64,000 bases of DNA from Candidatus Methylomirabilota bacterium (GTDB taxonomy: Bacteria > Methylomirabilota > Methylomirabilia > Methylomirabilales > Methylomirabilaceae), in NCBI GenBank assembly GCA_003104975.1, contig PQAM01000019.1:94001-158000 (forward strand), given 5' to 3'. Below the pieces are notes generated by a model. The model had not been told where the DNA came from. It worked only from the letters and a program-made list of their open reading frames with translations, and searched no databases. A program made the position numbers and the translations under genes. Shown piece after piece: positions 1-64,000 of the stretch (its first letter is position 1; every line of letters starts with the position of its first letter).

Positions 1-232
1 GTTCCCAGTTCTGCAGCGTGGCCAGGCTGACGCCGATCATCAGGGCGAACTCGGATTGTGACTTACCCAGCTTGAGACGGATCGCCTTGATGTCAGCCGG
101 GTGAAACGTAAAGACCCGGGCCGGCCTCATCGTGCCCCGCCGGATCCGCCCAGCTTGACGAACGCTCCTGACGAGATTCTGAAAGTCCCTGTTATTGTGC
201 CTCAGTCTCAACGGCTTGCCATAGCTCTTCAT
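1..232 (-). CDS. XRE-family antitoxin (partial, runs off window start)
   Basis: DNA-binding antitoxin of a RelE/HigB-type toxin-antitoxin module; such proteins neutralise the toxin and repress their own operon. Reading leftward from an ATG at 232, the product starts MKSYGKPLRLRHNNRDFQ and continues into a Cro/C1 helix-turn-helix (KLGKSQSEFALMIGVSLATL followed by QNWE). It is open to the window edge, so its C-terminus is not seen. The ATG overlaps the stop of the toxin remnant upstream as ATGA, the usual translational coupling of such pairs. A 13-mismatch copy of its first ~190 bases lies at 3516-3703. In that copy the Gln codon of LQNW has become a stop; here it is CAG, so this copy looks the healthier one. 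Confidence 0.7.
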   Translation of the reverse strand, partial: MKSYGKPLRLRHNNRDFQNLVRSVRQAGRIRRGTMRPARVFTFHPADIKAIRLKLGKSQSEFALMIGVSLATLQNWE

Positions 233-339
233 GGTTTGACGCCGATCGCCAGAATCTCCACCCGTCGGTGTTTCGGGTCGATCTCGTAGAAGACTCGAAA
301 CCGGTTCTGTCCTCCAAAGTGTAGGACGGCACAGCAAGA
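229..339 (-). pseudogene. RelE/ParE-type toxin, C-terminal remnant
   Basis: The minus strand reads AVLHFGGQNRFRVFYEIDPK and then a short basic tail to a TGA at 229-231. This is the C-terminal core of RelE/HigB-family toxins (FGGQ..RVFYEID...I..IG). Going upstream, the frame meets a TAG about three codons before AVLHF and there is no start codon, so only ~36 residues of a usual ~110 remain. It sits directly before the XRE antitoxin gene with a 4-base overlap, the normal order for this module. The 5' part was probably lost by recombination. The antitoxin may persist as an orphan. Confidence 0.65.
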
Positions 340-425
340 CTACTTGGGATATGACACCGCACAGAGGCGGCATTCGCTCCAGCAAGTGGTCAGCCGGGAT
401 CAATGACCGGATACCAGGGCGGGGA

Positions 426-722
426 TCATGCAACAGATTTGACTTCTTCTTCCAGCCGATCGCCGATCAGTTCCTCTTGCACCTCCAGATCGTAATGGGA
501 TTGGAGATTGAGCCACAGCCGGGCAGAGGTGCCAAAGTAGCGGCCAAGACGCAGGGCCGTATCGGCGCTGATCGAGCGCTTGCCATGCACGATCTCATTG
601 ATCCGACGGGGATCGACACTGATATCTCTCGCGAGTCTGTACTGAGAGATATTCATCGGCTTGAGGAACTCTTCCAGGAGGATTTCACCGGGATGAATGG
701 GAGGGAAGTCTCTCTTTGCCAT
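426..722 (-). CDS. higA: HigA-family (VapI-like) antitoxin
   Basis: A 98-residue XRE-family antitoxin of the HigA group. The diagnostic opening PPIHPGEILLEEFLKPM is followed by a helix-turn-helix (SQYRLARDISVDPRRINEIV) and the typical GKRSISADTALRLGRYF and LWLNLQSHYDLE segments. It should bind HigB and the operon promoter. HigA is normally encoded just after HigB. Upstream here (723-880) I see only a dispersed repeat and no HigB frame, so this is probably an orphan antitoxin or its toxin was deleted. The start ATG at 720-722 gives the canonical N-terminus. Confidence 0.85.
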   Translation of the reverse strand: MAKRDFPPIHPGEILLEEFLKPMNISQYRLARDISVDPRRINEIVHGKRSISADTALRLGRYFGTSARLWLNLQSHYDLEVQEELIGDRLEEEVKSVA

Positions 723-767
723 TTGTCTTGTACTTCTATCCCAAGACTCTCCGCGTTGCCGCTCGCG

Positions 768-862
768 TCCTGTTTTGAAATGTATTACATACGTCCGGAC
801 GTCATTCCGGCCAAGCCCGCACAGCGGGCGCGAGCCGGAATCCAGGAAATAATGGGAGTTCC
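768..862 (+). repeat. Dispersed ~100 bp repeat, copy A
   Basis: It begins GCGTCCTGTTTTGAAAT and ends in CGCGAGCCGGAATCCAGG followed by AAATAAYGGGAGTTC. Inside, ATTCCGGC and GCCGGAAT form an inverted pair around a second stem (GCCCGC/GCGGGC). Copy B at 2239-2353 shares both ends, and a partial inverted copy lies at 3318-3378. It separates the HigA-like and DUF2283 genes. Confidence 0.7.
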
Positions 863-882
863 TGATCAGCTCAATGCGGTTG

Positions 883-1104
883 TCAAGCCGTCTTTATCAA
901 CTTGTTGTCGAGTTCAAGTTCGTAAGAGAGAATCGTCTTGATGTTCATTGTTTTGGAAGCCCGAAGAATTTCAATGCCAACTATTTTGTTTTCAGAAGTC
1001 GTATCTAAATTTACACCCTCAGCAATTTCAATCACCCCATCCGGCTTTTGATTACCGAATTTGATATAGACAGCATCAACGTCTTTATCGTAATGGACTT
1101 TCAT
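883..1104 (-). CDS. DUF2283 family protein
   Basis: A 73-residue protein of the DUF2283 family: MKVHYDKDVDAVYIKF, then a GVIEIAEGVNLDTT segment and the conserved VGIEILRAS. The family is small, soluble and often encoded in toxin-antitoxin-like islands, frequently beside DUF4258; its biochemical role is not established. The ATG at 1104 follows an A-rich stretch with a GAAAGGA ribosome-binding site. No DUF4258 partner is visible upstream. It is visibly more AT-rich than the surrounding DNA, which fits recent acquisition (inference). Confidence 0.8.
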   Translation of the reverse strand: MKVHYDKDVDAVYIKFGNQKPDGVIEIAEGVNLDTTSENKIVGIEILRASKTMNIKTILSYELELDNKLIKTA

Positions 1105-1410
1105 TTTTTTCGTCCTTTCTTCAACGCATCACTTCATGGTGTGGGGCACCGAACGCCTGTCCATTTCCTCCAACGCCGAATACTTCGTGCCCCAATTGCG
1201 CGTCCTCATCAGAGAGGTAGAAGCCATCATCGGCCGCAACGTTCCCTTAGAGGAATGATAGACCCTCTGAACTGCGCTGAGGACAACCCTCACCTATGCC
1301 CCCGGACTGCCTGTATCGCGCCAAACAACTTCAATTGTTTATGTCAGCAGTTCGCGCGAGGCTACTCGACTGATAAGTGGGACCTTGCGATGTTGGGCAT
1401 ACCGTGACGC
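1105..1410. other. Gene-poor stretch with one possible gene fragment
   Basis: I see no intact gene. On the plus strand 1136-1258 encodes a 40-residue frame with protein-like composition (WGTERLSISSNAEYFVPQLR, then LIREVEAIIG, ending NVPLEE). It may be the 3' end of a degraded gene, since no ribosome-binding site or longer frame precedes it. I do not recognise the family. Confidence 0.4.
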
Positions 1411-1698
1411 TCACGAATGAGCGGAAGAGGCCGAAAGTTTAACGCCGAGCGCATGCAGCAGCTTCAGCATCGTGTCGTAGCGCGGCTTGGCACCAGGCGC
1501 AAGCGCTTTGTAGAGGCTCTCGCGTCCAAGACCGGCGTCTTTGGCAAGTTGCGCCATGCCCCGAGCACGGGCGACATCGCGCACTGCGGTAAGAAATACG
1601 TCGGGATTCGGATCTTCGAGGGCAGCGGTGAGATATTCCGCAATAGTTTCCTCGTCGTCGAGGTAGTCTGCAGCATCGAAGGGGGCAAATTTAGCCAT
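1411..1698 (-). CDS. Addiction-module antidote protein (HigA-like)
   Basis: A 95-residue antitoxin of the 'putative addiction module antidote' group. It opens FAPFDAADYLDDEETIAEYL, continues through the ALEDPNPDVFLTAVRDVARA segment and ends in the HTH core MAQLAKDAGLGRESLYKAL with GAKPRYDTMLKLLHALG. It lies 3 bases downstream of the matching toxin gene (1702-2037), so the two form a complete toxin-first operon. The antitoxin should bind the toxin and operator DNA. Both genes look intact, making this the only apparently complete module of this type in the left island. Confidence 0.9.
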   Translation of the reverse strand: MAKFAPFDAADYLDDEETIAEYLTAALEDPNPDVFLTAVRDVARARGMAQLAKDAGLGRESLYKALAPGAKPRYDTMLKLLHALGVKLSASSAHS

Positions 1699-1701
1699 AG
1701 G

Positions 1702-2037
1702 TCACTCCTTCTCCAAAGCCCGGGCCATTTCAACGGCATGTGTGATGTCACGCTTCTGCGAGGACTTGTCCCCGCCAAGCAGAAGCAGATACATCACCTC
1801 TCCGCGACGAGTAAAATAGACTCGATAACCAGGGCCGACATGGATACGCATTTCGGAGACGCCCTCGCCCACCGGCTCACAGTCGCCAAAGTTGCCGTGC
1901 TCGGCAGAGCGGATGCGGTGAACGATACGGGCACGGCCCACCTCATCTTTCAATGCGACGAGCCATGCGTCAAATTCCTCGGAACGGTGAAAGGTATTCA
2001 CACGCTTGAGTGTATCCGAGCGGATACCGCTATGCAA
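1702..2037 (-). CDS. RelE/ParE-superfamily addiction-module toxin (HigB-like)
   Basis: A toxin of the HigB-like addiction-module killer family, predicted to be a ribosome-dependent mRNA interferase by homology. The hallmark core is complete: EFDAWLVALKD, ARIVHRIRSAEHGNFGD, then EPVGEGVSEMRIHVGPGYRV, YFTRRGEVMYLLLLGGDKSS and QKRDI. The start is ambiguous. The longest frame uses TTG at 2035-2037, but homologues usually begin near VNTFHRSEEF, which would be GTG at 1999-2001; neither has a strong ribosome-binding site. It is followed after 3 bases by its antidote gene. Confidence 0.88.
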   Translation of the reverse strand: MHSGIRSDTLKRVNTFHRSEEFDAWLVALKDEVGRARIVHRIRSAEHGNFGDCEPVGEGVSEMRIHVGPGYRVYFTRRGEVMYLLLLGGDKSSQKRDITHAVEMARALEKE

Positions 2038-2430
2038 CCCTATTCGGCAGCCCGAGTACCTTCAGAGTATATGGCCAGACGTCCAGTGTCGTAGGCGACG
2101 ATGAGCGAGCGAATCCCGGCATGTCGCTTACCCTCATCGACAGGCCACGGCTCCCGGCGACCGAACTAGTCCGTGAGCCGTTTGCTTGGGTGAGCCTTCG
2201 CGTCTTTGTGGGAAATGACGCTCTGGGATTCTGCGCGTTCTGGTGTCCTGTTTCTGAAATTCGTCGCATATTTCTCGCCGTCATTCCGCCCCCGATCAGG
2301 TCTGGGGCCGTATCGCGGGCGCGAGCCGGAATCCAGGAAATAACGGGAGTTCTGGATGCCGGCTTTCATTGAACTTCTGGCTCAGGACACCGGACTTTCC
2401 TTGTGTCACCCATGTCCCCGGACTGTTTTG
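2038..2430. other. Gene-poor stretch carrying dispersed repeat copy B
   Basis: I find no convincing gene in 2038-2238. Short frames on both strands have no family resemblance and no ribosome-binding site. 2239-2353 is copy B of the ~100 bp dispersed repeat. The remainder up to the UPF0158 stop is unassigned. Confidence 0.5.
2239..2353 (+). repeat. Dispersed ~100 bp repeat, copy B
   Basis: It opens GGTGTCCTGTTTCTGAAAT, carries TCATTCCG, and ends GCGGGCGCGAGCCGGAAT plus CCAGGAAATAACGGGAGTTC. The end portion is almost identical to copy A at 826-862, while the middle is more diverged and longer. Confidence 0.7.
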
Positions 2431-2901
2431 TCACCTACCCTCCCGGCCGGTCGGCTTCTCGTCGGGTCCGACCAGGTGCACGCCATTCCTCCGGCACCAC
2501 TCCTTGAGCGCGTCCTCGGTCGCCTCAGCTTCGAACGCATACCATTGCTCAAGACACCCTTCCGCAGCCAGGACTTCCTTGAAGCACCCGTATGCTCCCC
2601 GATGGCGGAAGATATCCGCGACACGGTCATATCGATGAGGAAGATGTGCCTCGACGAAACGGAGGGCAAGCCGCCGACCCAGATTCAGGTCGTTCTTGTG
2701 TGGTATCGCCAGGAATCGATCCGAGGTGCCCAGATCATCCGGGGTCTCTTCTTCCTGAATCGGGTTCAGTTCCGACATCCAGTAGATCCGACCGGTATCC
2801 AGAGACACGTACGCGCGGTGCTCCATCGGAGCGCCGGAGCTCACGAAGTCGAACGCGAGCGACAGATCCTCGTACGTGATCGTGACCACTCCGGAATTCA
2901 T
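2431..2901 (-). CDS. UPF0158 family protein
   Basis: A 156-residue soluble protein of the UPF0158 family, whose function is unknown. Characteristic segments are seen in order: LAFDFVSSGAPMEHRAYVS, LDTGRIYWMSELNPIQEEE, FLAIPHKNDLNLGRRLALRF, HRYDRVADIFRHRGAYGCFK and an acidic C-terminal EAEATEDALKEWCRRNG. Length is close to the family norm and it looks intact. It sits between the addiction-module operon and the DUF4160-DUF2442 pair on the same strand. A shared transcript is possible, but the gap to the next gene contains a repeat. Confidence 0.85.
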   Translation of the reverse strand: MNSGVVTITYEDLSLAFDFVSSGAPMEHRAYVSLDTGRIYWMSELNPIQEEETPDDLGTSDRFLAIPHKNDLNLGRRLALRFVEAHLPHRYDRVADIFRHRGAYGCFKEVLAAEGCLEQWYAFEAEATEDALKEWCRRNGVHLVGPDEKPTGREGR

Positions 2902-2954
2902 TCGGCCTGACGGTCGCGATGAGCCGCCGCAGGTCGGGCGGTTCGATCGCGTAG

Positions 2955-3200
2955 TTATGCTGCAACCCGCACCTTCTCGTACAGATATTCCGGGGCGAAG
3001 TCAGCCCCGTTTGACCAGGAGAGAGTATGGAATTCGGGGTGTACGATGAACTGCCGGAACAGGACCTGGTCCTTGAGCGGTTCAAAGACTTCCCCGTATA
3101 ACTCCCCGCTAAGATCCACGTCACCTTTCGTTCCGTCCGAAAACCGAAGGTGAATTGTGAACCCTTGGACATAGTGCGCTTCCTCAACTCTCGGTATCAT
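2955..3200 (-). CDS. DUF2442 domain protein
   Basis: An ~81-residue protein of the DUF2442 family (VEEAHYVQGFTIHLRFSDG, VDLSGELYGEVFEPLKD, HPEFHTLSWSNGADFAPE, YLYEK). DUF2442 genes are usually encoded right after a DUF4160 gene, and the two are suspected to act as a toxin-antitoxin-like pair (context inference, not proven). I chose ATG 3200 rather than upstream frames because it gives the family N-terminus (MIPRVEEA) and has GGAG seven bases upstream. The DUF4160 remnant ends 4 bases before it. Confidence 0.85.
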   Translation of the reverse strand: MIPRVEEAHYVQGFTIHLRFSDGTKGDVDLSGELYGEVFEPLKDQVLFRQFIVHPEFHTLSWSNGADFAPEYLYEKVRVAA

Positions 3201-3204
3201 CTCG

Positions 3205-3340
3205 CTACTCCAATGGTGCGATCTTATTTGCCGGTCGCCCGGCCTGAACAAGGTTCCAATCCTCAAGGAGTTCCGCTTGGTGAAGGTCGAGCCACTCCAG
3301 CACGAGGCGCAATGCGCGCTTGGCCGGAATGACGTCCGCA
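3205..3340 (-). pseudogene. DUF4160 gene, C-terminal remnant
   Basis: In the frame ending at TAG 3205-3207 the minus strand reads VIPAKRALRLVLEWLDLHQ, AELLEDWNLVQAGRP and ANKIAPLE. This is the C-terminal half of DUF4160 proteins. The N-terminal half, normally beginning near a MPTV...GPYRF segment, is absent. Going upstream, the gene joins an inverted partial copy of the dispersed repeat found at 768 and 2239 (GGACGTCATTCCGGCCAAGC is shared with copy A). The repeat therefore seems to mark the truncation point. Confidence 0.65.
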
Positions 3341-3378
3341 AGTATGCAACGAATTGCAGAAACAGGACGCTGGATTAC
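3318..3378 (-). repeat. Dispersed repeat, partial inverted copy C
   Basis: Read on the minus strand, this segment gives GCGTCCTGTTTCTGCAATTCG, a diverged middle, then CGGACGTCATTCCGGCCAAGC, matching the 5' half of copy A. It abuts the truncated DUF4160 frame. Confidence 0.6.
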
Positions 3379-3423
3379 CTTCACGCAACAGGCCAGCGGG
3401 CTGGTTTCAGTTCAGGGGAACGC

Positions 3424-3714
3424 CTACGCTCCCAGGGCATGGGCGACGGCCTCCGGATTGTCTGCAGCCACCTTCAGCAGCGCCCGCGCCGGGCCTTCAG
3501 GCACTCGCCGTCCTTGTTCCCAGTTCTACAGCGTCGCCAGGCTGACGCCGATCATCAGGGCGAACTCGGATTGTGACTTGCCGAGCTTGCCACGGATCGC
3601 CTTGATGTCAGCCGGATGAAACGTGAAAACCCGGGCCGGCCTCATCGTGCCCCGCCGGATCCGCCCAGCCTGACGAACACTCCTGACGAGATTCTGGAAG
3701 TCCTTCTCTCTCAC
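3424..3714 (-). pseudogene. XRE-family antitoxin interrupted by an amber codon
   Basis: This is a second copy of the antitoxin at 1-232. From a GTG at 3714 with an excellent GGAGG ribosome-binding site it encodes MREKDFQNLVRSVRQ, the same GRIRRGTMRPARVFTFHPAD region and the HTH up to SLATL. A TAG at 3526-3528 then replaces the CAG of copy 1. Beyond the TAG the frame stays open and reads NWEQGRRVPEGPARALLKVA and AADNPEAVAHALGA to a natural stop at 3424. The intact distal frame shows a recent nonsense mutation or, less likely, amber readthrough. No toxin is visible upstream. Confidence 0.75.
3516..3703 (+). repeat. 188 bp direct repeat of the window's first ~188 bases
   Basis: Positions 1-188 and 3516-3703 align without gaps (constant offset 3515) and with about 13 mismatches by hand count. 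The repeat covers the coding part of the XRE antitoxin and ends where the two genes' 5' ends diverge. It could support recombination that deletes the ~3.5 kb island between the copies. Confidence 0.85.
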
Positions 3715-4188
3715 CTGAACTCCTCCCGGACCAGGCCGCTCAGCACCTTAAACTATTGGGAGGGCAACGAACCGCATGGGTTAGTGTCCCCTCCGGGGAT
3801 GGTGGAAACCCCTCGCCTTCAGGCGAAGCAGGTATGGGCGATATGTGCGCGACGCGAACATGAGCTCCCCTTCCCCCTTGAGGAAGGGAAGGCTGGGATG
3901 GGGGTGAACGGAGCAGTTGTCCCCCTATCACCCCCACCCTCGCCCTCCCCCATCGCAGGGGGAGGGGATTCACGGTCGGCTTCAAGCCGACACTCTGTAA
4001 ACCCCTTGGCTTACAGCCAAGGGTTGTTTAGTGTACGCTACTGGCTGATACAAGGCAAAGATTATGGTGACAGTTATTTGGTCGGCTAATCGTGGTGTGC
4101 CCGGAGCGCCGGGCACGGCACCCACGAACGGATAGCGCTTTTCGGCGCGTCTGCCACTACCGCTACGTTAGGTCGCTGGCCCCGATAC
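3715..4188. other. Non-coding stretch rich in hairpins
   Basis: No gene found. Visible structures are CCTTGGCTTACAGCCAAGG (~4002-4022), CGGCTTCAAGCCG (~3975-3987), a pyrimidine/purine-rich block around 3868-3966 typical of dispersed repeats, and GCCCGGAGCGCCGGGC (~4099-4114) downstream of the small gene at 4189. None has a clear poly-T tail. Confidence 0.5.
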
Positions 4189-4365
4189 TTACTTCGGCAC
4201 GTTGAAAATTGCGATACGCTTCTTTCCGATATTGAAGGTCTGGAGGAGCGTAGCCGCAAATACCCGCTTTTTTCCTTTTGTAGTCGCTAAACGCCAACCG
4301 GTACCCTTGGTCATCTTTGCACCGTTTGGCGCTTTGGTTCCTTTAATTGTTATTTCGCCTGCCAT
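4189..4365 (-). CDS. Small basic hypothetical protein
   Basis: A 58-residue lysine-rich protein (MAGEITIKGTKAPNG, then GTGWRLATTKGKKRVFAATL, ending KKRIAIFNVPK). I start at ATG 4365 because GGGGGA stands 9 bases upstream; a longer frame to 4434 lacks a ribosome-binding site. The product is strongly basic, with no Cys, membrane segment or motif I recognise. It could be a small nucleic-acid-binding protein, but that is only a composition-based guess. It lies alone between two gene-poor stretches, near the nuclease-domain gene on the same strand. Confidence 0.5.
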   Translation of the reverse strand: MAGEITIKGTKAPNGAKMTKGTGWRLATTKGKKRVFAATLLQTFNIGKKRIAIFNVPK

Positions 4366-4576
4366 GGCCAGTTCCCCCTGTTGTGGTTGATGGCGACTCG
4401 CACCTCCGATGCGTTGCTGGCTTCTTACGCGCATCTAGCTGCTGGTGTACTTACATGCCGGTTCCCTTACCTCGGCCCTGTACCTCTCCCTTGGCACTGT
4501 AGGGCAGAATATCAAGCGTGGCAGGGCAGCTACAACGCCTGTGGACCCTCTATCCTTGCCGGTTCTCAACGGAACC

Positions 4577-5410
4577 CTAGTCCTCCGACGCTTGCATTTC
4601 GGATGAGCACGCCTCTCCGATCGATAGCGTGTCAATACCGGAATCCTTCTTGTCGTCGGAGGTGCTTCGAGCACGCCTGGCAAGCTTTCCGTAGAATTTA
4701 CGAATGCGGGTAGAGGCTTTGGCCGCTTCGTCCCCCTCAAGAACGTCCCGCTTCAGCACCTCATCCCTGAGAACCTTGCATATTTCCTCGGGGGATATCA
4801 AGACGCCGTCCGACAGCTTGCGAAGCTCGCGTCGAATCACCGACACGACGTCGTCCGTCAAAATGAGTGCGCCAAGGACGAAGCGGTTGACGGTTTGCGT
4901 CTTTTCATGAAATTCCTCCCGGGCATCCTTGGCGAGCCCTTCCTTGCAGACGACGAAGAGCATTTCAAGGTGCTCGTCATTCTTTGGGTTCAAATCGAGG
5001 AAATTGAACGCGCAGACAAGATCGTAGGCGATTGGTTGCTCAAAACGAATCTTGTAGACCTGCCAGGAATCGGCATTCGTGAGGATGACCCACTGAACTC
5101 CCTTATTGGCACCGTATTCGATTGCCTGGCGAAGATGGCTGTCTTTGAGATCGAGCCCGATTGCCTTGGCCTCAATCAGGTATTCGACTTTACCGTCATT
5201 CTTGATAGCGAGGTCACAGTAAGTGCCGCGGACTGCGAACTCGCTGGTAATATCGAGGTGTTTGTCATACCCAAAGACCTCGGCGAGGGTATCCCTGATG
5301 ATTGAAACGGTGTCGGACTCGTTGACATCGCGGTCTTTGGCAATTTTGATTACCTGCTGAAACTTCGCGAGGGATCTGACGAGTCGATCCTGAACGCGTT
5401 TGGGAACCAT
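4577..5410 (-). CDS. Type I restriction HsdR N-terminal-domain protein
   Basis: A 277-residue stand-alone version of the HsdR N-terminal (PD-(D/E)XK-like) nuclease fold. The catalytic pattern is visible as D66 in TYCDLAI and E80-A-K82 in EYLIEAKAIG, preceded by VRGTYCD. There is no helicase domain and no hsdM or hsdS nearby, so it is not a full type I enzyme. Such stand-alone proteins are common and their role is unclear; defence or repair is possible. The C-terminal ~100 residues are charged helices. The ATG at 5410 has AAGGAGG upstream and a good minus-strand promoter 45-70 bases further up. Flanked by TA genes, it fits a defence-type island. Confidence 0.8.
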   Translation of the reverse strand: MVPKRVQDRLVRSLAKFQQVIKIAKDRDVNESDTVSIIRDTLAEVFGYDKHLDITSEFAVRGTYCDLAIKNDGKVEYLIEAKAIGLDLKDSHLRQAIEYGANKGVQWVILTNADSWQVYKIRFEQPIAYDLVCAFNFLDLNPKNDEHLEMLFVVCKEGLAKDAREEFHEKTQTVNRFVLGALILTDDVVSVIRRELRKLSDGVLISPEEICKVLRDEVLKRDVLEGDEAAKASTRIRKFYGKLARRARSTSDDKKDSGIDTLSIGEACSSEMQASED

Positions 5411-5452
5411 TCTTCAGCCCTCCTTGCCTTTGTTTGTTTCTGCCCAACTACG

Positions 5453-5481
5453 ATAATATTGACCTGCATAGCGCCAGACAA
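5453..5481 (-). promoter_or_regulatory. Sigma-70-type promoter for the HsdR-N-like gene
   Basis: On the minus strand TTGTCT (5476-5481) is followed by a 17-base spacer and TATTAT (5453-5458), about 45 bases upstream of the ATG at 5410. Confidence 0.5.
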
Positions 5482-5555
5482 AAATCATTAACATACGCGG
5501 GATTTTCTTGCCATTTCTCAGATTTGTCAACGGAATTTCGACAAGGGAATGTATG

Positions 5556-5598
5556 GATTCGACAGGCTCACCATGAACGGATTGTAAAGATACTTCTG
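5556..5598 (+). repeat. Dispersed ~43 bp repeat
   Basis: It contains TTCGACAGGCTCACCATGAA followed by CGGATTGTAAAGATACTTCTG. An inverted copy with few changes lies at about 46543-46585 within a MITE-like element. Confidence 0.65.
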
Positions 5599-5608
5599 CC
5601 CTGTTGCC

Positions 5609-5636
5609 TTGCTGGGGGAGGAAAATCGGTTATAAT
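5609..5636 (+). promoter_or_regulatory. Possible uvrA promoter
   Basis: A perfect TATAAT (5631-5636) is preceded at 16 bases by TTGCTG (5609-5614), a weak -35. It lies ~130 bases upstream of uvrA. I see no obvious LexA box. Confidence 0.4.
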
Positions 5637-5663
5637 AAAAGTTTAGCGCCAGCAGGTAAACAG

Positions 5664-5684
5664 GCTGAAGACTGAAGGCTTTTA
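5664..5684 (+). repeat. Heptamer array (GCTGAAG/ACTGAAG)
   Basis: Units GCTGAAG, ACTGAAG and the start of a third (GCT) stand in the uvrA leader. They belong to the same family as the arrays at 23161 (same strand) and 18876 (complement). Confidence 0.5.
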
Positions 5685-5767
5685 GGAATAAGCCATGCGC
5701 GAGCACACAAAACTTCGGGCATTCTAGCCCTCAGTCTAAGCGCCTAATTTGTAGGGGTGAGTCACTT

Positions 5768-8383
<2,616 letters not shown>

Positions 8384-8389
8384 GGCCAC

Positions 8390-10165
8390 ATGGACGCCTT
8401 GTGCCTTGCCGCGATTGTCCAGGAACTGCAGGCCATCCTTCCGGGCGCCGAGATCAATCGCATCCAGCAACTCGATCGGTGGAGCCTGCTGCTGGTCTTT
8501 TACGGGGGACAAGGGCCTGGCGGGCTCGTACTCTCCGTCATGCCGGGCGCACCCAGGGTCGAGTTGTGCCGGCCGCCCCGGAAGCCCGCTGTTCATGTGT
8601 CGAGATTTGGGGACCTGATCGCCTCAAAGACCAAAGGGGCGGTAATCGAGGGGATTGAGCAGGTGGGGCTGGATCGGATCGTGGCAATCCATCTGCGCGG
8701 CGGCCCGCTATCCGACGCGGCCATGACGCTCTATCTGGAGATGCTTGGGGCCGCGGGCAATATGGTCCTTGTCGATCGAGCGACCGGGACGGTGACCGAT
8801 CGCCTGCGAGCGGCCTCCGGCCGAACGGGGGGTGCGACGTCGGGACCGGGTGAGCCATATCGGCCCCCCCTCGATGATCGGCGCATCGATCCCAGGAGCA
8901 TCGGGGAAGAGCAGTTCCACGCGATGGTCTGCGGATGCCTCGCTGACGGGATGGACGCGGCGCGCGCACTGTCGACCGGCCTTGCCGGGTTCAGCCCATT
9001 GATGGCGAGGGAACTGGCGGCCCGCGCCGGTTCCTCGACCCTCGTCCCCCACGATGAGCAGGCGCGCGCACTGTGGAAGTCGTTCCGCGAGCTGATGGAC
9101 CGCGTGGCCGCTGCCGCCTTTGAACCCAGGCTCCTGCTGGGAGACGATGGGGAGCCTGTCGGCACCGCCGCCTTTCCGCTTGTGACGGTGCCCGCCGAAC
9201 GTCAGGTTCCGTATTCCACCATGTCCGAGGCGCTGGCTGCCTGCCATCAAGGCCGCGAGCAGGGTGTGCAGTTGGGTGTCCTTCGGGCTGAGTTACGACG
9301 GAACTTGCAACGTGAGATCGACGCGACAGCCCGGCTGTCGACAGCGCTCGAGCAAGAGGCCGCGCTCTATCGCGAGGGGGAGATCCATGCTCGGAAGGGG
9401 CAACTCCTGCTGGCCAACCGGGCTCGCATTCGGCGCGGTCAGCAGACGGTCGAGCTGACCGACTATGCCGATTCGGGTACACCGTTGCTGCGCATCGAGC
9501 TGGATCCCACCTGCTCCATCGAGGACAATGCCCAACGCTACTTCGCCCTGCACCGCAAGGCGAAGCGCGGCGCCGCGATCGTCGATCAGCGTCTTACGGA
9601 GACGACGACGCGGCTGCATACGCTGTGTGCGATGCTCGAACAGATCGAGGCGGCACAGGATCCGGACGCGCTGCAGCAGGTGGATGCCGCCCTGGCCCGC
9701 ATCGTCAGACGGCGGCCCGCCCAGGCGCCGACAGCACCGCATGCTCGGCCGTCCGAGGGGCCAGAGCCGCGCGCCTTTCGCTCGTCGGACGGTCTGGCCA
9801 TTCTGGTCGGCCGGAACGGGCCGGGCAACGATCACCTGACCTGGCGGCTGGCCAGGTCGCACGATCTGTGGCTGCACGCCCAGGGGATCCGCGGCTCGCA
9901 CGTCGTCGTGCGTCTGGCGAAGGGGAAGCCGGCCCCGCCGCGAACGCTGTGCGAGGCAGCGCAACTCGCGGCCTACTATAGCCGCGCGCGCGGCGAGGTC
10001 AAGGTGCCGGTGGACTATGTCCTGCGGAAATTCCTGCGGAAGCCCAAGGGCGCTGCGCTTGGCGCTGTGCTGCTGACACAGGAGAAGACGATTGCCGTTC
10101 GGCCTGAGGCCGACCTGGTCCGGCGTCTGCACGCTGCTGCGGATTCGCACCATACTGGAGCATAA
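8390..10165 (+). CDS. rqcH: NFACT-family ribosome quality control protein RqcH
   Basis: Bacterial Rqc2/NEMF homologue that binds stalled 50S subunits and recruits Ala-tRNA to add C-terminal alanine tails (family knowledge). The NFACT-N domain covers the first ~200 residues and includes the conserved Asp-Arg pair, D95-R96 in GLDRIVAI. A long charged coiled-coil region follows (about 275-460), with the NFACT-R domain at about 475-560 (VGRNGPGNDHLTWRLARSHD, LWLHAQGIRGSHVVVR). The length of 591 is normal. The ATG at 8390 lies 6 bases after uvrA, and the stop TAA touches the ppx/gppA ATG directly, so the three genes are probably co-transcribed. Older annotations call this family fibronectin-binding protein. 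Confidence 0.93.
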   Translation: MDALCLAAIVQELQAILPGAEINRIQQLDRWSLLLVFYGGQGPGGLVLSVMPGAPRVELCRPPRKPAVHVSRFGDLIASKTKGAVIEGIEQVGLDRIVAIHLRGGPLSDAAMTLYLEMLGAAGNMVLVDRATGTVTDRLRAASGRTGGATSGPGEPYRPPLDDRRIDPRSIGEEQFHAMVCGCLADGMDAARALSTGLAGFSPLMARELAARAGSSTLVPHDEQARALWKSFRELMDRVAAAAFEPRLLLGDDGEPVGTAAFPLVTVPAERQVPYSTMSEALAACHQGREQGVQLGVLRAELRRNLQREIDATARLSTALEQEAALYREGEIHARKGQLLLANRARIRRGQQTVELTDYADSGTPLLRIELDPTCSIEDNAQRYFALHRKAKRGAAIVDQRLTETTTRLHTLCAMLEQIEAAQDPDALQQVDAALARIVRRRPAQAPTAPHARPSEGPEPRAFRSSDGLAILVGRNGPGNDHLTWRLARSHDLWLHAQGIRGSHVVVRLAKGKPAPPRTLCEAAQLAAYYSRARGEVKVPVDYVLRKFLRKPKGAALGAVLLTQEKTIAVRPEADLVRRLHAAADSHHTGA

Positions 10166-11089
10166 ATGGGGATCTACGCAGCCATCGATATCGGGACGAA
10201 TACGCTGCGCCTGCTTGTGGCCAACGCGACGGCCTCTGATCGCTTTACCGTTCTGCATGAGGAGCAGGAGATCGTGCGCCTCGGCGAGGGGTTGCTGCCG
10301 AGCCGGGTGCTCCAGGAGGCGGCGATGCGGCGCAGCGTGGCGGTCCTCGGACGGTTCGCCGAGACGGCTCGGCGTTTCAGGCCCGCGCGTATCGCGGCGG
10401 TCGCCACCAGCGCCGTACGGGAGGCGCGCAATCGCGAGGCGTTCGTGGCGGCGGTGCTTCGAGAAAGCGGGCTCAGTGTCCGGGTGATCGACGGCAACGA
10501 GGAGGCGCGCCTCACCCTTGTGGGCGTTCAGCAGGGGCTCGGTCTGGGGTCGAGCCGGGTCCTGGTCATGGACATCGGCGGGGGGAGCACCGAGTTCATC
10601 GTCGCTGCGGGGGAGGCGATTGAGGCGATGGTGAGCACCGGCCTGGGCGTGGTCAAGCTGACCGAGGCGCATCTGCATCACGATCCCCCGACCGCCGGTC
10701 AACTGGAGGCGGTTGAGCGGGCAATCGCCCAACGGGTCGGGCGGTTGCGCGCTGAGCTGCCTGATCTCGCCGGGACGACGCTCATCGGTACCGCCGGGAC
10801 GCCGACCACGCTGGCCGCGATCGATTTGGGGCTGCCCGTCTACAGCGCGCCCCGGGTGAACGGTCATCGGTTGTCGAGGGACCGAACACGGTCTCTGCTG
10901 CAGGAGTTGGCGAGCATACCGCTGACGACGCGGCGCGAGACCCCGTCTCTGGAACCCGGCCGGGCCGACGTCATTATCGCCGGCACTGCGCTTCTCGTCA
11001 CCGCGATGGCCCTGCTGGCCTACGACGAGTGCACGGTCAGCGACAGCGGCCTGCGTGAAGGGATCCTCCTCGACCTCCTTAGGCAGTAG
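10166..11089 (+). CDS. Ppx/GppA family exopolyphosphatase
   Basis: Exopolyphosphatase / guanosine pentaphosphatase of the ASKHA (sugar kinase-Hsp70-actin) fold, acting on polyphosphate or pppGpp. The phosphate-binding loop AIDIGTNTLRLLVA opens the protein, and the second signature VMDIGGGSTEF is near residue 135, with GTAGTPTTLA further on. At 307 residues it is the short Ppx type without the C-terminal HD domain of E. coli Ppx/GppA, so substrate preference cannot be told from sequence. The ATG follows the rqcH stop with no gap, indicating translational coupling. Confidence 0.92.
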   Translation: MGIYAAIDIGTNTLRLLVANATASDRFTVLHEEQEIVRLGEGLLPSRVLQEAAMRRSVAVLGRFAETARRFRPARIAAVATSAVREARNREAFVAAVLRESGLSVRVIDGNEEARLTLVGVQQGLGLGSSRVLVMDIGGGSTEFIVAAGEAIEAMVSTGLGVVKLTEAHLHHDPPTAGQLEAVERAIAQRVGRLRAELPDLAGTTLIGTAGTPTTLAAIDLGLPVYSAPRVNGHRLSRDRTRSLLQELASIPLTTRRETPSLEPGRADVIIAGTALLVTAMALLAYDECTVSDSGLREGILLDLLRQ

Positions 11090-11120
11090 GCGTGGCAAAG
11101 TTGGCGTTGTTTCCTTTGCG

Positions 11121-11150
11121 TTGACAATGCTCCTCGTTGTATGCTAAGGA
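11121..11150 (+). promoter_or_regulatory. Possible promoter for the HNH-uvrB pair
   Basis: A perfect TTGACA (11121-11126) is followed by GTATGCTAAGGAT. With an 18-base spacer the -10 would be TAAGGA; TATGCT sits too close (13 bases). It is about 50 bases upstream of the HNH gene start. Confidence 0.4.
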
Positions 11151-11200
11151 TGATTCGTGTATACGGGGATTCGCAAGCATGAAGCCCACTGAATCGCTCG

Positions 11201-11746
11201 ATGGACACCGACAAAGTATTGGTACTGAATAACTCCTTCGAACCCCTCCACGTCTGCACCGCGCGAAGAGCCGTCATTCTGCTGTACACCGGGAAGGCCG
11301 AACGGATCGAGGACGGTCCACGCGTCATTCACTCTCCCTCGATCGTCATTATCATCCCGACCGTCATCCGCCTCCATCGCTATGTCAAGCGCCCCATCAT
11401 CCCCGCGGTCTCCTTCAACAAGAAGAATATCCTGAAACGGGACGCCTATACCTGCCAGTACTGCGGACAAAACGGGGGCGAACGGATGACCATCGATCAT
11501 GTGATCCCCCGGTCGCGGGGCGGTCGGACCGTCTGGGAGAACGTTGTCAGTGCCTGCCGCGCCTGCAATCTGAAGAAGGGGAGCAAGCCCCTGCACGAGG
11601 TCAGTATGAGCCTGCTCCGTAGGCCGGTTAAGCCGGTCTCGATCGTGTATCTCGGCCTCATGTTCTATTCCCCGCACGGGGTCGGGTCCTGGAGCAAATA
11701 CCTCCCCCGCAACGTAGGAGGGGACCTGTCGGGCTCCCTGTCCTGA
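11201..11746 (+). CDS. HNH endonuclease family protein
   Basis: A 181-residue protein with a Cys4-type HNH domain: C85QYC88, the catalytic IDH100VIPRSRGG, then C119RAC122 closing the zinc site. The N-terminal ~75 residues ([20 protein letters not shown], then a KAERIEDG motif) are typical of a widespread chromosomal HNH family present in many bacteria, not of homing or phage enzymes. The physiological role is unknown. It is followed after 13 bases by uvrB, so a DNA-repair connection is a reasonable context inference. Confidence 0.92.
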
Positions 11747-11759
11747 CCACCCCACCACC

Positions 11760-13772
<2,013 letters not shown>

Positions 13773-13810
13773 CCCCCTCTGCCCGCACACCCTGTGGGTG
13801 GGGAGAGGGG
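13773..13810 (+). terminator. GC-rich hairpin after uvrB
   Basis: CCCCTCT pairs with AGAGGGG, with an inner CACCC-TGT-GGGTG stem, starting right after the uvrB stop. There is no U-tract, so it may be a factor-dependent 3' end or a dispersed hairpin repeat rather than a classic intrinsic terminator. Confidence 0.45.
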
Positions 13811-13921
13811 AAATACAGGTTGGGGCGCATGCGGCAATAGTGAACCAATCTCGGACGTAGGACACTGGACAGGCCGGCGCCCCACAGACACAGGCCCCCT
13901 TTGAGGGGCGAGGAGACGACG

Positions 13922-14125
13922 ATGAAAGGTAAGGTCAAGTGGTTCAATGTGACGAAGCGGTTCGGGTTTATCGTGCGGGATGACGGCGGGCAGGACGCGT
14001 TCGTCCACGCGAGCGACGTCGAGGGGGGCGCCACCTTGAGGGAAAACGACACGGTGGAGTTCGACCTGGGTCAGGATGATCGCGGCCGCGCCAAGGCGGT
14101 CCGGGTTCGTGTGCTACGGGGGTAA
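13922..14125 (+). CDS. Cold-shock domain protein
   Basis: A 67-residue single cold-shock domain that binds single-stranded RNA/DNA (CspA family). The opening MKGKVKWFN, RNP1-like KRFGFIV and RNP2-like DAFVHAS are all present, followed by the acidic turn and a VRV C-terminus. ATG 13922 was preferred over an upstream in-frame start at 13901 because GAGGAG lies just before it and it gives the canonical N-terminus. It stands alone between the uvrB hairpin and the convergent kinase gene. Confidence 0.93.
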   Translation: MKGKVKWFNVTKRFGFIVRDDGGQDAFVHASDVEGGATLRENDTVEFDLGQDDRGRAKAVRVRVLRG

Positions 14126-14169
14126 AGATCTCGTGAGGCGTTGAGCGTCCAGCGTGACGAGTGGGCGCG

Positions 14170-15588
14170 CTAGGCAGCAGGCGTGTCACCTCCCTGGACG
14201 GCGGGAGGGGTGAGCGGGATCTCGACGGTGACAGTGGTTCCGACGCCCGCGCGGCTCACGATGGAGACTGTTCCCCCTAATGCCAGCGCCTGTTCGCGCA
14301 GGCGCACCCGCTCGAGCGAATCGGCGGTGCGTCCATCCTGCTCGATCGCCTTCCCGTTATCCGCGACGACCAGGATGAGGCGGGCATCCCGCTGTTCCAG
14401 GCTGATGGTGACCATAGTAGGCCGGGAGCGGGTGGTAACGTCACCGAGGATCACCTCGCAGATGCCGAACAGTGCCGTCGACCGTTTATCATCCAGTTTA
14501 GGCATCTGAAGCGAGGTCGTAAACCGACAGTTGATGCCGGTCCGTACCGTGAACTCCCCGGTCTGCCACTCCAGGGCGGTCGGCAGTCCAAGGTCGTACA
14601 GGACCATATTATGCATCTCTGTCGAGATCCGCCGTGCTGCGCTGATCGTGCCCTGCAGAAGCTTGGACATCTCATCGATCTTCGCCAGCAGGGCGGTCTG
14701 CTCGGCCGGCAGCCGGCCGGCCAGCCACCGCAAGTCGAAATTCAGGGCCGCCAGAGTCTGCCCCAACTCGTCGTGGATCTCCCAGGCGACCCGGGTGCGC
14801 TCGTCTTTTCGGATCGATTCCAGATGGGACGTCAGGGCACGGAGCTCCTGCTGGGACGCGCGCAACTGCGTCTCCATTTGTCTCCGCCTGGTGATGTCGC
14901 GTACCAGCCAGCGCAGGCTCTGCAGCCGACCGGACTCGTCGCGAATCAGCCCCACGGCGAGCGACACCGGCACGGGCGCACCTGTCGAGGGCTGTAACAG
15001 CACCTGCCAGTCCGTCGCCGGCGTCCCTCCGGCCCGAATCCGCGTAAGGTCCTGCTCAAAGACCGACCGCTCGGCCTCCGCCACGAAGGCGACCACCGAC
15101 CGGTCCACCAGCGCGTCGCGGCCCACTTGGAGCAGCCTCGCCGCCTCGGCATTGGCCTCCCGGATGCGCCCGTCGGGGTCGGTGACGAGGTAGCTGTCTG
15201 GGGCCGACTCAAACAGGTCCAGGTAGCGCCGGTGCTCCGTCTCCAGCGCCTGCTGAGTGGCCAGCAACTCCTCGTTCTGCTCGCGCAGCTCCTCCGTGAG
15301 GACGTTCAACTCTTCCAGCGCGGTGGACAGCTCCGCCAGGGTCTCCAGGGCCAGGGTACGCGGCTCGGCCGACTCGTGGGCACGGCGCTCCAACTGCTGG
15401 AGCCGCTCTCGCGCGATCTCGATCTGCCGGTCGAAGGGGTCCGTGATCATCCCTTCATCTCGTCCATCATCAACACCACGCCCGCCTGCCGAGGCGGCAA
15501 AGGTCACGATATCGAACCCCGCGTCGGCGAAGTACGGAGACACCTGCTGCTCCACCACGTTCAAGCCTGCGAATCGTCGCTTTTCCAC
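14170..15588 (-). CDS. PAS-domain sensor histidine kinase (HisKA_3 type), degenerate ATPase
   Basis: Cytoplasmic sensor kinase with no membrane segments. Order (numbered from GTG 15588): a coiled coil at ~50-120 rich in Glu/Leu, a PAS domain at ~121-235, then a NarL/DesK-type dimerisation helix with phospho-acceptor H272 in WEIHDELGQTL, then an HATPase domain. The ATPase is unusual: the N-box reads GICEVILGDV, lacking the expected Asn, and the G1 box reads DNGKAIEQDG. Only the last glycine-rich GVGTTVTVEIPL looks normal. It may be weakly active or bind nucleotide poorly. No response regulator is adjacent. ATG 15450 (MITDPFDRQ) is a plausible alternative start, since the 46 upstream residues match nothing I know. 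Confidence 0.85.
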   Translation of the reverse strand: MEKRRFAGLNVVEQQVSPYFADAGFDIVTFAASAGGRGVDDGRDEGMITDPFDRQIEIARERLQQLERRAHESAEPRTLALETLAELSTALEELNVLTEELREQNEELLATQQALETEHRRYLDLFESAPDSYLVTDPDGRIREANAEAARLLQVGRDALVDRSVVAFVAEAERSVFEQDLTRIRAGGTPATDWQVLLQPSTGAPVPVSLAVGLIRDESGRLQSLRWLVRDITRRRQMETQLRASQQELRALTSHLESIRKDERTRVAWEIHDELGQTLAALNFDLRWLAGRLPAEQTALLAKIDEMSKLLQGTISAARRISTEMHNMVLYDLGLPTALEWQTGEFTVRTGINCRFTTSLQMPKLDDKRSTALFGICEVILGDVTTRSRPTMVTISLEQRDARLILVVADNGKAIEQDGRTADSLERVRLREQALALGGTVSIVSRAGVGTTVTVEIPLTPPAVQGGDTPAA

Positions 15589-15699
15589 CGGTTATTGTGG
15601 CGATGCGCCTGCTCTTCCAGAGCCGCCGACAATCGTATTGTGATGTGCCCCTCCAGTAGTGTCAAGCGAATAGCCGCCCTTCAATCTCCCACTTTCCTT

Positions 15700-15728
15700 T
15701 TGACTCCGTGCCCTCCCTGTGCCAAAAT
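15700..15728 (+). promoter_or_regulatory. Promoter for the lysA/dap cluster
   Basis: TTGACT (15700-15705), a 17-base spacer and CAAAAT (15723-15728) stand 34 bases before the lysA GTG. Confidence 0.5.
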
Positions 15729-15761
15729 TCGACGGATAACCCCACACCAGGAGGGTGCTGC

Positions 15762-17018
15762 GTGCATCATTTCCAGTATCGCGACGATCGTCTGGCGTGC
15801 GAAGAGGTGCCGATCGAACGGATTGCTGACGCCGTCGGGACCCCGTTCTATCTGTATAGCCACGCAACGCTGACGCACCACTTTCGGACCTTTGACCAGG
15901 CGTTCGCCGACATCCCTCACCTGGTCTGTTTTGCCATGAAGGCCAACTCCAACGGTGCGACCTTGAAGCTGTTCGCCGACCTGGGAGGCGGCGCCGATGT
16001 CGTGTCGGGTGGGGAGCTCTATCGGGCCTTACGGGCCGGTATCCCGCCCAGCCGCATCGTCTTTGCAGGGGTGGGCAAGACCCGTGACGAGATGGAGTTT
16101 GCACTGAAGTCCGATATCCTGATGTTCAACGTAGAGTCGCCGCAGGAGCTCCGTCTGTTGAATGAGGTAGGGGGCGCCACGGGGATAAAGGCGAGGGTGG
16201 CGCTGCGGATCAACCCGGACGTTGATCCCAAGACCCACCCGTATATCTCGACCGGGTTGAAGAAGAGTAAGTTCGGCATCGACATCTCCCTGGCGATGGA
16301 GGAGTACCGGGTGGCCGGAGCACTGCGCCATATCGAGGTCGTTGGGGTCCATCAACATATCGGATCCCAGATTACCGAGATTGCGCCCTTCGTGGACAGT
16401 CTGGCCAAGATGGCCGGGCTGATCACCGAATTGCGTCATCATGGCTTTGCGATCAAATATCTGGATGTCGGTGGCGGGCTCGGGATCACCTACAAAGATG
16501 AAGATCCGCCGATCCCGCGGGTCTTCGCGGAGGCAATGATTGCGGTCATCAAGGATCTGGGATGCACCATCGTCCTGGAGCCTGGACGGGTCATTGTCGG
16601 GAATGCGGGGGTCCTGGTCACAAGGGTTCTCTACGACAAGCGCACGCCGGCTAAGCACTTTATCGTGGTCGATGCCGGGATGAACGATCTGGTCCGCCCG
16701 AGCCTGTACGGTTCATTCCATTCGATCCTCCCTGCACGGCGTGAGGAGGGGCGGGAGATGGTGACGGCCGATGTGGTGGGTCCCGTCTGCGAGTCGGGCG
16801 ATTTCCTGGCCAAGGACCGGTCGATGCCGGTCCCCGAGCCCGGCGAGTTGCTGGTTGTGATGAGCGCCGGCGCCTACGGCCATACGATGTCATCCAACTA
16901 CAACAGTCGACCAAGGCCGCCGGAGATCCTGGTGAGGGGCGATCGCTGGTTCACCATCCGCGAACGGGAAAGTTATGAGGATCTGATCCGCAGCGAGCGC
17001 ATTCCGGCAGATCTGTAG
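15762..17018 (+). CDS. lysA: Diaminopimelate decarboxylase
   Basis: PLP enzyme that decarboxylates meso-DAP to L-lysine, the last step of the pathway whose other genes follow. An alanine-racemase-like barrel carries PLP lysine K60 in CFAMKANSNG, phosphate-binding GGGLGITY, and the C-terminal substrate-site motif GPVCESGDFLA. I start at GTG 15762 because AGGAGGG lies 6 bases upstream; longer frames reach 15708 but have no ribosome-binding site. That gives 418 residues, normal for LysA. dapF follows after a 65-base spacer holding a hairpin repeat. Confidence 0.95.
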   Translation: MHHFQYRDDRLACEEVPIERIADAVGTPFYLYSHATLTHHFRTFDQAFADIPHLVCFAMKANSNGATLKLFADLGGGADVVSGGELYRALRAGIPPSRIVFAGVGKTRDEMEFALKSDILMFNVESPQELRLLNEVGGATGIKARVALRINPDVDPKTHPYISTGLKKSKFGIDISLAMEEYRVAGALRHIEVVGVHQHIGSQITEIAPFVDSLAKMAGLITELRHHGFAIKYLDVGGGLGITYKDEDPPIPRVFAEAMIAVIKDLGCTIVLEPGRVIVGNAGVLVTRVLYDKRTPAKHFIVVDAGMNDLVRPSLYGSFHSILPARREEGREMVTADVVGPVCESGDFLAKDRSMPVPEPGELLVVMSAGAYGHTMSSNYNSRPRPPEILVRGDRWFTIRERESYEDLIRSERIPADL

Positions 17019-17033
17019 GAGGCCAGTACGAGG

Positions 17034-17063
17034 GACGTAGGGGCGACCCACTGGGTCGCCCGT
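17034..17063 (+). repeat. GACGTAGGGGCGA hairpin repeat, copy 1
   Basis: GACGTAGGGGCGACCC is followed by a complementary GGGTCGCCC, so it folds as a hairpin. A second copy with a different loop (GACGTAGGGGCGAAACATG) lies at 39059-39087 inside the 3' end of murG. Confidence 0.65.
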
Positions 17064-17083
17064 CCGAGGCGTGATGAGGTAAA

Positions 17084-17902
17084 ATGGATAAACTAAGCTT
17101 CGTGAAAATGAGCGGAAGCGGTAACGATTTTATCCTGATCGATAACCGCGCCGGTCATCTCGACATCGAGCCCAGGACGCTGGCTGAGCGACTCTGCCGA
17201 CGCCGGATCTCGGTAGGGGCTGACGGCCTGATCCTGGTCGAGCCCTCTTCGACGGCCGATTTCCGGATGCGGATCTTCAACGCCGACGGCAGTGAGGCGG
17301 AGATGTGCGGCAACGGCGGCCGTTGCGTGGCCAGGTTCGCCGAGATGTTGGGGATCGCGGCACCCGACATGGCCTTTGATACGCTGGCCGGGACGATCCG
17401 GGCGCGGGTGAACGGCGACCGGGTCACGTTGCAGATCAGCCGGCCACACGGGATGCGCCTGCGTCTATCGATTGACGTGGACGGCGTCTCGTACGAGATC
17501 CACAGCATCAATACAGGGGTGCCGCACGCCGTCCTCTTGTGTTCGGATCTGGAGGCCGTCCCGGTCCGCACGCTGGGGCGCGCCATCAGGTTTCACCCGG
17601 CCTTTCAACCGGCGGGGACGAACGTCGATTTTGTGGCCGTTGCTGACGGTCATGCGCTGGCTATCCGGACCTATGAACGGGGCGTCGAGGACGAGACGCT
17701 GGCCTGCGGCACAGGAACCGTCGCCTCAGCGCTGATCTCGGCCGAGTTGGGACTGGTGTCTTCCCCGGTCCAGGTGCAGGTCAGGAGCGGCGAGATCCTC
17801 ACTGTGTCGTTCACCGGACCGGACTATCAGGAGGTCTTTTTCGAGGGGGAGGTCCGACTGGTCTATCAGGGCGAGCTGATGGCCGACGCGTTCAAGGATT
17901 AG
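17084..17902 (+). CDS. dapF: Diaminopimelate epimerase
   Basis: Converts LL-DAP to meso-DAP using two active-site cysteines, both visible: C75 in MCGNGGRC and C208 in LACGTGT. The N-terminal FVKMSGSGNDFILID motif is typical. At 272 residues it is the normal two-lobed fold. ATG 17084 has TGAGG upstream. The stop TAG sits at the edge of a heptamer array, its AG being the first bases of the first AGTTTTC unit. It supplies meso-DAP both to LysA and to MurE encoded at 28882. Confidence 0.96.
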   Translation: MDKLSFVKMSGSGNDFILIDNRAGHLDIEPRTLAERLCRRRISVGADGLILVEPSSTADFRMRIFNADGSEAEMCGNGGRCVARFAEMLGIAAPDMAFDTLAGTIRARVNGDRVTLQISRPHGMRLRLSIDVDGVSYEIHSINTGVPHAVLLCSDLEAVPVRTLGRAIRFHPAFQPAGTNVDFVAVADGHALAIRTYERGVEDETLACGTGTVASALISAELGLVSSPVQVQVRSGEILTVSFTGPDYQEVFFEGEVRLVYQGELMADAFKD

Positions 17903-17968
17903 TTTTCAGTTTTAAGTTTTTAGTCTCCAGTTGTTTACTCAAAACTAAAAACTGACAACTCGAAACTG
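17901..17968 (+). repeat. Heptamer array AGTTTTN with inverted AAAACTN arm
   Basis: Units AGTTTTC, AGTTTTA, AGTTTTT, AGTCTCC and AGTTGTT (17901-17935) are followed by AAAACTA, AAAACTG, ACAACTC and GAAACTG (17941-17968). The arms are complementary (AGTTTTTAG with CTAAAAACT), giving a hairpin in the dapF-dapA spacer. Confidence 0.8.
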
Positions 17969-17985
17969 CACTGACGGGAGATCGC

Positions 17986-18870
17986 ATGAAGCGGATGTTC
18001 CAGGGTTCGATGGTGGCGTTGGTGACCCCCTTCAAGGACGGACGGGTTGATGAGTCCTCCCTCCGTGCGTTGGTGGAGTTTCACATCACCAACGGGACCG
18101 ATGTCCTGGTCCCGTGCGGGACGACAGGCGAGTCGCCGACGCTCAGCCACGATGAACACCGGCGGGTGATCGAATTGACGATTGAGGCGGCCAATCGGCG
18201 CATTGAGGTGGTTGCGGGGACCGGCTCGAACAGTACGGCCGAGGCGATCGATCTGACGCGCTTTGCCAGACAGGCGGGGGCCGACGGCGCCCTCCTGGTT
18301 CTCCCATATTACAACAAGCCGACACAGGCCGGGCTGATGACGCACTGCCGCGCCGTGGCGGATGCGGCGGAGTTGCCGGTGATCCTCTACAACATCCCGG
18401 GGCGGACGGGGATCAACATGCTGCCGGAGACGCTGGCGACGTTGGCCGATCATCCGTATATCGTCGGGATGAAGGAGGCGACCGGCAACCTGGAACAGAT
18501 GACCCAGGATATCATGCTGTGCGGGGACCGCCTGGCGTTCCTGTCCGGGGATGATACTCTCACGTTGCCGTTGCTCGCGGTGGGGGGACGAGGCGTCATT
18601 TCGGTAGTGGCCAATATTGTGCCGCGCGATGTGGCCGACCTGACCCATGCATTCCTGGGTGGCGACTGGAAGCGCGCCCGCGAGATCCACCTTAAGCTCT
18701 TCCCACTCTGCCAGGCGATGTTCTATGAAACCAACCCCATCCCGATCAAGACCGCGATGGCCATGCGGGGAATGATCGGCGGTGAGCTTCGCCTGCCGCT
18801 CTGTCCGATGAGCGAGTCCAACCTGAACCGGCTCAAGGCCGCCATGCGGGCGTACGGTCTGCTTTCATGA
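17986..18870 (+). CDS. dapA: 4-hydroxy-tetrahydrodipicolinate synthase
   Basis: Condenses pyruvate with aspartate semialdehyde, the first committed step of lysine/DAP synthesis. TIM-barrel of 294 residues with Schiff-base lysine K163 (VGMKEATGNL), pyruvate-binding GTTGESPTL and the LYNIPGRTG tyrosine segment. ATG 17986 is preceded by GGGAG. It lies between dapF and dapB in an apparent lysA-dapF-dapA-dapB operon. The upstream spacer is a foldable heptamer array and the downstream spacer is a (CCTTCAG)4 array. Confidence 0.97.
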   Translation: MKRMFQGSMVALVTPFKDGRVDESSLRALVEFHITNGTDVLVPCGTTGESPTLSHDEHRRVIELTIEAANRRIEVVAGTGSNSTAEAIDLTRFARQAGADGALLVLPYYNKPTQAGLMTHCRAVADAAELPVILYNIPGRTGINMLPETLATLADHPYIVGMKEATGNLEQMTQDIMLCGDRLAFLSGDDTLTLPLLAVGGRGVISVVANIVPRDVADLTHAFLGGDWKRAREIHLKLFPLCQAMFYETNPIPIKTAMAMRGMIGGELRLPLCPMSESNLNRLKAAMRAYGLLS

Positions 18871-18875
18871 GCGTT

Positions 18876-18907
18876 CCTTCAGCCTTCAGCCTTCAGCCTT
18901 CAGCCTT
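18876..18907 (+). repeat. Heptamer array (CCTTCAG)4
   Basis: Four perfect tandem CCTTCAG units plus a partial CCTT fill the dapA-dapB spacer. This is the cleanest example of the 7-base period in the window. Confidence 0.9.
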
Positions 18908-18922
18908 ATTCGGTGGCCTTCG

Positions 18923-19735
18923 ATGATACGCACGATTGTCTGCGGCGCCGCCGGACGAATGGGTGGACGCATCATCGCTATGATCCGTGAGGCCGACGAT
19001 TTCACTCTCGTTGGGGCTGTCGAACAGCCGAACAGTGCCGGCATCGGACAGGACGCCGGTGAGGTGGCGGGTATTGGTAGGCTGGGCGTTCCGGTTGTCG
19101 GCGATCTGGGTGCGGTAGTGGGCGAAGGCCAGGTGGTGATCGACTTTACCGTCCCGCAGGCTACCGTCAGTCACCTGGTCATGGCGGTCCAGGCAAAGGT
19201 CCCTGTTGTGGTAGGAACAACCGGGTTTGGCGCCACCGATCTGGACAGGATCACGGAGCTGAGCGCGACGGTGCCCTGCGTGCTTTCGCCCAATATGAGC
19301 GTCGGGGTGAACCTTGTATTCAAGGTGCTGGCTGAGGTAGCCTCGGTGTTGGGTGACGGGTATGATGTCGAGATCGTCGAGACCCACCATCGGCTGAAAA
19401 AGGACGCCCCCAGCGGGACCGCATTGAAGATGGCGCAGGTGATCGCTGATGCGCTGGGCCGGGACCTGGACAAGGTAGGAGTCTACGGTCGAAAGGGGAT
19501 GGTGGGCGCGCGCGGCAAAGACGAGATTGCCATGCATGCGTTGCGGGCCGGTGATGTCGTCGGCGACCATACCGTAATCTTTGACGGCAGTGGGGAGCGG
19601 GTTGAGATTACGCACCGGGCCCATAGTCGGGATAACTTTGCGCGGGGTGCATTGCGTGCGGCGCGGTGGGTCATCGGTCGGCCGCCCGGTCTGTACGACA
19701 TGCAGGACGTGCTAGGATTGAGAAGCCGAGTATGA
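18923..19735 (+). CDS. dapB: 4-hydroxy-tetrahydrodipicolinate reductase
   Basis: NAD(P)H-dependent reductase following DapA. The dinucleotide-binding start VCGAAGRMGGRI (GxxGxMG), the catalytic ETHHRLKKDAPSGTA segment with its His-His and Lys, and the late substrate-binding region are present. 270 residues, normal. ATG 18923 lies 15 bases after a (CCTTCAG)4 array and has only a poor ribosome-binding site, so reinitiation from dapA is likely. A MITE-like palindrome follows downstream. Confidence 0.96.
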   Translation: MIRTIVCGAAGRMGGRIIAMIREADDFTLVGAVEQPNSAGIGQDAGEVAGIGRLGVPVVGDLGAVVGEGQVVIDFTVPQATVSHLVMAVQAKVPVVVGTTGFGATDLDRITELSATVPCVLSPNMSVGVNLVFKVLAEVASVLGDGYDVEIVETHHRLKKDAPSGTALKMAQVIADALGRDLDKVGVYGRKGMVGARGKDEIAMHALRAGDVVGDHTVIFDGSGERVEITHRAHSRDNFARGALRAARWVIGRPPGLYDMQDVLGLRSRV

Positions 19736-19750
19736 AGCGGGGGCATTGTC

Positions 19751-19852
19751 GTCATTGCGAGCGACCAACGGGAGCGCGGCAATCTCACAGGTCTTGAGAG
19801 TGCGAAAAACGGTGAGATTGCTTCGGCTTCGCCTCGCAATGACAGACGCGGG
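19751..19852. repeat. ~100 bp palindromic MITE-like element
   Basis: The outer ends GTCATTGCGAG and CTCGCAATGAC are perfect inverted repeats. The inner GGCAATCTCAC and GTGAGATTGC pair as well. It lies between dapB and the FAH-family gene, contains no frame, and resembles the widespread GTCATTGCGAG-type non-autonomous elements. Confidence 0.8.
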
Positions 19853-19897
19853 GGAGCGTTCCTGAGCAGTGACCCTCCGGCATCATGGATTGACATA

Positions 19898-20659
19898 ATG
19901 CGGATTGCACGATTCGTTACCAATAAGCAACTGCGGTACGGTGTGGTCGAGGATAGTGTTGTCCGGGAGGTCGAGGGCGACATCTTCGGCAAATTTACCG
20001 TGACGGATCGAACCCATTCGCTGAAGCGGACCAGGTTCCTGACGCCGACCGATCCCTCCAAGATTATCGGGGTCGGCCTGAACTACCGCGATCATGCTGA
20101 GGAGATGAGACTCGAGCCCCCGGAGGAGCCGATCATCTTCCTGAAGCCGTCGACCGCGTCGCTTCCCCATCGGGGCCGGATCATCTATCCGAAGTCGTGC
20201 GATCGGCTGGATTATGAGGCAGAACTGGGGATCGTCATCCGACGCACGGCGAGGGCGGTGCCGGTCGAGCGGGCGCATCGGTACGTCCTGGGGTATGTCT
20301 GCGTAAACGATGTGACCGCCCGAAACCTGCAACATAAAGACGGACAGTGGACCCGAGCCAAATCGTTCGATACCTTCGCCCCGTTCGGTCCCTGGATCCA
20401 GACCGATCTGGACCTGTCCGACGCCTGCATCCGGGCGCTTCTGAACGGTATCATTCGACAAGAGTCGAACATCAGCAACCTCATCTTTGAGGTGCCATAC
20501 CTGGTCCATTTCGTGTCCACGGTGATGACCCTCTATCCGGGTGATGTCATCACCACCGGTACCCCGTCGGGGATCGGTCCGATGCGACCTGGCGATACGA
20601 TTGAGATTGAGATAGAAGGGATCGGCCGGCTGAGCAATACGGTTACCGCTCAAGGCTGA
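19898..20659 (+). CDS. Fumarylacetoacetate hydrolase-family protein
   Basis: FAH-fold enzyme; relatives hydrolyse or isomerise C-C bonds in 2-oxo-diene acids or decarboxylate oxaloacetate using Mg2+. Core motifs are present: VGLNYRDHAEEM, EEPIIFLKPSTA, DYEAELGIVI with metal-binding acidic residues, GYVCVNDVTARNLQ and TTGTPSGIGPM. The 253 residues include a short N-terminal subdomain. Its substrate cannot be told from sequence. It lies between dapB and dapL in an otherwise pure DAP cluster, so oxaloacetate or pyruvate metabolism is an attractive but unproven link. Confidence 0.88.
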   Translation: MRIARFVTNKQLRYGVVEDSVVREVEGDIFGKFTVTDRTHSLKRTRFLTPTDPSKIIGVGLNYRDHAEEMRLEPPEEPIIFLKPSTASLPHRGRIIYPKSCDRLDYEAELGIVIRRTARAVPVERAHRYVLGYVCVNDVTARNLQHKDGQWTRAKSFDTFAPFGPWIQTDLDLSDACIRALLNGIIRQESNISNLIFEVPYLVHFVSTVMTLYPGDVITTGTPSGIGPMRPGDTIEIEIEGIGRLSNTVTAQG

Positions 20660-20700
20660 CGGCTGATCGTTCCGCGCACATCCAGGAGGAGAAGACAGGC

Positions 20701-21882
20701 ATGGGAAATCCCTTTCGTGTAGCACAGCGGCTGTCGAAGCTGCCTCCATATCTCTTCGCCGAGATCGACCGTTTGAAGCAGGAGGCGATCCGTCGCGGGA
20801 TGGATATCGTCAACCTGGGGGTCGGCGACCCTGATCTGCCGACACCGTCACACATTATCGCGCGGATGCAGGAGGCATCCGCCGACCCGCGGCACCACCA
20901 GTACCCGTCCTACGAGGGGATGCTGAGCTTTCGACAGACGGTAGCCGACTGGTACAGCAAACGGTTCGGCGTCACGCTTGATCCGGCAACCGAGGTCCTG
21001 AGTCTGATCGGGTCCAAAGAAGGGATTGGTCACATTCCCCTGGCGTTTGTCGATCCGGGCGACATTGTGCTGGTGCCCGATCCCGGCTACCCGGTCTATC
21101 AGGCAGGGACCGTTTTTGCGGAGGGAATCCCGTACTTCATGCCGCTCAGGCGGGAACGGTCGTTCCTGCCCGACCTCGACGCAATTCCGTCAGAGGTTCT
21201 GAAGAAGGCCCGGATTATGTTTTTAAACTACCCCAACAACCCCACGGCCGCCGTCGCATCGAGGGCGTTTTTTGCAGAGGCGGTCGACTTTGCCCGCCGT
21301 CACCGGCTGATCCTGTGCCACGATGCGGCCTATTCCGAGATGGCCTACGACGGCTACCTGCCGGAGAGCCTCCTGGCCATAGAAGGGGCGAAGGATGTTG
21401 CCATCGAGTACCATTCGCTGTCCAAGACCTATAATATGACCGGGTGGCGCATCGGCTTTGCGGTCGGCTGCCGTGAGATCCTGTCCGGCCTTGGCCGAAT
21501 CAAGACCAACCTGGACTCCGGTGTCTTCCAGGCGGTGCAGGAGGCGGCGATCACGGCGCTCAACGGGCCGCAGGAGTGTGTTGAGGCGATGCGTGCCGTC
21601 TATAAGGCGCGGCGCGATGCGCTGGTGGACGGGCTGATGGCGCTCGGGTTTACGGTGGACCGGCCCAAGGCGACCTTCTATGTCTGGATCGGTGTCCCGA
21701 ATGGATACACCTCCGCATCTTTTGCCTCTGTGCTGCTGTCCGAGGCCGGCATCGTCATGACGCCAGGGACGGGATTCGGTCCGAGCGGCGAGGGGTACAT
21801 TCGAGCGGCCCTCACCGTAGACGTCTCCCGGATTCAGGAGGCGGTACAGCGGATTGCCGCCTTAAATCTCACTACGAGGTAG
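20701..21882 (+). CDS. dapL: LL-diaminopimelate aminotransferase
   Basis: Class I/II PLP aminotransferase predicted to convert tetrahydrodipicolinate directly to LL-DAP, bypassing the succinylase/acetylase steps. PLP lysine is K242 in SLSKTYNMTGWRIGF, with LNYPNNPTAAV and CHDAAYSEMAYDG before it. The N-terminus (MGNPFRVAQRLSKLPPYLFAEIDR) matches the shorter DapL2-like group rather than the plant-type enzyme; those positions are split here only for length by the reader's tools. 393 residues. AGGAGGAGA precedes ATG 20701. With dapA, dapB, dapF and lysA adjacent and no dapD/E seen, the DapL route is the natural reading. Related aspartate aminotransferases are the alternative. Confidence 0.87.
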   Translation: MGNPFRVAQRLSKLPPYLFAEIDRLKQEAIRRGMDIVNLGVGDPDLPTPSHIIARMQEASADPRHHQYPSYEGMLSFRQTVADWYSKRFGVTLDPATEVLSLIGSKEGIGHIPLAFVDPGDIVLVPDPGYPVYQAGTVFAEGIPYFMPLRRERSFLPDLDAIPSEVLKKARIMFLNYPNNPTAAVASRAFFAEAVDFARRHRLILCHDAAYSEMAYDGYLPESLLAIEGAKDVAIEYHSLSKTYNMTGWRIGFAVGCREILSGLGRIKTNLDSGVFQAVQEAAITALNGPQECVEAMRAVYKARRDALVDGLMALGFTVDRPKATFYVWIGVPNGYTSASFASVLLSEAGIVMTPGTGFGPSGEGYIRAALTVDVSRIQEAVQRIAALNLTTR

Positions 21883-21913
21883 TTTCAGATATGGCGGGAC
21901 CAGTGTTCTTCTC

Positions 21914-21941
21914 TCCCTACACCCTACACCCTAGCCCGTAG
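21914..21941 (+). repeat. Heptamer array (ACCCTAC-type)
   Basis: Units TCCCTAC, ACCCTAC, ACCCTAG and CCCGTAG fill the dapL-folK spacer and end at the folK start region. They are the complement of the GGGTGTA-type arrays in the mur cluster. Confidence 0.75.
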
Positions 21942-21944
21942 ATT

Positions 21945-22472
21945 ATGGGTGAACGCGCGTATATTGGAATCGGATCCAACCTGGGCGATCGAGTCGAACA
22001 CTGCCACGCGGCCATCACGGCCATATCGAAGATTGCAGGGGTGGTGGTCGTGCGCGCCTCATCGCTGTATGAGACCGCGCCGGTCCCTCCCGCGTCGAGC
22101 CGCTGGTTTGTTAACGGCGTAGTCTCAGTCCAGACCGATCTGACGCCGGGTATGTTGCTGCTCGAACTACAACGAATCGAAGCGCGTATGGGTCGTGCGG
22201 TGGAGCGGGCGCGGGGTGTGGATCGGAGCATCGATCTCGACCTCTTGTTGGTAGGATCACAGGTGGTCGAAACACCGGACCTGGTTCTTCCCCACCCGCG
22301 TCTACATCAGCGACGTTTCGTCTTGACCCCGCTCTGTGAACTCGATCCGGAACTCTGCCATCCCGTCTTCGATGTGACGATGCGACAGTTGCTCGATCGT
22401 CTCGACGACCCGTCGGTCGTTCGGCGGTTGTCGCCGGCCGGCATCTCTGTGGGGGGGAAGGGAGGAGTTTAG
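21945..22472 (+). CDS. folK: 2-amino-4-hydroxy-6-hydroxymethyldihydropteridine pyrophosphokinase
   Basis: HPPK of folate synthesis, transferring pyrophosphate from ATP to hydroxymethyldihydropterin. The N-terminal YIGIGSNLGDR, the loop with SSLYETAPV, then the ARGVDRSIDLDLLLVG metal/ATP motif and LPHPRLHQRRFVL are complete. 175 residues. ATG 21945 stands a few bases after a heptamer array with no clear ribosome-binding site. The stop is directly followed by the deoxynucleoside kinase GTG, so the two are coupled. The folK-dNK-panB-panC order occurs in several other phyla. Confidence 0.95.
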   Translation: MGERAYIGIGSNLGDRVEHCHAAITAISKIAGVVVVRASSLYETAPVPPASSRWFVNGVVSVQTDLTPGMLLLELQRIEARMGRAVERARGVDRSIDLDLLLVGSQVVETPDLVLPHPRLHQRRFVLTPLCELDPELCHPVFDVTMRQLLDRLDDPSVVRRLSPAGISVGGKGGV

Positions 22473-23129
22473 GTGACAGGCCGCGCCCTGAAGCCGCGTT
22501 ACATTGTGGTCGAAGGTCCCATCGGTGTCGGCAAGACGAGTCTGGCCGAACTGCTGGCGGATCGGCTGCAGGCCAGAACGTTGTTGGAGGGTCCGGACGA
22601 AAACCCCTTCATCGCCAAATTCTATACCGATATGCGGCGGTACGCCTTTCAGGCCCAGCTCTATTACCTGTTGAACAGGTTCCGTCAACAACAGGAACTG
22701 GCCCAGGTTGATCTCTTCAAGCAGTCGCTGGTAAGCGACTATCTGTTTGTGAAGGACAAGATCTTCGCCTATTTGACGCTCGACGACAACGAGTTGGCGC
22801 TGTATGAACGGTTGCAACCGCTGCTGGAGACGCGTGTCGTCAAGCCCGACCTCGTTCTGTATCTGCAGGCCGGCACCGATGTCCTGATCCGTCGGATTCA
22901 GGCGCGGGCGAGGGTCTCCGAGCGGGAGATGGATCGGTCCTATCTGGAGGATGTGAATGCCGCCTACAACCACTTCTTCTTTCACTACTCGACAACGCCG
23001 CTGCTGGTCGTGAATACCAACGAGATCGATTTCGTGAAGCACAAGCGCGATTTCGAGGACCTGGTCAGACAGATCGGGACGGTGCGGCCGGGTACCCAGT
23101 ACTATGTGCCGCTGGGATCCCGCGAATAG
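22473..23129 (+). CDS. Deoxynucleoside kinase
   Basis: Kinase of the dGK/dAK family that phosphorylates deoxynucleosides for salvage. P-loop GPIGVGKTS at about residues 15-23, then ENPFIAKFYTDMRRYAFQ (the family's substrate-site segment), SDYLFVKDKIFA, the ERS-like lid RIQARARVSERE and a C-terminal ARG/Tyr-rich tail. 218 residues. GTG 22473 follows the folK stop directly. Preferred nucleoside is not predictable here. It is followed by a 178-base spacer with inverted heptamer arms and then panB. Confidence 0.9.
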   Translation: MTGRALKPRYIVVEGPIGVGKTSLAELLADRLQARTLLEGPDENPFIAKFYTDMRRYAFQAQLYYLLNRFRQQQELAQVDLFKQSLVSDYLFVKDKIFAYLTLDDNELALYERLQPLLETRVVKPDLVLYLQAGTDVLIRRIQARARVSEREMDRSYLEDVNAAYNHFFFHYSTTPLLVVNTNEIDFVKHKRDFEDLVRQIGTVRPGTQYYVPLGSRE

Positions 23130-23156
23130 GAATCGAGCGTGGCTACAAGGCGTTTA

Positions 23157-23284
23157 AGCTGTAGACTGAAGACTGAAGGCTCTTAATTATCTCGCAAGGC
23201 ACGAATCAAGCCATTCAGACCTTTTCGGAGTTTTGTATGACCACGTGTGACTTACCCCTGCAAGCCTTCAGCCTCCAGCCTAAC
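23157..23284 (+). repeat. Inverted heptamer arms (GAAGACT / AGCCTTC)
   Basis: The left arm has GTAGACT, GAAGACT and GAAGGCT (23161-23181). The right arm has AGCCTTC, AGCCTCC and AGCCTAA (about 23263-23283). The arms are complementary and flank an ~80-base AT-richer centre with no gene, so the whole dNK-panB spacer could fold. Confidence 0.65.
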
Positions 23285-23307
23285 TACCTGAGTAGTGACG
23301 ATCGATC

Positions 23308-24150
23308 ATGACCGACCGGACGGTCAGAACGGTCGCCCTGCAGCAGATGAAGCGCGAGGGGCGAAAGATCACCATGCTGACGGCGTACGACTATCCGATG
23401 GCGCTGCTGGTGGACCGCGCGGGGATCGATCTGATCCTGGTGGGCGACTCCGGGGGGATGACGGTCCTCGGGTACGAGACGACGATCCCGGTTACCATGG
23501 ACGAGATGCTGATGATGACCAAGGCGGTGACCCGTGCGGTGAAACGGGCGATGGTCATCGCCGACATGCCGTTTCTGTCGTACGAGGCCGAGCCGGCCGA
23601 TGCCGTGAGAAACGCCGGACGGTTCATCAAGGAGGGGCTGGCCCATGCCGTCAAGGTCGAACGCGGGTGGCCCTCGCTTTCGTCGGTGCGGGCGATTGTC
23701 GACGCCGGGATTCCGGTCATGGGACACGTCGGACTCACCCCGCAGACGGCCGTTCTGCAGGAAGGGCTGAAGGTGCAGGGGAAAGGGCTCGACGCCGCCC
23801 GCTGCATCCTTGAGGATGCCCTGGCGCTGGAGAAGGCCGGGGCCTTTGCGATCGTGCTGGAGGCGATTCCCGGCGCGCTTGCCAAGGTCATCACCAAGCG
23901 GGTGACGGTTCCCACGATCGGGATCGGGGCCGGACCTCACTGCGACGGTCAGGTCCTGGTGCTGCACGATCTGCTGGGGCTTTTCGAGCGTTTCGCACCG
24001 AGGTTTACGAAGCGCTACGCCGATCTGGCCGGGATCATCAGCGATGCGGTGAGCCGGTACCGAGAGGATGTGGTCGAGTGCCGATTCCCGGAGGCCGCGC
24101 AGACCTACATGGTCGATCCGGAAACCGAGCGGGCGTTGCAGGAACTATGA
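23308..24150 (+). CDS. panB: 3-methyl-2-oxobutanoate hydroxymethyltransferase
   Basis: Ketopantoate hydroxymethyltransferase, first step of pantothenate synthesis, transferring a hydroxymethyl group from methylene-THF. TIM-barrel motifs: ITMLTAYDYPMA, LILVGDSGGMTVLGYE, VMGHVGLTPQTA, VLEAIPGALAK and IGIGAGPHCDGQVLVLHDLL. 280 residues. ATG 23308 was chosen because it opens at MTDRTVRTVALQQMKREG, typical of the family. It is followed after 165 bases by panC. Confidence 0.96.
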   Translation: MTDRTVRTVALQQMKREGRKITMLTAYDYPMALLVDRAGIDLILVGDSGGMTVLGYETTIPVTMDEMLMMTKAVTRAVKRAMVIADMPFLSYEAEPADAVRNAGRFIKEGLAHAVKVERGWPSLSSVRAIVDAGIPVMGHVGLTPQTAVLQEGLKVQGKGLDAARCILEDALALEKAGAFAIVLEAIPGALAKVITKRVTVPTIGIGAGPHCDGQVLVLHDLLGLFERFAPRFTKRYADLAGIISDAVSRYREDVVECRFPEAAQTYMVDPETERALQEL

Positions 24151-24315
24151 GGCATGACCGGCTGACAGGGGTGGAGGGGAGTGTGCGAAGCGTCGTCGAT
24201 GGCAGGCGTAGCACGGACAGCGCAGCCTGCCAGCGCCGATTCGAGCCGGACAGGGACGTCCGGCGAGATTGAGCGAAGCGCGCTGCCGTCCATCCCGGCC
24301 AACTGAGGGCGTACT

Positions 24316-25164
24316 GTGCAGACGATTGATGATCCGTCGATGATCCAGCGACACTGCGCGCAGCTGCGGCGCGACGACAAGCGTATCGGACTTGTGCCGA
24401 CGATGGGCGCCTTCCACGATGGACACCTCTCGCTCATGCGGAGGGCGCACGCGGAGAACGACATCGTTGTTGTCAGCCTCTTCGTCAATCCGATCCAGTT
24501 CGACCGGCGCGAGGATCTCGACAGCTATCCGCGGGACCTGGATGGCGACCTGGCGCAGGCGGCAGATGCCGGGATCGATCTGGTATTCGCGCCATCGGCA
24601 GAGGCGATCTACCCGAAGGGCTTCCAGACCTACGTTGACGTGACGGAGCTTACCGAGGGATTATGCGGCGCCTCCCGTCCAGGTCATTTTCGCGGCGTGA
24701 CCACGGTGGTCGCGAAGCTGTTCAACCTTGTTAGGCCGCACCGGGCCTACTTCGGTCAAAAGGACTATCAGCAATCGGCGGTTGTTCGGCGTCTCGCGGC
24801 GGATCTCAATTTCGATCTCGAGATCATCGTCTCACCGACGGTTCGCGAATCCGACGGCCTTGCGATGAGCTCGCGCAATGTTCGGTTGACGCTGCAGGAG
24901 CGCCGCGCGGCATCTGTGCTCTATCGTTCGCTCGCTCACGCGGATGCGCTGGTCATGGCCGGCGAACGCCGTACGGCAACTATCCTCAAAGACGTGCGTA
25001 CGATGATCGAGGCCGAGCCGCTGGCGCGGATCGATTATGTGGCCGCCTGTCACCCCGACACATTGCAAACGCTGGATCGCATTGAAGGACCCGCGCTGAT
25101 CGCACTTGCCGTGCGATTCGGTGGAACGCGTCTCATCGACAACATCGTGATTACGCCCGCCTGA
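24316..25164 (+). CDS. panC: Pantothenate synthetase
   Basis: ATP-dependent condensation of pantoate and beta-alanine. Nucleotidyltransferase fold with VPTMGAFHDGHLSLMRRA (the HxGH motif), FVNPIQFDRREDL, then FGQKDYQQSAVVRRL and the KMSKS-like AMSSRNV. 282 residues. The best start is GTG 24316 (VQTIDDPSM), since the HxGH motif then lies at the normal distance. The 24151-24315 spacer holds partial palindromes but no gene. panD is not in the window. Confidence 0.95.
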   Translation: MQTIDDPSMIQRHCAQLRRDDKRIGLVPTMGAFHDGHLSLMRRAHAENDIVVVSLFVNPIQFDRREDLDSYPRDLDGDLAQAADAGIDLVFAPSAEAIYPKGFQTYVDVTELTEGLCGASRPGHFRGVTTVVAKLFNLVRPHRAYFGQKDYQQSAVVRRLAADLNFDLEIIVSPTVRESDGLAMSSRNVRLTLQERRAASVLYRSLAHADALVMAGERRTATILKDVRTMIEAEPLARIDYVAACHPDTLQTLDRIEGPALIALAVRFGGTRLIDNIVITPA

Positions 25165-25249
25165 CCGCATCACGTCGGCACCTCAGCCGAGCAGTGTTTA
25201 ACAGCGATGCACAGTAAGACCCACCACTCAAAAACCCCGCACATTTTTC

Positions 25250-25278
25250 TTGACAAGGCACACCGGCTTTTATATCGT
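25250..25278 (+). promoter_or_regulatory. mra/dcw cluster promoter
   Basis: TTGACA (25250-25255), a 17-base spacer and TATCGT (25273-25278); TATATC at 25271 is an alternative -10. The predicted start lies within the MraZ box region just downstream. Confidence 0.6.
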
Positions 25279-25288
25279 TGCGGCACGG

Positions 25289-25313
25289 TGGGATGGAGTG
25301 GGATGAAATGGTA
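25289..25313 (+). promoter_or_regulatory. MraZ operator, three TGGNA boxes
   Basis: TGGGA (25289-25293), five bases, TGGGA (25299-25303), five bases, TGGTA (25309-25313). TGGGN direct repeats with 5-base spacers are the known MraZ recognition pattern. They stand between the promoter and mraZ and predict autoregulation of the whole cluster. Confidence 0.8.
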
Positions 25314-25343
25314 TAGACCTCCATAGAGAAGCGATGCTATCCC

Positions 25344-25793
25344 ATGTTCCGTGGAAGCTTCGAACACGCAATCGACGATAAAGGACGGCTCAGCATCCCG
25401 GCCAGATACCGCGACATTCTGAAGCGGCGGCGAGAGCGTGAGCTGATCCTCGTCGACCCTCTCTTTGACGCCTGCATCGTCGCCTACCCGATCAAGACCT
25501 GGCAGCAGGTCGAACAGAACCTGTTGAACAACGGCAACTCAGACAAGCGGTTTCGGGACTATACTCGCCTCATCTCGGCCCATGCGGTTGAGTCGATGAT
25601 TGATACCCAGGGACGAATCCTGATTCCGCCTCCACTCAGGGACAAGGCGAACCTGCGCCGTGATGTCGTGATCGTCGGCGTATTGGATAAGATCGAAATC
25701 TGGAACAGAGAACGCTGGACATTGTTCTGCGCGCAGGAGCGGGATCCTGAGGAGTACGCCGGTAAGCTGGCCGAACTGGGGATCCGAGTATAG
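25344..25793 (+). CDS. mraZ: Transcriptional regulator MraZ
   Basis: First gene of the division/cell-wall cluster and its DNA-binding autoregulator. Two tandem SpoVT/AbrB-like MraZ domains are visible: MFRGSFEHAIDDKGRLSIPA and, after a linker, HAVESMIDTQGRILIPPPLR, each with the DxxGRxxIP signature. 149 residues, normal. ATG 25344 is 30 bases after three TGGNA boxes. rsmH follows after 23 bases, the universal mraZ-rsmH order. Confidence 0.95.
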   Translation: MFRGSFEHAIDDKGRLSIPARYRDILKRRRERELILVDPLFDACIVAYPIKTWQQVEQNLLNNGNSDKRFRDYTRLISAHAVESMIDTQGRILIPPPLRDKANLRRDVVIVGVLDKIEIWNRERWTLFCAQERDPEEYAGKLAELGIRV

Positions 25794-25816
25794 GTGCAGC
25801 ATGTGGGGAGCGCACG

Positions 25817-26731
25817 GTGGGGGAGGTGACCGTCGAGCATCGGCATCGTCCGGTTCTGCTGGAGGAGGTGCTGACCATCCTGCGCCCGCAATCGGGCGGT
25901 CGCTACCTCGATGCCACCGTCGGTTTGGGTGGGCATGCGGAGGCGATCCTGGCGGCGAGCGCGCCGGCAGGTCGCCTGTACGGGATCGATCGCGATGCCG
26001 AGGCCTTGGCGCTGGCCAGGGACCGGCTTGGTCGGTTCGGAGATCGGGTCGAACTGTGCCGGGCCGATTTTGCCGGACTGAGCGCTATCGCAGCAGAGCA
26101 GGGGTGGGGTCCTTTCGACGGCATTGTGTTTGACCTTGGCGTATCGTCGTTCCAACTGGACGACGCCTCGAGGGGGTTCAGCTTTATGAGAGAGGGGCCG
26201 CTGGATATGCGGATGGATCGTCATGGATGTGAGCGATCGGCGGCGGAACTGCTGGCTCGGATTTCCGAGCGCGACCTCGCGCGATTGCTGCAGGAGTACG
26301 GCGAGGAGCGATGGGCGCGGCGAATCGCGTCGCGGATTGTGCAAGAGCGGCAGACCCGGCCGCTTACCTCTACCGCTCAACTCGCGCGTCTGGTGGCGGC
26401 CGCGGTGCCGCGGCGCGCCTGGCCGCGGCGGATCCACGTGGCAACGCGAACATTCCTGGCCTTGCGTATTGCCGTCAATAATGAGCTGGCGAGGCTCAGG
26501 CGTGGCCTGCAGGAGGCCGTTGCGTTGCTTGCCGCCGGGGGCCGAATCAGTGTCATCAGTTTTCACTCGCTTGAGGATCGGATTGTGAAGGAGACGCTTC
26601 GGGGATGGGCACGTTCGGACCCGCCGCATGTCCGTCTCCTGACCAAACGGCCGATCTGCCCGACAGAGCCGGAGATTGAGGCCAATCCGCGCGCCCGCAG
26701 CGCAAAGCTTCGGGCGGCGGAACGGTGCTGA
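25817..26731 (+). CDS. rsmH: 16S rRNA (cytosine-1402-N4)-methyltransferase
   Basis: SAM-dependent methyltransferase (MraW) acting on C1402 of 16S rRNA. HRPVLLEEVL opens the protein, SAM-binding VGLGGHAEAIL follows, then VFDLGVSSFQLDDASRGFSF and MDMRMD-like LDMRMDRHG, with C-terminal ISFHSLEDRIVKE and PSEAEIEANPRARSAKLR-type ending. 304 residues. GTG 25817 or GTG 25829 could start it; either leaves the fold intact. ftsL follows after 16 bases. Confidence 0.96.
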   Translation: MGEVTVEHRHRPVLLEEVLTILRPQSGGRYLDATVGLGGHAEAILAASAPAGRLYGIDRDAEALALARDRLGRFGDRVELCRADFAGLSAIAAEQGWGPFDGIVFDLGVSSFQLDDASRGFSFMREGPLDMRMDRHGCERSAAELLARISERDLARLLQEYGEERWARRIASRIVQERQTRPLTSTAQLARLVAAAVPRRAWPRRIHVATRTFLALRIAVNNELARLRRGLQEAVALLAAGGRISVISFHSLEDRIVKETLRGWARSDPPHVRLLTKRPICPTEPEIEANPRARSAKLRAAERC

Positions 26732-26747
26732 GGGAGGGGAGGAGAAG

Positions 26748-27098
26748 ATGAGAAGCCACAGTATCGCCGCGTGGACGTCGGTGGGACGAGACCGGGCCAG
26801 CAGTGTGTTGAAACCGCGGGTCGATCAGATTCGGCGGTTCGACCTGCTGCAGTCGCTGTTGCTGGGAGGCGTCGTCCTGATCGTCATCCTGTTTTACGTC
26901 TGGCAGCAGATCCAGGTGGTGCGGCTTGGGTATCAGATCGAAGATCTTGCGGGAGAGCGCGCGGCCCTCATTCGACAGCAAAAGGGACTGCGCGTTGAGG
27001 TGGCCCGGCTGAAGTCGCTCCGCCGTGTCGAGGAGATCGCCCGCCGTCAGCTTGGTCTTACGACCCCGAAGTCGGGTCAGGTCGTGACCCTCGAGTAG
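26748..27098 (+). CDS. ftsL: Cell division protein FtsL
   Basis: Small bitopic division protein that bridges FtsQ/B and FtsW/I. A short cytoplasmic N-terminus is followed by one membrane helix (about residues 40-60, SLLLGGVVLIVILFYVW) and a periplasmic coiled coil (QIEDLAGERAALIRQQKG, VARLKSLRRVEEIARRQLGL). I start at ATG 26748 because GGAGGAG stands 4 bases before it, giving 116 residues; a longer frame overlaps rsmH. Identity rests on topology and on its position between rsmH and ftsI. Confidence 0.88.
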   Translation: MRSHSIAAWTSVGRDRASSVLKPRVDQIRRFDLLQSLLLGGVVLIVILFYVWQQIQVVRLGYQIEDLAGERAALIRQQKGLRVEVARLKSLRRVEEIARRQLGLTTPKSGQVVTLE

Positions 27099-27116
27099 TC
27101 TGCGGAAAGAGGTCGT

Positions 27117-28904
27117 ATGTCGATGCCGCGTCGCAGCCGAGAGGGATCATCCAATACGGGCGCGCCCGCGCCGACCAGGCGCGTCCTGTTGCGACGTCGC
27201 GTCATCATCCTGTTCTGCTCGCTCACGACGGCCCTCGCGGTGGTCTCCGGCCAACTCTTTTCCCTGCAAATTTATCGATATCCGGAGCTGATCAAAGCCG
27301 CGAATAGCCAGACCTGGCGACGAGTCCCGTCGGTCGCCCGACGCGGAACGATTTATGATCGCAACGGTCGGGAGTTGGCGATCAGCCTCTCGACCGCCTC
27401 GATCTTCGTTCGGCCGACCGAGATCGAGGATCCAAAGCGGACCGCCGCGGCACTATCGGCCGCGCTCAGCCTGCCCGTCGAGAAGATCCGTAAACGATTA
27501 CGCTCGAAAAAGTCGCTCATCTATATCAAGCGCGCGGCCTCTTCCGAGGAGGCGGAGGCGGTCACGGGCCTGGCCTTGAAGGGGGTCGGATTCGATATGC
27601 AGAGCAAGCGATTCTATCCGAAGGCGCAACAGGCGGCCCACCTCCTGGGATTTGTGGGGACGGACGATCAGGGGCTGGAGGGATTGGAAGTGCAGTACGA
27701 GCCCTACCTGGCCGGCAAGCGCAAGTGGATTGCGCGCCAACAGGACGCCAAGCGACGACCGATCTTCAGGGAGGAGGCCGGTGAGACGCAGGGTGCGGAT
27801 CTGCACCTGACCATTGATGAGGTGGTCCAATATATCACCGAGCGGGAGCTGGAGGTGGCAGTGACCGAGTCCGGCGCCCTCAGCGGCAGCGCCATTGTCA
27901 TGGATCCGTTCAGCGGCGAGATCCTGGCGCTGGCCAACTACCCGACGTTCGACCCCAATATCTATGGTGAGGCATCGACCTTTGCCCGTCGGAATCGGGC
28001 GATCGTTGATTACTACGAGCCGGGGTCGGCCTTTAAGGCCATCGTCGGTGCGGGCGCGCTGGAGGAGAGGCTGGTGCGGCCGGACGATCGCTTTAATGGT
28101 GAGGGGGGCGCCATCGAGGTGGGCGGGGTGACCATTCGCGACCATGAAAAGTTCGAGAGCCTGACCTTCGCCGAGGTGCTGGCCCACTCCAGCAACGTGG
28201 GGGCGATCAAGGTCGGCCAGCGGTTGGGCAAGAGCCACTACTACGATTACATCAGCGGCTTCGGCTTCGGTACGCTTACCAAGATCGATCTGCCCGGCGA
28301 GACCCCCGGTCTGATCCGGCGTCCGAAGGAATGGTCGGCCCTCTCGCTGGCCTCGCTCTCTATCGGACAGGAGATCTCCGTCACCCCGCTGCAGATGTTG
28401 ACGGCGATGAGCGCTATTGCGAACGGCGGTATTCTGGTGCGGCCGTACGTCGCCAAGTCGATCGTCGCGGCGGACGGCAAGGTGATCCGTGAGAACGAGC
28501 CGACCCAGATCCGGCGCGTGATCTCGGAGAACACCGCGAGAACCCTCGCCGATCTTCTCAGGGGGGTCGTCACGGAAGGGACGGGGAAGGCCGCTGCCGT
28601 AGAAGGATATGAGGTGGCTGGTAAGACCGGAACCTCTCAAAAGATCGATCGGGCCACCGGCCGTTACTCCCGCCAGAAGGTAGTGGCGTCATTCGTGGGG
28701 TTTGTGCCGGTCGAGCGCCCCCAACTGGCCATCATCGTGATCATCGACGAGCCGGCTACCCTCCGCTGGGGCGGATCGATTGCTGCGCCGACGTTTCGAG
28801 AGATCGCGCGTGAATCCCTGAAGCATCTGAGAAGGAGTCCGGTCGTTCAGGAGCCGTTCCCGTTGGCGGAAGGGATTCGTCATGCGGCTTTTCGACTTAA
28901 TTGA
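27117..28904 (+). CDS. ftsI: Division-specific transpeptidase FtsI (PBP3)
   Basis: Class B penicillin-binding protein cross-linking septal peptidoglycan. One N-terminal membrane helix (about 29-49), a dimerisation domain, then the transpeptidase with S304-AFK (active-site SxxK), SSN at 358-360 and KTG at 503-505. 595 residues and no PASTA repeats, so the Gram-negative FtsI type rather than Spo/PBP2x. An AAAGAGG ribosome-binding site precedes ATG 27117. Its 3' end overlaps murE by 23 bases, indicating tight coupling. Confidence 0.95.
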   Translation: MSMPRRSREGSSNTGAPAPTRRVLLRRRVIILFCSLTTALAVVSGQLFSLQIYRYPELIKAANSQTWRRVPSVARRGTIYDRNGRELAISLSTASIFVRPTEIEDPKRTAAALSAALSLPVEKIRKRLRSKKSLIYIKRAASSEEAEAVTGLALKGVGFDMQSKRFYPKAQQAAHLLGFVGTDDQGLEGLEVQYEPYLAGKRKWIARQQDAKRRPIFREEAGETQGADLHLTIDEVVQYITERELEVAVTESGALSGSAIVMDPFSGEILALANYPTFDPNIYGEASTFARRNRAIVDYYEPGSAFKAIVGAGALEERLVRPDDRFNGEGGAIEVGGVTIRDHEKFESLTFAEVLAHSSNVGAIKVGQRLGKSHYYDYISGFGFGTLTKIDLPGETPGLIRRPKEWSALSLASLSIGQEISVTPLQMLTAMSAIANGGILVRPYVAKSIVAADGKVIRENEPTQIRRVISENTARTLADLLRGVVTEGTGKAAAVEGYEVAGKTGTSQKIDRATGRYSRQKVVASFVGFVPVERPQLAIIVIIDEPATLRWGGSIAAPTFREIARESLKHLRRSPVVQEPFPLAEGIRHAAFRLN

Positions 28905-30387
28905 CGGCATCGACTGCCGGGTCCTCCGAGGGCCTATTGATGTAGAGATACGACAGATCCGGTACGATTCCAGACAGGTGGAGCCCGGCGATCTGTTCGT
29001 CTGTATCAGCGGTTTCAGGCGGGACGGTCATGACTTCATGCCGGCCGCCTGGGCGGCCGGCGCCGCGGCGATCCTGGTGGAGCGCCACGATCTGCCGGAG
29101 GCGGCGCTCTGTGGCGGGACGGTGGTCAAGGTGGCGAACGCTCGACAGGGCCTGGCCGTCGCCGCCTGTCGATTCTACGGTCATCCCTCGCGTACACTTA
29201 CCATGATCGGCGTCACCGGCACCAACGGTAAGACCACGACCACCTACCTCGTCGAATCGGTTCTGCGCCGCGCAGGTCATCAGGTCGGATTGATCGGTAC
29301 CATCGGGTACCGTTACAACGACGTGGTGATGGAGGCGGCCAGAACGACACCCGAATCCAGCGATCTGCAGGCGCTTCTCCAACGGATGGTGCATCTGGGC
29401 GCCGACCGCGTGGTCATGGAGGTCTCATCCCACGCCTTGGCGCTCCACCGTGTTGATGGTTGCGAGTTCGACGTGGCGGTGTTTACGAACCTGACGCAGG
29501 ATCATCTCGATTTTCACGGTACCATGGAGGCATACCGGAACGCCAAGCTGTCTCTCTTTGAGGGGTTGGGTGTCGGATCGACAAAAACGGCGGAGAAGGC
29601 GGCGGTGGTCAATCTTGACGATCCAGCCGCGGACCTCTTTCTCCGGGCGACACGGGCCCGACGCCTGACCTACAGCGTCGAGCGATCGGCCGATCTGTCG
29701 GCCACCGATATCGACATGGGGCCGGACGGCATCCGGTGTCGACTGCAGACACCGTGGGGCGCCACAGAGGTCTGCTCGCCGCTGCTTGGACGCTATAACC
29801 TGTCCAATATTCTGGCGGCTGCGGCCACCGGCCTGCATTTGGGTGCGGATCTCTCGACGATGGCGGACGGGATCGCCGCACTCCGCCATGTCCCGGGTCG
29901 GTGTGAACGGGTCGAGGCCGGACAGGCGTTCAGCGTTATGGTCGATTACGCGCATACCCCTGACGCGCTGCGACGTGTCCTCCGCATGGCACGGCAATGC
30001 TGTCCGGGACGCCTGATCGTTCTATTCGGGTGTGGTGGTGAACGGGATCGGGGGAAGCGGCCGCTCATGGGAGCGGCGGCGCTGGAACTGGCCGATTTTA
30101 CGGTCATCACCTCCGATAATCCCCGCGGCGAGGACCCTCATCAGATCATCGACGAGGTCGAGAGTGGGGCCAAAAAGGTGTGGGGTCAGGGTAAGGGCTA
30201 TGTTACAATTTTAGATCGAGGGATGGCCATTCGTGAGGCCCTCTCGCTGGCGGGTCGCGGCGACATGGTGGTGATCGCGGGGAAGGGCCACGAGACATAC
30301 CAGATTCTTCACGATCGGACGATCCCGTTTGATGACCGACTGGTGGCTCAAGAGGCGCTCCACGAATTAGGGTTTTCCGGAGAGTAA
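28882..30387 (+). CDS. murE: UDP-MurNAc-L-Ala-D-Glu:meso-DAP ligase
   Basis: Adds meso-DAP to the peptidoglycan precursor. Mur ligase with P-loop GVTGTNGKTTTT near residues 110-121, TPESSDLQ, a carbamylated-Lys region and the specificity motif DNPRGEDP (D412 onward), whose Arg marks meso-DAP rather than lysine enzymes. This agrees with the complete DAP pathway upstream. 501 residues. It starts inside the ftsI 3' end. The downstream spacer is an inverted heptamer array. Confidence 0.96.
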   Translation: MRLFDLIDGIDCRVLRGPIDVEIRQIRYDSRQVEPGDLFVCISGFRRDGHDFMPAAWAAGAAAILVERHDLPEAALCGGTVVKVANARQGLAVAACRFYGHPSRTLTMIGVTGTNGKTTTTYLVESVLRRAGHQVGLIGTIGYRYNDVVMEAARTTPESSDLQALLQRMVHLGADRVVMEVSSHALALHRVDGCEFDVAVFTNLTQDHLDFHGTMEAYRNAKLSLFEGLGVGSTKTAEKAAVVNLDDPAADLFLRATRARRLTYSVERSADLSATDIDMGPDGIRCRLQTPWGATEVCSPLLGRYNLSNILAAAATGLHLGADLSTMADGIAALRHVPGRCERVEAGQAFSVMVDYAHTPDALRRVLRMARQCCPGRLIVLFGCGGERDRGKRPLMGAAALELADFTVITSDNPRGEDPHQIIDEVESGAKKVWGQGKGYVTILDRGMAIREALSLAGRGDMVVIAGKGHETYQILHDRTIPFDDRLVAQEALHELGFSGE

Positions 30388-30390
30388 AAA

Positions 30391-30470
30391 GGGTAGAGGG
30401 TGTAGCGTGGAGGGTATAGAAAAAAAACAGCAGCACCATCTCCTACCCCCTACCCCCTACCCCCCATACC
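30391..30470 (+). repeat. Inverted heptamer array GGGTAGA ... (CTACCCC)3
   Basis: The left arm GGGTAGA, GGGTGTA, GCGTGGA, GGGTATA (30391-30418) is followed by an A-run. The right arm is three perfect CTACCCC units plus CCATACC (30443-30470). The arms are complementary and fill the whole murE-hydrolase spacer; as RNA this would form a strong stem. Confidence 0.85.
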
Positions 30471-30488
30471 CTGTTCTGTGGTGCTGGC

Positions 30489-31256
30489 GTGCTGATCCGT
30501 GTCGGTGACCTGGATACCCATTTCACCGTGTGGGGAGAAGGGAGGCCGGTACTGCTCCTGCATGGATGGGGTATGTCAGGCGAGTCGTTAAGTCCGATTG
30601 CCAAGACGTTGGGGGATCGATTCCGGGTCTACGCGCTTGATCTGCCGGGTTTTGGCTGGACCCCGGCCGCTTCCACCACGTGGGGGACATGGGAGTATGC
30701 GTCCTATGTCGAGGCATTTATGGACCGCGTCGGTATCCCGAAGGCGGGCTTGATCGGCCACTCATTTGGAGGCCGGATCGCACTGGTCCTGGCTGCTCAA
30801 CGGCCCGGCAGAATCACGGACCTGGTTCTGGTGGGCAGCGCGGGAATTCGCCCGACGCGAGGGTTACGGTATCACATCAAGGTCGGCGCCGTGAAGCTGG
30901 CGAAGCGATGCTTTTCGATCCCCCTCTGGGGAAGGTTGGGGGAGCGGATCATCGCCGGAATCTATGGACGGATAGGGTCGCGGGACTATCGGAACGCCGG
31001 GCCCATGCGCGCCACGCTGGTAAAGGTTGTGGCTGAAGATCTTCGTGACATGCTGTCGTCCATTCGCGTCCCAACCCTGATCATCTGGGGCGATAAAGAT
31101 CAAGAGGTCCCGTTCTCGTCGATGCAGATCATGGCGCGCGGGATCCAGGGTTCGCGGTTGGAGGTATTTGAGGGGGCCGGCCATTTCCCGTTTGTCGACA
31201 GGCCGGACCGGTTTGGTCGGGTGGTGAGGGAGTTTCTGTGTCGGGAGCGTGGGTGA
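30489..31256 (+). CDS. Alpha/beta hydrolase embedded in the mur cluster
   Basis: Alpha/beta-hydrolase-fold enzyme with the oxyanion segment LLLHGWGMS, nucleophile S92 in GHSFGG, acid in WGDKDQEVPF and catalytic His in GAGHFPF. 255 residues, no signal peptide, so cytoplasmic. Start is GTG 30489. The 3' end overlaps the MurF-like gene by 19 bases, so the two are translationally linked. The substrate is unknown. It is not a standard dcw member; its placement between murE and murF suggests a lipid- or peptidoglycan-precursor-related esterase or amidase, purely from context. Confidence 0.88.
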   Translation: MLIRVGDLDTHFTVWGEGRPVLLLHGWGMSGESLSPIAKTLGDRFRVYALDLPGFGWTPAASTTWGTWEYASYVEAFMDRVGIPKAGLIGHSFGGRIALVLAAQRPGRITDLVLVGSAGIRPTRGLRYHIKVGAVKLAKRCFSIPLWGRLGERIIAGIYGRIGSRDYRNAGPMRATLVKVVAEDLRDMLSSIRVPTLIIWGDKDQEVPFSSMQIMARGIQGSRLEVFEGAGHFPFVDRPDRFGRVVREFLCRERG

Positions 31257-32935
31257 AAAGGTTGGATGGCGTGCTCGGCTCTTCGCTTGCGGGCCGGTCC
31301 GTCACCGGAGCGCTGCCGTATGCGGCGGTCGTTATGGCGCGCCACCTGGATCTGATCTATGTCACCCAGTTGGAGCGGTACAACAGCATGCGCCTGCGTG
31401 GCTGGATTGCCAGGCATTGGGGCATCATCCTGGACGGCCGCGGGATGCTTGTCCAGGCGGCGGTTCTGGGAACCGGACTCCTCCTGGCGTGGTTACCTAT
31501 TCCGCTTCCCGGTATTGCGTTTTACATGATGTGGCTGATCGCCGGGATTCGGCTTGCGGCCGGATATTCATCACTTCAGGTCAGTCAGCGGCTGCAGTGG
31601 ACGCCCCGAGCCGTGCGTCTGGCGGCGATCACGGGCGTTTTGGCGGCGGCGGCCATCCTGGTCGTGACGTGGCTGATCGACGCCCTGCTGTCTTCGCTGA
31701 TGACGGTTCCCCTTGCGTTTCGTATCGGCATCGGCCTGGCTGCCGGCCTGCTTGTCGCGTCCGAGGTTGCCGCGGGGACGGTTCTCACGGCCAATCTGAG
31801 CCTCGCTCCGTATGAGCGGGCGATCAATCGGCGCTTCTATACGCTGGCGACGGCGCGGATGCACCGGTATCCCGGCGAGGTGATCGGGATTACGGGGAGC
31901 TACGGGAAGACGACGACCAAGTTTATCGCCGCTGCCCTGCTGCAGAGGCGCTACCCGGTCTTCAAGACGCCGGATGGGGTGAATACCACCATGGGCATCG
32001 TGCGGATCGTCCGCGAGGCGTTGCAGGATGATCACCGGTTCTTCGTTGTCGAGGTGGCGGCCTACGGTCCCGGCGAGATCAAGGAGGTGTGCGAGATCTT
32101 ACACCCGCAGATCGGGATCCTTACGGCGGTCGGGGTTCAGCACCTCGAGCGGTTCGGGACGCCGGAGCGGATCGCCGAGGCGAAGTATGAACTGATCGCG
32201 TCGCTGCCGCCCGATGGACTGGCGATCATCAACGCCGACGATCCGGTTTGTCTGCGATTGGCCGAACGCGCCAGACAGGAGGGGCGGCGGGTACTCCTGT
32301 ACGGGATCGGCGAGGACGAGCGGGCGCTGGGTGTCCGGGGGAAGGATGTCAAGCTTTCCAGTAAGGGTTCCGCCTTTCGCGTCCAGACCGGGCAGGGCGT
32401 CGCCATGTTTGAGACTAGGCTGCTGGGGAGTTGGAATATCAGCAACATCCTGGGGGCAACGGCGGCGGCGCTGGAGTGCGGCGTGCCGTTGGAGGCAATT
32501 GCCGACGACGTAAGAACGCTTACGCCGGCCCCGAAGCGTCTGGAGCTTCGGGAAGAGGGCGGGGTGATTAAACTGATCGATGTCGCCAACGCCAACCCAC
32601 GCGGGGCGCAGATGGCCCTGGAGGTCCTCAGCCAGTTTCAGGGAGGCTCGAAGATCCTGATTACGCCGGGCATGGTGGAACTGGGCCAGATCGAGGCGGA
32701 GGAGAATCGGCAATTGGGGCGGGCGGCGGCTGCGATCTGTGATTACGTGGTGTTGGTCGGGCCGCAGCAGACCCAACCGCTGCGGGAAGGACTGCGCGAG
32801 GCCGGGTTTGCCGGCAGTCGGGTGCTCGTGGCCCGGCACACCGGCGAGGTGGCCGACTGCCTCAAGGCGATCGTTCGCGAGGGGGACATCCTGTTGTACG
32901 AAAACCGGTTGCCGGATACCTACCTGGAACGATAA
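31238..32935 (+). CDS. Membrane-anchored MurF-like ligase
   Basis: Predicted to add D-Ala-D-Ala to UDP-MurNAc-tripeptide. The 565 residues split in two. 1-200 is a hydrophobic region with about four membrane segments (~71-88, 91-109, 126-146, 163-184). From ~205 comes a Mur ligase centre with P-loop GITGSYGKTTTK (218-229), VNTTMG, then VVEVAAYGPGEIKEV, NADDP and a C-terminal domain with VANANPRGAQMALE. The usual MurF N-terminal substrate-binding domain is not recognisable; the membrane region stands in its place. It is the only MurF candidate here, in the normal position before ddl and mraY. Start GTG 31238 overlaps the hydrolase. Confidence 0.85.
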   Translation: MSGAWVKRLDGVLGSSLAGRSVTGALPYAAVVMARHLDLIYVTQLERYNSMRLRGWIARHWGIILDGRGMLVQAAVLGTGLLLAWLPIPLPGIAFYMMWLIAGIRLAAGYSSLQVSQRLQWTPRAVRLAAITGVLAAAAILVVTWLIDALLSSLMTVPLAFRIGIGLAAGLLVASEVAAGTVLTANLSLAPYERAINRRFYTLATARMHRYPGEVIGITGSYGKTTTKFIAAALLQRRYPVFKTPDGVNTTMGIVRIVREALQDDHRFFVVEVAAYGPGEIKEVCEILHPQIGILTAVGVQHLERFGTPERIAEAKYELIASLPPDGLAIINADDPVCLRLAERARQEGRRVLLYGIGEDERALGVRGKDVKLSSKGSAFRVQTGQGVAMFETRLLGSWNISNILGATAAALECGVPLEAIADDVRTLTPAPKRLELREEGGVIKLIDVANANPRGAQMALEVLSQFQGGSKILITPGMVELGQIEAEENRQLGRAAAAICDYVVLVGPQQTQPLREGLREAGFAGSRVLVARHTGEVADCLKAIVREGDILLYENRLPDTYLER

Positions 32936-32940
32936 AGACA

Positions 32941-32961
32941 GGGTATAGGGTGTTGGGTGTA
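32941..32961 (+). repeat. Heptamer array (GGGTNTA)3
   Basis: GGGTATA, GGGTGTT and GGGTGTA in tandem fill most of the 36-base spacer between the MurF-like gene and ddl. Confidence 0.8.
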
Positions 32962-32971
32962 AGGGATCTGA

Positions 32972-34288
32972 ATGATGAGTAGCGCATTGACACGCATAGG
33001 GTTGATCTTCGGGAGCCGCTCGGTAGAGCGCGAGGTCTCGATCATGACCGCCGGCAAGGTCTATGAGGTCCTGCTCTCGCTGCAGGACCGGTTCGAGACG
33101 CTGCCGATCTTTCTCACGGGTGAGGGGACGTGGCTGACCGGTGAGGCGGTTCGGGACCTGTTGACGATCGATGCCGAGATACGAAGGCTGGCGGAACGGG
33201 GCGCTGCGGCGGGACCGGATGAACGGGCACGGCTTGATGCCGAAAAACTCAGGCTGAATCGCGAGCGATATGCGCCCCAGCTTGAGAACCTGGATCGGGG
33301 CCAGAACGCCACAGGGGTCGAGCCGCTCTTCCTGGCGCCCGATCCGTCGGTCGGCGGGTTGATGTCGCAGCAGGAGCGCAAAGGTTGGCTGCGGAAAGCG
33401 GCCCAACACCCCACCATCGACCTGGCCTTTCCGGTCATCCATGGGACGCACGGCGAAGACGGAACGATTCAGGGCCTGTGTGAATTGGCCGATCTGCCGT
33501 ATGTTGGGACCGGGGTCGCCGCCTCTGCGGTTGGCATGGATAAGATCATCTCCAAGCTCGTCTTCCAGGGCGCAGGTCTTCCGGTGGTAGAGGGGGTCGG
33601 CGTGACCCGGCGTGAGCTGTTGGAGGATGAGGCGGCCGTTGTACGGACGCTTGAAGGCAGGCTGGGTTACCCGGTCGTTGTCAAGCCGGCGGTTGCCGGG
33701 TCCAGCGTCGGGATCGGTGTGGCGCACGATACGACCGAACTGCTGAACCTGACGAAGCGCGCGATGCGCTTCAGCCGGCGCATCCTGGTCGAGCGGGCCG
33801 TTCAGCAGCGGATCGAGGTGCAGTGCGGCGTCCTTGGCAATCATGCGCTGACCGTCTCGGCGTGTGAGGAACTGATCGGTTCGGGTGAGGTCGTTGCCTA
33901 TCGGGACAAATACCCGGAGGACAAAAAGCCGGGGAGCGCGGACCTGGCGCCGAGCATCATCCCGGCCAGGATTCCGCAGACGCTGTCGGATGAGATCCGA
34001 TCGATGGCGGCAGCCGCCTTTCGGTCGATTGATGCGCGCGGGATCTCCCGGGTCGATTTCCTCATCGACTCGGTCACGATGAAGCCGTACGTCAACGAGG
34101 TCAATACCATGCCGGGGTCGCTGTCGCTTACCCTCTGGGAGCAAAGCGGGGTAAAGCCTGCCGAGTTGATCGTTCGCCTGGTGGAATTAGCGCTGGAGGC
34201 CCATCGCGACAAGCGCTCGACCCAGTTCACATCAACAGAGGGCAAGGCGTTGGTGGACCGGCGCCATCTGGTGACGCCCGGCAAATAA
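32972..34288 (+). CDS. ddl: D-alanine:D-alanine ligase
   Basis: ATP-grasp enzyme making D-Ala-D-Ala for the MurF step. N-terminal LIFGSRSVEREVSIMTA, then FPVIHGTHGEDGTIQG, Lys-containing VVVKPAVAGSSVGIG and the metal-binding VNEVNTMPGSLSLTLWE near the end. At 438 residues it is longer than the usual 310-370. The extra ~70 residues lie between the N-terminal region and FPVIHGT (a charged segment around 60-135), and a short tail follows. ATG 32972 or 32975 could start it. Its place between murF and mraY is unusual but functionally sensible. Confidence 0.94.
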   Translation: MMSSALTRIGLIFGSRSVEREVSIMTAGKVYEVLLSLQDRFETLPIFLTGEGTWLTGEAVRDLLTIDAEIRRLAERGAAAGPDERARLDAEKLRLNRERYAPQLENLDRGQNATGVEPLFLAPDPSVGGLMSQQERKGWLRKAAQHPTIDLAFPVIHGTHGEDGTIQGLCELADLPYVGTGVAASAVGMDKIISKLVFQGAGLPVVEGVGVTRRELLEDEAAVVRTLEGRLGYPVVVKPAVAGSSVGIGVAHDTTELLNLTKRAMRFSRRILVERAVQQRIEVQCGVLGNHALTVSACEELIGSGEVVAYRDKYPEDKKPGSADLAPSIIPARIPQTLSDEIRSMAAAAFRSIDARGISRVDFLIDSVTMKPYVNEVNTMPGSLSLTLWEQSGVKPAELIVRLVELALEAHRDKRSTQFTSTEGKALVDRRHLVTPGK

Positions 34289-34299
34289 AGTAGAAGATA

Positions 34300-34361
34300 G
34301 GGTGTTGGGTGTGGGGTGTTGAGGGAAAGGATTACGCGTAAGGTGGAGGGTGTAGGGTAAG
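34300..34361 (+). repeat. Two heptamer arrays (GGGTGTN) before mraY
   Basis: GGGTGTT, GGGTGTG, GGGTGTT (34300-34320) and, after ~20 bases, AGGTGGA, GGGTGTA, GGGTAAG (34341-34361). Together they fill nearly the entire ddl-mraY spacer, the second ending 6 bases before the mraY ATG. Confidence 0.8.
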
Positions 34362-34367
34362 GATTGA

Positions 34368-35450
34368 ATGCTGTATCATTTATTGTTCCCATGGCACGAG
34401 AGCTTCACGATTTTCAATGTCTTCCGGTATGTGACCTTCCGTACGGCCGGGGCTATCCTGACCGCGTTGCTGATCAGCCTGCTGATGGGGCCGGCGTTGA
34501 TCCGCCGGCTGCAGCAGTTGCAGATCGGCCAGAGCATCAGGGACGACGGGCCGGCGGGTCATCTGCAGAAGGCCGGGACACCCACCATGGGCGGCCTCCT
34601 GATCCTGGCCTCCATCCTTGTTGCGACGTTGCTCTGGGCCAATCTGGCCAACCGGTTTGTCTGGCTTGCGCTGTTCAGCACGCTCTGGATGGGGACCGTA
34701 GGATTTGTCGACGACTATCGGAAGGTGGTGGCCAAGAACAGCAAGGGGCTCTCGGCCAAAGCGAAACTGTTGTGGCAGATCGTGCCCAGTATGCTGGTCG
34801 GTCTGGTGCTGTATATCAGCCCTGTCGACGACTCCACCACCAGACTGGCCATCCCCTTCTTTAAGCGCTGGATGCCCGATCTGGGGTGGGGATATGTCCT
34901 GTTCGTGACGCTGGTGATTGTCGGCGCGTCGAATGCGGTAAACCTGACCGACGGCCTGGATGGATTGGCCATCGGCCCGGTCCTGATCTCCGCGGCGGCG
35001 TATACGGTTCTGGCCTATATTGCGGGCCATGCCAACATCGCTCATTACTTGCAGGTGGTCTTCGTGCGGGGGAGTTCGGAGTTGACGGTCTTTGGCGGCG
35101 CCATCGTCGGGGCTAGCCTGGGGTTCCTCTGGTACAACACCTATCCTGCGCAGCTCTTTATGGGCGACACCGGCTCGCTGGCGCTGGGGGCCGCGGTGGC
35201 CACGCTCGCCGTCCTGGTCAAGAGCGAATTGCTGCTGCTGATCGTCGGCGGGGTGTTTGTCGCGGAGGCGGTCTCGGTGATCCTGCAGGTCTTTTCCTAC
35301 CGGACGACCGGCCGACGGGTCTTCCGGATGGCGCCGATCCATCACCACTACGAGTTGAACGGGATGGCGGAGCCGAAGATCATTGTTCGGTTCTGGATCA
35401 TCTCCTTTATCCTGGCCCTGCTCTCGCTCACGACGTTGAAGTTGAGGTGA
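34368..35450 (+). CDS. mraY: Phospho-N-acetylmuramoyl-pentapeptide transferase
   Basis: Integral membrane enzyme forming lipid I from UDP-MurNAc-pentapeptide and undecaprenyl phosphate. About ten membrane segments. Active-site signatures: FVDDYRKVV with its Asp pair, [15 protein letters not shown], and [11 protein letters not shown], followed by the HHHYELNGM-type C-terminal HIHHHYEL motif ([10 protein letters not shown]). 360 residues, normal. No strong ribosome-binding site precedes ATG 34368; GGGTAAGG from the heptamer array lies about 10 bases upstream and may serve as one. murD follows after 1 base. Confidence 0.97.
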
Positions 35451-35451
35451 C

Positions 35452-36819
35452 ATGCAGCCTGTGACGATCGATCTGGCCGGCAAGCAAGCGGTGGTTGTCG
35501 GATTGGCGCGATCCGGGCAGGCCGCCTGTCGTGTGCTGCTCAAACAGGGCGCCGTGGTCATCGGGACCGACCGACGGGATGAGCACGAGATCGGCGCCGA
35601 CCTGAGCAGTCTGGAGCGGGACGGGGTCCGCCTTGAGCTGGGCGAGCGGTATCTGCGCGCCTTACCGTGGGCCGATTGCGTTGTGGTCAGCCCCGGGATC
35701 GATCTGCGTGAGCCGCCGTTTCGGCGCCTTCGCGACGCGGGCATCCCGCTGATCGGCGAGGTGGAGCTGGCCTATCGGTGCAGCGAGGCGACGTTTATCG
35801 GTGTAACCGGCACTAACGGCAAAAGCACGACGACCACCCTGCTCGGCGTGATCCTGAAGGAGGCCGTCCTGCCTGCCCATGTGGCCGGCAACATCGGGAC
35901 CCCGCTCTGCGGGGTGGCGCCATCCCTGGCGGCGGGTGAGTACGTCGTGACGGAGCTGTCGAGCTTTCAACTGGAGACGATCGAGGCGTTCAGGCCGCGC
36001 GTGGCGGTACTCCTGAATCTCGCGCCCGATCATCTCGATCGCTACGATCAGGTCGAAGCGTATTACCGGGCCAAGGCCCGCATTTTTGAGAACCAACAAC
36101 CCTCGGACGTTGCGGTCATCAATGCGGACGATCCGTTGGTGCTTCAGGCCGTTGTGCAGACCCGAGGGCGGACGCTCTCATTCAGCCGGACTCGAGCGTT
36201 GGCCGAGGGGGCCTACGTTGAGGACGATCAGCTTGTGCTGGTCCTTGACGGGAGGCGAGAGGCACTCTGCCGGGTCTCCGATCTGAGGATCCGGGGGGTA
36301 CATAACCTCGAGAATGCGCTGGCCGCCGGTCTGGCAGCGGCCGCGATCGGCGCGTCTTTGGCCTCGATCCGGACGGCGCTTACCAGTTTCGAGGGACTGG
36401 AGCATCGGCTGGAGTTCGTGGCCGAGATCGGCGGCGTTCGTTATGTGAACGATTCCAAGGGGACGAATGTCGGGGCGGTGGTCCGGTCACTCGAGAGCTT
36501 TGCGGAACCTATTGTGCTGATCGCCGGCGGGCGGGACAAGCACGGCGACTTTGCGCCCCTGCTGCCCCTGGTCGGCGAGCGGGTCAAACGGCTGATCCTG
36601 ATTGGTGAAGCGGCCGGCGTCATGCGCCGTGCGTTGGTATCCGCCTCTGCGATAGAGGAAGCGCCTACGCTCGAGGAGGCTGTTCGGCGCGCCGCCGCGG
36701 TGGCATCGCCAGGAGAGGTCGTGCTCCTGTCTCCGGCCTGCGCCAGTTTTGATATGTTTACCGATTTTGAAGAGCGGGGGCGCGTCTTTAAGACGGCGGT
36801 GCGGGGGCTACGGCAATGA
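35452..36819 (+). CDS. murD: UDP-MurNAc-L-alanine:D-glutamate ligase
   Basis: Mur ligase adding D-Glu. N-terminal Rossmann-like VVVGLARSGQAACRVL, P-loop GVTGTNGKSTTTTLLG, then LSSFQLETIEAFRPRVAVLL and NLAPDHLDRY, with late VNDSKGTNVGAV and AGGRDKHGDF. 455 residues. ATG 35452 is one base after the mraY stop, and the stop overlaps the ftsW ATG by ATGA, so it is strictly coupled on both sides. Confidence 0.97.
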   Translation: MQPVTIDLAGKQAVVVGLARSGQAACRVLLKQGAVVIGTDRRDEHEIGADLSSLERDGVRLELGERYLRALPWADCVVVSPGIDLREPPFRRLRDAGIPLIGEVELAYRCSEATFIGVTGTNGKSTTTTLLGVILKEAVLPAHVAGNIGTPLCGVAPSLAAGEYVVTELSSFQLETIEAFRPRVAVLLNLAPDHLDRYDQVEAYYRAKARIFENQQPSDVAVINADDPLVLQAVVQTRGRTLSFSRTRALAEGAYVEDDQLVLVLDGRREALCRVSDLRIRGVHNLENALAAGLAAAAIGASLASIRTALTSFEGLEHRLEFVAEIGGVRYVNDSKGTNVGAVVRSLESFAEPIVLIAGGRDKHGDFAPLLPLVGERVKRLILIGEAAGVMRRALVSASAIEEAPTLEEAVRRAAAVASPGEVVLLSPACASFDMFTDFEERGRVFKTAVRGLRQ

Positions 36820-37931
36820 TCAGCAAGCGGCTTCCATATGACAAGCTGTTGTGCGGGGTCGCGCTGGTGCTGGTAGGCCTTGGCATCATCATGGTCTACA
36901 GCGCGGGCGCCATCAAGGCCGGTGAGAAATACGGCGATCCGTTCTTTTTCCTGAAAAAGCAACTGCTTTGGGCCATGATCGGGTGTGTGGTGATGTTCTG
37001 GGCGATGAACCGCGATTACCGTACATTTCAGAATTTTGTACTCCCGCTCTTCCTGCTCTCGCTGTTGCTCCTTGTACTGGTGCTGGTTCCGTCGATCGGG
37101 GTAAAGATCAACAACGCCAGGCGATGGATTCGTTTGTTCGGGATCTCTTTTCAACCGTCCGAACTGGCGAAACTCTCTGTTGTACTCCTTATGGCGAGGG
37201 TCCTCGCTAAACGGGCCGATCAGGAAGAGGGGTTCGTGAAACGCTTTGTCTTGCCGCTGCTCCTCGCCGGGCTCCTGTGCGGCCTGATTGTGGCGCAGCC
37301 CCACTTTGGGATGGTGGGGATCCTGCTCTGTGCGGTCCTGGCGATCTGTTTTGTGGCCGGGGTCCGCCTGCGCCACCTGATGGTGATCGGTCTCGCCGTC
37401 GGGACGCTTGCCGTCCTGTTTGTCCTGACCCATCCTTATGCGCTCGAGCGGGTGATGACGGTGCTGAAGCCTGATCATGCCTCCGCCAAGGCTATCCATC
37501 AGACCAACCAGTCGATCTATGCCATAGGCCCGGGGGGGGTGCTGGGACGCGGGCTCGGCGACAGCTTCGGGAAGCTGGGCTATCTGCCGGAATCCCATAC
37601 CGAGTTCATCTTTGCCGTCATTGCGGAGGAGACGGGACTTGTGGGGTCGCTCCTGGTCGTCTCGCTGTTCGGTCTCATTTTGTGGCGGGGGACGCGGATC
37701 GCGCTTCGGGCGCCTGACCTCTTCGGCGCCTACGCGGCGATCGGTATTACGTTCATCATCGTTGCCCAGGCCGCCATCAATTTTGGAGTGGTAGTCGGAT
37801 TATTGCCCATTACAGGTTTGCCGTTACCGTTGGTCAGTTTCGGCGGCACCTCGCTGGTCATGACCCTGCTCTGTATCGGTATCCTGCTCAGCATCTCACG
37901 TCATCAGACGACGAGAGGACGGCTTGCATGA
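36816..37931 (+). CDS. ftsW: Septal peptidoglycan polymerase FtsW
   Basis: SEDS-family glycosyltransferase polymerising lipid II at the septum with FtsI. Around ten membrane segments, with family motifs VMVYSAGAI, NNARRWIRLFGISFQPSE, and the late PESHTEFIFAVIAEETG plus PLPLVSFGGTSL. 371 residues. RodA is the other SEDS member, but position between murD and murG indicates FtsW. Start and stop both overlap neighbours by ATGA. Confidence 0.95.
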   Translation: MISKRLPYDKLLCGVALVLVGLGIIMVYSAGAIKAGEKYGDPFFFLKKQLLWAMIGCVVMFWAMNRDYRTFQNFVLPLFLLSLLLLVLVLVPSIGVKINNARRWIRLFGISFQPSELAKLSVVLLMARVLAKRADQEEGFVKRFVLPLLLAGLLCGLIVAQPHFGMVGILLCAVLAICFVAGVRLRHLMVIGLAVGTLAVLFVLTHPYALERVMTVLKPDHASAKAIHQTNQSIYAIGPGGVLGRGLGDSFGKLGYLPESHTEFIFAVIAEETGLVGSLLVVSLFGLILWRGTRIALRAPDLFGAYAAIGITFIIVAQAAINFGVVVGLLPITGLPLPLVSFGGTSLVMTLLCIGILLSISRHQTTRGRLA

Positions 37932-39133
37932 AGGCCATTATTGCGGGGGGCGGGACGGGCGGTCACCTCTTTCCCGCCATCGCGTTAGCCGAGGAACTCC
38001 GTTCGCGAATGACCGACCCGTCACTGTTGTTTGTCGGCGTCGAGGGCGGTGTGGAGGCATCGTTGCTGGCGATACGAGGCTGGGAGTTCGCGGGGATCAG
38101 GGCGTCCGGCGTGCAGGGTAAGCGACTGGGATCGCGACTTCGCAGCCTTACGCTGGTCCCATCCGGACTCATCCGGTCGCTCTCGATCCTTCGACAGTTT
38201 CGTCCGGATGTCGTGGTCGGTTTCGGCGGCTACGCGTCGGCCGCGATGGTGCTGTCGGCGGTGCTGGCGAGGGTCCCGACCGTGATCCACGAGCAGAATG
38301 CCTTTCCGGGGCTGGCCAACCGATGGTTAGGGAGGATCGTCGATCGCGTTGCGATCGCCTTCGAGGAGGCATCCGGACATTTTCCAAAGGAGAAGGTGCG
38401 GGTGACCGGCAATCCGGTCAGAACGGAGCTCTTCGGCGTGAGCAGGGTTGAGGCCATGACTCGCCTGTCCCTTGATCCTGATCGATTCACCGTGCTCATC
38501 TTCGGCGGCAGCCAAGGGGCGCACCGACTGAATCAGGCGGTGATGGAGGCGCTCCCCATGCTGACGGACGAGCGGGAGCGGATCCAATTCGTCCACGCCA
38601 CCGGTCCGCGCGATCTGACCCCTGTCCGACAGGGCTATGATGCGGGAGGGTATCGAGCTGCGGTGGAGCCGTTCTTCCAGGCGATGGCTGTCGCGTACGC
38701 CGCCGCCGATCTCTGTTTCTGCCGGGCGGGGGCGGGTACCGTGGCCGAGCTGTGCGCCATGGGCAAACCGTCGGTGCTCGTGCCGTTCCCGTTTGCCGCC
38801 AGCGATCACCAGCGTTACAATGCGGAAGCGCTGGTCGCTACAGGCGGCGCCCGGATGGTTCTGGACCGCGACCTGAGCGGTACCACAATGGCCGAATACA
38901 TACGGAGGCATCTTGGCGACCGCGAGGGGCTTGCGATGATGGCGCGCCGGGCGCGGGCGCTGGCCAAGCCGGATGCGGCGGTCCGTCTGGCCGATCTGGT
39001 CATACAAACGGCGCGTCAGGCGCCAGGTGCCAGACACCAGAGCGTGCAACAATCCTGGGACGTAGGGGCGAAACATGTTTCGCCCATGCCATCGCAACGA
39101 CGACCAGGAATCTGGAGCGCAAAAAATGTTTAA
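37928..39133 (+). CDS. murG: Lipid II synthase MurG with repeat-derived C-terminal tail
   Basis: Peripheral membrane glycosyltransferase adding GlcNAc to lipid I. GGGTGGHLFPAIALAEEL opens the protein, with GFGGYAS, HEQNAFPGLANR, FGGSQGA and the donor-site CRAGAGTVAELCAMGKPSVL. At 401 residues it is ~35-40 longer than usual. The excess is the C-terminal tail after LADLVIQTARQ, which is encoded by a heptamer array (39013-39040) and a GACGTAGGGGCGA hairpin repeat (39059-39087). The tail therefore looks acquired by repeat insertion and loss of the original stop. The 3' end overlaps murC by 8 bases. Confidence 0.95.
   Translation: MKAIIAGGGTGGHLFPAIALAEELRSRMTDPSLLFVGVEGGVEASLLAIRGWEFAGIRASGVQGKRLGSRLRSLTLVPSGLIRSLSILRQFRPDVVVGFGGYASAAMVLSAVLARVPTVIHEQNAFPGLANRWLGRIVDRVAIAFEEASGHFPKEKVRVTGNPVRTELFGVSRVEAMTRLSLDPDRFTVLIFGGSQGAHRLNQAVMEALPMLTDERERIQFVHATGPRDLTPVRQGYDAGGYRAAVEPFFQAMAVAYAAADLCFCRAGAGTVAELCAMGKPSVLVPFPFAASDHQRYNAEALVATGGARMVLDRDLSGTTMAEYIRRHLGDREGLAMMARRARALAKPDAAVRLADLVIQTARQAPGARHQSVQQSWDVGAKHVSPMPSQRRPGIWSAKNV
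39013..39040 (+). repeat. Heptamer array (GCGNCAG-type) inside murG 3' end
   Basis: Units GCGTCAG, GCGCCAG, GTGCCAG and ACACCAG are in tandem, all ending CAG. They are translated as part of the MurG tail. Confidence 0.75.
39059..39087 (+). repeat. GACGTAGGGGCGA hairpin repeat, copy 2
   Basis: GACGTAGGGGCGAAACATG followed by TTTCGCCCA: a hairpin with GGGCGAAAC and GTTTCGCCC arms, related to copy 1 at 17034. It lies within the murG reading frame. Confidence 0.65.
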
Positions 39134-40523
39134 GAAGATTCGACATATCCACTTTGTCGGGATCGGCGGGGTCGGGATGAGCGGGATCGCCGAGGTTCTG
39201 CATAACCTCGGCTATCAGGTCAGCGGCTCCGATCTGAAGGTATCGGAGCACGCCCTCCGCCTCAGGTCGCTTGGCATTACCGTCCAGATCGGTCACGATC
39301 CCGCCCATGTGGAGGGCGCCGATGTTGTCGTTCGATCCTCGGCGGTGACTCCGGAGAATCTCGAGATTGTTGCCGCGAAGGCGCATGCCATTCCGGTCAT
39401 TCAGCGGGCGGAGATGCTGGCCGAACTGATGCGGATGAAATACGGTGTGGCCGTTGCCGGCACGCACGGCAAGACCACAACGACCTCCATGGTGGCGACA
39501 GTCCTCGCGAAGGCCGGTCTTGATCCGACCGTCGTTATCGGGGGCAGGCTGGATGCGCTCGGCAGCAATGCCAAGCTGGGGCGGGGCGAGTTCCTGGTTG
39601 CGGAGGCCGATGAGAGCGACGGCTCATTCCTGAAACTGGCCCCCACTATCGCCGTCGTCACCACCATCGATGCCGAGCATCTCGACTACTATCGCAATCT
39701 CCAGCAGATCAAGGAGACGTTCCTCGAGTTCATCAACAAGGTCCCGTTTTACGGCTCGGCGATCCTGTGCCTCGATCAGGAACAGATCGTGGACCTGCTG
39801 CCCAGGGTCCAGAAGCGCGTGGTCTCATATGCGTGCAGCACTCAGGCCGACGTTACGGCCGAGGGAATCTCGCTTACCGGACTCAACTCGAGCTTTAAGG
39901 TCAGGTTCAGAGGCGAGTTGCTGGGAGAGGTACAACTCAGGGTTCCGGGAGTGCACAATGTCTCGAATGCGTTGGCGGCCATCGCGGTGGGTCTCGAGCT
40001 CGACATCGATTTCTCCGCCATACGGGCGGCGCTTGGGGAGTTTTCCGGTGTCGCCCGGCGTTTCCAGGTCAAGGGGAGCCCTCAGGATATCATGGTGGTA
40101 GACGACTACGCCCATCACCCGGCAGAGATTCAGGCGACGCTGAAGGCGGCGAGAGATGGATTCGGACGGCGGCTGATCGTGGTATTTCAGCCGCACCGGT
40201 ACAGTCGGACGCAGCGGCTCCTCTCTGAGTTCACGTCGGCCTTCGATCTTGCCGATCAGGTGATCATTGCCGGGATCTATCCGGCCGGCGAGGCGCCGAT
40301 CGACGGGGTCTCCGGTCGACAGATTGCGGACGGGGTGGCCGGACGGAACAGGTCGAAGGTTCTGTATGTGGAACAGAAGGAGGAGATCCCGGACCGTGTC
40401 GTCGAGCTGGCCCGCCCGGGAGATCTGGTCATCACCATGGGCGCGGGCGACATCTGGAAAGCGGGTGAGGCGATCATCCACCGGTTGAAGGACGGGGTAG
40501 AGGGTGGAGGGGGTAGGGTGTAG
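39126..40523 (+). CDS. murC: UDP-N-acetylmuramate:L-alanine ligase
   Basis: First Mur ligase, adding L-Ala to UDP-MurNAc. HFVGIGGVGMSGIAEVL, P-loop AGTHGKTTTTSMVA, EADESDGSFLKL, a VDDYAHHPAEIQATL segment and QPHRYSRTQ are all in place. I use ATG 39126 (MFKKIRHIHFVGIGG) with GGAG upstream; the longer frame starting at 39075 lies within murG. 465 residues. The last codons (DGVEGGGGRV) and the TAG stop come from a heptamer array. Confidence 0.96.
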   Translation: MFKKIRHIHFVGIGGVGMSGIAEVLHNLGYQVSGSDLKVSEHALRLRSLGITVQIGHDPAHVEGADVVVRSSAVTPENLEIVAAKAHAIPVIQRAEMLAELMRMKYGVAVAGTHGKTTTTSMVATVLAKAGLDPTVVIGGRLDALGSNAKLGRGEFLVAEADESDGSFLKLAPTIAVVTTIDAEHLDYYRNLQQIKETFLEFINKVPFYGSAILCLDQEQIVDLLPRVQKRVVSYACSTQADVTAEGISLTGLNSSFKVRFRGELLGEVQLRVPGVHNVSNALAAIAVGLELDIDFSAIRAALGEFSGVARRFQVKGSPQDIMVVDDYAHHPAEIQATLKAARDGFGRRLIVVFQPHRYSRTQRLLSEFTSAFDLADQVIIAGIYPAGEAPIDGVSGRQIADGVAGRNRSKVLYVEQKEEIPDRVVELARPGDLVITMGAGDIWKAGEAIIHRLKDGVEGGGGRV

Positions 40524-40525
40524 GG
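40495..40525 (+). repeat. Heptamer array (GGGTNNA) spanning the murC stop
   Basis: GGGTAGA, GGGTGGA, GGGGGTA, GGGTGTA then GGG. The murC frame enters the array and stops at the TAG made by GGGTGTA+G. The GGGG run also lies 4-8 bases before the murB GTG. Confidence 0.85.
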
Positions 40526-40528
40526 GAC

Positions 40529-41461
40529 GTGATGGCGATGCTGATGGGACAGCTTCAGTTGCAGGAACGGTTTCAGGGGCTCATCAAGGGCCAGGCCCTG
40601 GCCGAGGAGCCGCTTGCGTCGCACACCTACTTCCGGATCGGCGGCCCGGCCGAGGTGATGGCCTTTCCGGCCGATCTTGAGGATCTGAAAGTCTTACTTA
40701 AGGCGGCGCGGGATGAGGCAATCCCTGTGCTGATCCTCGGCGGCGGCAGCAACATGCTGGTATCGGACGAGGGGGTCAGGGGGCTCGTCATCAATCTCTC
40801 CCGCACCTTCCTTGGGCTGGAGGTCTCCGGCGAACAGATCAGGTGCGGGGCCGGCGTACGGACCAGCCGCTTGCTGGCTCTCTCCGCAATGAAGGGTCTG
40901 ACGGGTCTCGAAGGGCTGACGGGTGTGCCGGGAACCGTAGGGGGGGCGATCAAGGGGAATGCCGGGACGGCCTTAGGCGCCATCGCCGATCACCTCGATT
41001 GGCTTTGCGTGGTGGACCGATCGGGTGAGGAGCAGATCCTGACGAGCGAAGCGCTCGGCGCCGGCTATCGATCTACCGCGCTCCCTGCAGGCTCGGCGAT
41101 TGTGGACGCCGGCTTTACGTTACGACGGGGCGATCCGAGGACGATCAAAGAGACCGTCTCACGATTGCTGGTGAGACGGAATTCGACGCAGCCTGTAGAG
41201 GTCAGGTCGGCCGGGTGCATCTTTAAGAACCCTCCGGACGACTACGCGGGGCGTCTGGTAGAGCGGGCGGGACTCAAGGGGCTGCGACGAGGCGGGGCGC
41301 AGATCGCCGAGAAGCACGGCAACTTCATTGTGAACCTCGGCGGGGCGACCGCTGCGGACGTATGCTGGCTGATCGAGCGGGTCAGGGCCGAGGTGATGGC
41401 GAAGACGGGAGTGGCGCTTGAACTGGAGATTCAGATCGTCGGATCGCCCGACGCGGGTTGA
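40529..41461 (+). CDS. murB: UDP-N-acetylenolpyruvoylglucosamine reductase
   Basis: FAD-dependent reductase completing UDP-MurNAc. HTYFRIGGPAEVM, ILGGGSNMLVSDEG, GVPGTVGGAIKGNAGT (FAD-binding), then SAGCIFKNPPDDYAG and the C-terminal HGNFIVN and LELEIQIVG. It is the shorter type II enzyme (310 residues, lacking the Tyr loop of E. coli). At the place of the catalytic Ser (AGSxFKNP in most relatives) it has Cys230. Cys can protonate in principle, and I believe some other MurB proteins share this, but I cannot check. GTG 40529 follows a GGGG run. Confidence 0.95.
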   Translation: MMAMLMGQLQLQERFQGLIKGQALAEEPLASHTYFRIGGPAEVMAFPADLEDLKVLLKAARDEAIPVLILGGGSNMLVSDEGVRGLVINLSRTFLGLEVSGEQIRCGAGVRTSRLLALSAMKGLTGLEGLTGVPGTVGGAIKGNAGTALGAIADHLDWLCVVDRSGEEQILTSEALGAGYRSTALPAGSAIVDAGFTLRRGDPRTIKETVSRLLVRRNSTQPVEVRSAGCIFKNPPDDYAGRLVERAGLKGLRRGGAQIAEKHGNFIVNLGGATAADVCWLIERVRAEVMAKTGVALELEIQIVGSPDAG

Positions 41462-42320
41462 GGAGAATGCCGGCTTTCGTCCGAATTCCCGTTTCCTGAG
41501 GTCGGCATCGGGGGGCGCGGGATGGCGGCGGCGCGGCATCACTCGCCGTGGGCTGCGGTCCGGTTCCCGGTTAAGATGGGTGGCGCGCGTGGCCGTTCTC
41601 CTCGTATTGGTTGGCGGACTGGGATGGGTGGTCTGGCGGCAGGTCCCGCGCTTGATCCCGATGGACTATTTCCGGGTCAGCGATCTTCGCGTCGTAGGCA
41701 ATGATCGGGTCCCGGCGGCGGCGATCATTGAGAGCTTGGGCCTCGTTCCCGATGCCAATCTCCTGGAGGTGGATTTGCAGGCGCTTGCGATGCGGGTCGG
41801 GCGTAATCCCTGGATCCAACGCGCCAGGGTGAGCCGGCATCTTCCGGCCACCTTGCAGGTTCACATATCAGAGCGTGCGCCCCACGCCGTCGTGATGGCC
41901 AATCGCGCCTACCTCGTGAGCGAGGATGGGCTGATCCTGCAGGAGGCCTCTCCGGCGGACCTGTCCGATCTGCCGCTGCTGAGGCTTCACACCGACCACG
42001 CGCTTAAGATGGGGGGGCGAATCGATCCCGCTCGAATCGATCAGGGGGCACGCCTGTGGCGACGATTCCATCAGGGCGTCCTGGGGCCGGATATGCAGGC
42101 GCAGGAGATTCAACTGAAGAACGACGGAAGTTGTACCGTCGTCCTGGGCCCGGGACTCCCATTCCTGCATTTTGGTGGGGAGGATGGCGTGCAACGGCAG
42201 TTGGATCGATTGGCGCGGGTGCTCGAGATGCGGGGCGCTACCCTGCGCCAGTTGGAATATGCCGATTTCCGTTTTGCGGATAAGGTGATCGTGAAGCCGC
42301 TTTCGAAGGAGGGCGCATGA
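41418..42320 (+). CDS. ftsQ: Cell division protein FtsQ
   Basis: Bitopic divisome protein. A basic cytoplasmic N-terminus (~55 residues, many Arg), one membrane helix (about 56-74, VARVAVLLVLVGGLGWVVW), then a POTRA domain (FRVSDLRVVGNDRVPAAAI, NPWIQRARVSRHLPATLQV, ISERAPHAVV) and the FtsQ C-domain. 300 residues. TTG 41418, inside the murB 3' end, is the best start: GGGAG lies 6 bases upstream and no other in-frame start exists before the membrane helix except a GTG at its edge. ftsA overlaps by ATGA. Confidence 0.9.
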   Translation: MNWRFRSSDRPTRVEENAGFRPNSRFLRSASGGAGWRRRGITRRGLRSGSRLRWVARVAVLLVLVGGLGWVVWRQVPRLIPMDYFRVSDLRVVGNDRVPAAAIIESLGLVPDANLLEVDLQALAMRVGRNPWIQRARVSRHLPATLQVHISERAPHAVVMANRAYLVSEDGLILQEASPADLSDLPLLRLHTDHALKMGGRIDPARIDQGARLWRRFHQGVLGPDMQAQEIQLKNDGSCTVVLGPGLPFLHFGGEDGVQRQLDRLARVLEMRGATLRQLEYADFRFADKVIVKPLSKEGA

Positions 42321-43552
42321 CCCCCAAGGGCGAGATCGTCACGGGACTCGATATCGGCACCACCAAGATCTGCGTCATCGTCGCTGAGGTTACGGAGAGC
42401 GGGGTCGAAATCATCGGCTGTGGGATGAGTCCGTCACAGGGCCTGAAAAAGGGTGTGGTCGTCAATATCGATGTGACCGTCGAGTCGATCAGGCGGGCAG
42501 TCGAGGCGGCGGAGGAGATGGCGGGCGTCGCCCTCGATTCCGCATTCGTGGGGATCGCCGGCAGTCACATCAAGGGGATCAACAGCCGCGGGGTCATCGC
42601 CGTCACCGGTAAGAATCAGGAGATTACGCAGGCCGACGTCGATCGGGTCCTGGAGGCCGCCAAGGCCATCACCCTACCGCCGGACCGCCGAGTGATTCAT
42701 GTCATCCCGCAGGAGTTTATCATCGACGATCAGGGGGGCGTAAAAGAACCGGTCGGGATGAGCGGCCACCGGCTTGAGGCCGAGATCCACATCGTCACGG
42801 GCGCCATCGCGTCGGCGGAAAATATCGTCAGGTGCGCAAACAGGGCCGGGCTGGAGGTGCAGGATATCGTCTTGCAGCCGCTCGCATCCAGTGAGGCGAC
42901 CCTGACGGCGGATGAGAAGGATCTGGGGGTGATTCTGATCGATATCGGCGGGGGGACCTCGGACATTGCCGTCTTCGTGGATGGAAGCATTCGTCACACG
43001 GCGGTGCTGCCGCTGGGCGGCGATCATCTGACCCACGATATTGCTATCGGGCTTAGAACCCCTCCCCCGTTTGCCGAGGAGATCAAGCGGCAGTACGGGT
43101 GCGCGCTGGCCTCGCTCACGGGGGCCGAGGAGGTGGTGGAGGTTCCCAGCGTCGGCGGTCGTAAGCCCCGCCTGCTGTCGCGGCAGATGCTGTGCGAGAT
43201 CGTTCAGCCGAGGATGGAGGAGATCTTCACGCATGCAGGTCTGGAGGTGCGGCGGGCCGGGCTGCTGCAACAGGTGGCTGCCGGGATTGTGGTGACCGGC
43301 GGATCATCGGCGATGGCAGGCGTGCCGGAGCTGGCCGAGCAACTGTTCGACCTGCCGGTACGTCTGGGGATCCCGTCCGGCGTCGGCGGCCTGAAGGAGG
43401 TGGTCAGCTCGCCGATGCACGCCACCGGCGTGGGCCTGGTGCTGTACGGCGTTGCACACCGGGACCAGCCTCGACTCAGCCGGGTGTCGGAGCGCAGCCT
43501 GATGGACAAGATCATCAATCGGATGCGGCAGTGGTTCAGCGATTTTCTGTGA
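42317..43552 (+). CDS. ftsA: Cell division protein FtsA
   Basis: Actin-like protein tethering FtsZ to the membrane. GLDIGTTKICVIVAEV, the 1C/SHS2 region (DSAFVGIAGSHIKG), IDIGGGTSDIAVFVDG (phosphate 2), VVTGGSSAMAGVPELAEQLF (adenosine) and a C-terminal amphipathic stretch (IINRMRQWFSDFL) as membrane anchor. 411 residues. The ATG overlaps the ftsQ stop, and ftsZ follows after 39 bases. Confidence 0.97.
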   Translation: MTPKGEIVTGLDIGTTKICVIVAEVTESGVEIIGCGMSPSQGLKKGVVVNIDVTVESIRRAVEAAEEMAGVALDSAFVGIAGSHIKGINSRGVIAVTGKNQEITQADVDRVLEAAKAITLPPDRRVIHVIPQEFIIDDQGGVKEPVGMSGHRLEAEIHIVTGAIASAENIVRCANRAGLEVQDIVLQPLASSEATLTADEKDLGVILIDIGGGTSDIAVFVDGSIRHTAVLPLGGDHLTHDIAIGLRTPPPFAEEIKRQYGCALASLTGAEEVVEVPSVGGRKPRLLSRQMLCEIVQPRMEEIFTHAGLEVRRAGLLQQVAAGIVVTGGSSAMAGVPELAEQLFDLPVRLGIPSGVGGLKEVVSSPMHATGVGLVLYGVAHRDQPRLSRVSERSLMDKIINRMRQWFSDFL

Positions 43553-43591
43553 GATCCAACATCCAACAACGACGTGTGAGGGGAGGTGGAG

Positions 43592-44767
43592 ATGGCATTT
43601 GCGCTGGAGATCGATGGAGAGCACGCGGCCAAGATCAAGGTGATCGGAGTGGGGGGCGGGGGATCCAATGCGGTGAACCGGATGTCGGCATCGGATTTCA
43701 CCGGGGTGGAGTTTTTCGTGGTGAATACCGACACCCAGGCGCTCAAAATGTCGCCGGTAGACACCAAGCTTCAGATCGGCGCAAACGTGACGAGGGGCTT
43801 GGGGGCAGGGGCGAATCCGGACATCGGCCGACAGGCGGCGCTTGAGGACAGCGACAAGATCCTGAGCCTTCTGGAGGGTGCGGATATGGTGTTTATCACC
43901 GCCGGACTGGGGGGCGGGACAGGAACCGGCGCCGCGCCTGTTATCGCAAGCTTGGCGAAGGAGTTGGGTATCCTGACGGTCGGTGTGGTGACCAAGCCGT
44001 TTGCGTTTGAGGGGAAGGTTCGAGAGACACATGCCGCCAGGGGGTTAACCGCCCTATGCGAGAGCGTCGACACCCTGATCACCATCCCCAACCAGCGACT
44101 GCTGCAGGTCGTCGAGCGGCAGACCTCACTGACCGACGCCTTTAGAATCGCCGACGACGTCTTGCGTCAGGCGGTGCAGGGGATTGCGGACCTCATCGTA
44201 GTGCCGGGCCTGATCAACCTGGACTTTGCCGATGTCAAGACCATCATGTCTGAGCGCGGGATTGCCATGATGGGGATCGGTGTGGCGTCGGGAGAGGACG
44301 CCGCCTCCGAGGCCGCTCTCAAGGCGATCAACAGCCCGCTTCTGGAAAACGTCTCGATCGATGGCGCCCGGGGCGTGCTTATCAGTATCACCGGCGGTCC
44401 GGCGCTCTCGCTGTACGAGGTCAATGAGGCCAGTTCCACGATCTGCAAGTCGGCTCACCAGGAAGCCAATATCATCTTCGGCGCCGTGATCGACGAATCG
44501 CTAAAAGACAGTGTCTGCGTGACGGTGATTGCCACCGGGTTCGAGGTGGCCGCCTCGGCGGGCGAGGATGGATCTTCAAAAATGGTCGAGATGAAGGCGT
44601 ATGCGGCCAAAGCGGCGGAGCGCGGCGGTTTCCTTCGGAAGCGGGCGACGCTCGGACGCGAGACCGCCGACGAGCAGTTTCACCTTCGCGACCTGGAGCT
44701 GAAAACGCAGGATATTGACGGCGACGAGTTGGACATTCCGACCTTTTTGCGGCGCCAAGCCGATTAA
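43592..44767 (+). CDS. ftsZ: Cell division GTPase FtsZ
   Basis: Tubulin homologue forming the Z ring. [17 protein letters not shown], the tubulin signature [13 protein letters not shown] at about residues 105-117, [20 protein letters not shown], and a C-terminal linker ending in [13 protein letters not shown], the conserved tail that binds FtsA. 391 residues. ATG 43592 was preferred over GTG 43586 because GGGGAGG is then at the right distance. It is the last gene of the dcw run; the next gene starts 53 bases on. Confidence 0.98.
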
Positions 44768-44820
44768 CGATCCTGGCGAAGCCCCTCTTCACAGCGCGCT
44801 CGGGAAGGGAGGATAGGCCA

Positions 44821-45042
44821 ATGAGGCGATTCAGCAAACTATTCGAGATCTTTCTATTGTCAGGCAGATCGATGTCGACCTGCCCCCACTGCCTATTGCC
44901 GATCGGCGGATCGGAGAACGTCTGTCCGAACTGCCGTCGGCTGTTGCGGTTTGAGGGGATCGCGGAGCTCCGGGCGACCAGCCGCTCGGATGGGCCACGT
45001 CTGTCGGCGGCGCATGCGGGGGCTGGAGCTCACGAAGGGTAG
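44821..45042 (+). CDS. Small zinc-ribbon protein
   Basis: 73 residues with a rubredoxin-like zinc ribbon: C21PHC24 and C35PNC38 spaced by ten residues. The N-terminal 17 residues are hydrophobic/basic and the C-terminus is unstructured. ATG 44821 has a strong GGGAGGA site 7 bases upstream; ATG 44872 just before the ribbon is an alternative. Function unknown; such ribbons bind nucleic acid or protein partners. It ends 2 bases before yggS, implying coupling. Confidence 0.65.
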   Translation: MRRFSKLFEIFLLSGRSMSTCPHCLLPIGGSENVCPNCRRLLRFEGIAELRATSRSDGPRLSAAHAGAGAHEG

Positions 45043-45044
45043 GC

Positions 45045-45743
45045 TTGGCGGAACGGATACGAGATCGAATCGAGCAGGCAAGGGGACGGATGGCCGAGGC
45101 GGCTGTCCGTGTCGGCCGGGACCCCGATGAGGTCGAACTGATTGCCGTCACCAAGACCGTGCAGGTGCCCCGTATCCGGGAGGCGATCGAGGCCGGTGCG
45201 ACGGTGCTGGGCGAGAACCGGATCCAGGAGGCGGCCGACAAGATCGCCCTCCTCAGCGCGTTCCCGATCAGATGGCATCTGATCGGTCATCTCCAGACCA
45301 ATAAGAGTCGAGCCGCCGCCGAGCTGTTTGAGGTGATTCATTCGCTCGACTCGATCAAGCTGGCTGCCGCCTTGGACCGGCATGGGGCCGCCCTGCAGAA
45401 ACGCATACGGGTTCTTGTCGAGGTCAATCTTGAGGGCGAACCAAGTAAGTCCGGCATCCTTGAACACGATCTGGTGCCATTGCTCGATGCCTGTCGGCAG
45501 TTTTCCAATCTCGTCATCGACGGCCTGATGGCGATCCCACCCTTTCGGAAACATCCTGAGGATGTCCGCCCCTTCTTTCGCCGGCTCCGGCTGCTCCGAG
45601 ATGAGGCGGCCAAGCTCTATCCCAATTACCCGCTTCGACACCTTTCCATGGGGATGAGCCACGATTTCGAGGTCGCTATCGAAGAGGGGGCCACGCTGGT
45701 CCGTATTGGTACGGCCATCTTCGAAGCCAGACCCGAGGGCTGA
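45045..45743 (+). CDS. yggS: PLP homeostasis protein YggS/YBL036C family
   Basis: Single-domain alanine-racemase-like PLP-binding protein involved in vitamin B6 and amino-acid balance, with no known catalysis. VELIAVTKTVQVPRIREAIE carries the PLP lysine, followed by GENRIQEAADKI, WHLIGHLQTNKSR, VNLEGEPSKSG, LMAIPP and LSMGMSHDFEVAIEEGATLVRIGTAIF. 232 residues. Start TTG 45045. yggS near ftsZ is common across phyla (the ylmD-H region in Gram-positives). Confidence 0.95.
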   Translation: MAERIRDRIEQARGRMAEAAVRVGRDPDEVELIAVTKTVQVPRIREAIEAGATVLGENRIQEAADKIALLSAFPIRWHLIGHLQTNKSRAAAELFEVIHSLDSIKLAAALDRHGAALQKRIRVLVEVNLEGEPSKSGILEHDLVPLLDACRQFSNLVIDGLMAIPPFRKHPEDVRPFFRRLRLLRDEAAKLYPNYPLRHLSMGMSHDFEVAIEEGATLVRIGTAIFEARPEG

Positions 45744-45823
45744 AGAGGCAGCGGCTAGATTGAGGACTTTCAGGAAGTTTCGAGAATAGAATAGAATGGA
45801 TGCAGAAAAGACTGGAGCGTGTG

Positions 45824-46120
45824 ATGAAGCGTGACGAGGCGCTGAAAACCTTGGCCGAGCATCGGGAAGAGCTGCGGCAGCGATTTAGCGTGAAGTCGCT
45901 GGCGCTGTTTGGCTCGGTCGTGCGTGATGAAGCTACCGACGCCAGCGACGTGGATTTGCTGGTGGAGTTCGACCGGCCGGTAGGACTCCTTCATGTCATC
46001 GGGACGGAGCAGTATCTCGAAAAGCTGCTCAGCGTGAATAAGGTCGATCTCGTTCTGAAACGGGCCGTCCTACCGGAATTCAAGGACGGCATCCTCGCGG
46101 AAGCTGTCAATGCCCTCTAA
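45824..46120 (+). CDS. mntA: MntA-type nucleotidyltransferase antitoxin
   Basis: Minimal nucleotidyltransferase; in characterised HepT/MntA systems it AMPylates and so neutralises the HEPN toxin (type VII TA). The GSX10DXD motif is exact: G30-S31, then D42 and D44 in GSVVRDEATDASDVDLLVEF. About 98 residues. ATG 45824 has GGAG 7 bases upstream; an ATG at 45800 is possible but has no site. It overlaps the HepT gene by 11 bases, an antitoxin-first arrangement. Confidence 0.88.
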   Translation: MKRDEALKTLAEHREELRQRFSVKSLALFGSVVRDEATDASDVDLLVEFDRPVGLLHVIGTEQYLEKLLSVNKVDLVLKRAVLPEFKDGILAEAVNAL

Positions 46121-46463
46121 GTCCTCAGACTGGAGAATCCGCATTCGGCACATCCTGGATGCTATCGCAGAGAACCAAAACTATATCGGCGGCAAGAGCT
46201 ACGATCAGTTTTGCGAAGACACGAAAACGTTAAAGGCGGTCGTGTGGAATCTAACGATTATTGGTGAAGCCGCCCGACACATCCCGCCCTCCGTCGAGGC
46301 AACTTGTCCCGAGATCCCATGGCCACAGATACGCGGCATGCGAAACCGCATCGTTCACGGCTACGAGCGGATCGATTGGGAAATCGTCTGGAAAGCGGTT
46401 CAGGACGAGCTGCCACCCCTGGTTCCTCTCTTTGAGAAGCTGCTACGCACAGCACCCGACTGA
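46110..46463 (+). CDS. hepT: HepT-type HEPN RNase toxin
   Basis: HEPN-domain (DUF86) protein predicted to be an RNase. The active-site RX4HXY motif is intact: R78, H83 and Y85 in GMRNRIVHGYE. Other family landmarks are IRIRHILDAIAENQNYI, then AVVWNLTIIGEAARHIP and WEIVWKAVQDELPPLVPLFE. 117 residues. Encoded immediately after its partner nucleotidyltransferase. Both genes appear complete, so the module is plausibly active. Confidence 0.88.
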   Translation: MPSKSSDWRIRIRHILDAIAENQNYIGGKSYDQFCEDTKTLKAVVWNLTIIGEAARHIPPSVEATCPEIPWPQIRGMRNRIVHGYERIDWEIVWKAVQDELPPLVPLFEKLLRTAPD

Positions 46464-46994
46464 CGTACGTCCCGCGCAGCCCATCTCCGTAAGGACGCCT
46501 ACGGAATCCCGATCCGCAGAGCCCATCCCCTAGTGTAGTGTCTCAGAAATACCTTTACAATCCGTTCGTGGTGAGCTTGTCGAACCCATGAACGGAACCT
46601 ATTGAAATACTTCACCCTTCGACAGGCTCAGGGTGCACGGGACATGTAAAGAAGCGTTGGATACACTACAGTAGTGTAATCCCGCAGTTGTGACCCGTCG
46701 ACAGAATGACCTCACCGTTACATCATCCGTAGCCGTCAAACAGGGAACACGCAAGGGATGCGATGTCTGTTCCGTGTTCCATGCGCCCGTTACCCACTAC
46801 GTCAAAAGACGTATTGACAAGGGGGGAGGACCTTGTAAGCTGCTTTCGCGTGAAGAATGGCAGCCGACGCCTCGCGGTGGCCAAACGCGCCGCGCGAGGC
46901 ATAAGTCTGCTCGACACTGCACTCGAGGGCTCCACAGCGGACCCCCAGACCGCGAGACGAGGCGCGGACCTCGTCCGCACAGGAGAGAGAAGCG
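46464..46994. other. Intergenic stretch with MITE-like element and structured leader
   Basis: No gene. 46531-46680 is an inverted-repeat element. 46680-46994 is the leader of the decayed gene that follows. It has a TTGACA near 46814 and a hairpin GCCTCGCG...CGCGAGGC at about 46873-46900. No riboswitch class matched what I know. Confidence 0.5.
46531..46680. mobile_element. ~150 bp MITE-like element
   Basis: The left end TAGTGTAGTGTCTCAGAAAT with ACCTTTACA and the right end TGTAAAGAAGCG with GGATACACTACAGTA are imperfect inverted repeats (TGTAAAG and ACACTACA arms). The centre contains CTTCGACAGGCTCAGGGTG-type repeats and the inverted copy of the 43-base repeat at 5556. There is no coding capacity. 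Confidence 0.6.
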
Positions 46995-47274
46995 ATGCGA
47001 CGAAGAAACGTGCTTGTGGTAGCTGCAGTAGCAATCGGCCTCGGGCTGGCCCTGACCGCACCGGGCGCCGCTGAGCACGGCCTGTGTCACCGACCTGTAC
47101 CTGTTCGGCTCGGGTGACGACAACTGCTTGGCCGGGGCGTCCACGCTGGCAGGTCCCGGCGCGTTGCTTCGCGGCGGCGACTGGATCGGCGACACGGGTG
47201 CCGGCGTCTTCGCGGTCGATGGCTTCAGCACCCCGTCGAACGCGTTCCACTTCGGGTTTCGTGCCGCCCGCTAG
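46995..47274 (+). pseudogene. Decayed secreted-protein gene (signal peptide plus SUMF1-like C-terminus)
   Basis: An ATG at 46995 with AGGAGAG upstream encodes a good Sec signal peptide (MRRRNVLVVAAVAIGLGLAL, then TAPGAA) but stops at 47115-47117. In a shifted frame from about 47080 the sequence encodes LYLFGSGDDNCLAGAS, ALLRGGDW, then AGVFAVDGFSTPSNAFHFG and ends FRAAR-stop at 47274. That ending (RGG-W...AGVFA...S....GFR..R) resembles the C-terminus of formylglycine-generating/SUMF1-fold proteins. A frameshift, and probably a large internal deletion, joins the two parts. The family call is moderate; the decay is clear. Confidence 0.55.
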
Positions 47275-47484
47275 TCGTCCCAACGTTGGCCATTTGAGTA
47301 TTTGAGGGTTGGGTTCCCTGCGGGTGGGCGGCCCTGAGCCTGGCGAAGGGCCCTCCACCCGCAGGGAGGGGCGGCGTCGCCAAATATGCCGACGCCTCTG
47401 ACTCTCCCCGCCGATCTCACAGCTTTCCAGCATCTATTTATAATAATCATTGCAATATTACGCCAATAGTGCTACTGTACTTAC

Positions 47485-48741
47485 ATGCTTAGACGCTGGC
47501 TTCAGGCTTCCATTGAGGAATGGAACACTCAGAGGTCGCTGCGGGGCATCATCATGACCGGGGCCAGACAGGTGGGGAAAACTACCTTGGCCCGTCATGC
47601 CTGTCCCGAGATGGCCTACGTCAATCTGGACGATCCGTTGACCCACGCGGAGTTCGAACAGATCGGAGGCGAGGAGTTTGCCGCCACGTATCCGCAGGCG
47701 GTTCTGGATGAGGCCCAGAAGGTCCCGGCCCTCTTTCATCTCGTGAAATACGGGATCGATACCACACGCACCAACCGGTACATGCTGCTCGGATCGGCCC
47801 AGATCCTGCTTCTCGGAAAGGTCCGGGAATCCCTCGCCGGGCGGGTCGCCGTGAAAGAGCTCTACCCCTTGGCCTTCGCTGAACGGCTCCCGGAGAGCCC
47901 GAAGCCCTGGATTGCCGACATACTGGACCGCCTGGATCGCAATCAGGCGCCCGAGGTCCTTACTCCCAAAAAGGTCCGAGAGATTGTGGGGGCGTCCATC
48001 CGGGAGTGGAAGCGGCATCTGGCCTGGGGCGGGATGCCGGCCCAGATGGAGGGTCCTGAGGAGTCGGAATGGAAGGAATGGCTCAAAAACTATGTTGCCA
48101 CCTATCTGCAACGCGACCTACGAGACCTTGCCCGAATCAGCGATCTCGCCCCCTTTCGGAAATGCGAACAGTTAATCGCTCTTCGGACCGGCAGCCTCCT
48201 GAACTACTCCGAGTTGGCGAGGGATGCCGGGGTCTCCGTTCAGACCGCGCGCAACTATTGCAACTACTTAGACCTCAGCTTTCAGACTATCTTGTTGGAG
48301 CCGTACTTCATCAGCCCTGCCAAACGGCTGATGAAGTCCCCCAAGCTCTATATGATCGATGTCGGGATTCAGCGGATCTTGAGCAGTCAGTGGGAGGGGA
48401 TGACCGGCCAGCAATATGAAAGTATCGTGGCAGCGGAGTTGAAAAAGATGCTCTCGGCCTTTCATCCGGAGTGGCGGCTCTGTCATCTCCGAACGCTCGA
48501 CGGGTTGGAGGTGGATTTCCTTCTGGTGCACAGGGATCGGGCGGTGGCCATCGAGGTCAAGTACGCAGATCGCGTCCATCCTCAGGATGCCAGGCGGTTA
48601 GTCCGCCTTGAAGAGGTGACCGGACTGCCCACAATTCGCAAGTATGTGGTCTATGAGGGGCACGAGATCCAGAGGCTCCGGGAAGGCGTCTTGGGCATAC
48701 CAGCCTGTGTCTTTTTTGGCCCAGGTACGTCGGCTGGATGA
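47485..48741 (+). CDS. AAA ATPase with DUF4143 domain
   Basis: Stand-alone AAA-like ATPase (AAA_14/DUF4143). Walker A GARQVGKTT at residues 26-34, Walker B-like AVLDEAQKVP, sensor region LLGSAQILLLGKVRESLAG, then a winged-helix segment (YSELARDAGVSVQTARNY) and a C-terminal PD-(D/E)XK-like fold whose motif is visible as VDFLLVHRDRAVAIEVKYA. 418 residues, intact. The family is abundant in accessory regions and its role is unknown. An AT-rich TATAAT-containing spacer (47439-47444) precedes ATG 47485. Confidence 0.9.
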   Translation: MLRRWLQASIEEWNTQRSLRGIIMTGARQVGKTTLARHACPEMAYVNLDDPLTHAEFEQIGGEEFAATYPQAVLDEAQKVPALFHLVKYGIDTTRTNRYMLLGSAQILLLGKVRESLAGRVAVKELYPLAFAERLPESPKPWIADILDRLDRNQAPEVLTPKKVREIVGASIREWKRHLAWGGMPAQMEGPEESEWKEWLKNYVATYLQRDLRDLARISDLAPFRKCEQLIALRTGSLLNYSELARDAGVSVQTARNYCNYLDLSFQTILLEPYFISPAKRLMKSPKLYMIDVGIQRILSSQWEGMTGQQYESIVAAELKKMLSAFHPEWRLCHLRTLDGLEVDFLLVHRDRAVAIEVKYADRVHPQDARRLVRLEEVTGLPTIRKYVVYEGHEIQRLREGVLGIPACVFFGPGTSAG

Positions 48742-48806
48742 GGTGTCGCTTCGCAGGCACGGCGATCTTCGAGGCCAGACCCGGCACCTGAGCCGGTAAT
48801 TTTTCG

Positions 48807-48835
48807 TTGACAAAAATAGAACGCCCTTTTATAGT
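48807..48835 (+). promoter_or_regulatory. Strong promoter upstream of the IclR-type regulator
   Basis: TTGACA (48807-48812), 17-base spacer, TATAGT (48830-48835): the best sigma-70 match in the window, with a ~95-base leader before the regulator. Confidence 0.7.
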
Positions 48836-48895
48836 CACACCGTTTTCCTTCCGTGTTACATCGAATCCCAGGCAAAGCGGCGGTAATGCGTACCG

Positions 48896-48914
48896 AAAAG
48901 GCGTTGCCTTTTTT
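48896..48914 (+). terminator. Short hairpin with T-run in the IclR leader
   Basis: AAAAGGC, loop GTT, GCCTTTT then TT, lying 24 bases before the regulator's ATG and after its promoter. It could act as a leader attenuator. The stem is only 7 bp with a 3-base loop, so it may be inactive. Confidence 0.35.
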
Positions 48915-48937
48915 GCCGCATGGTATACGAGGCGTGT

Positions 48938-49747
48938 ATGGACCATCGAAAGAAAGAAAAGGCCGATTACCTTGTCCAGTCGGTTGATCGGGCGCTTGAC
49001 ATCCTGGAGTCGTTCGATTATCAGACAGGAGAACTGGGCGTCACAGAGCTTGCCGAAAAGCTTCACCTGCCCAAGAATAATGTCTTTCGGTTGCTGGCCA
49101 CCCTTGAGGTTCGGGGCTATATCGAGCAGGACAAAAAGACCGCCAACTACCGCCTCGGAATGAAGCCGTTCGAGGTGGCCAATGTCTTCCTGCATCACCT
49201 TGGCTTTCGGCGCCAGGCCAGGCCGATTATCGAAGAGCTGGTCAACCAGTGCAATGAAACCGCCTATTTAGCTGTGCTTGACGGATCGGAGGTCATCTAT
49301 GTCCTGGTTGAGGACAGCAGCCTGATGGTCCGGGTCGCGTCGTTTCCAGGACGGCGTCTGCCGATACACTGTACCGCCGCGGGCAAGGCCCAACTGGCCT
49401 ATGAGTCGGCCGACCGATTAGACAACATCCTTCAACGGGAGCCGATGCGTGCGCTGACCCAGAAGACGATTACCGATCCTCAGGCATTCCGGGACCACCT
49501 CCGCGAGGTGGTTCGGCTCGGATATGCCGTCGACGATGAGGAGTACGAACCCGGAGTGCGCTGTATTGCCGCCCCCGTGCGGGACTACTCTCGAAAGGTG
49601 GTAGCCAGTGTCGGTCTGTCCGGCCCCATCACCCGTTTCTCCCTTGAGCGGATCGAATGCGAACTCGCCCCGCTCGTGAAGGCGGCGGCGACCAAGCTGT
49701 CCGAACGGCTTGGCTTCGAGACGACAACCATTTCGGCTGCTCAGTAG
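48938..49747 (+). CDS. IclR-family transcriptional regulator
   Basis: Winged-helix repressor/activator with an effector-binding GAF-like domain. N-terminal QSVDRALDILESFDY and GVTELAEKLHLPKNNVFRLL (HTH), then GYIEQDKKTANYRLG. Effector domain: NETAYLAVLDGSEVIYV, LPIHCTAAGKAQLA and RCIAAPVRDYSRKVVASVGL. 269 residues from ATG 48938, which has GAGG five bases upstream; ATG 48920 is in frame but lacks a site. The ligand is unknown. Downstream lies the decayed FNT channel gene. Confidence 0.92.
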   Translation: MDHRKKEKADYLVQSVDRALDILESFDYQTGELGVTELAEKLHLPKNNVFRLLATLEVRGYIEQDKKTANYRLGMKPFEVANVFLHHLGFRRQARPIIEELVNQCNETAYLAVLDGSEVIYVLVEDSSLMVRVASFPGRRLPIHCTAAGKAQLAYESADRLDNILQREPMRALTQKTITDPQAFRDHLREVVRLGYAVDDEEYEPGVRCIAAPVRDYSRKVVASVGLSGPITRFSLERIECELAPLVKAAATKLSERLGFETTTISAAQ

Positions 49748-50016
49748 AACAGGTTTTGATTATCTGACCATTGGCATGTCTCGTCCGTCTGTCGGGCTCT
49801 GCGTGAAAGCACAACAGGCGACTCTGGATATACTGGGGCGAGATGGGTCAGATTCCTGCTGGGTGCCTGCCCCCCAAAAACGTACTGCTCCGATCCCGCC
49901 ATGCCCCCGGCGGCATCGCGTAATGATGCGACCGTGTTCAAAAAGGACTATGCGTAACCTAACAATGGAGACGGACGCTACAGGGGGGCGATGCTTCCAT
50001 AGCGGGTGCCAAGCGA
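49748..50016. other. Spacer between IclR gene and FNT remnant
   Basis: About 270 bases. I see no gene, clear promoter or repeat. It has CCCCCGGCGG-type GC patches and no obvious regulator palindrome. Confidence 0.4.
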
Positions 50017-50280
50017 ATGGATAGAGAACTGCCGTTCAGTGACGCCTATCCGCCGCGCGAGATTGCGCGGAAGGTCGAGAGTCTCGGGGTCGCGAAGGCG
50101 CGCACCGACGCGCTCACGCTGCTGGCGCTGGCCGTGTTGGCCGGTGCTTTTATCTCGCTGGGGGCGCTCTTTTTCACCGTCGTCGTCACGCAGTCTGCCC
50201 TCGGCTTCGGGATGACGCGGTTGTTCGGCGGCTTGAGCTTTTGCCTCGGCCTGATTCTCGTTAATAATGGGGCCTCCTGA
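50017..50280 (+). pseudogene. Truncated formate/nitrite transporter (FNT) gene
   Basis: Encodes the N-terminus of a FocA/NirC-family channel: the cytoplasmic start with SDAYPPREIARKVESLGVAK, TM1 around ALTLLALAVLAGAFISLG, ALFFTVVVTQSALGFG, and the start of TM2 at TRLFGGLSFCLGLILV. The frame then reads NNGAS and stops. A complete FNT protein has ~260-280 residues and six helices; only ~82 residues remain. The break falls exactly where the P-type ATPase frame begins (ATG 50267), so a deletion or insertion junction is likely. The product is probably non-functional. Confidence 0.8.
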
Positions 50281-52969
50281 AACCCGACGGGGAGCCGACC
50301 CGATTCTCTGGCACACCCTCACCAGCGACACTGTCTTCACCCGCCTGCAAGCTACGCCTATCGGTCTGACAGGAACCGAGGCGGCGCGGCGTTTGGCCGA
50401 ACATGGGCCGAATGAACTGCAAACCGCCCGCCGCGTCTCACCGTGGACGATCCTTTTCGAGCAGCTCAAGAACGTATTGATCCTCATTCTGCTTGCGGCA
50501 ACGGCGCTCTCCGCCTTCCTGGGACACGGGATCGAAGCCATCGCGATCACGATCATTGTGCTGTTTGCCGTCTTGTTGGGGTTTGTGCAGGAATATCGAG
50601 CCGAACGCGCGACGGAAGCATTGCGTGAGATGGCCGCGCCGACCGCCACCGCCCTCCGCGATGGGGAAGAGGTCGAGATTCCGGCGCGCGCCCTCGTGCC
50701 GGGTGATGTTGTCCTGGTGCGGGCAGGTGACAAAATCCCGGCCGATGCCCGGGTGATTGAGGCGGTCAATCTGCATGTCGAGGAGGCTGCGCTGACGGGC
50801 GAATCGGTTCCGGTGGACAAATGTGCCGCGCCCCTCACAAACGGTGAACTGGCCGTAGGCGACCGCGAGAACATGGTGTATGCGGGCACCGTTGCGACCT
50901 ATGGCCGGGGACGTGTGGTTGTCGTAGAAACGGGCATGAGTACCGAGTTTGGCAAGATTGCCCGAATGCTCCAGACGGTTGAGACCGGCAGGACTCCGTT
51001 GCAAGAGAACTTGGACAAAGTCGGTCACGCGCTGGCGTGGGCCGCGTTCGTGGCGGTGACGGCCATTGTTGTCCTCGGCCTCTTGCGCGGGCAACCCTTC
51101 ATTGAGATGCTGATGTTCGGGATTGCGCTGGCGGTGGCGGTCGTCCCGGAGGCCCTGCCCGCGGTCGTGACGATCTCACTCGCCATCGGCGTACAGCGGA
51201 TGGTCAAACGGCATGCGCTCATGCGTCGTCTGGCGGCGGTCGAGACGCTCGGCAGCACGTCGGTAATCTGTTCAGATAAGACCGGCACACTGACAAAGGA
51301 TGAGATGACGGTTCGTAAGATCTTTGTGGCCGGACAGATGCTGGATGTCTCCGGGGCAGGCTATGAGCCGCACGGCCAATTCTTGTGCGACGGCCTCCCC
51401 ATTGAACCTTCCGGTCCGCTCATACTGCTCCTGCGCGCCTCCGCGCTGGCCTCAGACGCGCATATCGTGCACAGTGAGGCCGACGGCCGCTGGCACCTCA
51501 AAGGCGACCCGACGGAGGGCGCATTGGTTGTTGTCGCCGCCAAGGCCGGGCTCCACAAGGCCGACATCGATTCACAATTCCCCCGCGTGGGCGAAATCCC
51601 CTTTACCTCCGAGACCAAGCGCATGACCACCCTCCACGCTGGGACGGATGGCGTTGTCGCCTACGCGAAAGGCGCACCGGAAATTATCCTCGATTCGTGC
51701 GTTCGACAGATGACGGTTGAGGGAGAACGCGTACTTGACGCCGGGGGTCGGGCGATGATTTCGGAGACAGCCCGCCGAATGGCCAGCGAGGCGTTGAGGG
51801 TGCTGGCGGTAGCTTCCAAGCCGGGCGCAACACCGGACAACGCCGAACACGACATGACCTTTCTCGGATTGGTGGGCATGATCGACCCGCCGCGTCCTGA
51901 GGCGAAGGCCGCGATTGATACGTGCGAACAAGCGGGCATCAAGCCGGTGATGATCACCGGCGATCATCCGCTAACCGCGCAAGCCGTCGCGCGCGAATTA
52001 GGATTGCTCAAGACCGGACGCGTCGTGACCGGCGCAGAGCTGGAGGTGATGAGCGAGGCCGAGTTGGAGCGCGAGGTTGAAAATATCGATGTCTATGCCC
52101 GGGTATCTCCGGCGCATAAGTTGCGTGTGGTCACGGCGCTGCAAAAGAACGGTCACATAGCCGCGATGACGGGCGACGGGGTCAATGACGCGCCCGCGCT
52201 CAAGAAGGCCGATATCGGCATCGCGATGGGCATTACCGGCACGGATGTCACCAAAGAGGCCGCCGCCATGACGCTGACCGACGACAACTTCGCGTCCATT
52301 GTTGCGGCGGTGGAAGAGGGTCGGGGCATCTTCGGCAACATCAAGAAATATCTGATGTACCTGCTCTCGTGCAACATCGGCGAGATCGTGCTGATGGCTG
52401 CAACCACACTGCTGGGCCTGCCCCTGCCGTTGACGGCCGTACAGATCCTGTATGTGAATCTCGCCACCGATGGTTTGCCCGCATTGGCGTTGGCCGTAGA
52501 TCCGCCCGAGCCCGACTTGATGCGGCGTAAGCCGCGCAACCCACGTGCCGGCATCTTTACCCGGCCTGTCGTCACTCTCATGGTGGCGGGCGGATTCTGG
52601 TCCGCAGCCGCCAACCTGGGCCTGTTTGCATGGGCGCTGCACTCCGGCCGGAGCATCGAGCATGCCATGACGATGACGTTTGTGTCACTGGTGCTGATTG
52701 AATGTTGCAAGGCTTACAACTTTCGCTCCGACCGCCATTCGGTAGTGCGTCGGCCTTTTGCCAACTGGTGGTTGAATCTGGCGGTGACATGGGAACTGAT
52801 GCTGTTGGTTACCATTATCCATACGCCGTTCCTGCACGAGCCGTTCGGCACTTCAAGCCTGCCGTTGACAGATTGGGCGATTGTCGTCGTGTTGGCGTCG
52901 ACGATTTCGCCTGTGCTGGAATCGGCCAAGTGGATGGCGCGGCGCGGCTGGTTCGGGCAAATGGATTAG
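50267..52969 (+). CDS. P-type cation-transporting ATPase
   Basis: P2-type ATPase of the calcium/cation group, 900 residues. N-terminal ATPase domain (LTGTEAARRLAEHGPNELQ), actuator loop LTGESVPVDK, TM4 VVPEALPAVVTISLAIG, phosphorylation site CSDKTGTLTKDEMTV (Asp near residue 338), KGAPE nucleotide-binding region, MTGDGVNDAPALKKADIGIA hinge and four C-terminal helices. The TM4 motif PEALP and the KDEMTV context fit Ca2+/Mn2+-type pumps, but ion specificity is not certain. It starts inside the truncated FNT gene, so its native leader may be lost. DUF488 follows after 28 bases. Confidence 0.92.
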   Translation: MGPPETRRGADPILWHTLTSDTVFTRLQATPIGLTGTEAARRLAEHGPNELQTARRVSPWTILFEQLKNVLILILLAATALSAFLGHGIEAIAITIIVLFAVLLGFVQEYRAERATEALREMAAPTATALRDGEEVEIPARALVPGDVVLVRAGDKIPADARVIEAVNLHVEEAALTGESVPVDKCAAPLTNGELAVGDRENMVYAGTVATYGRGRVVVVETGMSTEFGKIARMLQTVETGRTPLQENLDKVGHALAWAAFVAVTAIVVLGLLRGQPFIEMLMFGIALAVAVVPEALPAVVTISLAIGVQRMVKRHALMRRLAAVETLGSTSVICSDKTGTLTKDEMTVRKIFVAGQMLDVSGAGYEPHGQFLCDGLPIEPSGPLILLLRASALASDAHIVHSEADGRWHLKGDPTEGALVVVAAKAGLHKADIDSQFPRVGEIPFTSETKRMTTLHAGTDGVVAYAKGAPEIILDSCVRQMTVEGERVLDAGGRAMISETARRMASEALRVLAVASKPGATPDNAEHDMTFLGLVGMIDPPRPEAKAAIDTCEQAGIKPVMITGDHPLTAQAVARELGLLKTGRVVTGAELEVMSEAELEREVENIDVYARVSPAHKLRVVTALQKNGHIAAMTGDGVNDAPALKKADIGIAMGITGTDVTKEAAAMTLTDDNFASIVAAVEEGRGIFGNIKKYLMYLLSCNIGEIVLMAATTLLGLPLPLTAVQILYVNLATDGLPALALAVDPPEPDLMRRKPRNPRAGIFTRPVVTLMVAGGFWSAAANLGLFAWALHSGRSIEHAMTMTFVSLVLIECCKAYNFRSDRHSVVRRPFANWWLNLAVTWELMLLVTIIHTPFLHEPFGTSSLPLTDWAIVVVLASTISPVLESAKWMARRGWFGQMD

Positions 52970-52997
52970 GCGCGAACACAAAGGAGGCGTGATAGTC

Positions 52998-53384
52998 GTG
53001 GCAATTCGGGTCGTTCGGCTCGGGACTCCGCGGATGCCCGGTGAGGGGCTGCGCCTGGGAACGGTCCGGCGTCCGCCCCGGGGGGTACCCAAGAGTGAAT
53101 ACGCGTCACGGAACTTCTATGATGTGTGGCTGCCGGAGCTGGCGCCGTCAGAAGAGCTTGTCAAGATCGCGCTCAGCACTCCGGATGAGCGGCAGTGGCG
53201 GACGTTCGTCAGGCGGTATCGGGCCGAGATGAAGCAGCCTGCTGCCGATCGACTTCTCGGCCTCCTGGCCGCCATGTCGCATCAGACGCCCTTTTCCGTA
53301 GGCTGCTACTGCGCCGACGAGGCCCGCTGCCACCGCTCGGTCCTCAAGGCCCTGCTCGCCGAGCACGGCGCCCGCCTCGAGTAA
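52998..53384 (+). CDS. DUF488 family protein
   Basis: 128-residue DUF488 protein of the MarR-neighbour (YeaO-like) type: VVRLGTPRMPGEGLRLGTVR, FYDVWLPELAPSEELV, WRTFVRRYRAEM, and the Cys-rich end VGCYCADEARCHRSVLKALL. The conserved Cys in that last segment may be a redox or metal site. Function unknown. GTG 52998 was chosen because AAGGAGG stands 10 bases upstream; GTG 52989 is too close. It follows the P-type ATPase and is probably co-transcribed. Confidence 0.88.
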   Translation: MAIRVVRLGTPRMPGEGLRLGTVRRPPRGVPKSEYASRNFYDVWLPELAPSEELVKIALSTPDERQWRTFVRRYRAEMKQPAADRLLGLLAAMSHQTPFSVGCYCADEARCHRSVLKALLAEHGARLE

Positions 53385-53508
53385 TGCGTTTGCGGAGTGC
53401 TGTGCAACCCGGCTTCAAACGTTTCATCGGCCTATCGCTAAGGCATCGTGATTTCCAAGCTGTTCCTCTCAGAAGCCACCGAGGAATTCCGCGGAGCCGG
53501 GCTGCCCT

Positions 53509-53976
53509 TTACCCGCGCTTGCTGTTAATGAGCACTGGCGTCGGTGCATCGGCGGGGGCTGGGGCAGCGGTTGGTGTCGGCGTTGCAGCGGGGGCGCCTG
53601 AAGCGGCCGGCGAGGCGGAAGGCGTCGACGGTGCGGCTGCCGCCGGCGCCGTGGCAGGTGACGGAGTTGTGGCAGGCGCCGGTTTTGCGGCGGGTGCTGC
53701 CGCTGTCGCTGCTGTAGCCGGCTTGGCCTCCACGGCAGGCGCAGGTACGGCCTTTTTAACCGAGAGTTGCCACCGGGCCAGCCCATCCAGCATCTTCTTC
53801 GGAGCGGCGACCGTCAAGCCCTGGCTGGTGGCCCACTGCTGAATCTCCGCTATCAGCGATTGCTCCGGTACCACGATGACCAGTTCGTCGTCGGTGACCA
53901 ACTCCTGCAGCGCCAGCTTAGCCTGTGCCAATCGGTATTGCCGCATCTCTCCCAGCAACTGTAAGAATCGCTTCAT
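53509..53976 (-). CDS. Hypothetical protein with Ala/Pro-rich tail
   Basis: 155 residues, in two parts. 1-~90 is a compact domain (MKRFLQLLGEMRQYRLAQA, LALQELVTDDELVIVVPE, IQQWATSQGLTVAAPKKML, LARWQLS) that I cannot assign. From ~95 to the end is a low-complexity Ala/Pro/Thr tail with alternating AAP, ATP and APA patterns, ending NSKRG. I start at ATG 53976 (GGAGG ~11 bases upstream) rather than 54144, whose extra 56 residues have no protein character. No signal peptide. The tail resembles the flexible linkers of pyruvate-dehydrogenase E2 or polyhydroxyalkanoate-associated proteins, but that is a composition similarity only. Confidence 0.65.
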   Translation of the reverse strand: MKRFLQLLGEMRQYRLAQAKLALQELVTDDELVIVVPEQSLIAEIQQWATSQGLTVAAPKKMLDGLARWQLSVKKAVPAPAVEAKPATAATAAAPAAKPAPATTPSPATAPAAAAPSTPSASPAASGAPAATPTPTAAPAPADAPTPVLINSKRG

Positions 53977-54278
53977 TGCTATCCGTATCCTCCGTGAAGA
54001 GCGTGATGACGATTGTATGACTGAGTATGGGTGATGATGAACTGTACCGTAGCAAAACGTGTATGGGCTCGTCAATCCGATTGTACTTCGTGAGGGGTCA
54101 ACCCCAGGTACGACGGTTCGATCGCGTCGGCACCGTGCTCTCAAATCCGCTTGCGCCGGTACCGGCCTTTTGGTAGCCTCGCCTCAAGTGGATTGAGGCC
54201 GGGTTGAGACAGTCTTCGGATCGGCACACCGTTCAGAACACATCGCGTTCATAGTTCATATATCGAAGGAGGCGGACA
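53977..54278. other. Divergent spacer
   Basis: About 300 bases between the leftward hypothetical gene and the DJ-1/PfpI gene. Visible are a self-complementary GCCGGTACCGGC followed by TTTT (~54157-54172) and a 7-bp stem GCCTCAA/TTGAGGC (~54181-54199). No gene. Confidence 0.45.
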
Positions 54279-54866
54279 ATGGCGGCCAAGAAGATTCTGA
54301 TGCTGGTTGGGGATTTTGTCGAGGACTATGAGGCGATGGTCCCCTTTCAGATGTTGACCATGGTGGGGCATACGGTCCATGCGGTCTGCCCGGGCAGGAA
54401 GGCCGGCGAAACCGTTCGGACCGCCGTCCACGACTTCGAGGGGGACCAGACCTACAGTGAGAAGCGCGGCCACAACTTCGCCCTGAACGCGACATTTGCC
54501 AAGGTCAGACCCAGGCATTACGATGCCCTGGTGATTCCGGGAGGGCGCTCACCGGAGTACCTTCGCCTGGACGAGAGGGTACTTGACATCGTGCGTCACT
54601 TTGCGAAGGAGAATAAGCCGATCGCCTCGATCTGCCATGGTCAGCAGCTCTTGACGGCGGCCGGCGTCGTGGAGGGTAAACGGTGTACCTCCTATCCGGC
54701 CGTACGACCGGAGTTGGTCCGAGCTGGTGCCAAGTGGGAAGAGGTGAACGCCGGCTTCTCCAACGCGTATGTCGACGGTAACCTCGTCACGGCGGCCGCC
54801 TGGCCCGGCCATCCGGAGTGGATGCGCAAATTTCTGGATCTGCTGGGCTCCAAGATCGAGCCCTGA
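54279..54866 (+). CDS. DJ-1/PfpI family protein
   Basis: Class I glutamine-amidotransferase-like fold of the DJ-1/PfpI superfamily (peptidase, deglycase or glyoxalase-III-like activities are reported in the family). The nucleophile Cys is in [16 protein letters not shown]. Other landmarks are [37 protein letters not shown] and the end [18 protein letters not shown]. 195 residues, single domain. AAGGAGG precedes ATG 54279. It has the longer insert ([19 protein letters not shown]) seen in plant-type DJ-1D and related bacterial proteins. Substrate unknown. Confidence 0.9.
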
Positions 54867-54900
54867 TACCGGAGAGCTATACCTCTGAGGGAAATACGGC

Positions 54901-55161
54901 ATGATGATGGGGTGGGAGGGGATGACGCATGACTCCTGGTTCTGGGGATGGGGGATCCTCTGGATGATCATGTTCACAGCCTTCTGGTTGCTCATCGTAT
55001 TGGTGCTGGTGCTGGCGGTACGCTGGCTCTGGCACGCCGGTTCCCGGATCCAGTCTGTTCAACGTTCAGAGGAGTCGGCCCTGGAGATTCTCAAGAAGCG
55101 GTATGCCCGGGGTGAGATCGGAAAAGAAGAATTCGACGCCAAGAGGCGCGATCTGCTGTAA
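54901..55161 (+). CDS. SHOCT-domain membrane protein
   Basis: 86 residues: a Met/Trp-rich N-terminus, one membrane helix (about 17-43, WGILWMIMFTAFWLLIVLVL), a basic hinge and a C-terminal SHOCT motif (ALEILKKRYARGEIGKEEFD followed by AKRRDLL). SHOCT segments are short oligomerisation modules often found in small membrane proteins of unknown role. Start ATG 54901 or the next Met codons. It ends 14 bases before the PAP2 gene. Confidence 0.85.
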   Translation: MMMGWEGMTHDSWFWGWGILWMIMFTAFWLLIVLVLVLAVRWLWHAGSRIQSVQRSEESALEILKKRYARGEIGKEEFDAKRRDLL

Positions 55162-55175
55162 GATCGTAGATAAGG

Positions 55176-55844
55176 ATGTCATCGAGAAGATTGTCCGATT
55201 ACCAGAAGCCGCCAACGTCTCTCGTCCGGTCATTTGACGTCAAGGTCTTGAGCTATACCGCCGCATTGTTGATCGTACTCCCCTTCCTCGTCTGGCGCGT
55301 CGACGGTCCGGTGAAGGGCTTGATCCTATCGGTGCAGAGCGACTGGGGACTGCAGGTAGCGACCGTCATCACGGCCATCGGATACGGATTGATAGACGCC
55401 GGTATCGCGGTCGTCCTGTTCGGTTGTGGCCGGTTGACCGGGAGGCCACGAGAGGCAGTGGCGGGGCGACTCGGGCTGTTTGCGGTGATCGTCAGCGGTC
55501 TGTCCGGCCAGATCTTAAAAAACCTGTTCTGCCGAGCGCGGCCGCTGACCGAACAGTCAGGCGAGTTCTTCGTCGAGTTTCCTTGCCTGGGCAAGGGCGC
55601 CGGCTTGATCTCCTTTCCTTCCGGCCATTCCGTCACCGCATTTGCCCTGGCATTTGTCCTTGCCCGCAGCTATCCGAGGTATGCGGTACCCTTATACGGA
55701 CTGGCCGTCCTGGTTGCCCTCTCCAGGGTCTATCTGGCGAAGCACTTCCCATCCGATGTGGTGGCGGGGGCCGTTGTCGGGATCCTCTCCGGTTGGTTCA
55801 TCTGTCGACTGGCGGCACCTTCTTCAGTACATGAGCCTATCTGA
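55176..55844 (+). CDS. PAP2-family membrane phosphatase
   Basis: Integral membrane phosphatase with all three PAP2 motifs: KNLFCRARP (KX6RP), FPSGHSVTAFA (PSGH) and SRVYLAKHFPSDVVAG (SRX5HX3D). About five to six membrane helices, 222 residues. Such enzymes dephosphorylate undecaprenyl pyrophosphate or phosphatidyl substrates at the outer face of the membrane. Its 3' end overlaps the glycosyltransferase gene by 14 bases, so lipid-carrier recycling for that enzyme is a fair context guess. Confidence 0.9.
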   Translation: MSSRRLSDYQKPPTSLVRSFDVKVLSYTAALLIVLPFLVWRVDGPVKGLILSVQSDWGLQVATVITAIGYGLIDAGIAVVLFGCGRLTGRPREAVAGRLGLFAVIVSGLSGQILKNLFCRARPLTEQSGEFFVEFPCLGKGAGLISFPSGHSVTAFALAFVLARSYPRYAVPLYGLAVLVALSRVYLAKHFPSDVVAGAVVGILSGWFICRLAAPSSVHEPI

Positions 55845-57546
55845 GAAGGCGCTGCCTGCGGCAGCCGGCCCCCGCCGATGGGTCCGGGCGGTTGCGGCGA
55901 CGACCCTCCTTCTTGCTGCAAGCTTTCTCCTCTTTTTCTACCGCCTGGATACGCTGTTACTATTTGACGCCGACGAACCGGCTTATGCCGAGGCGGCGAG
56001 GGAGATGGTGATCTCCGGCGATTGGGTCACACCCCATTTCAATTTCCGGCCTCGTTTTGACAAACCGATCTTCTTCTACTGGCTGATCGCACTGGCCTAT
56101 AAAGGATTCGGGGTCGGCGAGTATGCGGCCCGCGTCTGGTCCGCCGTCTTTGCGACCGGTCTTACACTGTCGATCTATCTATTCGGACGACGGCGGCTCA
56201 GCGAACGGGCCGCGCTGATTGCCGCGCTGGCCTTTGCCACAAATGCCGGGACCGTCGTGTTGGCGCGGGCGGCGGTCACCGACATGACGCTGACCTTTTG
56301 TATGACCGTGGCGCTGTTCGGGTTTTTCGACCTCTATCTGGCCGACGATGCGGTGGGCCACCATTTTTCACTTGCCGGGTATGCTGCCATCGCGCTCGCC
56401 GTACTCACGAAGGGCCCCATCGGTCTGCTGCTCCCCGGACTGGTTGTCGGCCTGTTTCTGGCTATTCGCAGAAAGGGCCGTCACGGCCTTTCCAAACTCC
56501 GCCTGTTGCCCGGTATCGGCCTGTTCAGCGCGGTCGTGCTGCCCTGGTATGTCTTGGTGTTGCGTGAGCACGGATGGACGTTTGTTTACGGATTTTTTGT
56601 CCAACACCATCTGAATCGTTATCTGGGTGTCATATCGGGTCATGTCGGGGGCGCCTTGTATTTCCTGCCGGTGATCATTCTTGGCTTTTTCCCATGGAGC
56701 GGGATGCTGTCCGATGCCTTTGGTCGGCTCTGGACAATCCGCCGTCGACTCCGTGCCGGATTGACCGAACGACAGGAGCTGTTGCTGTTTCTGTGGCTGT
56801 GGGCCGGCGTGATTGTGCTCTTTTTCTCGTTCTCCCGCACGAAACTCCCCTCCTATATCTTTCCTGCCGTCCCGGCGCTCGCTCTTCTGGCGGGGATTGC
56901 CGGCGATTCTGATCGTGACGAGCGACGGCAGGCCGGGGGATGGGTGCGAATATCCGATGGGCTCATGGCCGGGGCGACCGGTGTGTTGACCGTAACCCTC
57001 CTTCTCCTGCCGTTCATCGCCGATCGTATTCGACTTCGTGAGGCGCCGGATATCCCCCCGTTTGACTTCGGGATGGCGCCGTATGCGCTGGCCTGCCTCT
57101 TCGCGGTTGGGCTTACCCTGGCGATTGCGGCGAGACGAAGAGGGAAGGCGGATGTGGCGACGGCTGCGATGGCGGGCACCATGGTTGTGAGTATCGTCCT
57201 GGCCGTAGAACGGATTGCCCCGGCGATCCAGGAGAGCCTTCAGGGGGCTCTGCACGACTTTGCGCTTCTCGCCAGACACGAGCTTCGCCATGACGACCGT
57301 CTGGTAGCCTACAACCTGAACGCGCCCAGCCTGGTGTTTTACTCGGAACGACCGGTTATGATCATCAGAAAGGGTGAGGAGGCCGAGTTTCGGCGTCTTG
57401 TCGTCGATCATGGACGGCTCTTCATCATCGCCAAGACCGCTGCAGAGACCCGCCTGCGGGAAATCCCGGACATTTTCCCCTTGGACAGGCGAGGGGGGTA
57501 TGTCCTATACTCTACCCGTCGTGGTCTGAATGGCGGAACCGGTTAA
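55831..57546 (+). CDS. ArnT/PMT-like membrane glycosyltransferase
   Basis: GT-C superfamily enzyme of the dolichyl-phosphate-mannose/ArnT type using polyprenyl-phosphate sugars. The first periplasmic loop contains the catalytic acidic pair in DADEPAYAEAAREM, then RFDKPIFFYWLIAL, followed by about eleven membrane helices and a C-terminal soluble domain. 571 residues from ATG 55831; a longer frame to 55642 is inside the PAP2 gene. Likely role is modification of lipid A, a protein or an O-antigen with a sugar; the acceptor is unknown. Next gene is the polyprenyl synthase. Confidence 0.88.
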   Translation: MSLSEKALPAAAGPRRWVRAVAATTLLLAASFLLFFYRLDTLLLFDADEPAYAEAAREMVISGDWVTPHFNFRPRFDKPIFFYWLIALAYKGFGVGEYAARVWSAVFATGLTLSIYLFGRRRLSERAALIAALAFATNAGTVVLARAAVTDMTLTFCMTVALFGFFDLYLADDAVGHHFSLAGYAAIALAVLTKGPIGLLLPGLVVGLFLAIRRKGRHGLSKLRLLPGIGLFSAVVLPWYVLVLREHGWTFVYGFFVQHHLNRYLGVISGHVGGALYFLPVIILGFFPWSGMLSDAFGRLWTIRRRLRAGLTERQELLLFLWLWAGVIVLFFSFSRTKLPSYIFPAVPALALLAGIAGDSDRDERRQAGGWVRISDGLMAGATGVLTVTLLLLPFIADRIRLREAPDIPPFDFGMAPYALACLFAVGLTLAIAARRRGKADVATAAMAGTMVVSIVLAVERIAPAIQESLQGALHDFALLARHELRHDDRLVAYNLNAPSLVFYSERPVMIIRKGEEAEFRRLVVDHGRLFIIAKTAAETRLREIPDIFPLDRRGGYVLYSTRRGLNGGTG

Positions 57547-57558
57547 AGAGGCGCGCAC

Positions 57559-58536
57559 GTGATTGCTGAGACGATTCTCTCTCCTGTGACTTCCGAACTT
57601 GCCCTGGTTGAAGAGCGGCTCCTCCAAGACATCAGCGGTGATGTGGAGTTGATCTCTGAGATCATCCGGTATGTGCTCAAGAGCGGCGGGAAACGGGTCC
57701 GACCTGCGTTGCTGTTGCTGTCGGCCAAGCTCTGTGGCTATGATAGCGGCTCGCGTCACATCGATCTGGCGGTCGTGGCCGAATACATGCACGCGGCCAC
57801 GCTTATTCATGATGATATCATCGATCGGGCCGATAAGCGCCGCGGGCTGCCCTCGGCCAATAGTACCTGGGGTTCGCAGATCTCTGTGCTGGCGGGCGAT
57901 TTTCTGTACGCCAGATCGCTCCAGATGCTGGTGATCGATGGTGATCTGGCGGTCATGCGGGCCTTCGCGGATGCGACGGTTCTGATGATTGAGGGTCAGG
58001 TACGCGAGGTCCAGAACGCCGGAAACCTCGACCTTGCGTATCACGAGTATCTGGACATCATCACGGCAAAGACCGCCGCCCTGATTTCCGTTGCGTGCAG
58101 AACCGGCGCCCTGATCGCCGGCAGACCGATGGACGAGGTGGCGGCATTAACCGAGTTCGGTCTGAATCTGGGGATTGGATTCCAGTTGGTCGATGACGCG
58201 CTGGACTTTGTGGCCGAAGAGGACCGGTTGGGTAAACCGGTGGGGAACGACTTCAAGGAGGGGAAGGTGACCTTTCCGATCCTGCATGTGATGTGGGCCG
58301 GTTCGGAGGCCGATCGGGGCAGGATCCGCGAGTTGGCCGCGCAGACCACGCTCGGGGAGACCGACTTGGCAGAGGTCAAGGCGATGGTGGAACGGTACGG
58401 CGCCGTTCCGGCGACCATGGAGCTGGTTCGCACCTACCTGAAGAAGGCGAAGACATCGCTCAGCAGCTTTCCGGATTCGGCTGCCAAGCGCTCGCTTGTC
58501 CTGATGGTTGACTTTGTCGGAGATCGAGATTGGTAA
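57559..58536 (+). CDS. Polyprenyl (octaprenyl-type) diphosphate synthase
   Basis: Trans-isoprenyl diphosphate synthase elongating FPP/GGPP for quinone side chains. First Asp-rich motif HDDIIDRADKRRG, second QLVDDALDFVAE, plus GGKRVRPALLLL and KTAALISVACRTGA. The residues before the first motif (MHAATLI) lack bulky blocks, consistent with long products, but chain length is a guess. 325 residues. GTG 57559 starts it. The downstream spacer to lepA is 30 bases. Confidence 0.92.
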   Translation: MIAETILSPVTSELALVEERLLQDISGDVELISEIIRYVLKSGGKRVRPALLLLSAKLCGYDSGSRHIDLAVVAEYMHAATLIHDDIIDRADKRRGLPSANSTWGSQISVLAGDFLYARSLQMLVIDGDLAVMRAFADATVLMIEGQVREVQNAGNLDLAYHEYLDIITAKTAALISVACRTGALIAGRPMDEVAALTEFGLNLGIGFQLVDDALDFVAEEDRLGKPVGNDFKEGKVTFPILHVMWAGSEADRGRIRELAAQTTLGETDLAEVKAMVERYGAVPATMELVRTYLKKAKTSLSSFPDSAAKRSLVLMVDFVGDRDW

Positions 58537-58566
58537 TGGCCGGTCTTCTTCCCTGCCCGTAATGTG

Positions 58567-60375
58567 ATGGCGACCAATCTGCAACAGATTCGGAACTTCT
58601 CCATCATCGCGCACATCGATCACGGTAAGTCAACCCTGGCTGATCGGATTCTGGAGGCGACCGGGGCGCTGCCGCCTCGCGAGATGGAGGCCCAAGTCCT
58701 GGATCGCATGGACCTCGAGCGGGAACGGGGTATTACCATCAAGGCTAAGGCCGTCCGCCTCCACTACAAACGTCACGGTGCACCGGAGTATATCCTGAAT
58801 CTGATCGATACGCCCGGTCATGTGGACTTCAGTTACGAGGTCTCACGAAGCCTCTCGGCGTGCGAGGGGGCCTTGCTCGTGATCGATGCCGTCCAGGGCG
58901 TCGAGGCGCAGACGCTGGCCAATGTGCACCTCGCCATGGAGCACGACCTGGCTATCATCCCGGTCATCAACAAGATTGACCTGCCGAATGCCGATATCCC
59001 GCGAGTCAAGGCGCAGATCGAGGAGACCCTGGCCATCGATGCGTCCGAGGCGATCCTGTGCAGCGCCAAGCGCGGGATCGGGACCGAAGAGGTCATCGAG
59101 GCGGTCATCAAGCGGATTCCGCCTCCCACTGGCGCGTCTGACGCGTCTCTGAGGGCACTGATCTTCGACTCGTCATTTGATCCCTACCAGGGGGTGATCG
59201 TTTACGTCCGGCTGTATGAAGGCCAGGTGCGTGCGGGGATGCGGATACTCCTGATGTCCACCGGCGCGGCGTTCGACGTGATGCAGGTCGGCGTCTTTGC
59301 CCCGCAGATGCGTCCTACGGATTCGCTGTCGGCCGGAGAGGTCGGGTACATCATCGCCGGGATCAAGGATGTGCGCCACACGAGGGTCGGAGATACCATC
59401 ACGGCCGAGGACCGACCGACGGCGGCGCCGCTGCCCGGCTTCAAAGAGGTCCGGCCGATGGTATTTGCCGGTCTGTACCCGACCGAGAGCGAACAGTACC
59501 TGGAACTGAAGGAGGCGCTGGAGAAGCTTCAGTTGAACGATTTCTCCTTCAGCTTTGAGCCGGAGACGTCGGTGGCCCTGGGATTCGGCTTTCGGTGCGG
59601 GTTCCTCGGTCTGCTCCACATGGAGATCATTCAGGAGCGGCTGGAGCGCGAGTTTGGCCTGACGCTGATCACGACCGCGCCGACTGTGGTCTACCGGGTC
59701 TCCAAGAGTGACGGGACCGTGGTTGAGGTGGACAACCCCAGCGATCTGCCTTCGCCGCAGGCCATCGAATGGATTGAAGAGCCGTACATCAAGGCCTCCA
59801 TTATGGCACCCGGCGAGTACGTCGGGCCGATCTTCGCGCTCTGTCAGGAAAAGCGCGGGATCCAGCGCGGTGTCGAGTATATGGAGGGCGGCCGGGTCGT
59901 CATCACCTACGACCTCCCGCTCAACGAGATCGTCATGGATTTCTATGATCGACTCAAGTCGGCTACCCGCGGCTACGCCTCGCTGGACTATGAATTCATC
60001 GATTATCGGGAGGGTCACCTGGTGAAACTGGACATCCTGGTCAACGGTGAACCGGTGGATGCGCTCTCGTGCATCGTGCCGAGGGAGCAGGCGTATCTCA
60101 GGGGCCGGATGCTGGTGGAACAGATGCGGGAGCTGATTCCCAGACAGCTCTTCGAGGTGGTGATCCAGGCTGCGCTTGGCGGTAAGGTGATCGCGCGAGA
60201 AAGCGTGCGCCCCTTACGCAAAAACGTCACGGCCAAATGCTACGGCGGGGATATTACCCGCAAGCGAAAACTGTTGGAGCGCCAGAAAGAGGGGAAGCGC
60301 AGAATGAAGCAGGTCGGCAGGGTCGAGATTCCCCAGGAGGCCTTCATGGCAGTCCTGAAGGTCAAAACGCCATGA
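58567..60375 (+). CDS. lepA: Elongation factor 4
   Basis: Translational GTPase LepA/EF4. [39 protein letters not shown] and the LepA-specific C-terminal domain ([40 protein letters not shown]) are all present. 602 residues, full length. ATG 58567 is preferred over the adjacent GTG 58564. The stop overlaps the lepB ATG as ATGA; the lepA-lepB-hemW-hrcA order is common in bacteria. Confidence 0.98.
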
Positions 60376-61010
60376 GACGACAGACAGCGGATGAGACAGT
60401 GAAGGAGGATCAGGAGCGGGCCCCGCGGCCGAACGCGAAGTCCGATAAATCGGTTGCGCGCCAGTATGCGGAGGCCGTGGTCATTGCCGTTATCCTGGCG
60501 TTGGTGGTTCGAACCTTTGTGGTCCAGGCTTTCAAGATCCCATCCGGATCGATGCTGCAGACGCTCCAGGTCGGCGACCACATTTTAGTCAACAAGTTCC
60601 TCTTCTGGTTCACGAACCCCCAACATGGCGACATCATCGTCTTCAAGTACCCTCAGGATGAAGGGAGAGACTTCATCAAGCGGGTGGTCGGTCTGCCGGG
60701 TGACAAGGTGGAGATTCGGGCCAAACAGCTCTACATCAACGATCAGCCGGTGACTGAGCCGTACGCCATCCACCTGGATCCAGCCGCGTTCGATGATCCG
60801 GGTTCGTCGCGGGACAATTTTGGTCCGGTTGTCGTCGAGCCTGGCCACCTGTTTATGATGGGTGACAACCGGGACTACAGCATGGACAGCAGGTTTTGGG
60901 GTTTGCTCGATATGAAGAAGATCAGAGGGAAGGCCTTCGTCATCTACTGGTCGTGGGATCACGAGCGTTTCCGGCCGCGCTGGGATCGGATCGGGATGCT
61001 GGTGCGATGA
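60372..61010 (+). CDS. lepB: Signal peptidase I
   Basis: Membrane serine protease removing signal peptides. One N-terminal membrane helix (about 33-50), catalytic S60 in [10 protein letters not shown] and general-base K103 in [12 protein letters not shown], then [14 protein letters not shown]. 212 residues. ATG 60372 overlaps the lepA stop by ATGA. Its last codons are shared with the hemW start by a second ATGA overlap. Confidence 0.96.
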
Positions 61011-62221
61011 ACGCAGTGTCGAGCGTTGAGTGTCGAGTGTCGAGTTCAGACTCTTCTCCTTACTCCTCACGCCTTACCCCTTACGCCCAACCCCTCGGTG
61101 TATACATCCACATTCCCTATTGCCTGTCACGCTGTCATTACTGCGACTTCAACAGCTATCGCATTGATACCGGTCAGATTACACAATATCTGGAGACGCT
61201 GGCGCGAGAGATCGCATCGAGGGCGTGCGCAGAAGCGGTCCGAGACCGGCGCGTCTGTTCCGTCTTCTTCGGCGGCGGGACGCCTTCGATACTCCAGGCG
61301 TCGCAACTGGTCGGCATCCTCGATCATTGCCGGGCGACCTTTACCGTCGAGGACGATGCAGAGGTCAGCCTCGAGGTCAATCCTGGGACGGTCGACCTGC
61401 CGAAACTCTGTGCGTTGCGAGAGGGCGGGGTGACCCGCCTGAGCGCAGGGGTGCAAGCGGTTCAGGACCGACTCCTCCAACGAATCGGACGCGCCCATAC
61501 GGCCTGGGAGGCCGAACGAGCCTTTTGGTCGATGCGGGAGGCCGGCTTCGATAATATCAATCTGGACCTGATGTTCGGCCTGCCCGATCAGAGTACGGAC
61601 GACTGGTCGGAGACCCTTGACTGGGCGATCGGCGCAGGTCCTGAGCACATCTCTGCCTACGGGCTGATTCTCGAGGACGGGACGCCGCTCCAGCTTGAGT
61701 CGTCCAGGGGCGACATTGGGCTCCCCGACGAAGAGACGGAGGCGGCGATGTACCGTTTAGCTGTCGACCGGTTGCGCGAGGCCGGCTTTGAGCAGTACGA
61801 AATTTCCAACTTCGCGCGTCAAGGCTTTCAATGTCGGCATAATCTGGTCTACTGGCAACACCAGGAGTACCTCGGCCTGGGGGCGGGGGCCCACTCATTC
61901 CTCGCCGGACGTCGGTACTACAATGAATCACTGCCCGCACGCTACGTCTGCGCGATGGCCGAGCGAGGGGCCGCCGTAGCCGGCGGCGAAGTGCTGTCTG
62001 TCGAGATGGTGCGATCCGAGCGTCTGATGTTGGGACTGCGGCTTCGGTCCGGATTGGACGTGCAGGCGTTCACGGACCTCCTGGGTATTCAAGACCTTGC
62101 GGCGTCTGATCGGGTCGCTCGCTTTCTGGACGATGGGTTTCTTCGCGTACGGGAAGGGCGGGTACAGATCACAGAGCGTGGGCTTCTCGTAGCCAACGAA
62201 CTGGTTGTCCAACTTCTCTGA
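61007..62221 (+). CDS. hemW: HemW-family radical SAM protein with repeat-encoded N-terminus
   Basis: HemW (formerly annotated as anaerobic coproporphyrinogen oxidase) is a heme-binding radical SAM protein linked to heme insertion. The [4Fe-4S] motif is C39LSRC43HYC46 in YIHIPYCLSRCHYCDF. Later FFGGGTPSILQ, SLEVNPGTVDLPKL, LSAGVQAVQDRLLQRIGR and NINLDLMFGLPDQS are typical, and the C-terminal HemN domain is complete. 404 residues. The first ~28 residues ([20 protein letters not shown] and following) are written by an 11-unit heptamer array; homologues begin at about GVYIHIPYC. No in-frame start codon exists between the array and YIHIPYC. Confidence 0.94.
   Translation: MNAVSSVECRVSSSDSSPYSSRLTPYAQPLGVYIHIPYCLSRCHYCDFNSYRIDTGQITQYLETLAREIASRACAEAVRDRRVCSVFFGGGTPSILQASQLVGILDHCRATFTVEDDAEVSLEVNPGTVDLPKLCALREGGVTRLSAGVQAVQDRLLQRIGRAHTAWEAERAFWSMREAGFDNINLDLMFGLPDQSTDDWSETLDWAIGAGPEHISAYGLILEDGTPLQLESSRGDIGLPDEETEAAMYRLAVDRLREAGFEQYEISNFARQGFQCRHNLVYWQHQEYLGLGAGAHSFLAGRRYYNESLPARYVCAMAERGAAVAGGEVLSVEMVRSERLMLGLRLRSGLDVQAFTDLLGIQDLAASDRVARFLDDGFLRVREGRVQITERGLLVANELVVQLL
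61016..61092 (+). repeat. 11-unit heptamer array inside the hemW 5' end
   Basis: GTGTCGA, GCGTTGA, GTGTCGA, GTGTCGA, GTTCAGA, then CTCTTCT, CCTTACT, CCTCACG, CCTTACC, CCTTACG, CCCAACC. A strict 7-base period holds throughout while the unit family changes once. It is translated as HemW residues ~4-28. Confidence 0.85.
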
Positions 62222-62262
62222 TTCCGGTCCGTAGACTCCGCGTGGGACGGCGGCAAAACCGC

Positions 62263-62291
62263 TTGACAATAGTAGCCGTTTTTCTTAGGAT
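62263..62291 (+). promoter_or_regulatory. Heat-shock operon promoter
   Basis: TTGACA (62263-62268), 17-base spacer, TAGGAT (62286-62291). The CIRCE element lies just downstream, so the start site falls next to or inside it. Confidence 0.7.
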
Positions 62292-62302
62292 TTTTTTGTG
62301 AT

Positions 62303-62329
62303 TTGGCACTCTCCGCGAGAGAGTGCCAA
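62303..62329. promoter_or_regulatory. CIRCE element (HrcA operator)
   Basis: TTGGCACTC, nine bases, GAGTGCCAA; the palindrome extends to 11-bp arms (TTGGCACTCTC / GAGAGTGCCAA). It matches the CIRCE consensus TTAGCACTC-N9-GAGTGCTAA with one compensated change per arm. It stands between the promoter and hrcA. Confidence 0.95.
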
Positions 62330-62365
62330 GAGCCGAAGAAGGCGCAAGGGGGGGACGAGGGATTC

Positions 62366-63406
62366 ATGCGGACACATGAACTGACTCCACGGGAGCGTCA
62401 GGTCCTGAAGGTGATTATCCATGACTATATCACCTCCGGGGAGCCTGTCGGGTCCCGAAGCATCGCGAGACACCACCTGGGCCACCTCAGCCCTGCCACC
62501 ATCCGCAACGTGATGGCGGATCTGGAGGAGGAAGGCTATCTCTCTCAACCGCACGCGTCGGCCGGCAGGATCCCAACCGATTCCGGGTATCGCTTGTACG
62601 TCGACAGTCTCATGCAGCGTCCTCGATTGTCGAGGGTCGAGGAAAGTCGGATCGAACAGGGAATCCGTCCTAGCCGCGGTCAGGCCGAGGAGCTGGTGCA
62701 GGGGGTCAGCCGAATCCTTTCCGATTTGTCGCGATACGCATCGGTCGTGCTTGCGCCGAGATTTGCACAGAATACGTGGCGGCGCATCAATTTTGTCCAC
62801 CTGAACCGGGAGCGGATTCTGGTGGTCCTGATGGCCGATTCCGGACTCGTTCAGCAGAAGGTGATTGCCATCGACGAGCTGATCGAGCAGCCGGGACTGG
62901 ATCGGATCTCCAACTATCTGAACAGTGTTTTGGGCGGGGTGACCCTTCACGAGGTCAGAAACCGGATCATTGCGCGAATGGCCGAGGAGCGCGATGAGTT
63001 TAACCGCCTGATGCAGCGGGCACTGGAGCTCAGCAATAAGACGCTGGAGGGTGAGGAAGAACAGGTCTATATCGGAGGGGCGGCCAACATCGCGCATCAG
63101 CCGGAGTTTGCCGACATCAACAAGATGAAGCATATCTTCGCAGCCTTTGAGGAAAAATCAAAGCTGGTGAAGATTCTTGATCAATGCCTGACCTATGAGG
63201 GGTTGCGGGTAATTATCGGTCGAGAGAGTGAGATGAGGGAGATGCGCGACCTCAGCCTGATTGCCTCGCCGTATAAGAGCGGGGATCATGTTATTGGCGT
63301 ACTCGGCATCGTTGGACCGAAACGGATCGCTTATGACCGCATGGTGGCCCTTGTCGATTGTACGGCCAGGGTTGTGAGCAAGCTGCTGACAGAGGCGGAT
63401 GTATAG
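62366..63406 (+). CDS. hrcA: Heat-inducible transcription repressor HrcA
   Basis: Repressor of class I heat-shock genes acting at CIRCE. N-terminal winged helix (LTPRERQVLKVIIHDYITSG, SRSIARHHLGHLSPATIRNV), GYLSQPHASAGRIPTDSGYR, then the GAF-like dimerisation region with ELIEQPGLDRISNYLNS and the C-terminal DHVIGVLGIVGPKRIAYDR. 346 residues. ATG 62366 gives the canonical MRTHELTPRERQ start; an in-frame ATG at 62303 would lie inside CIRCE and is rejected. grpE follows after 55 bases, so it heads an hrcA-grpE(-dnaK-dnaJ) operon. Confidence 0.97.
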   Translation: MRTHELTPRERQVLKVIIHDYITSGEPVGSRSIARHHLGHLSPATIRNVMADLEEEGYLSQPHASAGRIPTDSGYRLYVDSLMQRPRLSRVEESRIEQGIRPSRGQAEELVQGVSRILSDLSRYASVVLAPRFAQNTWRRINFVHLNRERILVVLMADSGLVQQKVIAIDELIEQPGLDRISNYLNSVLGGVTLHEVRNRIIARMAEERDEFNRLMQRALELSNKTLEGEEEQVYIGGAANIAHQPEFADINKMKHIFAAFEEKSKLVKILDQCLTYEGLRVIIGRESEMREMRDLSLIASPYKSGDHVIGVLGIVGPKRIAYDRMVALVDCTARVVSKLLTEADV

Positions 63407-63461
63407 TTCCGGCGGATAGCCTGCCGACTCTGTCGTTGAACAGATAGGAGTCGATCGGACC

Positions 63462-64000
63462 ATGAATCAGGAAAATCAAGACGTCACAGCACCGACAAGC
63501 GGTACCGTTCATGAGGGTCCCGCCGCCCCCACAACCGAGCTGGAGGCGATGATCGGCAAGCTGCAGGCCGAACTTAAGGAACGGACTGCGGAGGTGGATG
63601 CCCTCAATGACCGTCTCCTTCGCGTGCACGCGGAGTTTGAGAACTACAAGAAGCGGGCATCCCGGGAGCGAAGTGAGTTTGTGAGATTCGCGAACGAAGG
63701 GCTGATTCTTGAACTGCTGCCTGTGGTGGACAGCCTGGAACATGCGGTCGCGACGGCGCGTGTCGGCAGCGACGTCCAAGGTCTTGCAGAGGGGGTCGAT
63801 ATTATTCTTCGGCTCTTCCTGACGACCCTGGAAAAGGTCGGGGTTAAACCGATCGAGGCATTGGGCCGTGAGTTCGATCCGAACTTCCATCAGGCTGTGG
63901 CTCAGACAGAGTCGACGGATGGTCGCGACAATATCGCCGTCGAGGAGATTCGAAAAGGGTACCTCCTGGAAGGGCGCCTGTTGCGGCCGGCGATGGTGAA
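63462..64000 (+). CDS. grpE: Nucleotide exchange factor GrpE (cut by window end)
   Basis: Co-chaperone releasing ADP from DnaK. An acidic, disordered N-terminus is followed by a long helix (ELEAMIGKLQAELKERTAEV, HAEFENYKKRASRERSEF) and the head with VVDSLEHAVATA, GVKPIEALGREFDPNFHQAV and the start of GYLLEGRLLRPAMVK. 179 codons are visible and the last few residues are missing. The ATG has TAGGAG ~14 bases upstream. dnaK is expected next, outside the window. Confidence 0.96.
   Translation, partial: MNQENQDVTAPTSGTVHEGPAAPTTELEAMIGKLQAELKERTAEVDALNDRLLRVHAEFENYKKRASRERSEFVRFANEGLILELLPVVDSLEHAVATARVGSDVQGLAEGVDIILRLFLTTLEKVGVKPIEALGREFDPNFHQAVAQTESTDGRDNIAVEEIRKGYLLEGRLLRPAMV

Follow-up and report, generated by a model that had tools for sequence, protein, structure and literature searches.

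Heptamer arrays with coupled convergent arms and changing unit words at shared sites in Candidatus Methylomirabilis

Introduction

For decades heptamer repeats have been noted in bacteria here and there, and there is still no consensus on their mechanism. In Xanthomonas and Nostoc the G-rich units GGGAATC and GGGGA(C/T)T recur with a period of 7, mostly in intergenic regions between aligned ORFs and with the 5' side of the G strand near the ORF; they form 70-75 convergent inverted pairs per genome, and the variability of the units is patterned, sparing positions 1-4 and 6 (Rehm et al. 2015, PMC4692102). The marine Beggiatoaceae carry direct repeats of a single word, TAACTGA, chiefly a short distance before start codons; there is a single indirect repeat, and related heptamers are rare (MacGregor 2015, PMC4679880). 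The sections of Schoelmerich et al. (2023, PMC9879509) drawn on here describe the tandem repeats of Borgs as fast-evolving and as located both in intergenic regions and in ORFs.

The window analysed here is a stretch of 64,000 nucleotides (C19:94001-158000) of the 3.0-Mb genome of a methane-oxidising Candidatus Methylomirabilis (NC10), referred to as G000, which is 99.99% complete. It was compared with a set of 13 to 15 related genomes, most of which are MAGs and one of which, G006, is a one-contig genome. The survey of arrays covered stretches that add up to 977 kb for G000 and to 420 kb for G006. Gene positions are those of a simple codon-model caller rather than of an annotation; dapF and dapA were assigned by TIGR00652 and TIGR00674.

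Results

An initial annotation of the window, made from the sequence alone, described three spacers in which the left heptamer array is the complement of the right one. The sequences and coordinates were verified, and all three spacers (in the setting of dap and mur operons) contain complementary arms of period 7, given here on the plus strand. In the dapF/dapA spacer a left G/T-type arm of AGTTTTC/AGTTTTA units (17901-17924), the start of which lies in the dapF stop codon, is complementary to a right C/A-type arm (17937-17960); in an ungapped Watson-Crick stem over 17901-17960, 21 of 24 positions are paired around a loop of 12. The murE/hydrolase spacer has a left G-type arm of AGGGTGT-like units (30387-30419) and a right C-type arm of CTACCCC units (30443-30475), with 24 of 33 positions paired and a loop of 23. 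In the spacer between a dTMP-kinase-like gene and panB the left arm consists of AGACTGA units (23162-23181) and the right arm of CCTTCAG units (23263-23282), pairing at 17 of 20 positions across a loop of 81. The three spacers are not a single kind of thing. The arrays at 17901-17968 and 30391-30470 are members of a genome-wide class of bipartite heptamer arrays; that at 23161-23283 is not an independent example, because it is part of a dispersed element. The window also contains single arrays at 18873-18911 (C-type, (CCTTCAG)4, in the dapA/dapB spacer), 21915-21937 and 32938-32960 (G-type, between murF and ddl), together with a G-type array in the ddl/mraY spacer (34297-34323), which in congeners is present, bipartite or absent. 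One bipartite pair (61015-61087), with AGTGTCG units on the left and CCTTACG-type units on the right, has the same polarity and unrelated arms (arm complementarity 0.16).

The dispersed element (23139-23299, plus strand) qualifies as MITE-like on its terminal inverted repeats, target duplication, multiple copies and empty sites. Its terminal repeats are diverged (GTGGCTAC..GTAGTGAC) and its flanks, AATCGAGC/GATCGATC, are a decayed 8-bp target duplication. Matches to 23130-23307 number 67 in G009, 24 in G004, 19 in G010 and 11 in G006; the aligned copies end in the terminal repeats GTAACTACTCAGG..CCTGAGTAGTTAC, have target duplications of 8 bp (GGAATAGC, GCAGTGTG, TAATGCAG and CTTGACGC), and differ from one another in the left arm by whole heptamers, for instance by a single one. 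The panB site is empty, with no insert, in G010 and G004. The terminal GTAA and the 8-bp duplication presumably recall IS66-type ends. A search for an autonomous parent found none, a 743-bp stretch flanked by inverted copies of the terminal repeat gave no transposase match in Pfam, and a plasmid search using the element gave no match. With orthologous spacers placed side by side, neither terminal inverted repeats nor a target duplication were visible at 17903-17985 or 30388-30488.

Among 695 spacers, 75 stems scored at least 14, compared with none in dinucleotide shuffles. Ten stems in these spacers have a period of 7 in both arms (period identity of at least 60%), while none has a period of 3-6 or 8-12. 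Among tandem periods, 7 and its multiple 14 alone were enriched over 603 kb of the genome, and a sensitive scan found 195 arms in 977 kb versus 31 in 989 kb of block-shuffled sequence. More than 25 consensus words occur in G000 and G006, several of which do not form G runs (for example AGTTTTC). An AG anchor in one orientation is common to 85 of 106 strict arrays (z 5.5 versus letter shuffles), and within arrays deviations are about fourfold commoner at positions 6-7 than at positions 1-5. Units taken from different sites resemble each other more if they come from one genome than if they come from two (9.0 versus 7.6).

The arrays have a marked orientation. Neighbouring arms are arranged as G-type then C-type in 41 cases and as C-type then G-type in 4. 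Of 92 arms, counted with those of single-arm spacers, 69 have the 5' side of the G strand nearer the ORF; for single-arm spacers alone the figure is 31 of 44. Arms are almost restricted to codirectional spacers and in-frame sites in ORFs: 102 were found in 91.1 kb of codirectional spacers versus 2 in 20.2 kb of divergent spacers, the densities being 1.12, 0.40 and 0.10 per kb for codirectional, convergent and divergent spacers, respectively. All but one of 36 heptamer hairpins are in codirectional spacers. The numbers of arrays on the sense and antisense strands are about equal (31 versus 36).

Arms at the same site pair better with each other than with arms of other sites in the same genome (z 4.6 in G000 and z 3.4 in G006). 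When nine orthologous sites were pooled, pairing within species (769) exceeded that between species (602; z 6.7, P 0.0002); individually, P was below 0.05 for dapF/dapA, murE, mraY/murD, hisF, prmC and carA and not for ddl/mraY, queA and tsaD. Only about 6 of 41 pairs have unrelated arms, and complementarity is retained in most relatives that have both arms, so that neither of the two refuting outcomes named in the initial annotation was observed. The arms are thus coupled beyond chance and two wholly independent slippage events are insufficient, as the initial annotation had argued. Its proposal that the arms arose by inversion or duplication through a hairpin intermediate is not supported as a general origin: shuffling the order of the units in one arm did not lower pairing (mean 14.5 versus 14.3 observed), so the coupling is at the level of the unit word and not that of an exact inverted copy. 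A literal inverted duplication was rejected on this null mirror-order result. Near-exact palindromes, such as that at G000:C9 39902-39965, are only occasional.

Comparison of orthologous sites revealed turnover of both arms and words. The dapF/dapA arms are built of AGTTTTC, AGTGTTG or AGGTGCG in three species and are mostly complementary within each. The murE spacer occurs in a two-armed form, in a one-armed form (right arm only in G010, left arm only in G009) and without an array (G005, G001 and G012). Heptamer arrays of other words are also found in the murE region of families f2 and f3 of the order. G014 and G008, whose genomes are almost identical, are set apart at mraY/murD by exactly one heptamer, which belongs to a single arm. 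Eight genomes have a dapA/dapB spacer of 52 bp, in which most congeners carry CCTTCAG units; G005 and G014 have CCTACAC instead, length and flanks being unchanged. The murF/ddl array was gained in this species only; the 12 readable congeners have a 4 bp gene overlap. As at dapF/dapA, the units at hisF, queA, tsaD, prmC and carA differ across species at the same site.

These last sites lie inside genes. In-frame inserts in hisF, queA, tsaD, prmC, cca and carA occupy positions shared by most genomes read, with differing words. In queA the A and the G are each invariant in 32 of 32 cells (four units in eight species), whereas the other five unit positions have column identities of 0.31-0.63. In the eight species with carA inserts of equal length, a G is invariant in the left units (40 of 40 cells) and a C nearly so in the right units (31 of 32). 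The carA insert also occurs, with yet other words, in other families of the order; in family f3 its arms are reversed in polarity and lack the AG anchor, which rules out a universal AG rule, and in family f7, of the wider class, no array is present at the site, which measures 39 bp. The loop between the carA arms encodes QLKLF, QLSLF, QLNLF, QLDLF or QMDLF across the order, a peptide that is conserved while the flanking arms vary and that we take to resemble the beta-clamp-binding consensus QL[SD]LF.

If a stem in the transcript were under selection, G.U mismatches would be tolerated and A.C mismatches would not. The opposite was observed: in the sense strands of 75 stems there are 117 A.C and 55 G.U mismatches (p 2.6e-6). 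Stems from related species do not count as independent in this total; locus by locus, A.C is in the majority at 35 and G.U at 10. Compared with shuffles, the three spacers show no gain in folding as sense RNAs (z -1.1, -1.0 and -0.3) but a gain as antisense strands (z -2.1, -2.9 and -4.6). No terminator-like site (a stable sense stem followed by a T run) was found in the three spacers, nor was any match to Rfam covariance models. The mismatch and folding data argue against a stem in the mRNA, and the A.C excess hints that such stems are selected against. An antisense or DNA hairpin may be compatible with both sets of data.

Discussion

The geometry of the arrays, the coupling of their arms, their turnover, their changes in length by 7 nt, their in-frame copies in ORFs and the MITE-like element are demonstrated here. 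The account that we favour, with modest confidence, is a strand-polarised slippage and rewriting of repeats at the level of DNA. Short heptamer arrays would arise at, or be acquired by, a site and would then lengthen and shorten in whole 7-nt steps, presumably by replication slippage. They would be re-worded again and again with a new unit, either through mutation and homogenisation or through rewriting, with position and often length staying fixed. The G-type strand runs 5' to 3' into the site, starting on the side of the flanking ORF, and because of this a two-armed site reads as G-type then C-type and is foldable. The likeness of the arms would reflect a shared local template from which both are as a rule written or corrected, perhaps through snap-back copying or arm-to-arm conversion in single-stranded DNA, and they may diverge later by drift. 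The element at 23139-23299 is MITE-like and bears such arms within its ends.

Plain slippage does not explain the one or two invariant bases per heptamer, the roughly fourfold greater variation at positions 6-7 than at positions 1-5 or the near-absence of arms from divergent spacers, and these features suggest a constraint or a dedicated activity. Nor are the AG anchor and the period of 7 itself explained by a process acting on DNA. In addition, the A.C excess is asymmetric with respect to transcription, which is unexpected for a purely DNA process unless structure in the mRNA is counter-selected.

A dedicated activity of this kind, possible in our view although doubtful, would be a polymerase, a reverse transcriptase (RT) or recombination that extends 3' ends or fills gaps with AG-anchored heptamers and so repeatedly exchanges entire arrays at fixed positions, both in spacers and, in frame, within conserved genes; only the AG (or CT) anchor of each unit, the 7-nt period, the convergent orientation and, in many cases, the length would be retained. 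The polarity of the arms fits extension of G-type 3' ends from both sides of a gap, and the invariant bases of queA and carA and the greater likeness of units within than between genomes point the same way. Against this, a candidate gene was not found. Ku is absent from all 15 genomes, which rules out end joining through Ku; no match to RAYT (PF01797, Y1_Tnp) was found in G000; and RT is patchy (8 of 15 genomes), with no match in G014, G007 and G001, in which some sites nevertheless carry arrays, so that none of the three is obligatory. The reversed, anchorless carA arms of family f3 make the grammar less than universal, and stepwise point mutation with homogenisation could yield identical changes of word. 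The initial annotation had offered, as its second possibility, selection for a foldable RNA in the operon transcript, acting as an mRNA stabiliser or as a site of processing or attenuation. This is contradicted by the mismatch and folding data and we consider it improbable: the concentration of hairpins in codirectional spacers and the co-variation of the arms between species are in its favour, but the near-equal numbers of sense and antisense arrays, the one-armed and armless murE sites and the absence of terminator-like sites and Rfam matches are not. It is very unlikely that decayed MITEs or other transposable elements account for every bipartite array. Such an origin holds for 23139-23299, whereas no terminal repeats external to the arms were seen in the other two spacers or at the ORF sites, and the units at orthologous sites vary by species with no single consensus. 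Chance or an assembly artefact is scarcely credible even with most congeners being MAGs, given the contrast with the shuffles, the sharing of sites among 13-15 genomes, the one-contig genome included, and the shortness of the arrays, which fit inside single reads.

The 13 to 15 related genomes capture shared sites as empty, one-armed, two-armed and re-worded. With the same sites at different stages, the origin of the 7-nt period, of the convergent polarity and of the arm coupling becomes directly testable. The arrays also offer a route by which the conserved enzymes HisF, QueA, TsaD, PrmC, Cca and CarA acquire ever-changing in-frame inserts.

The inverted arrangement is not new, since convergent heptamer pairs with the same placement were reported in Xanthomonas (Rehm et al. 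2015, PMC4692102). What looks new is the retention of arrays at fixed sites from one species to the next, with the unit word exchanged and one or two bases per heptamer left invariant. A limited search of the literature found no report of the many-word, re-worded, in-gene form across a genus or of arms borne by a MITE. As in Xanthomonas and Nostoc, a unit of exactly 7 nt is over-represented relative to other lengths and the pairs are convergent with the G strand directed into the spacer. Each of those genomes, however, has one G-rich word (GGGAATC or GGGGAYT), in place of the many found here, and in Methylomirabilis, unlike in them, the arms change together, in-frame copies at fixed sites in ORFs are re-worded and arms occur inside a MITE. 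Intergenic heptamer arrays scattered over the genome are common to Methylomirabilis and to the Beggiatoaceae with TAACTGA. REP/BIME sequences with their RAYT are likewise intergenic palindromes in many copies; unlike them, the Methylomirabilis arrays have period-7 arms of changing words and the genome has no RAYT match. Like a MITE, the element at 23139-23299 is non-coding, has terminal repeats and target duplications of 8 bp, and occurs in many copies in relatives; it differs from MITEs in the length-variable heptamer arms immediately internal to its ends. Borg repeats, as far as the cited sections describe them, resemble these arrays in their fast evolution and in their placement in both intergenic regions and ORFs; they differ in belonging to archaeal extrachromosomal elements and in being direct and A-enriched, and those sections mention neither inverted arms nor a fixed period of 7.
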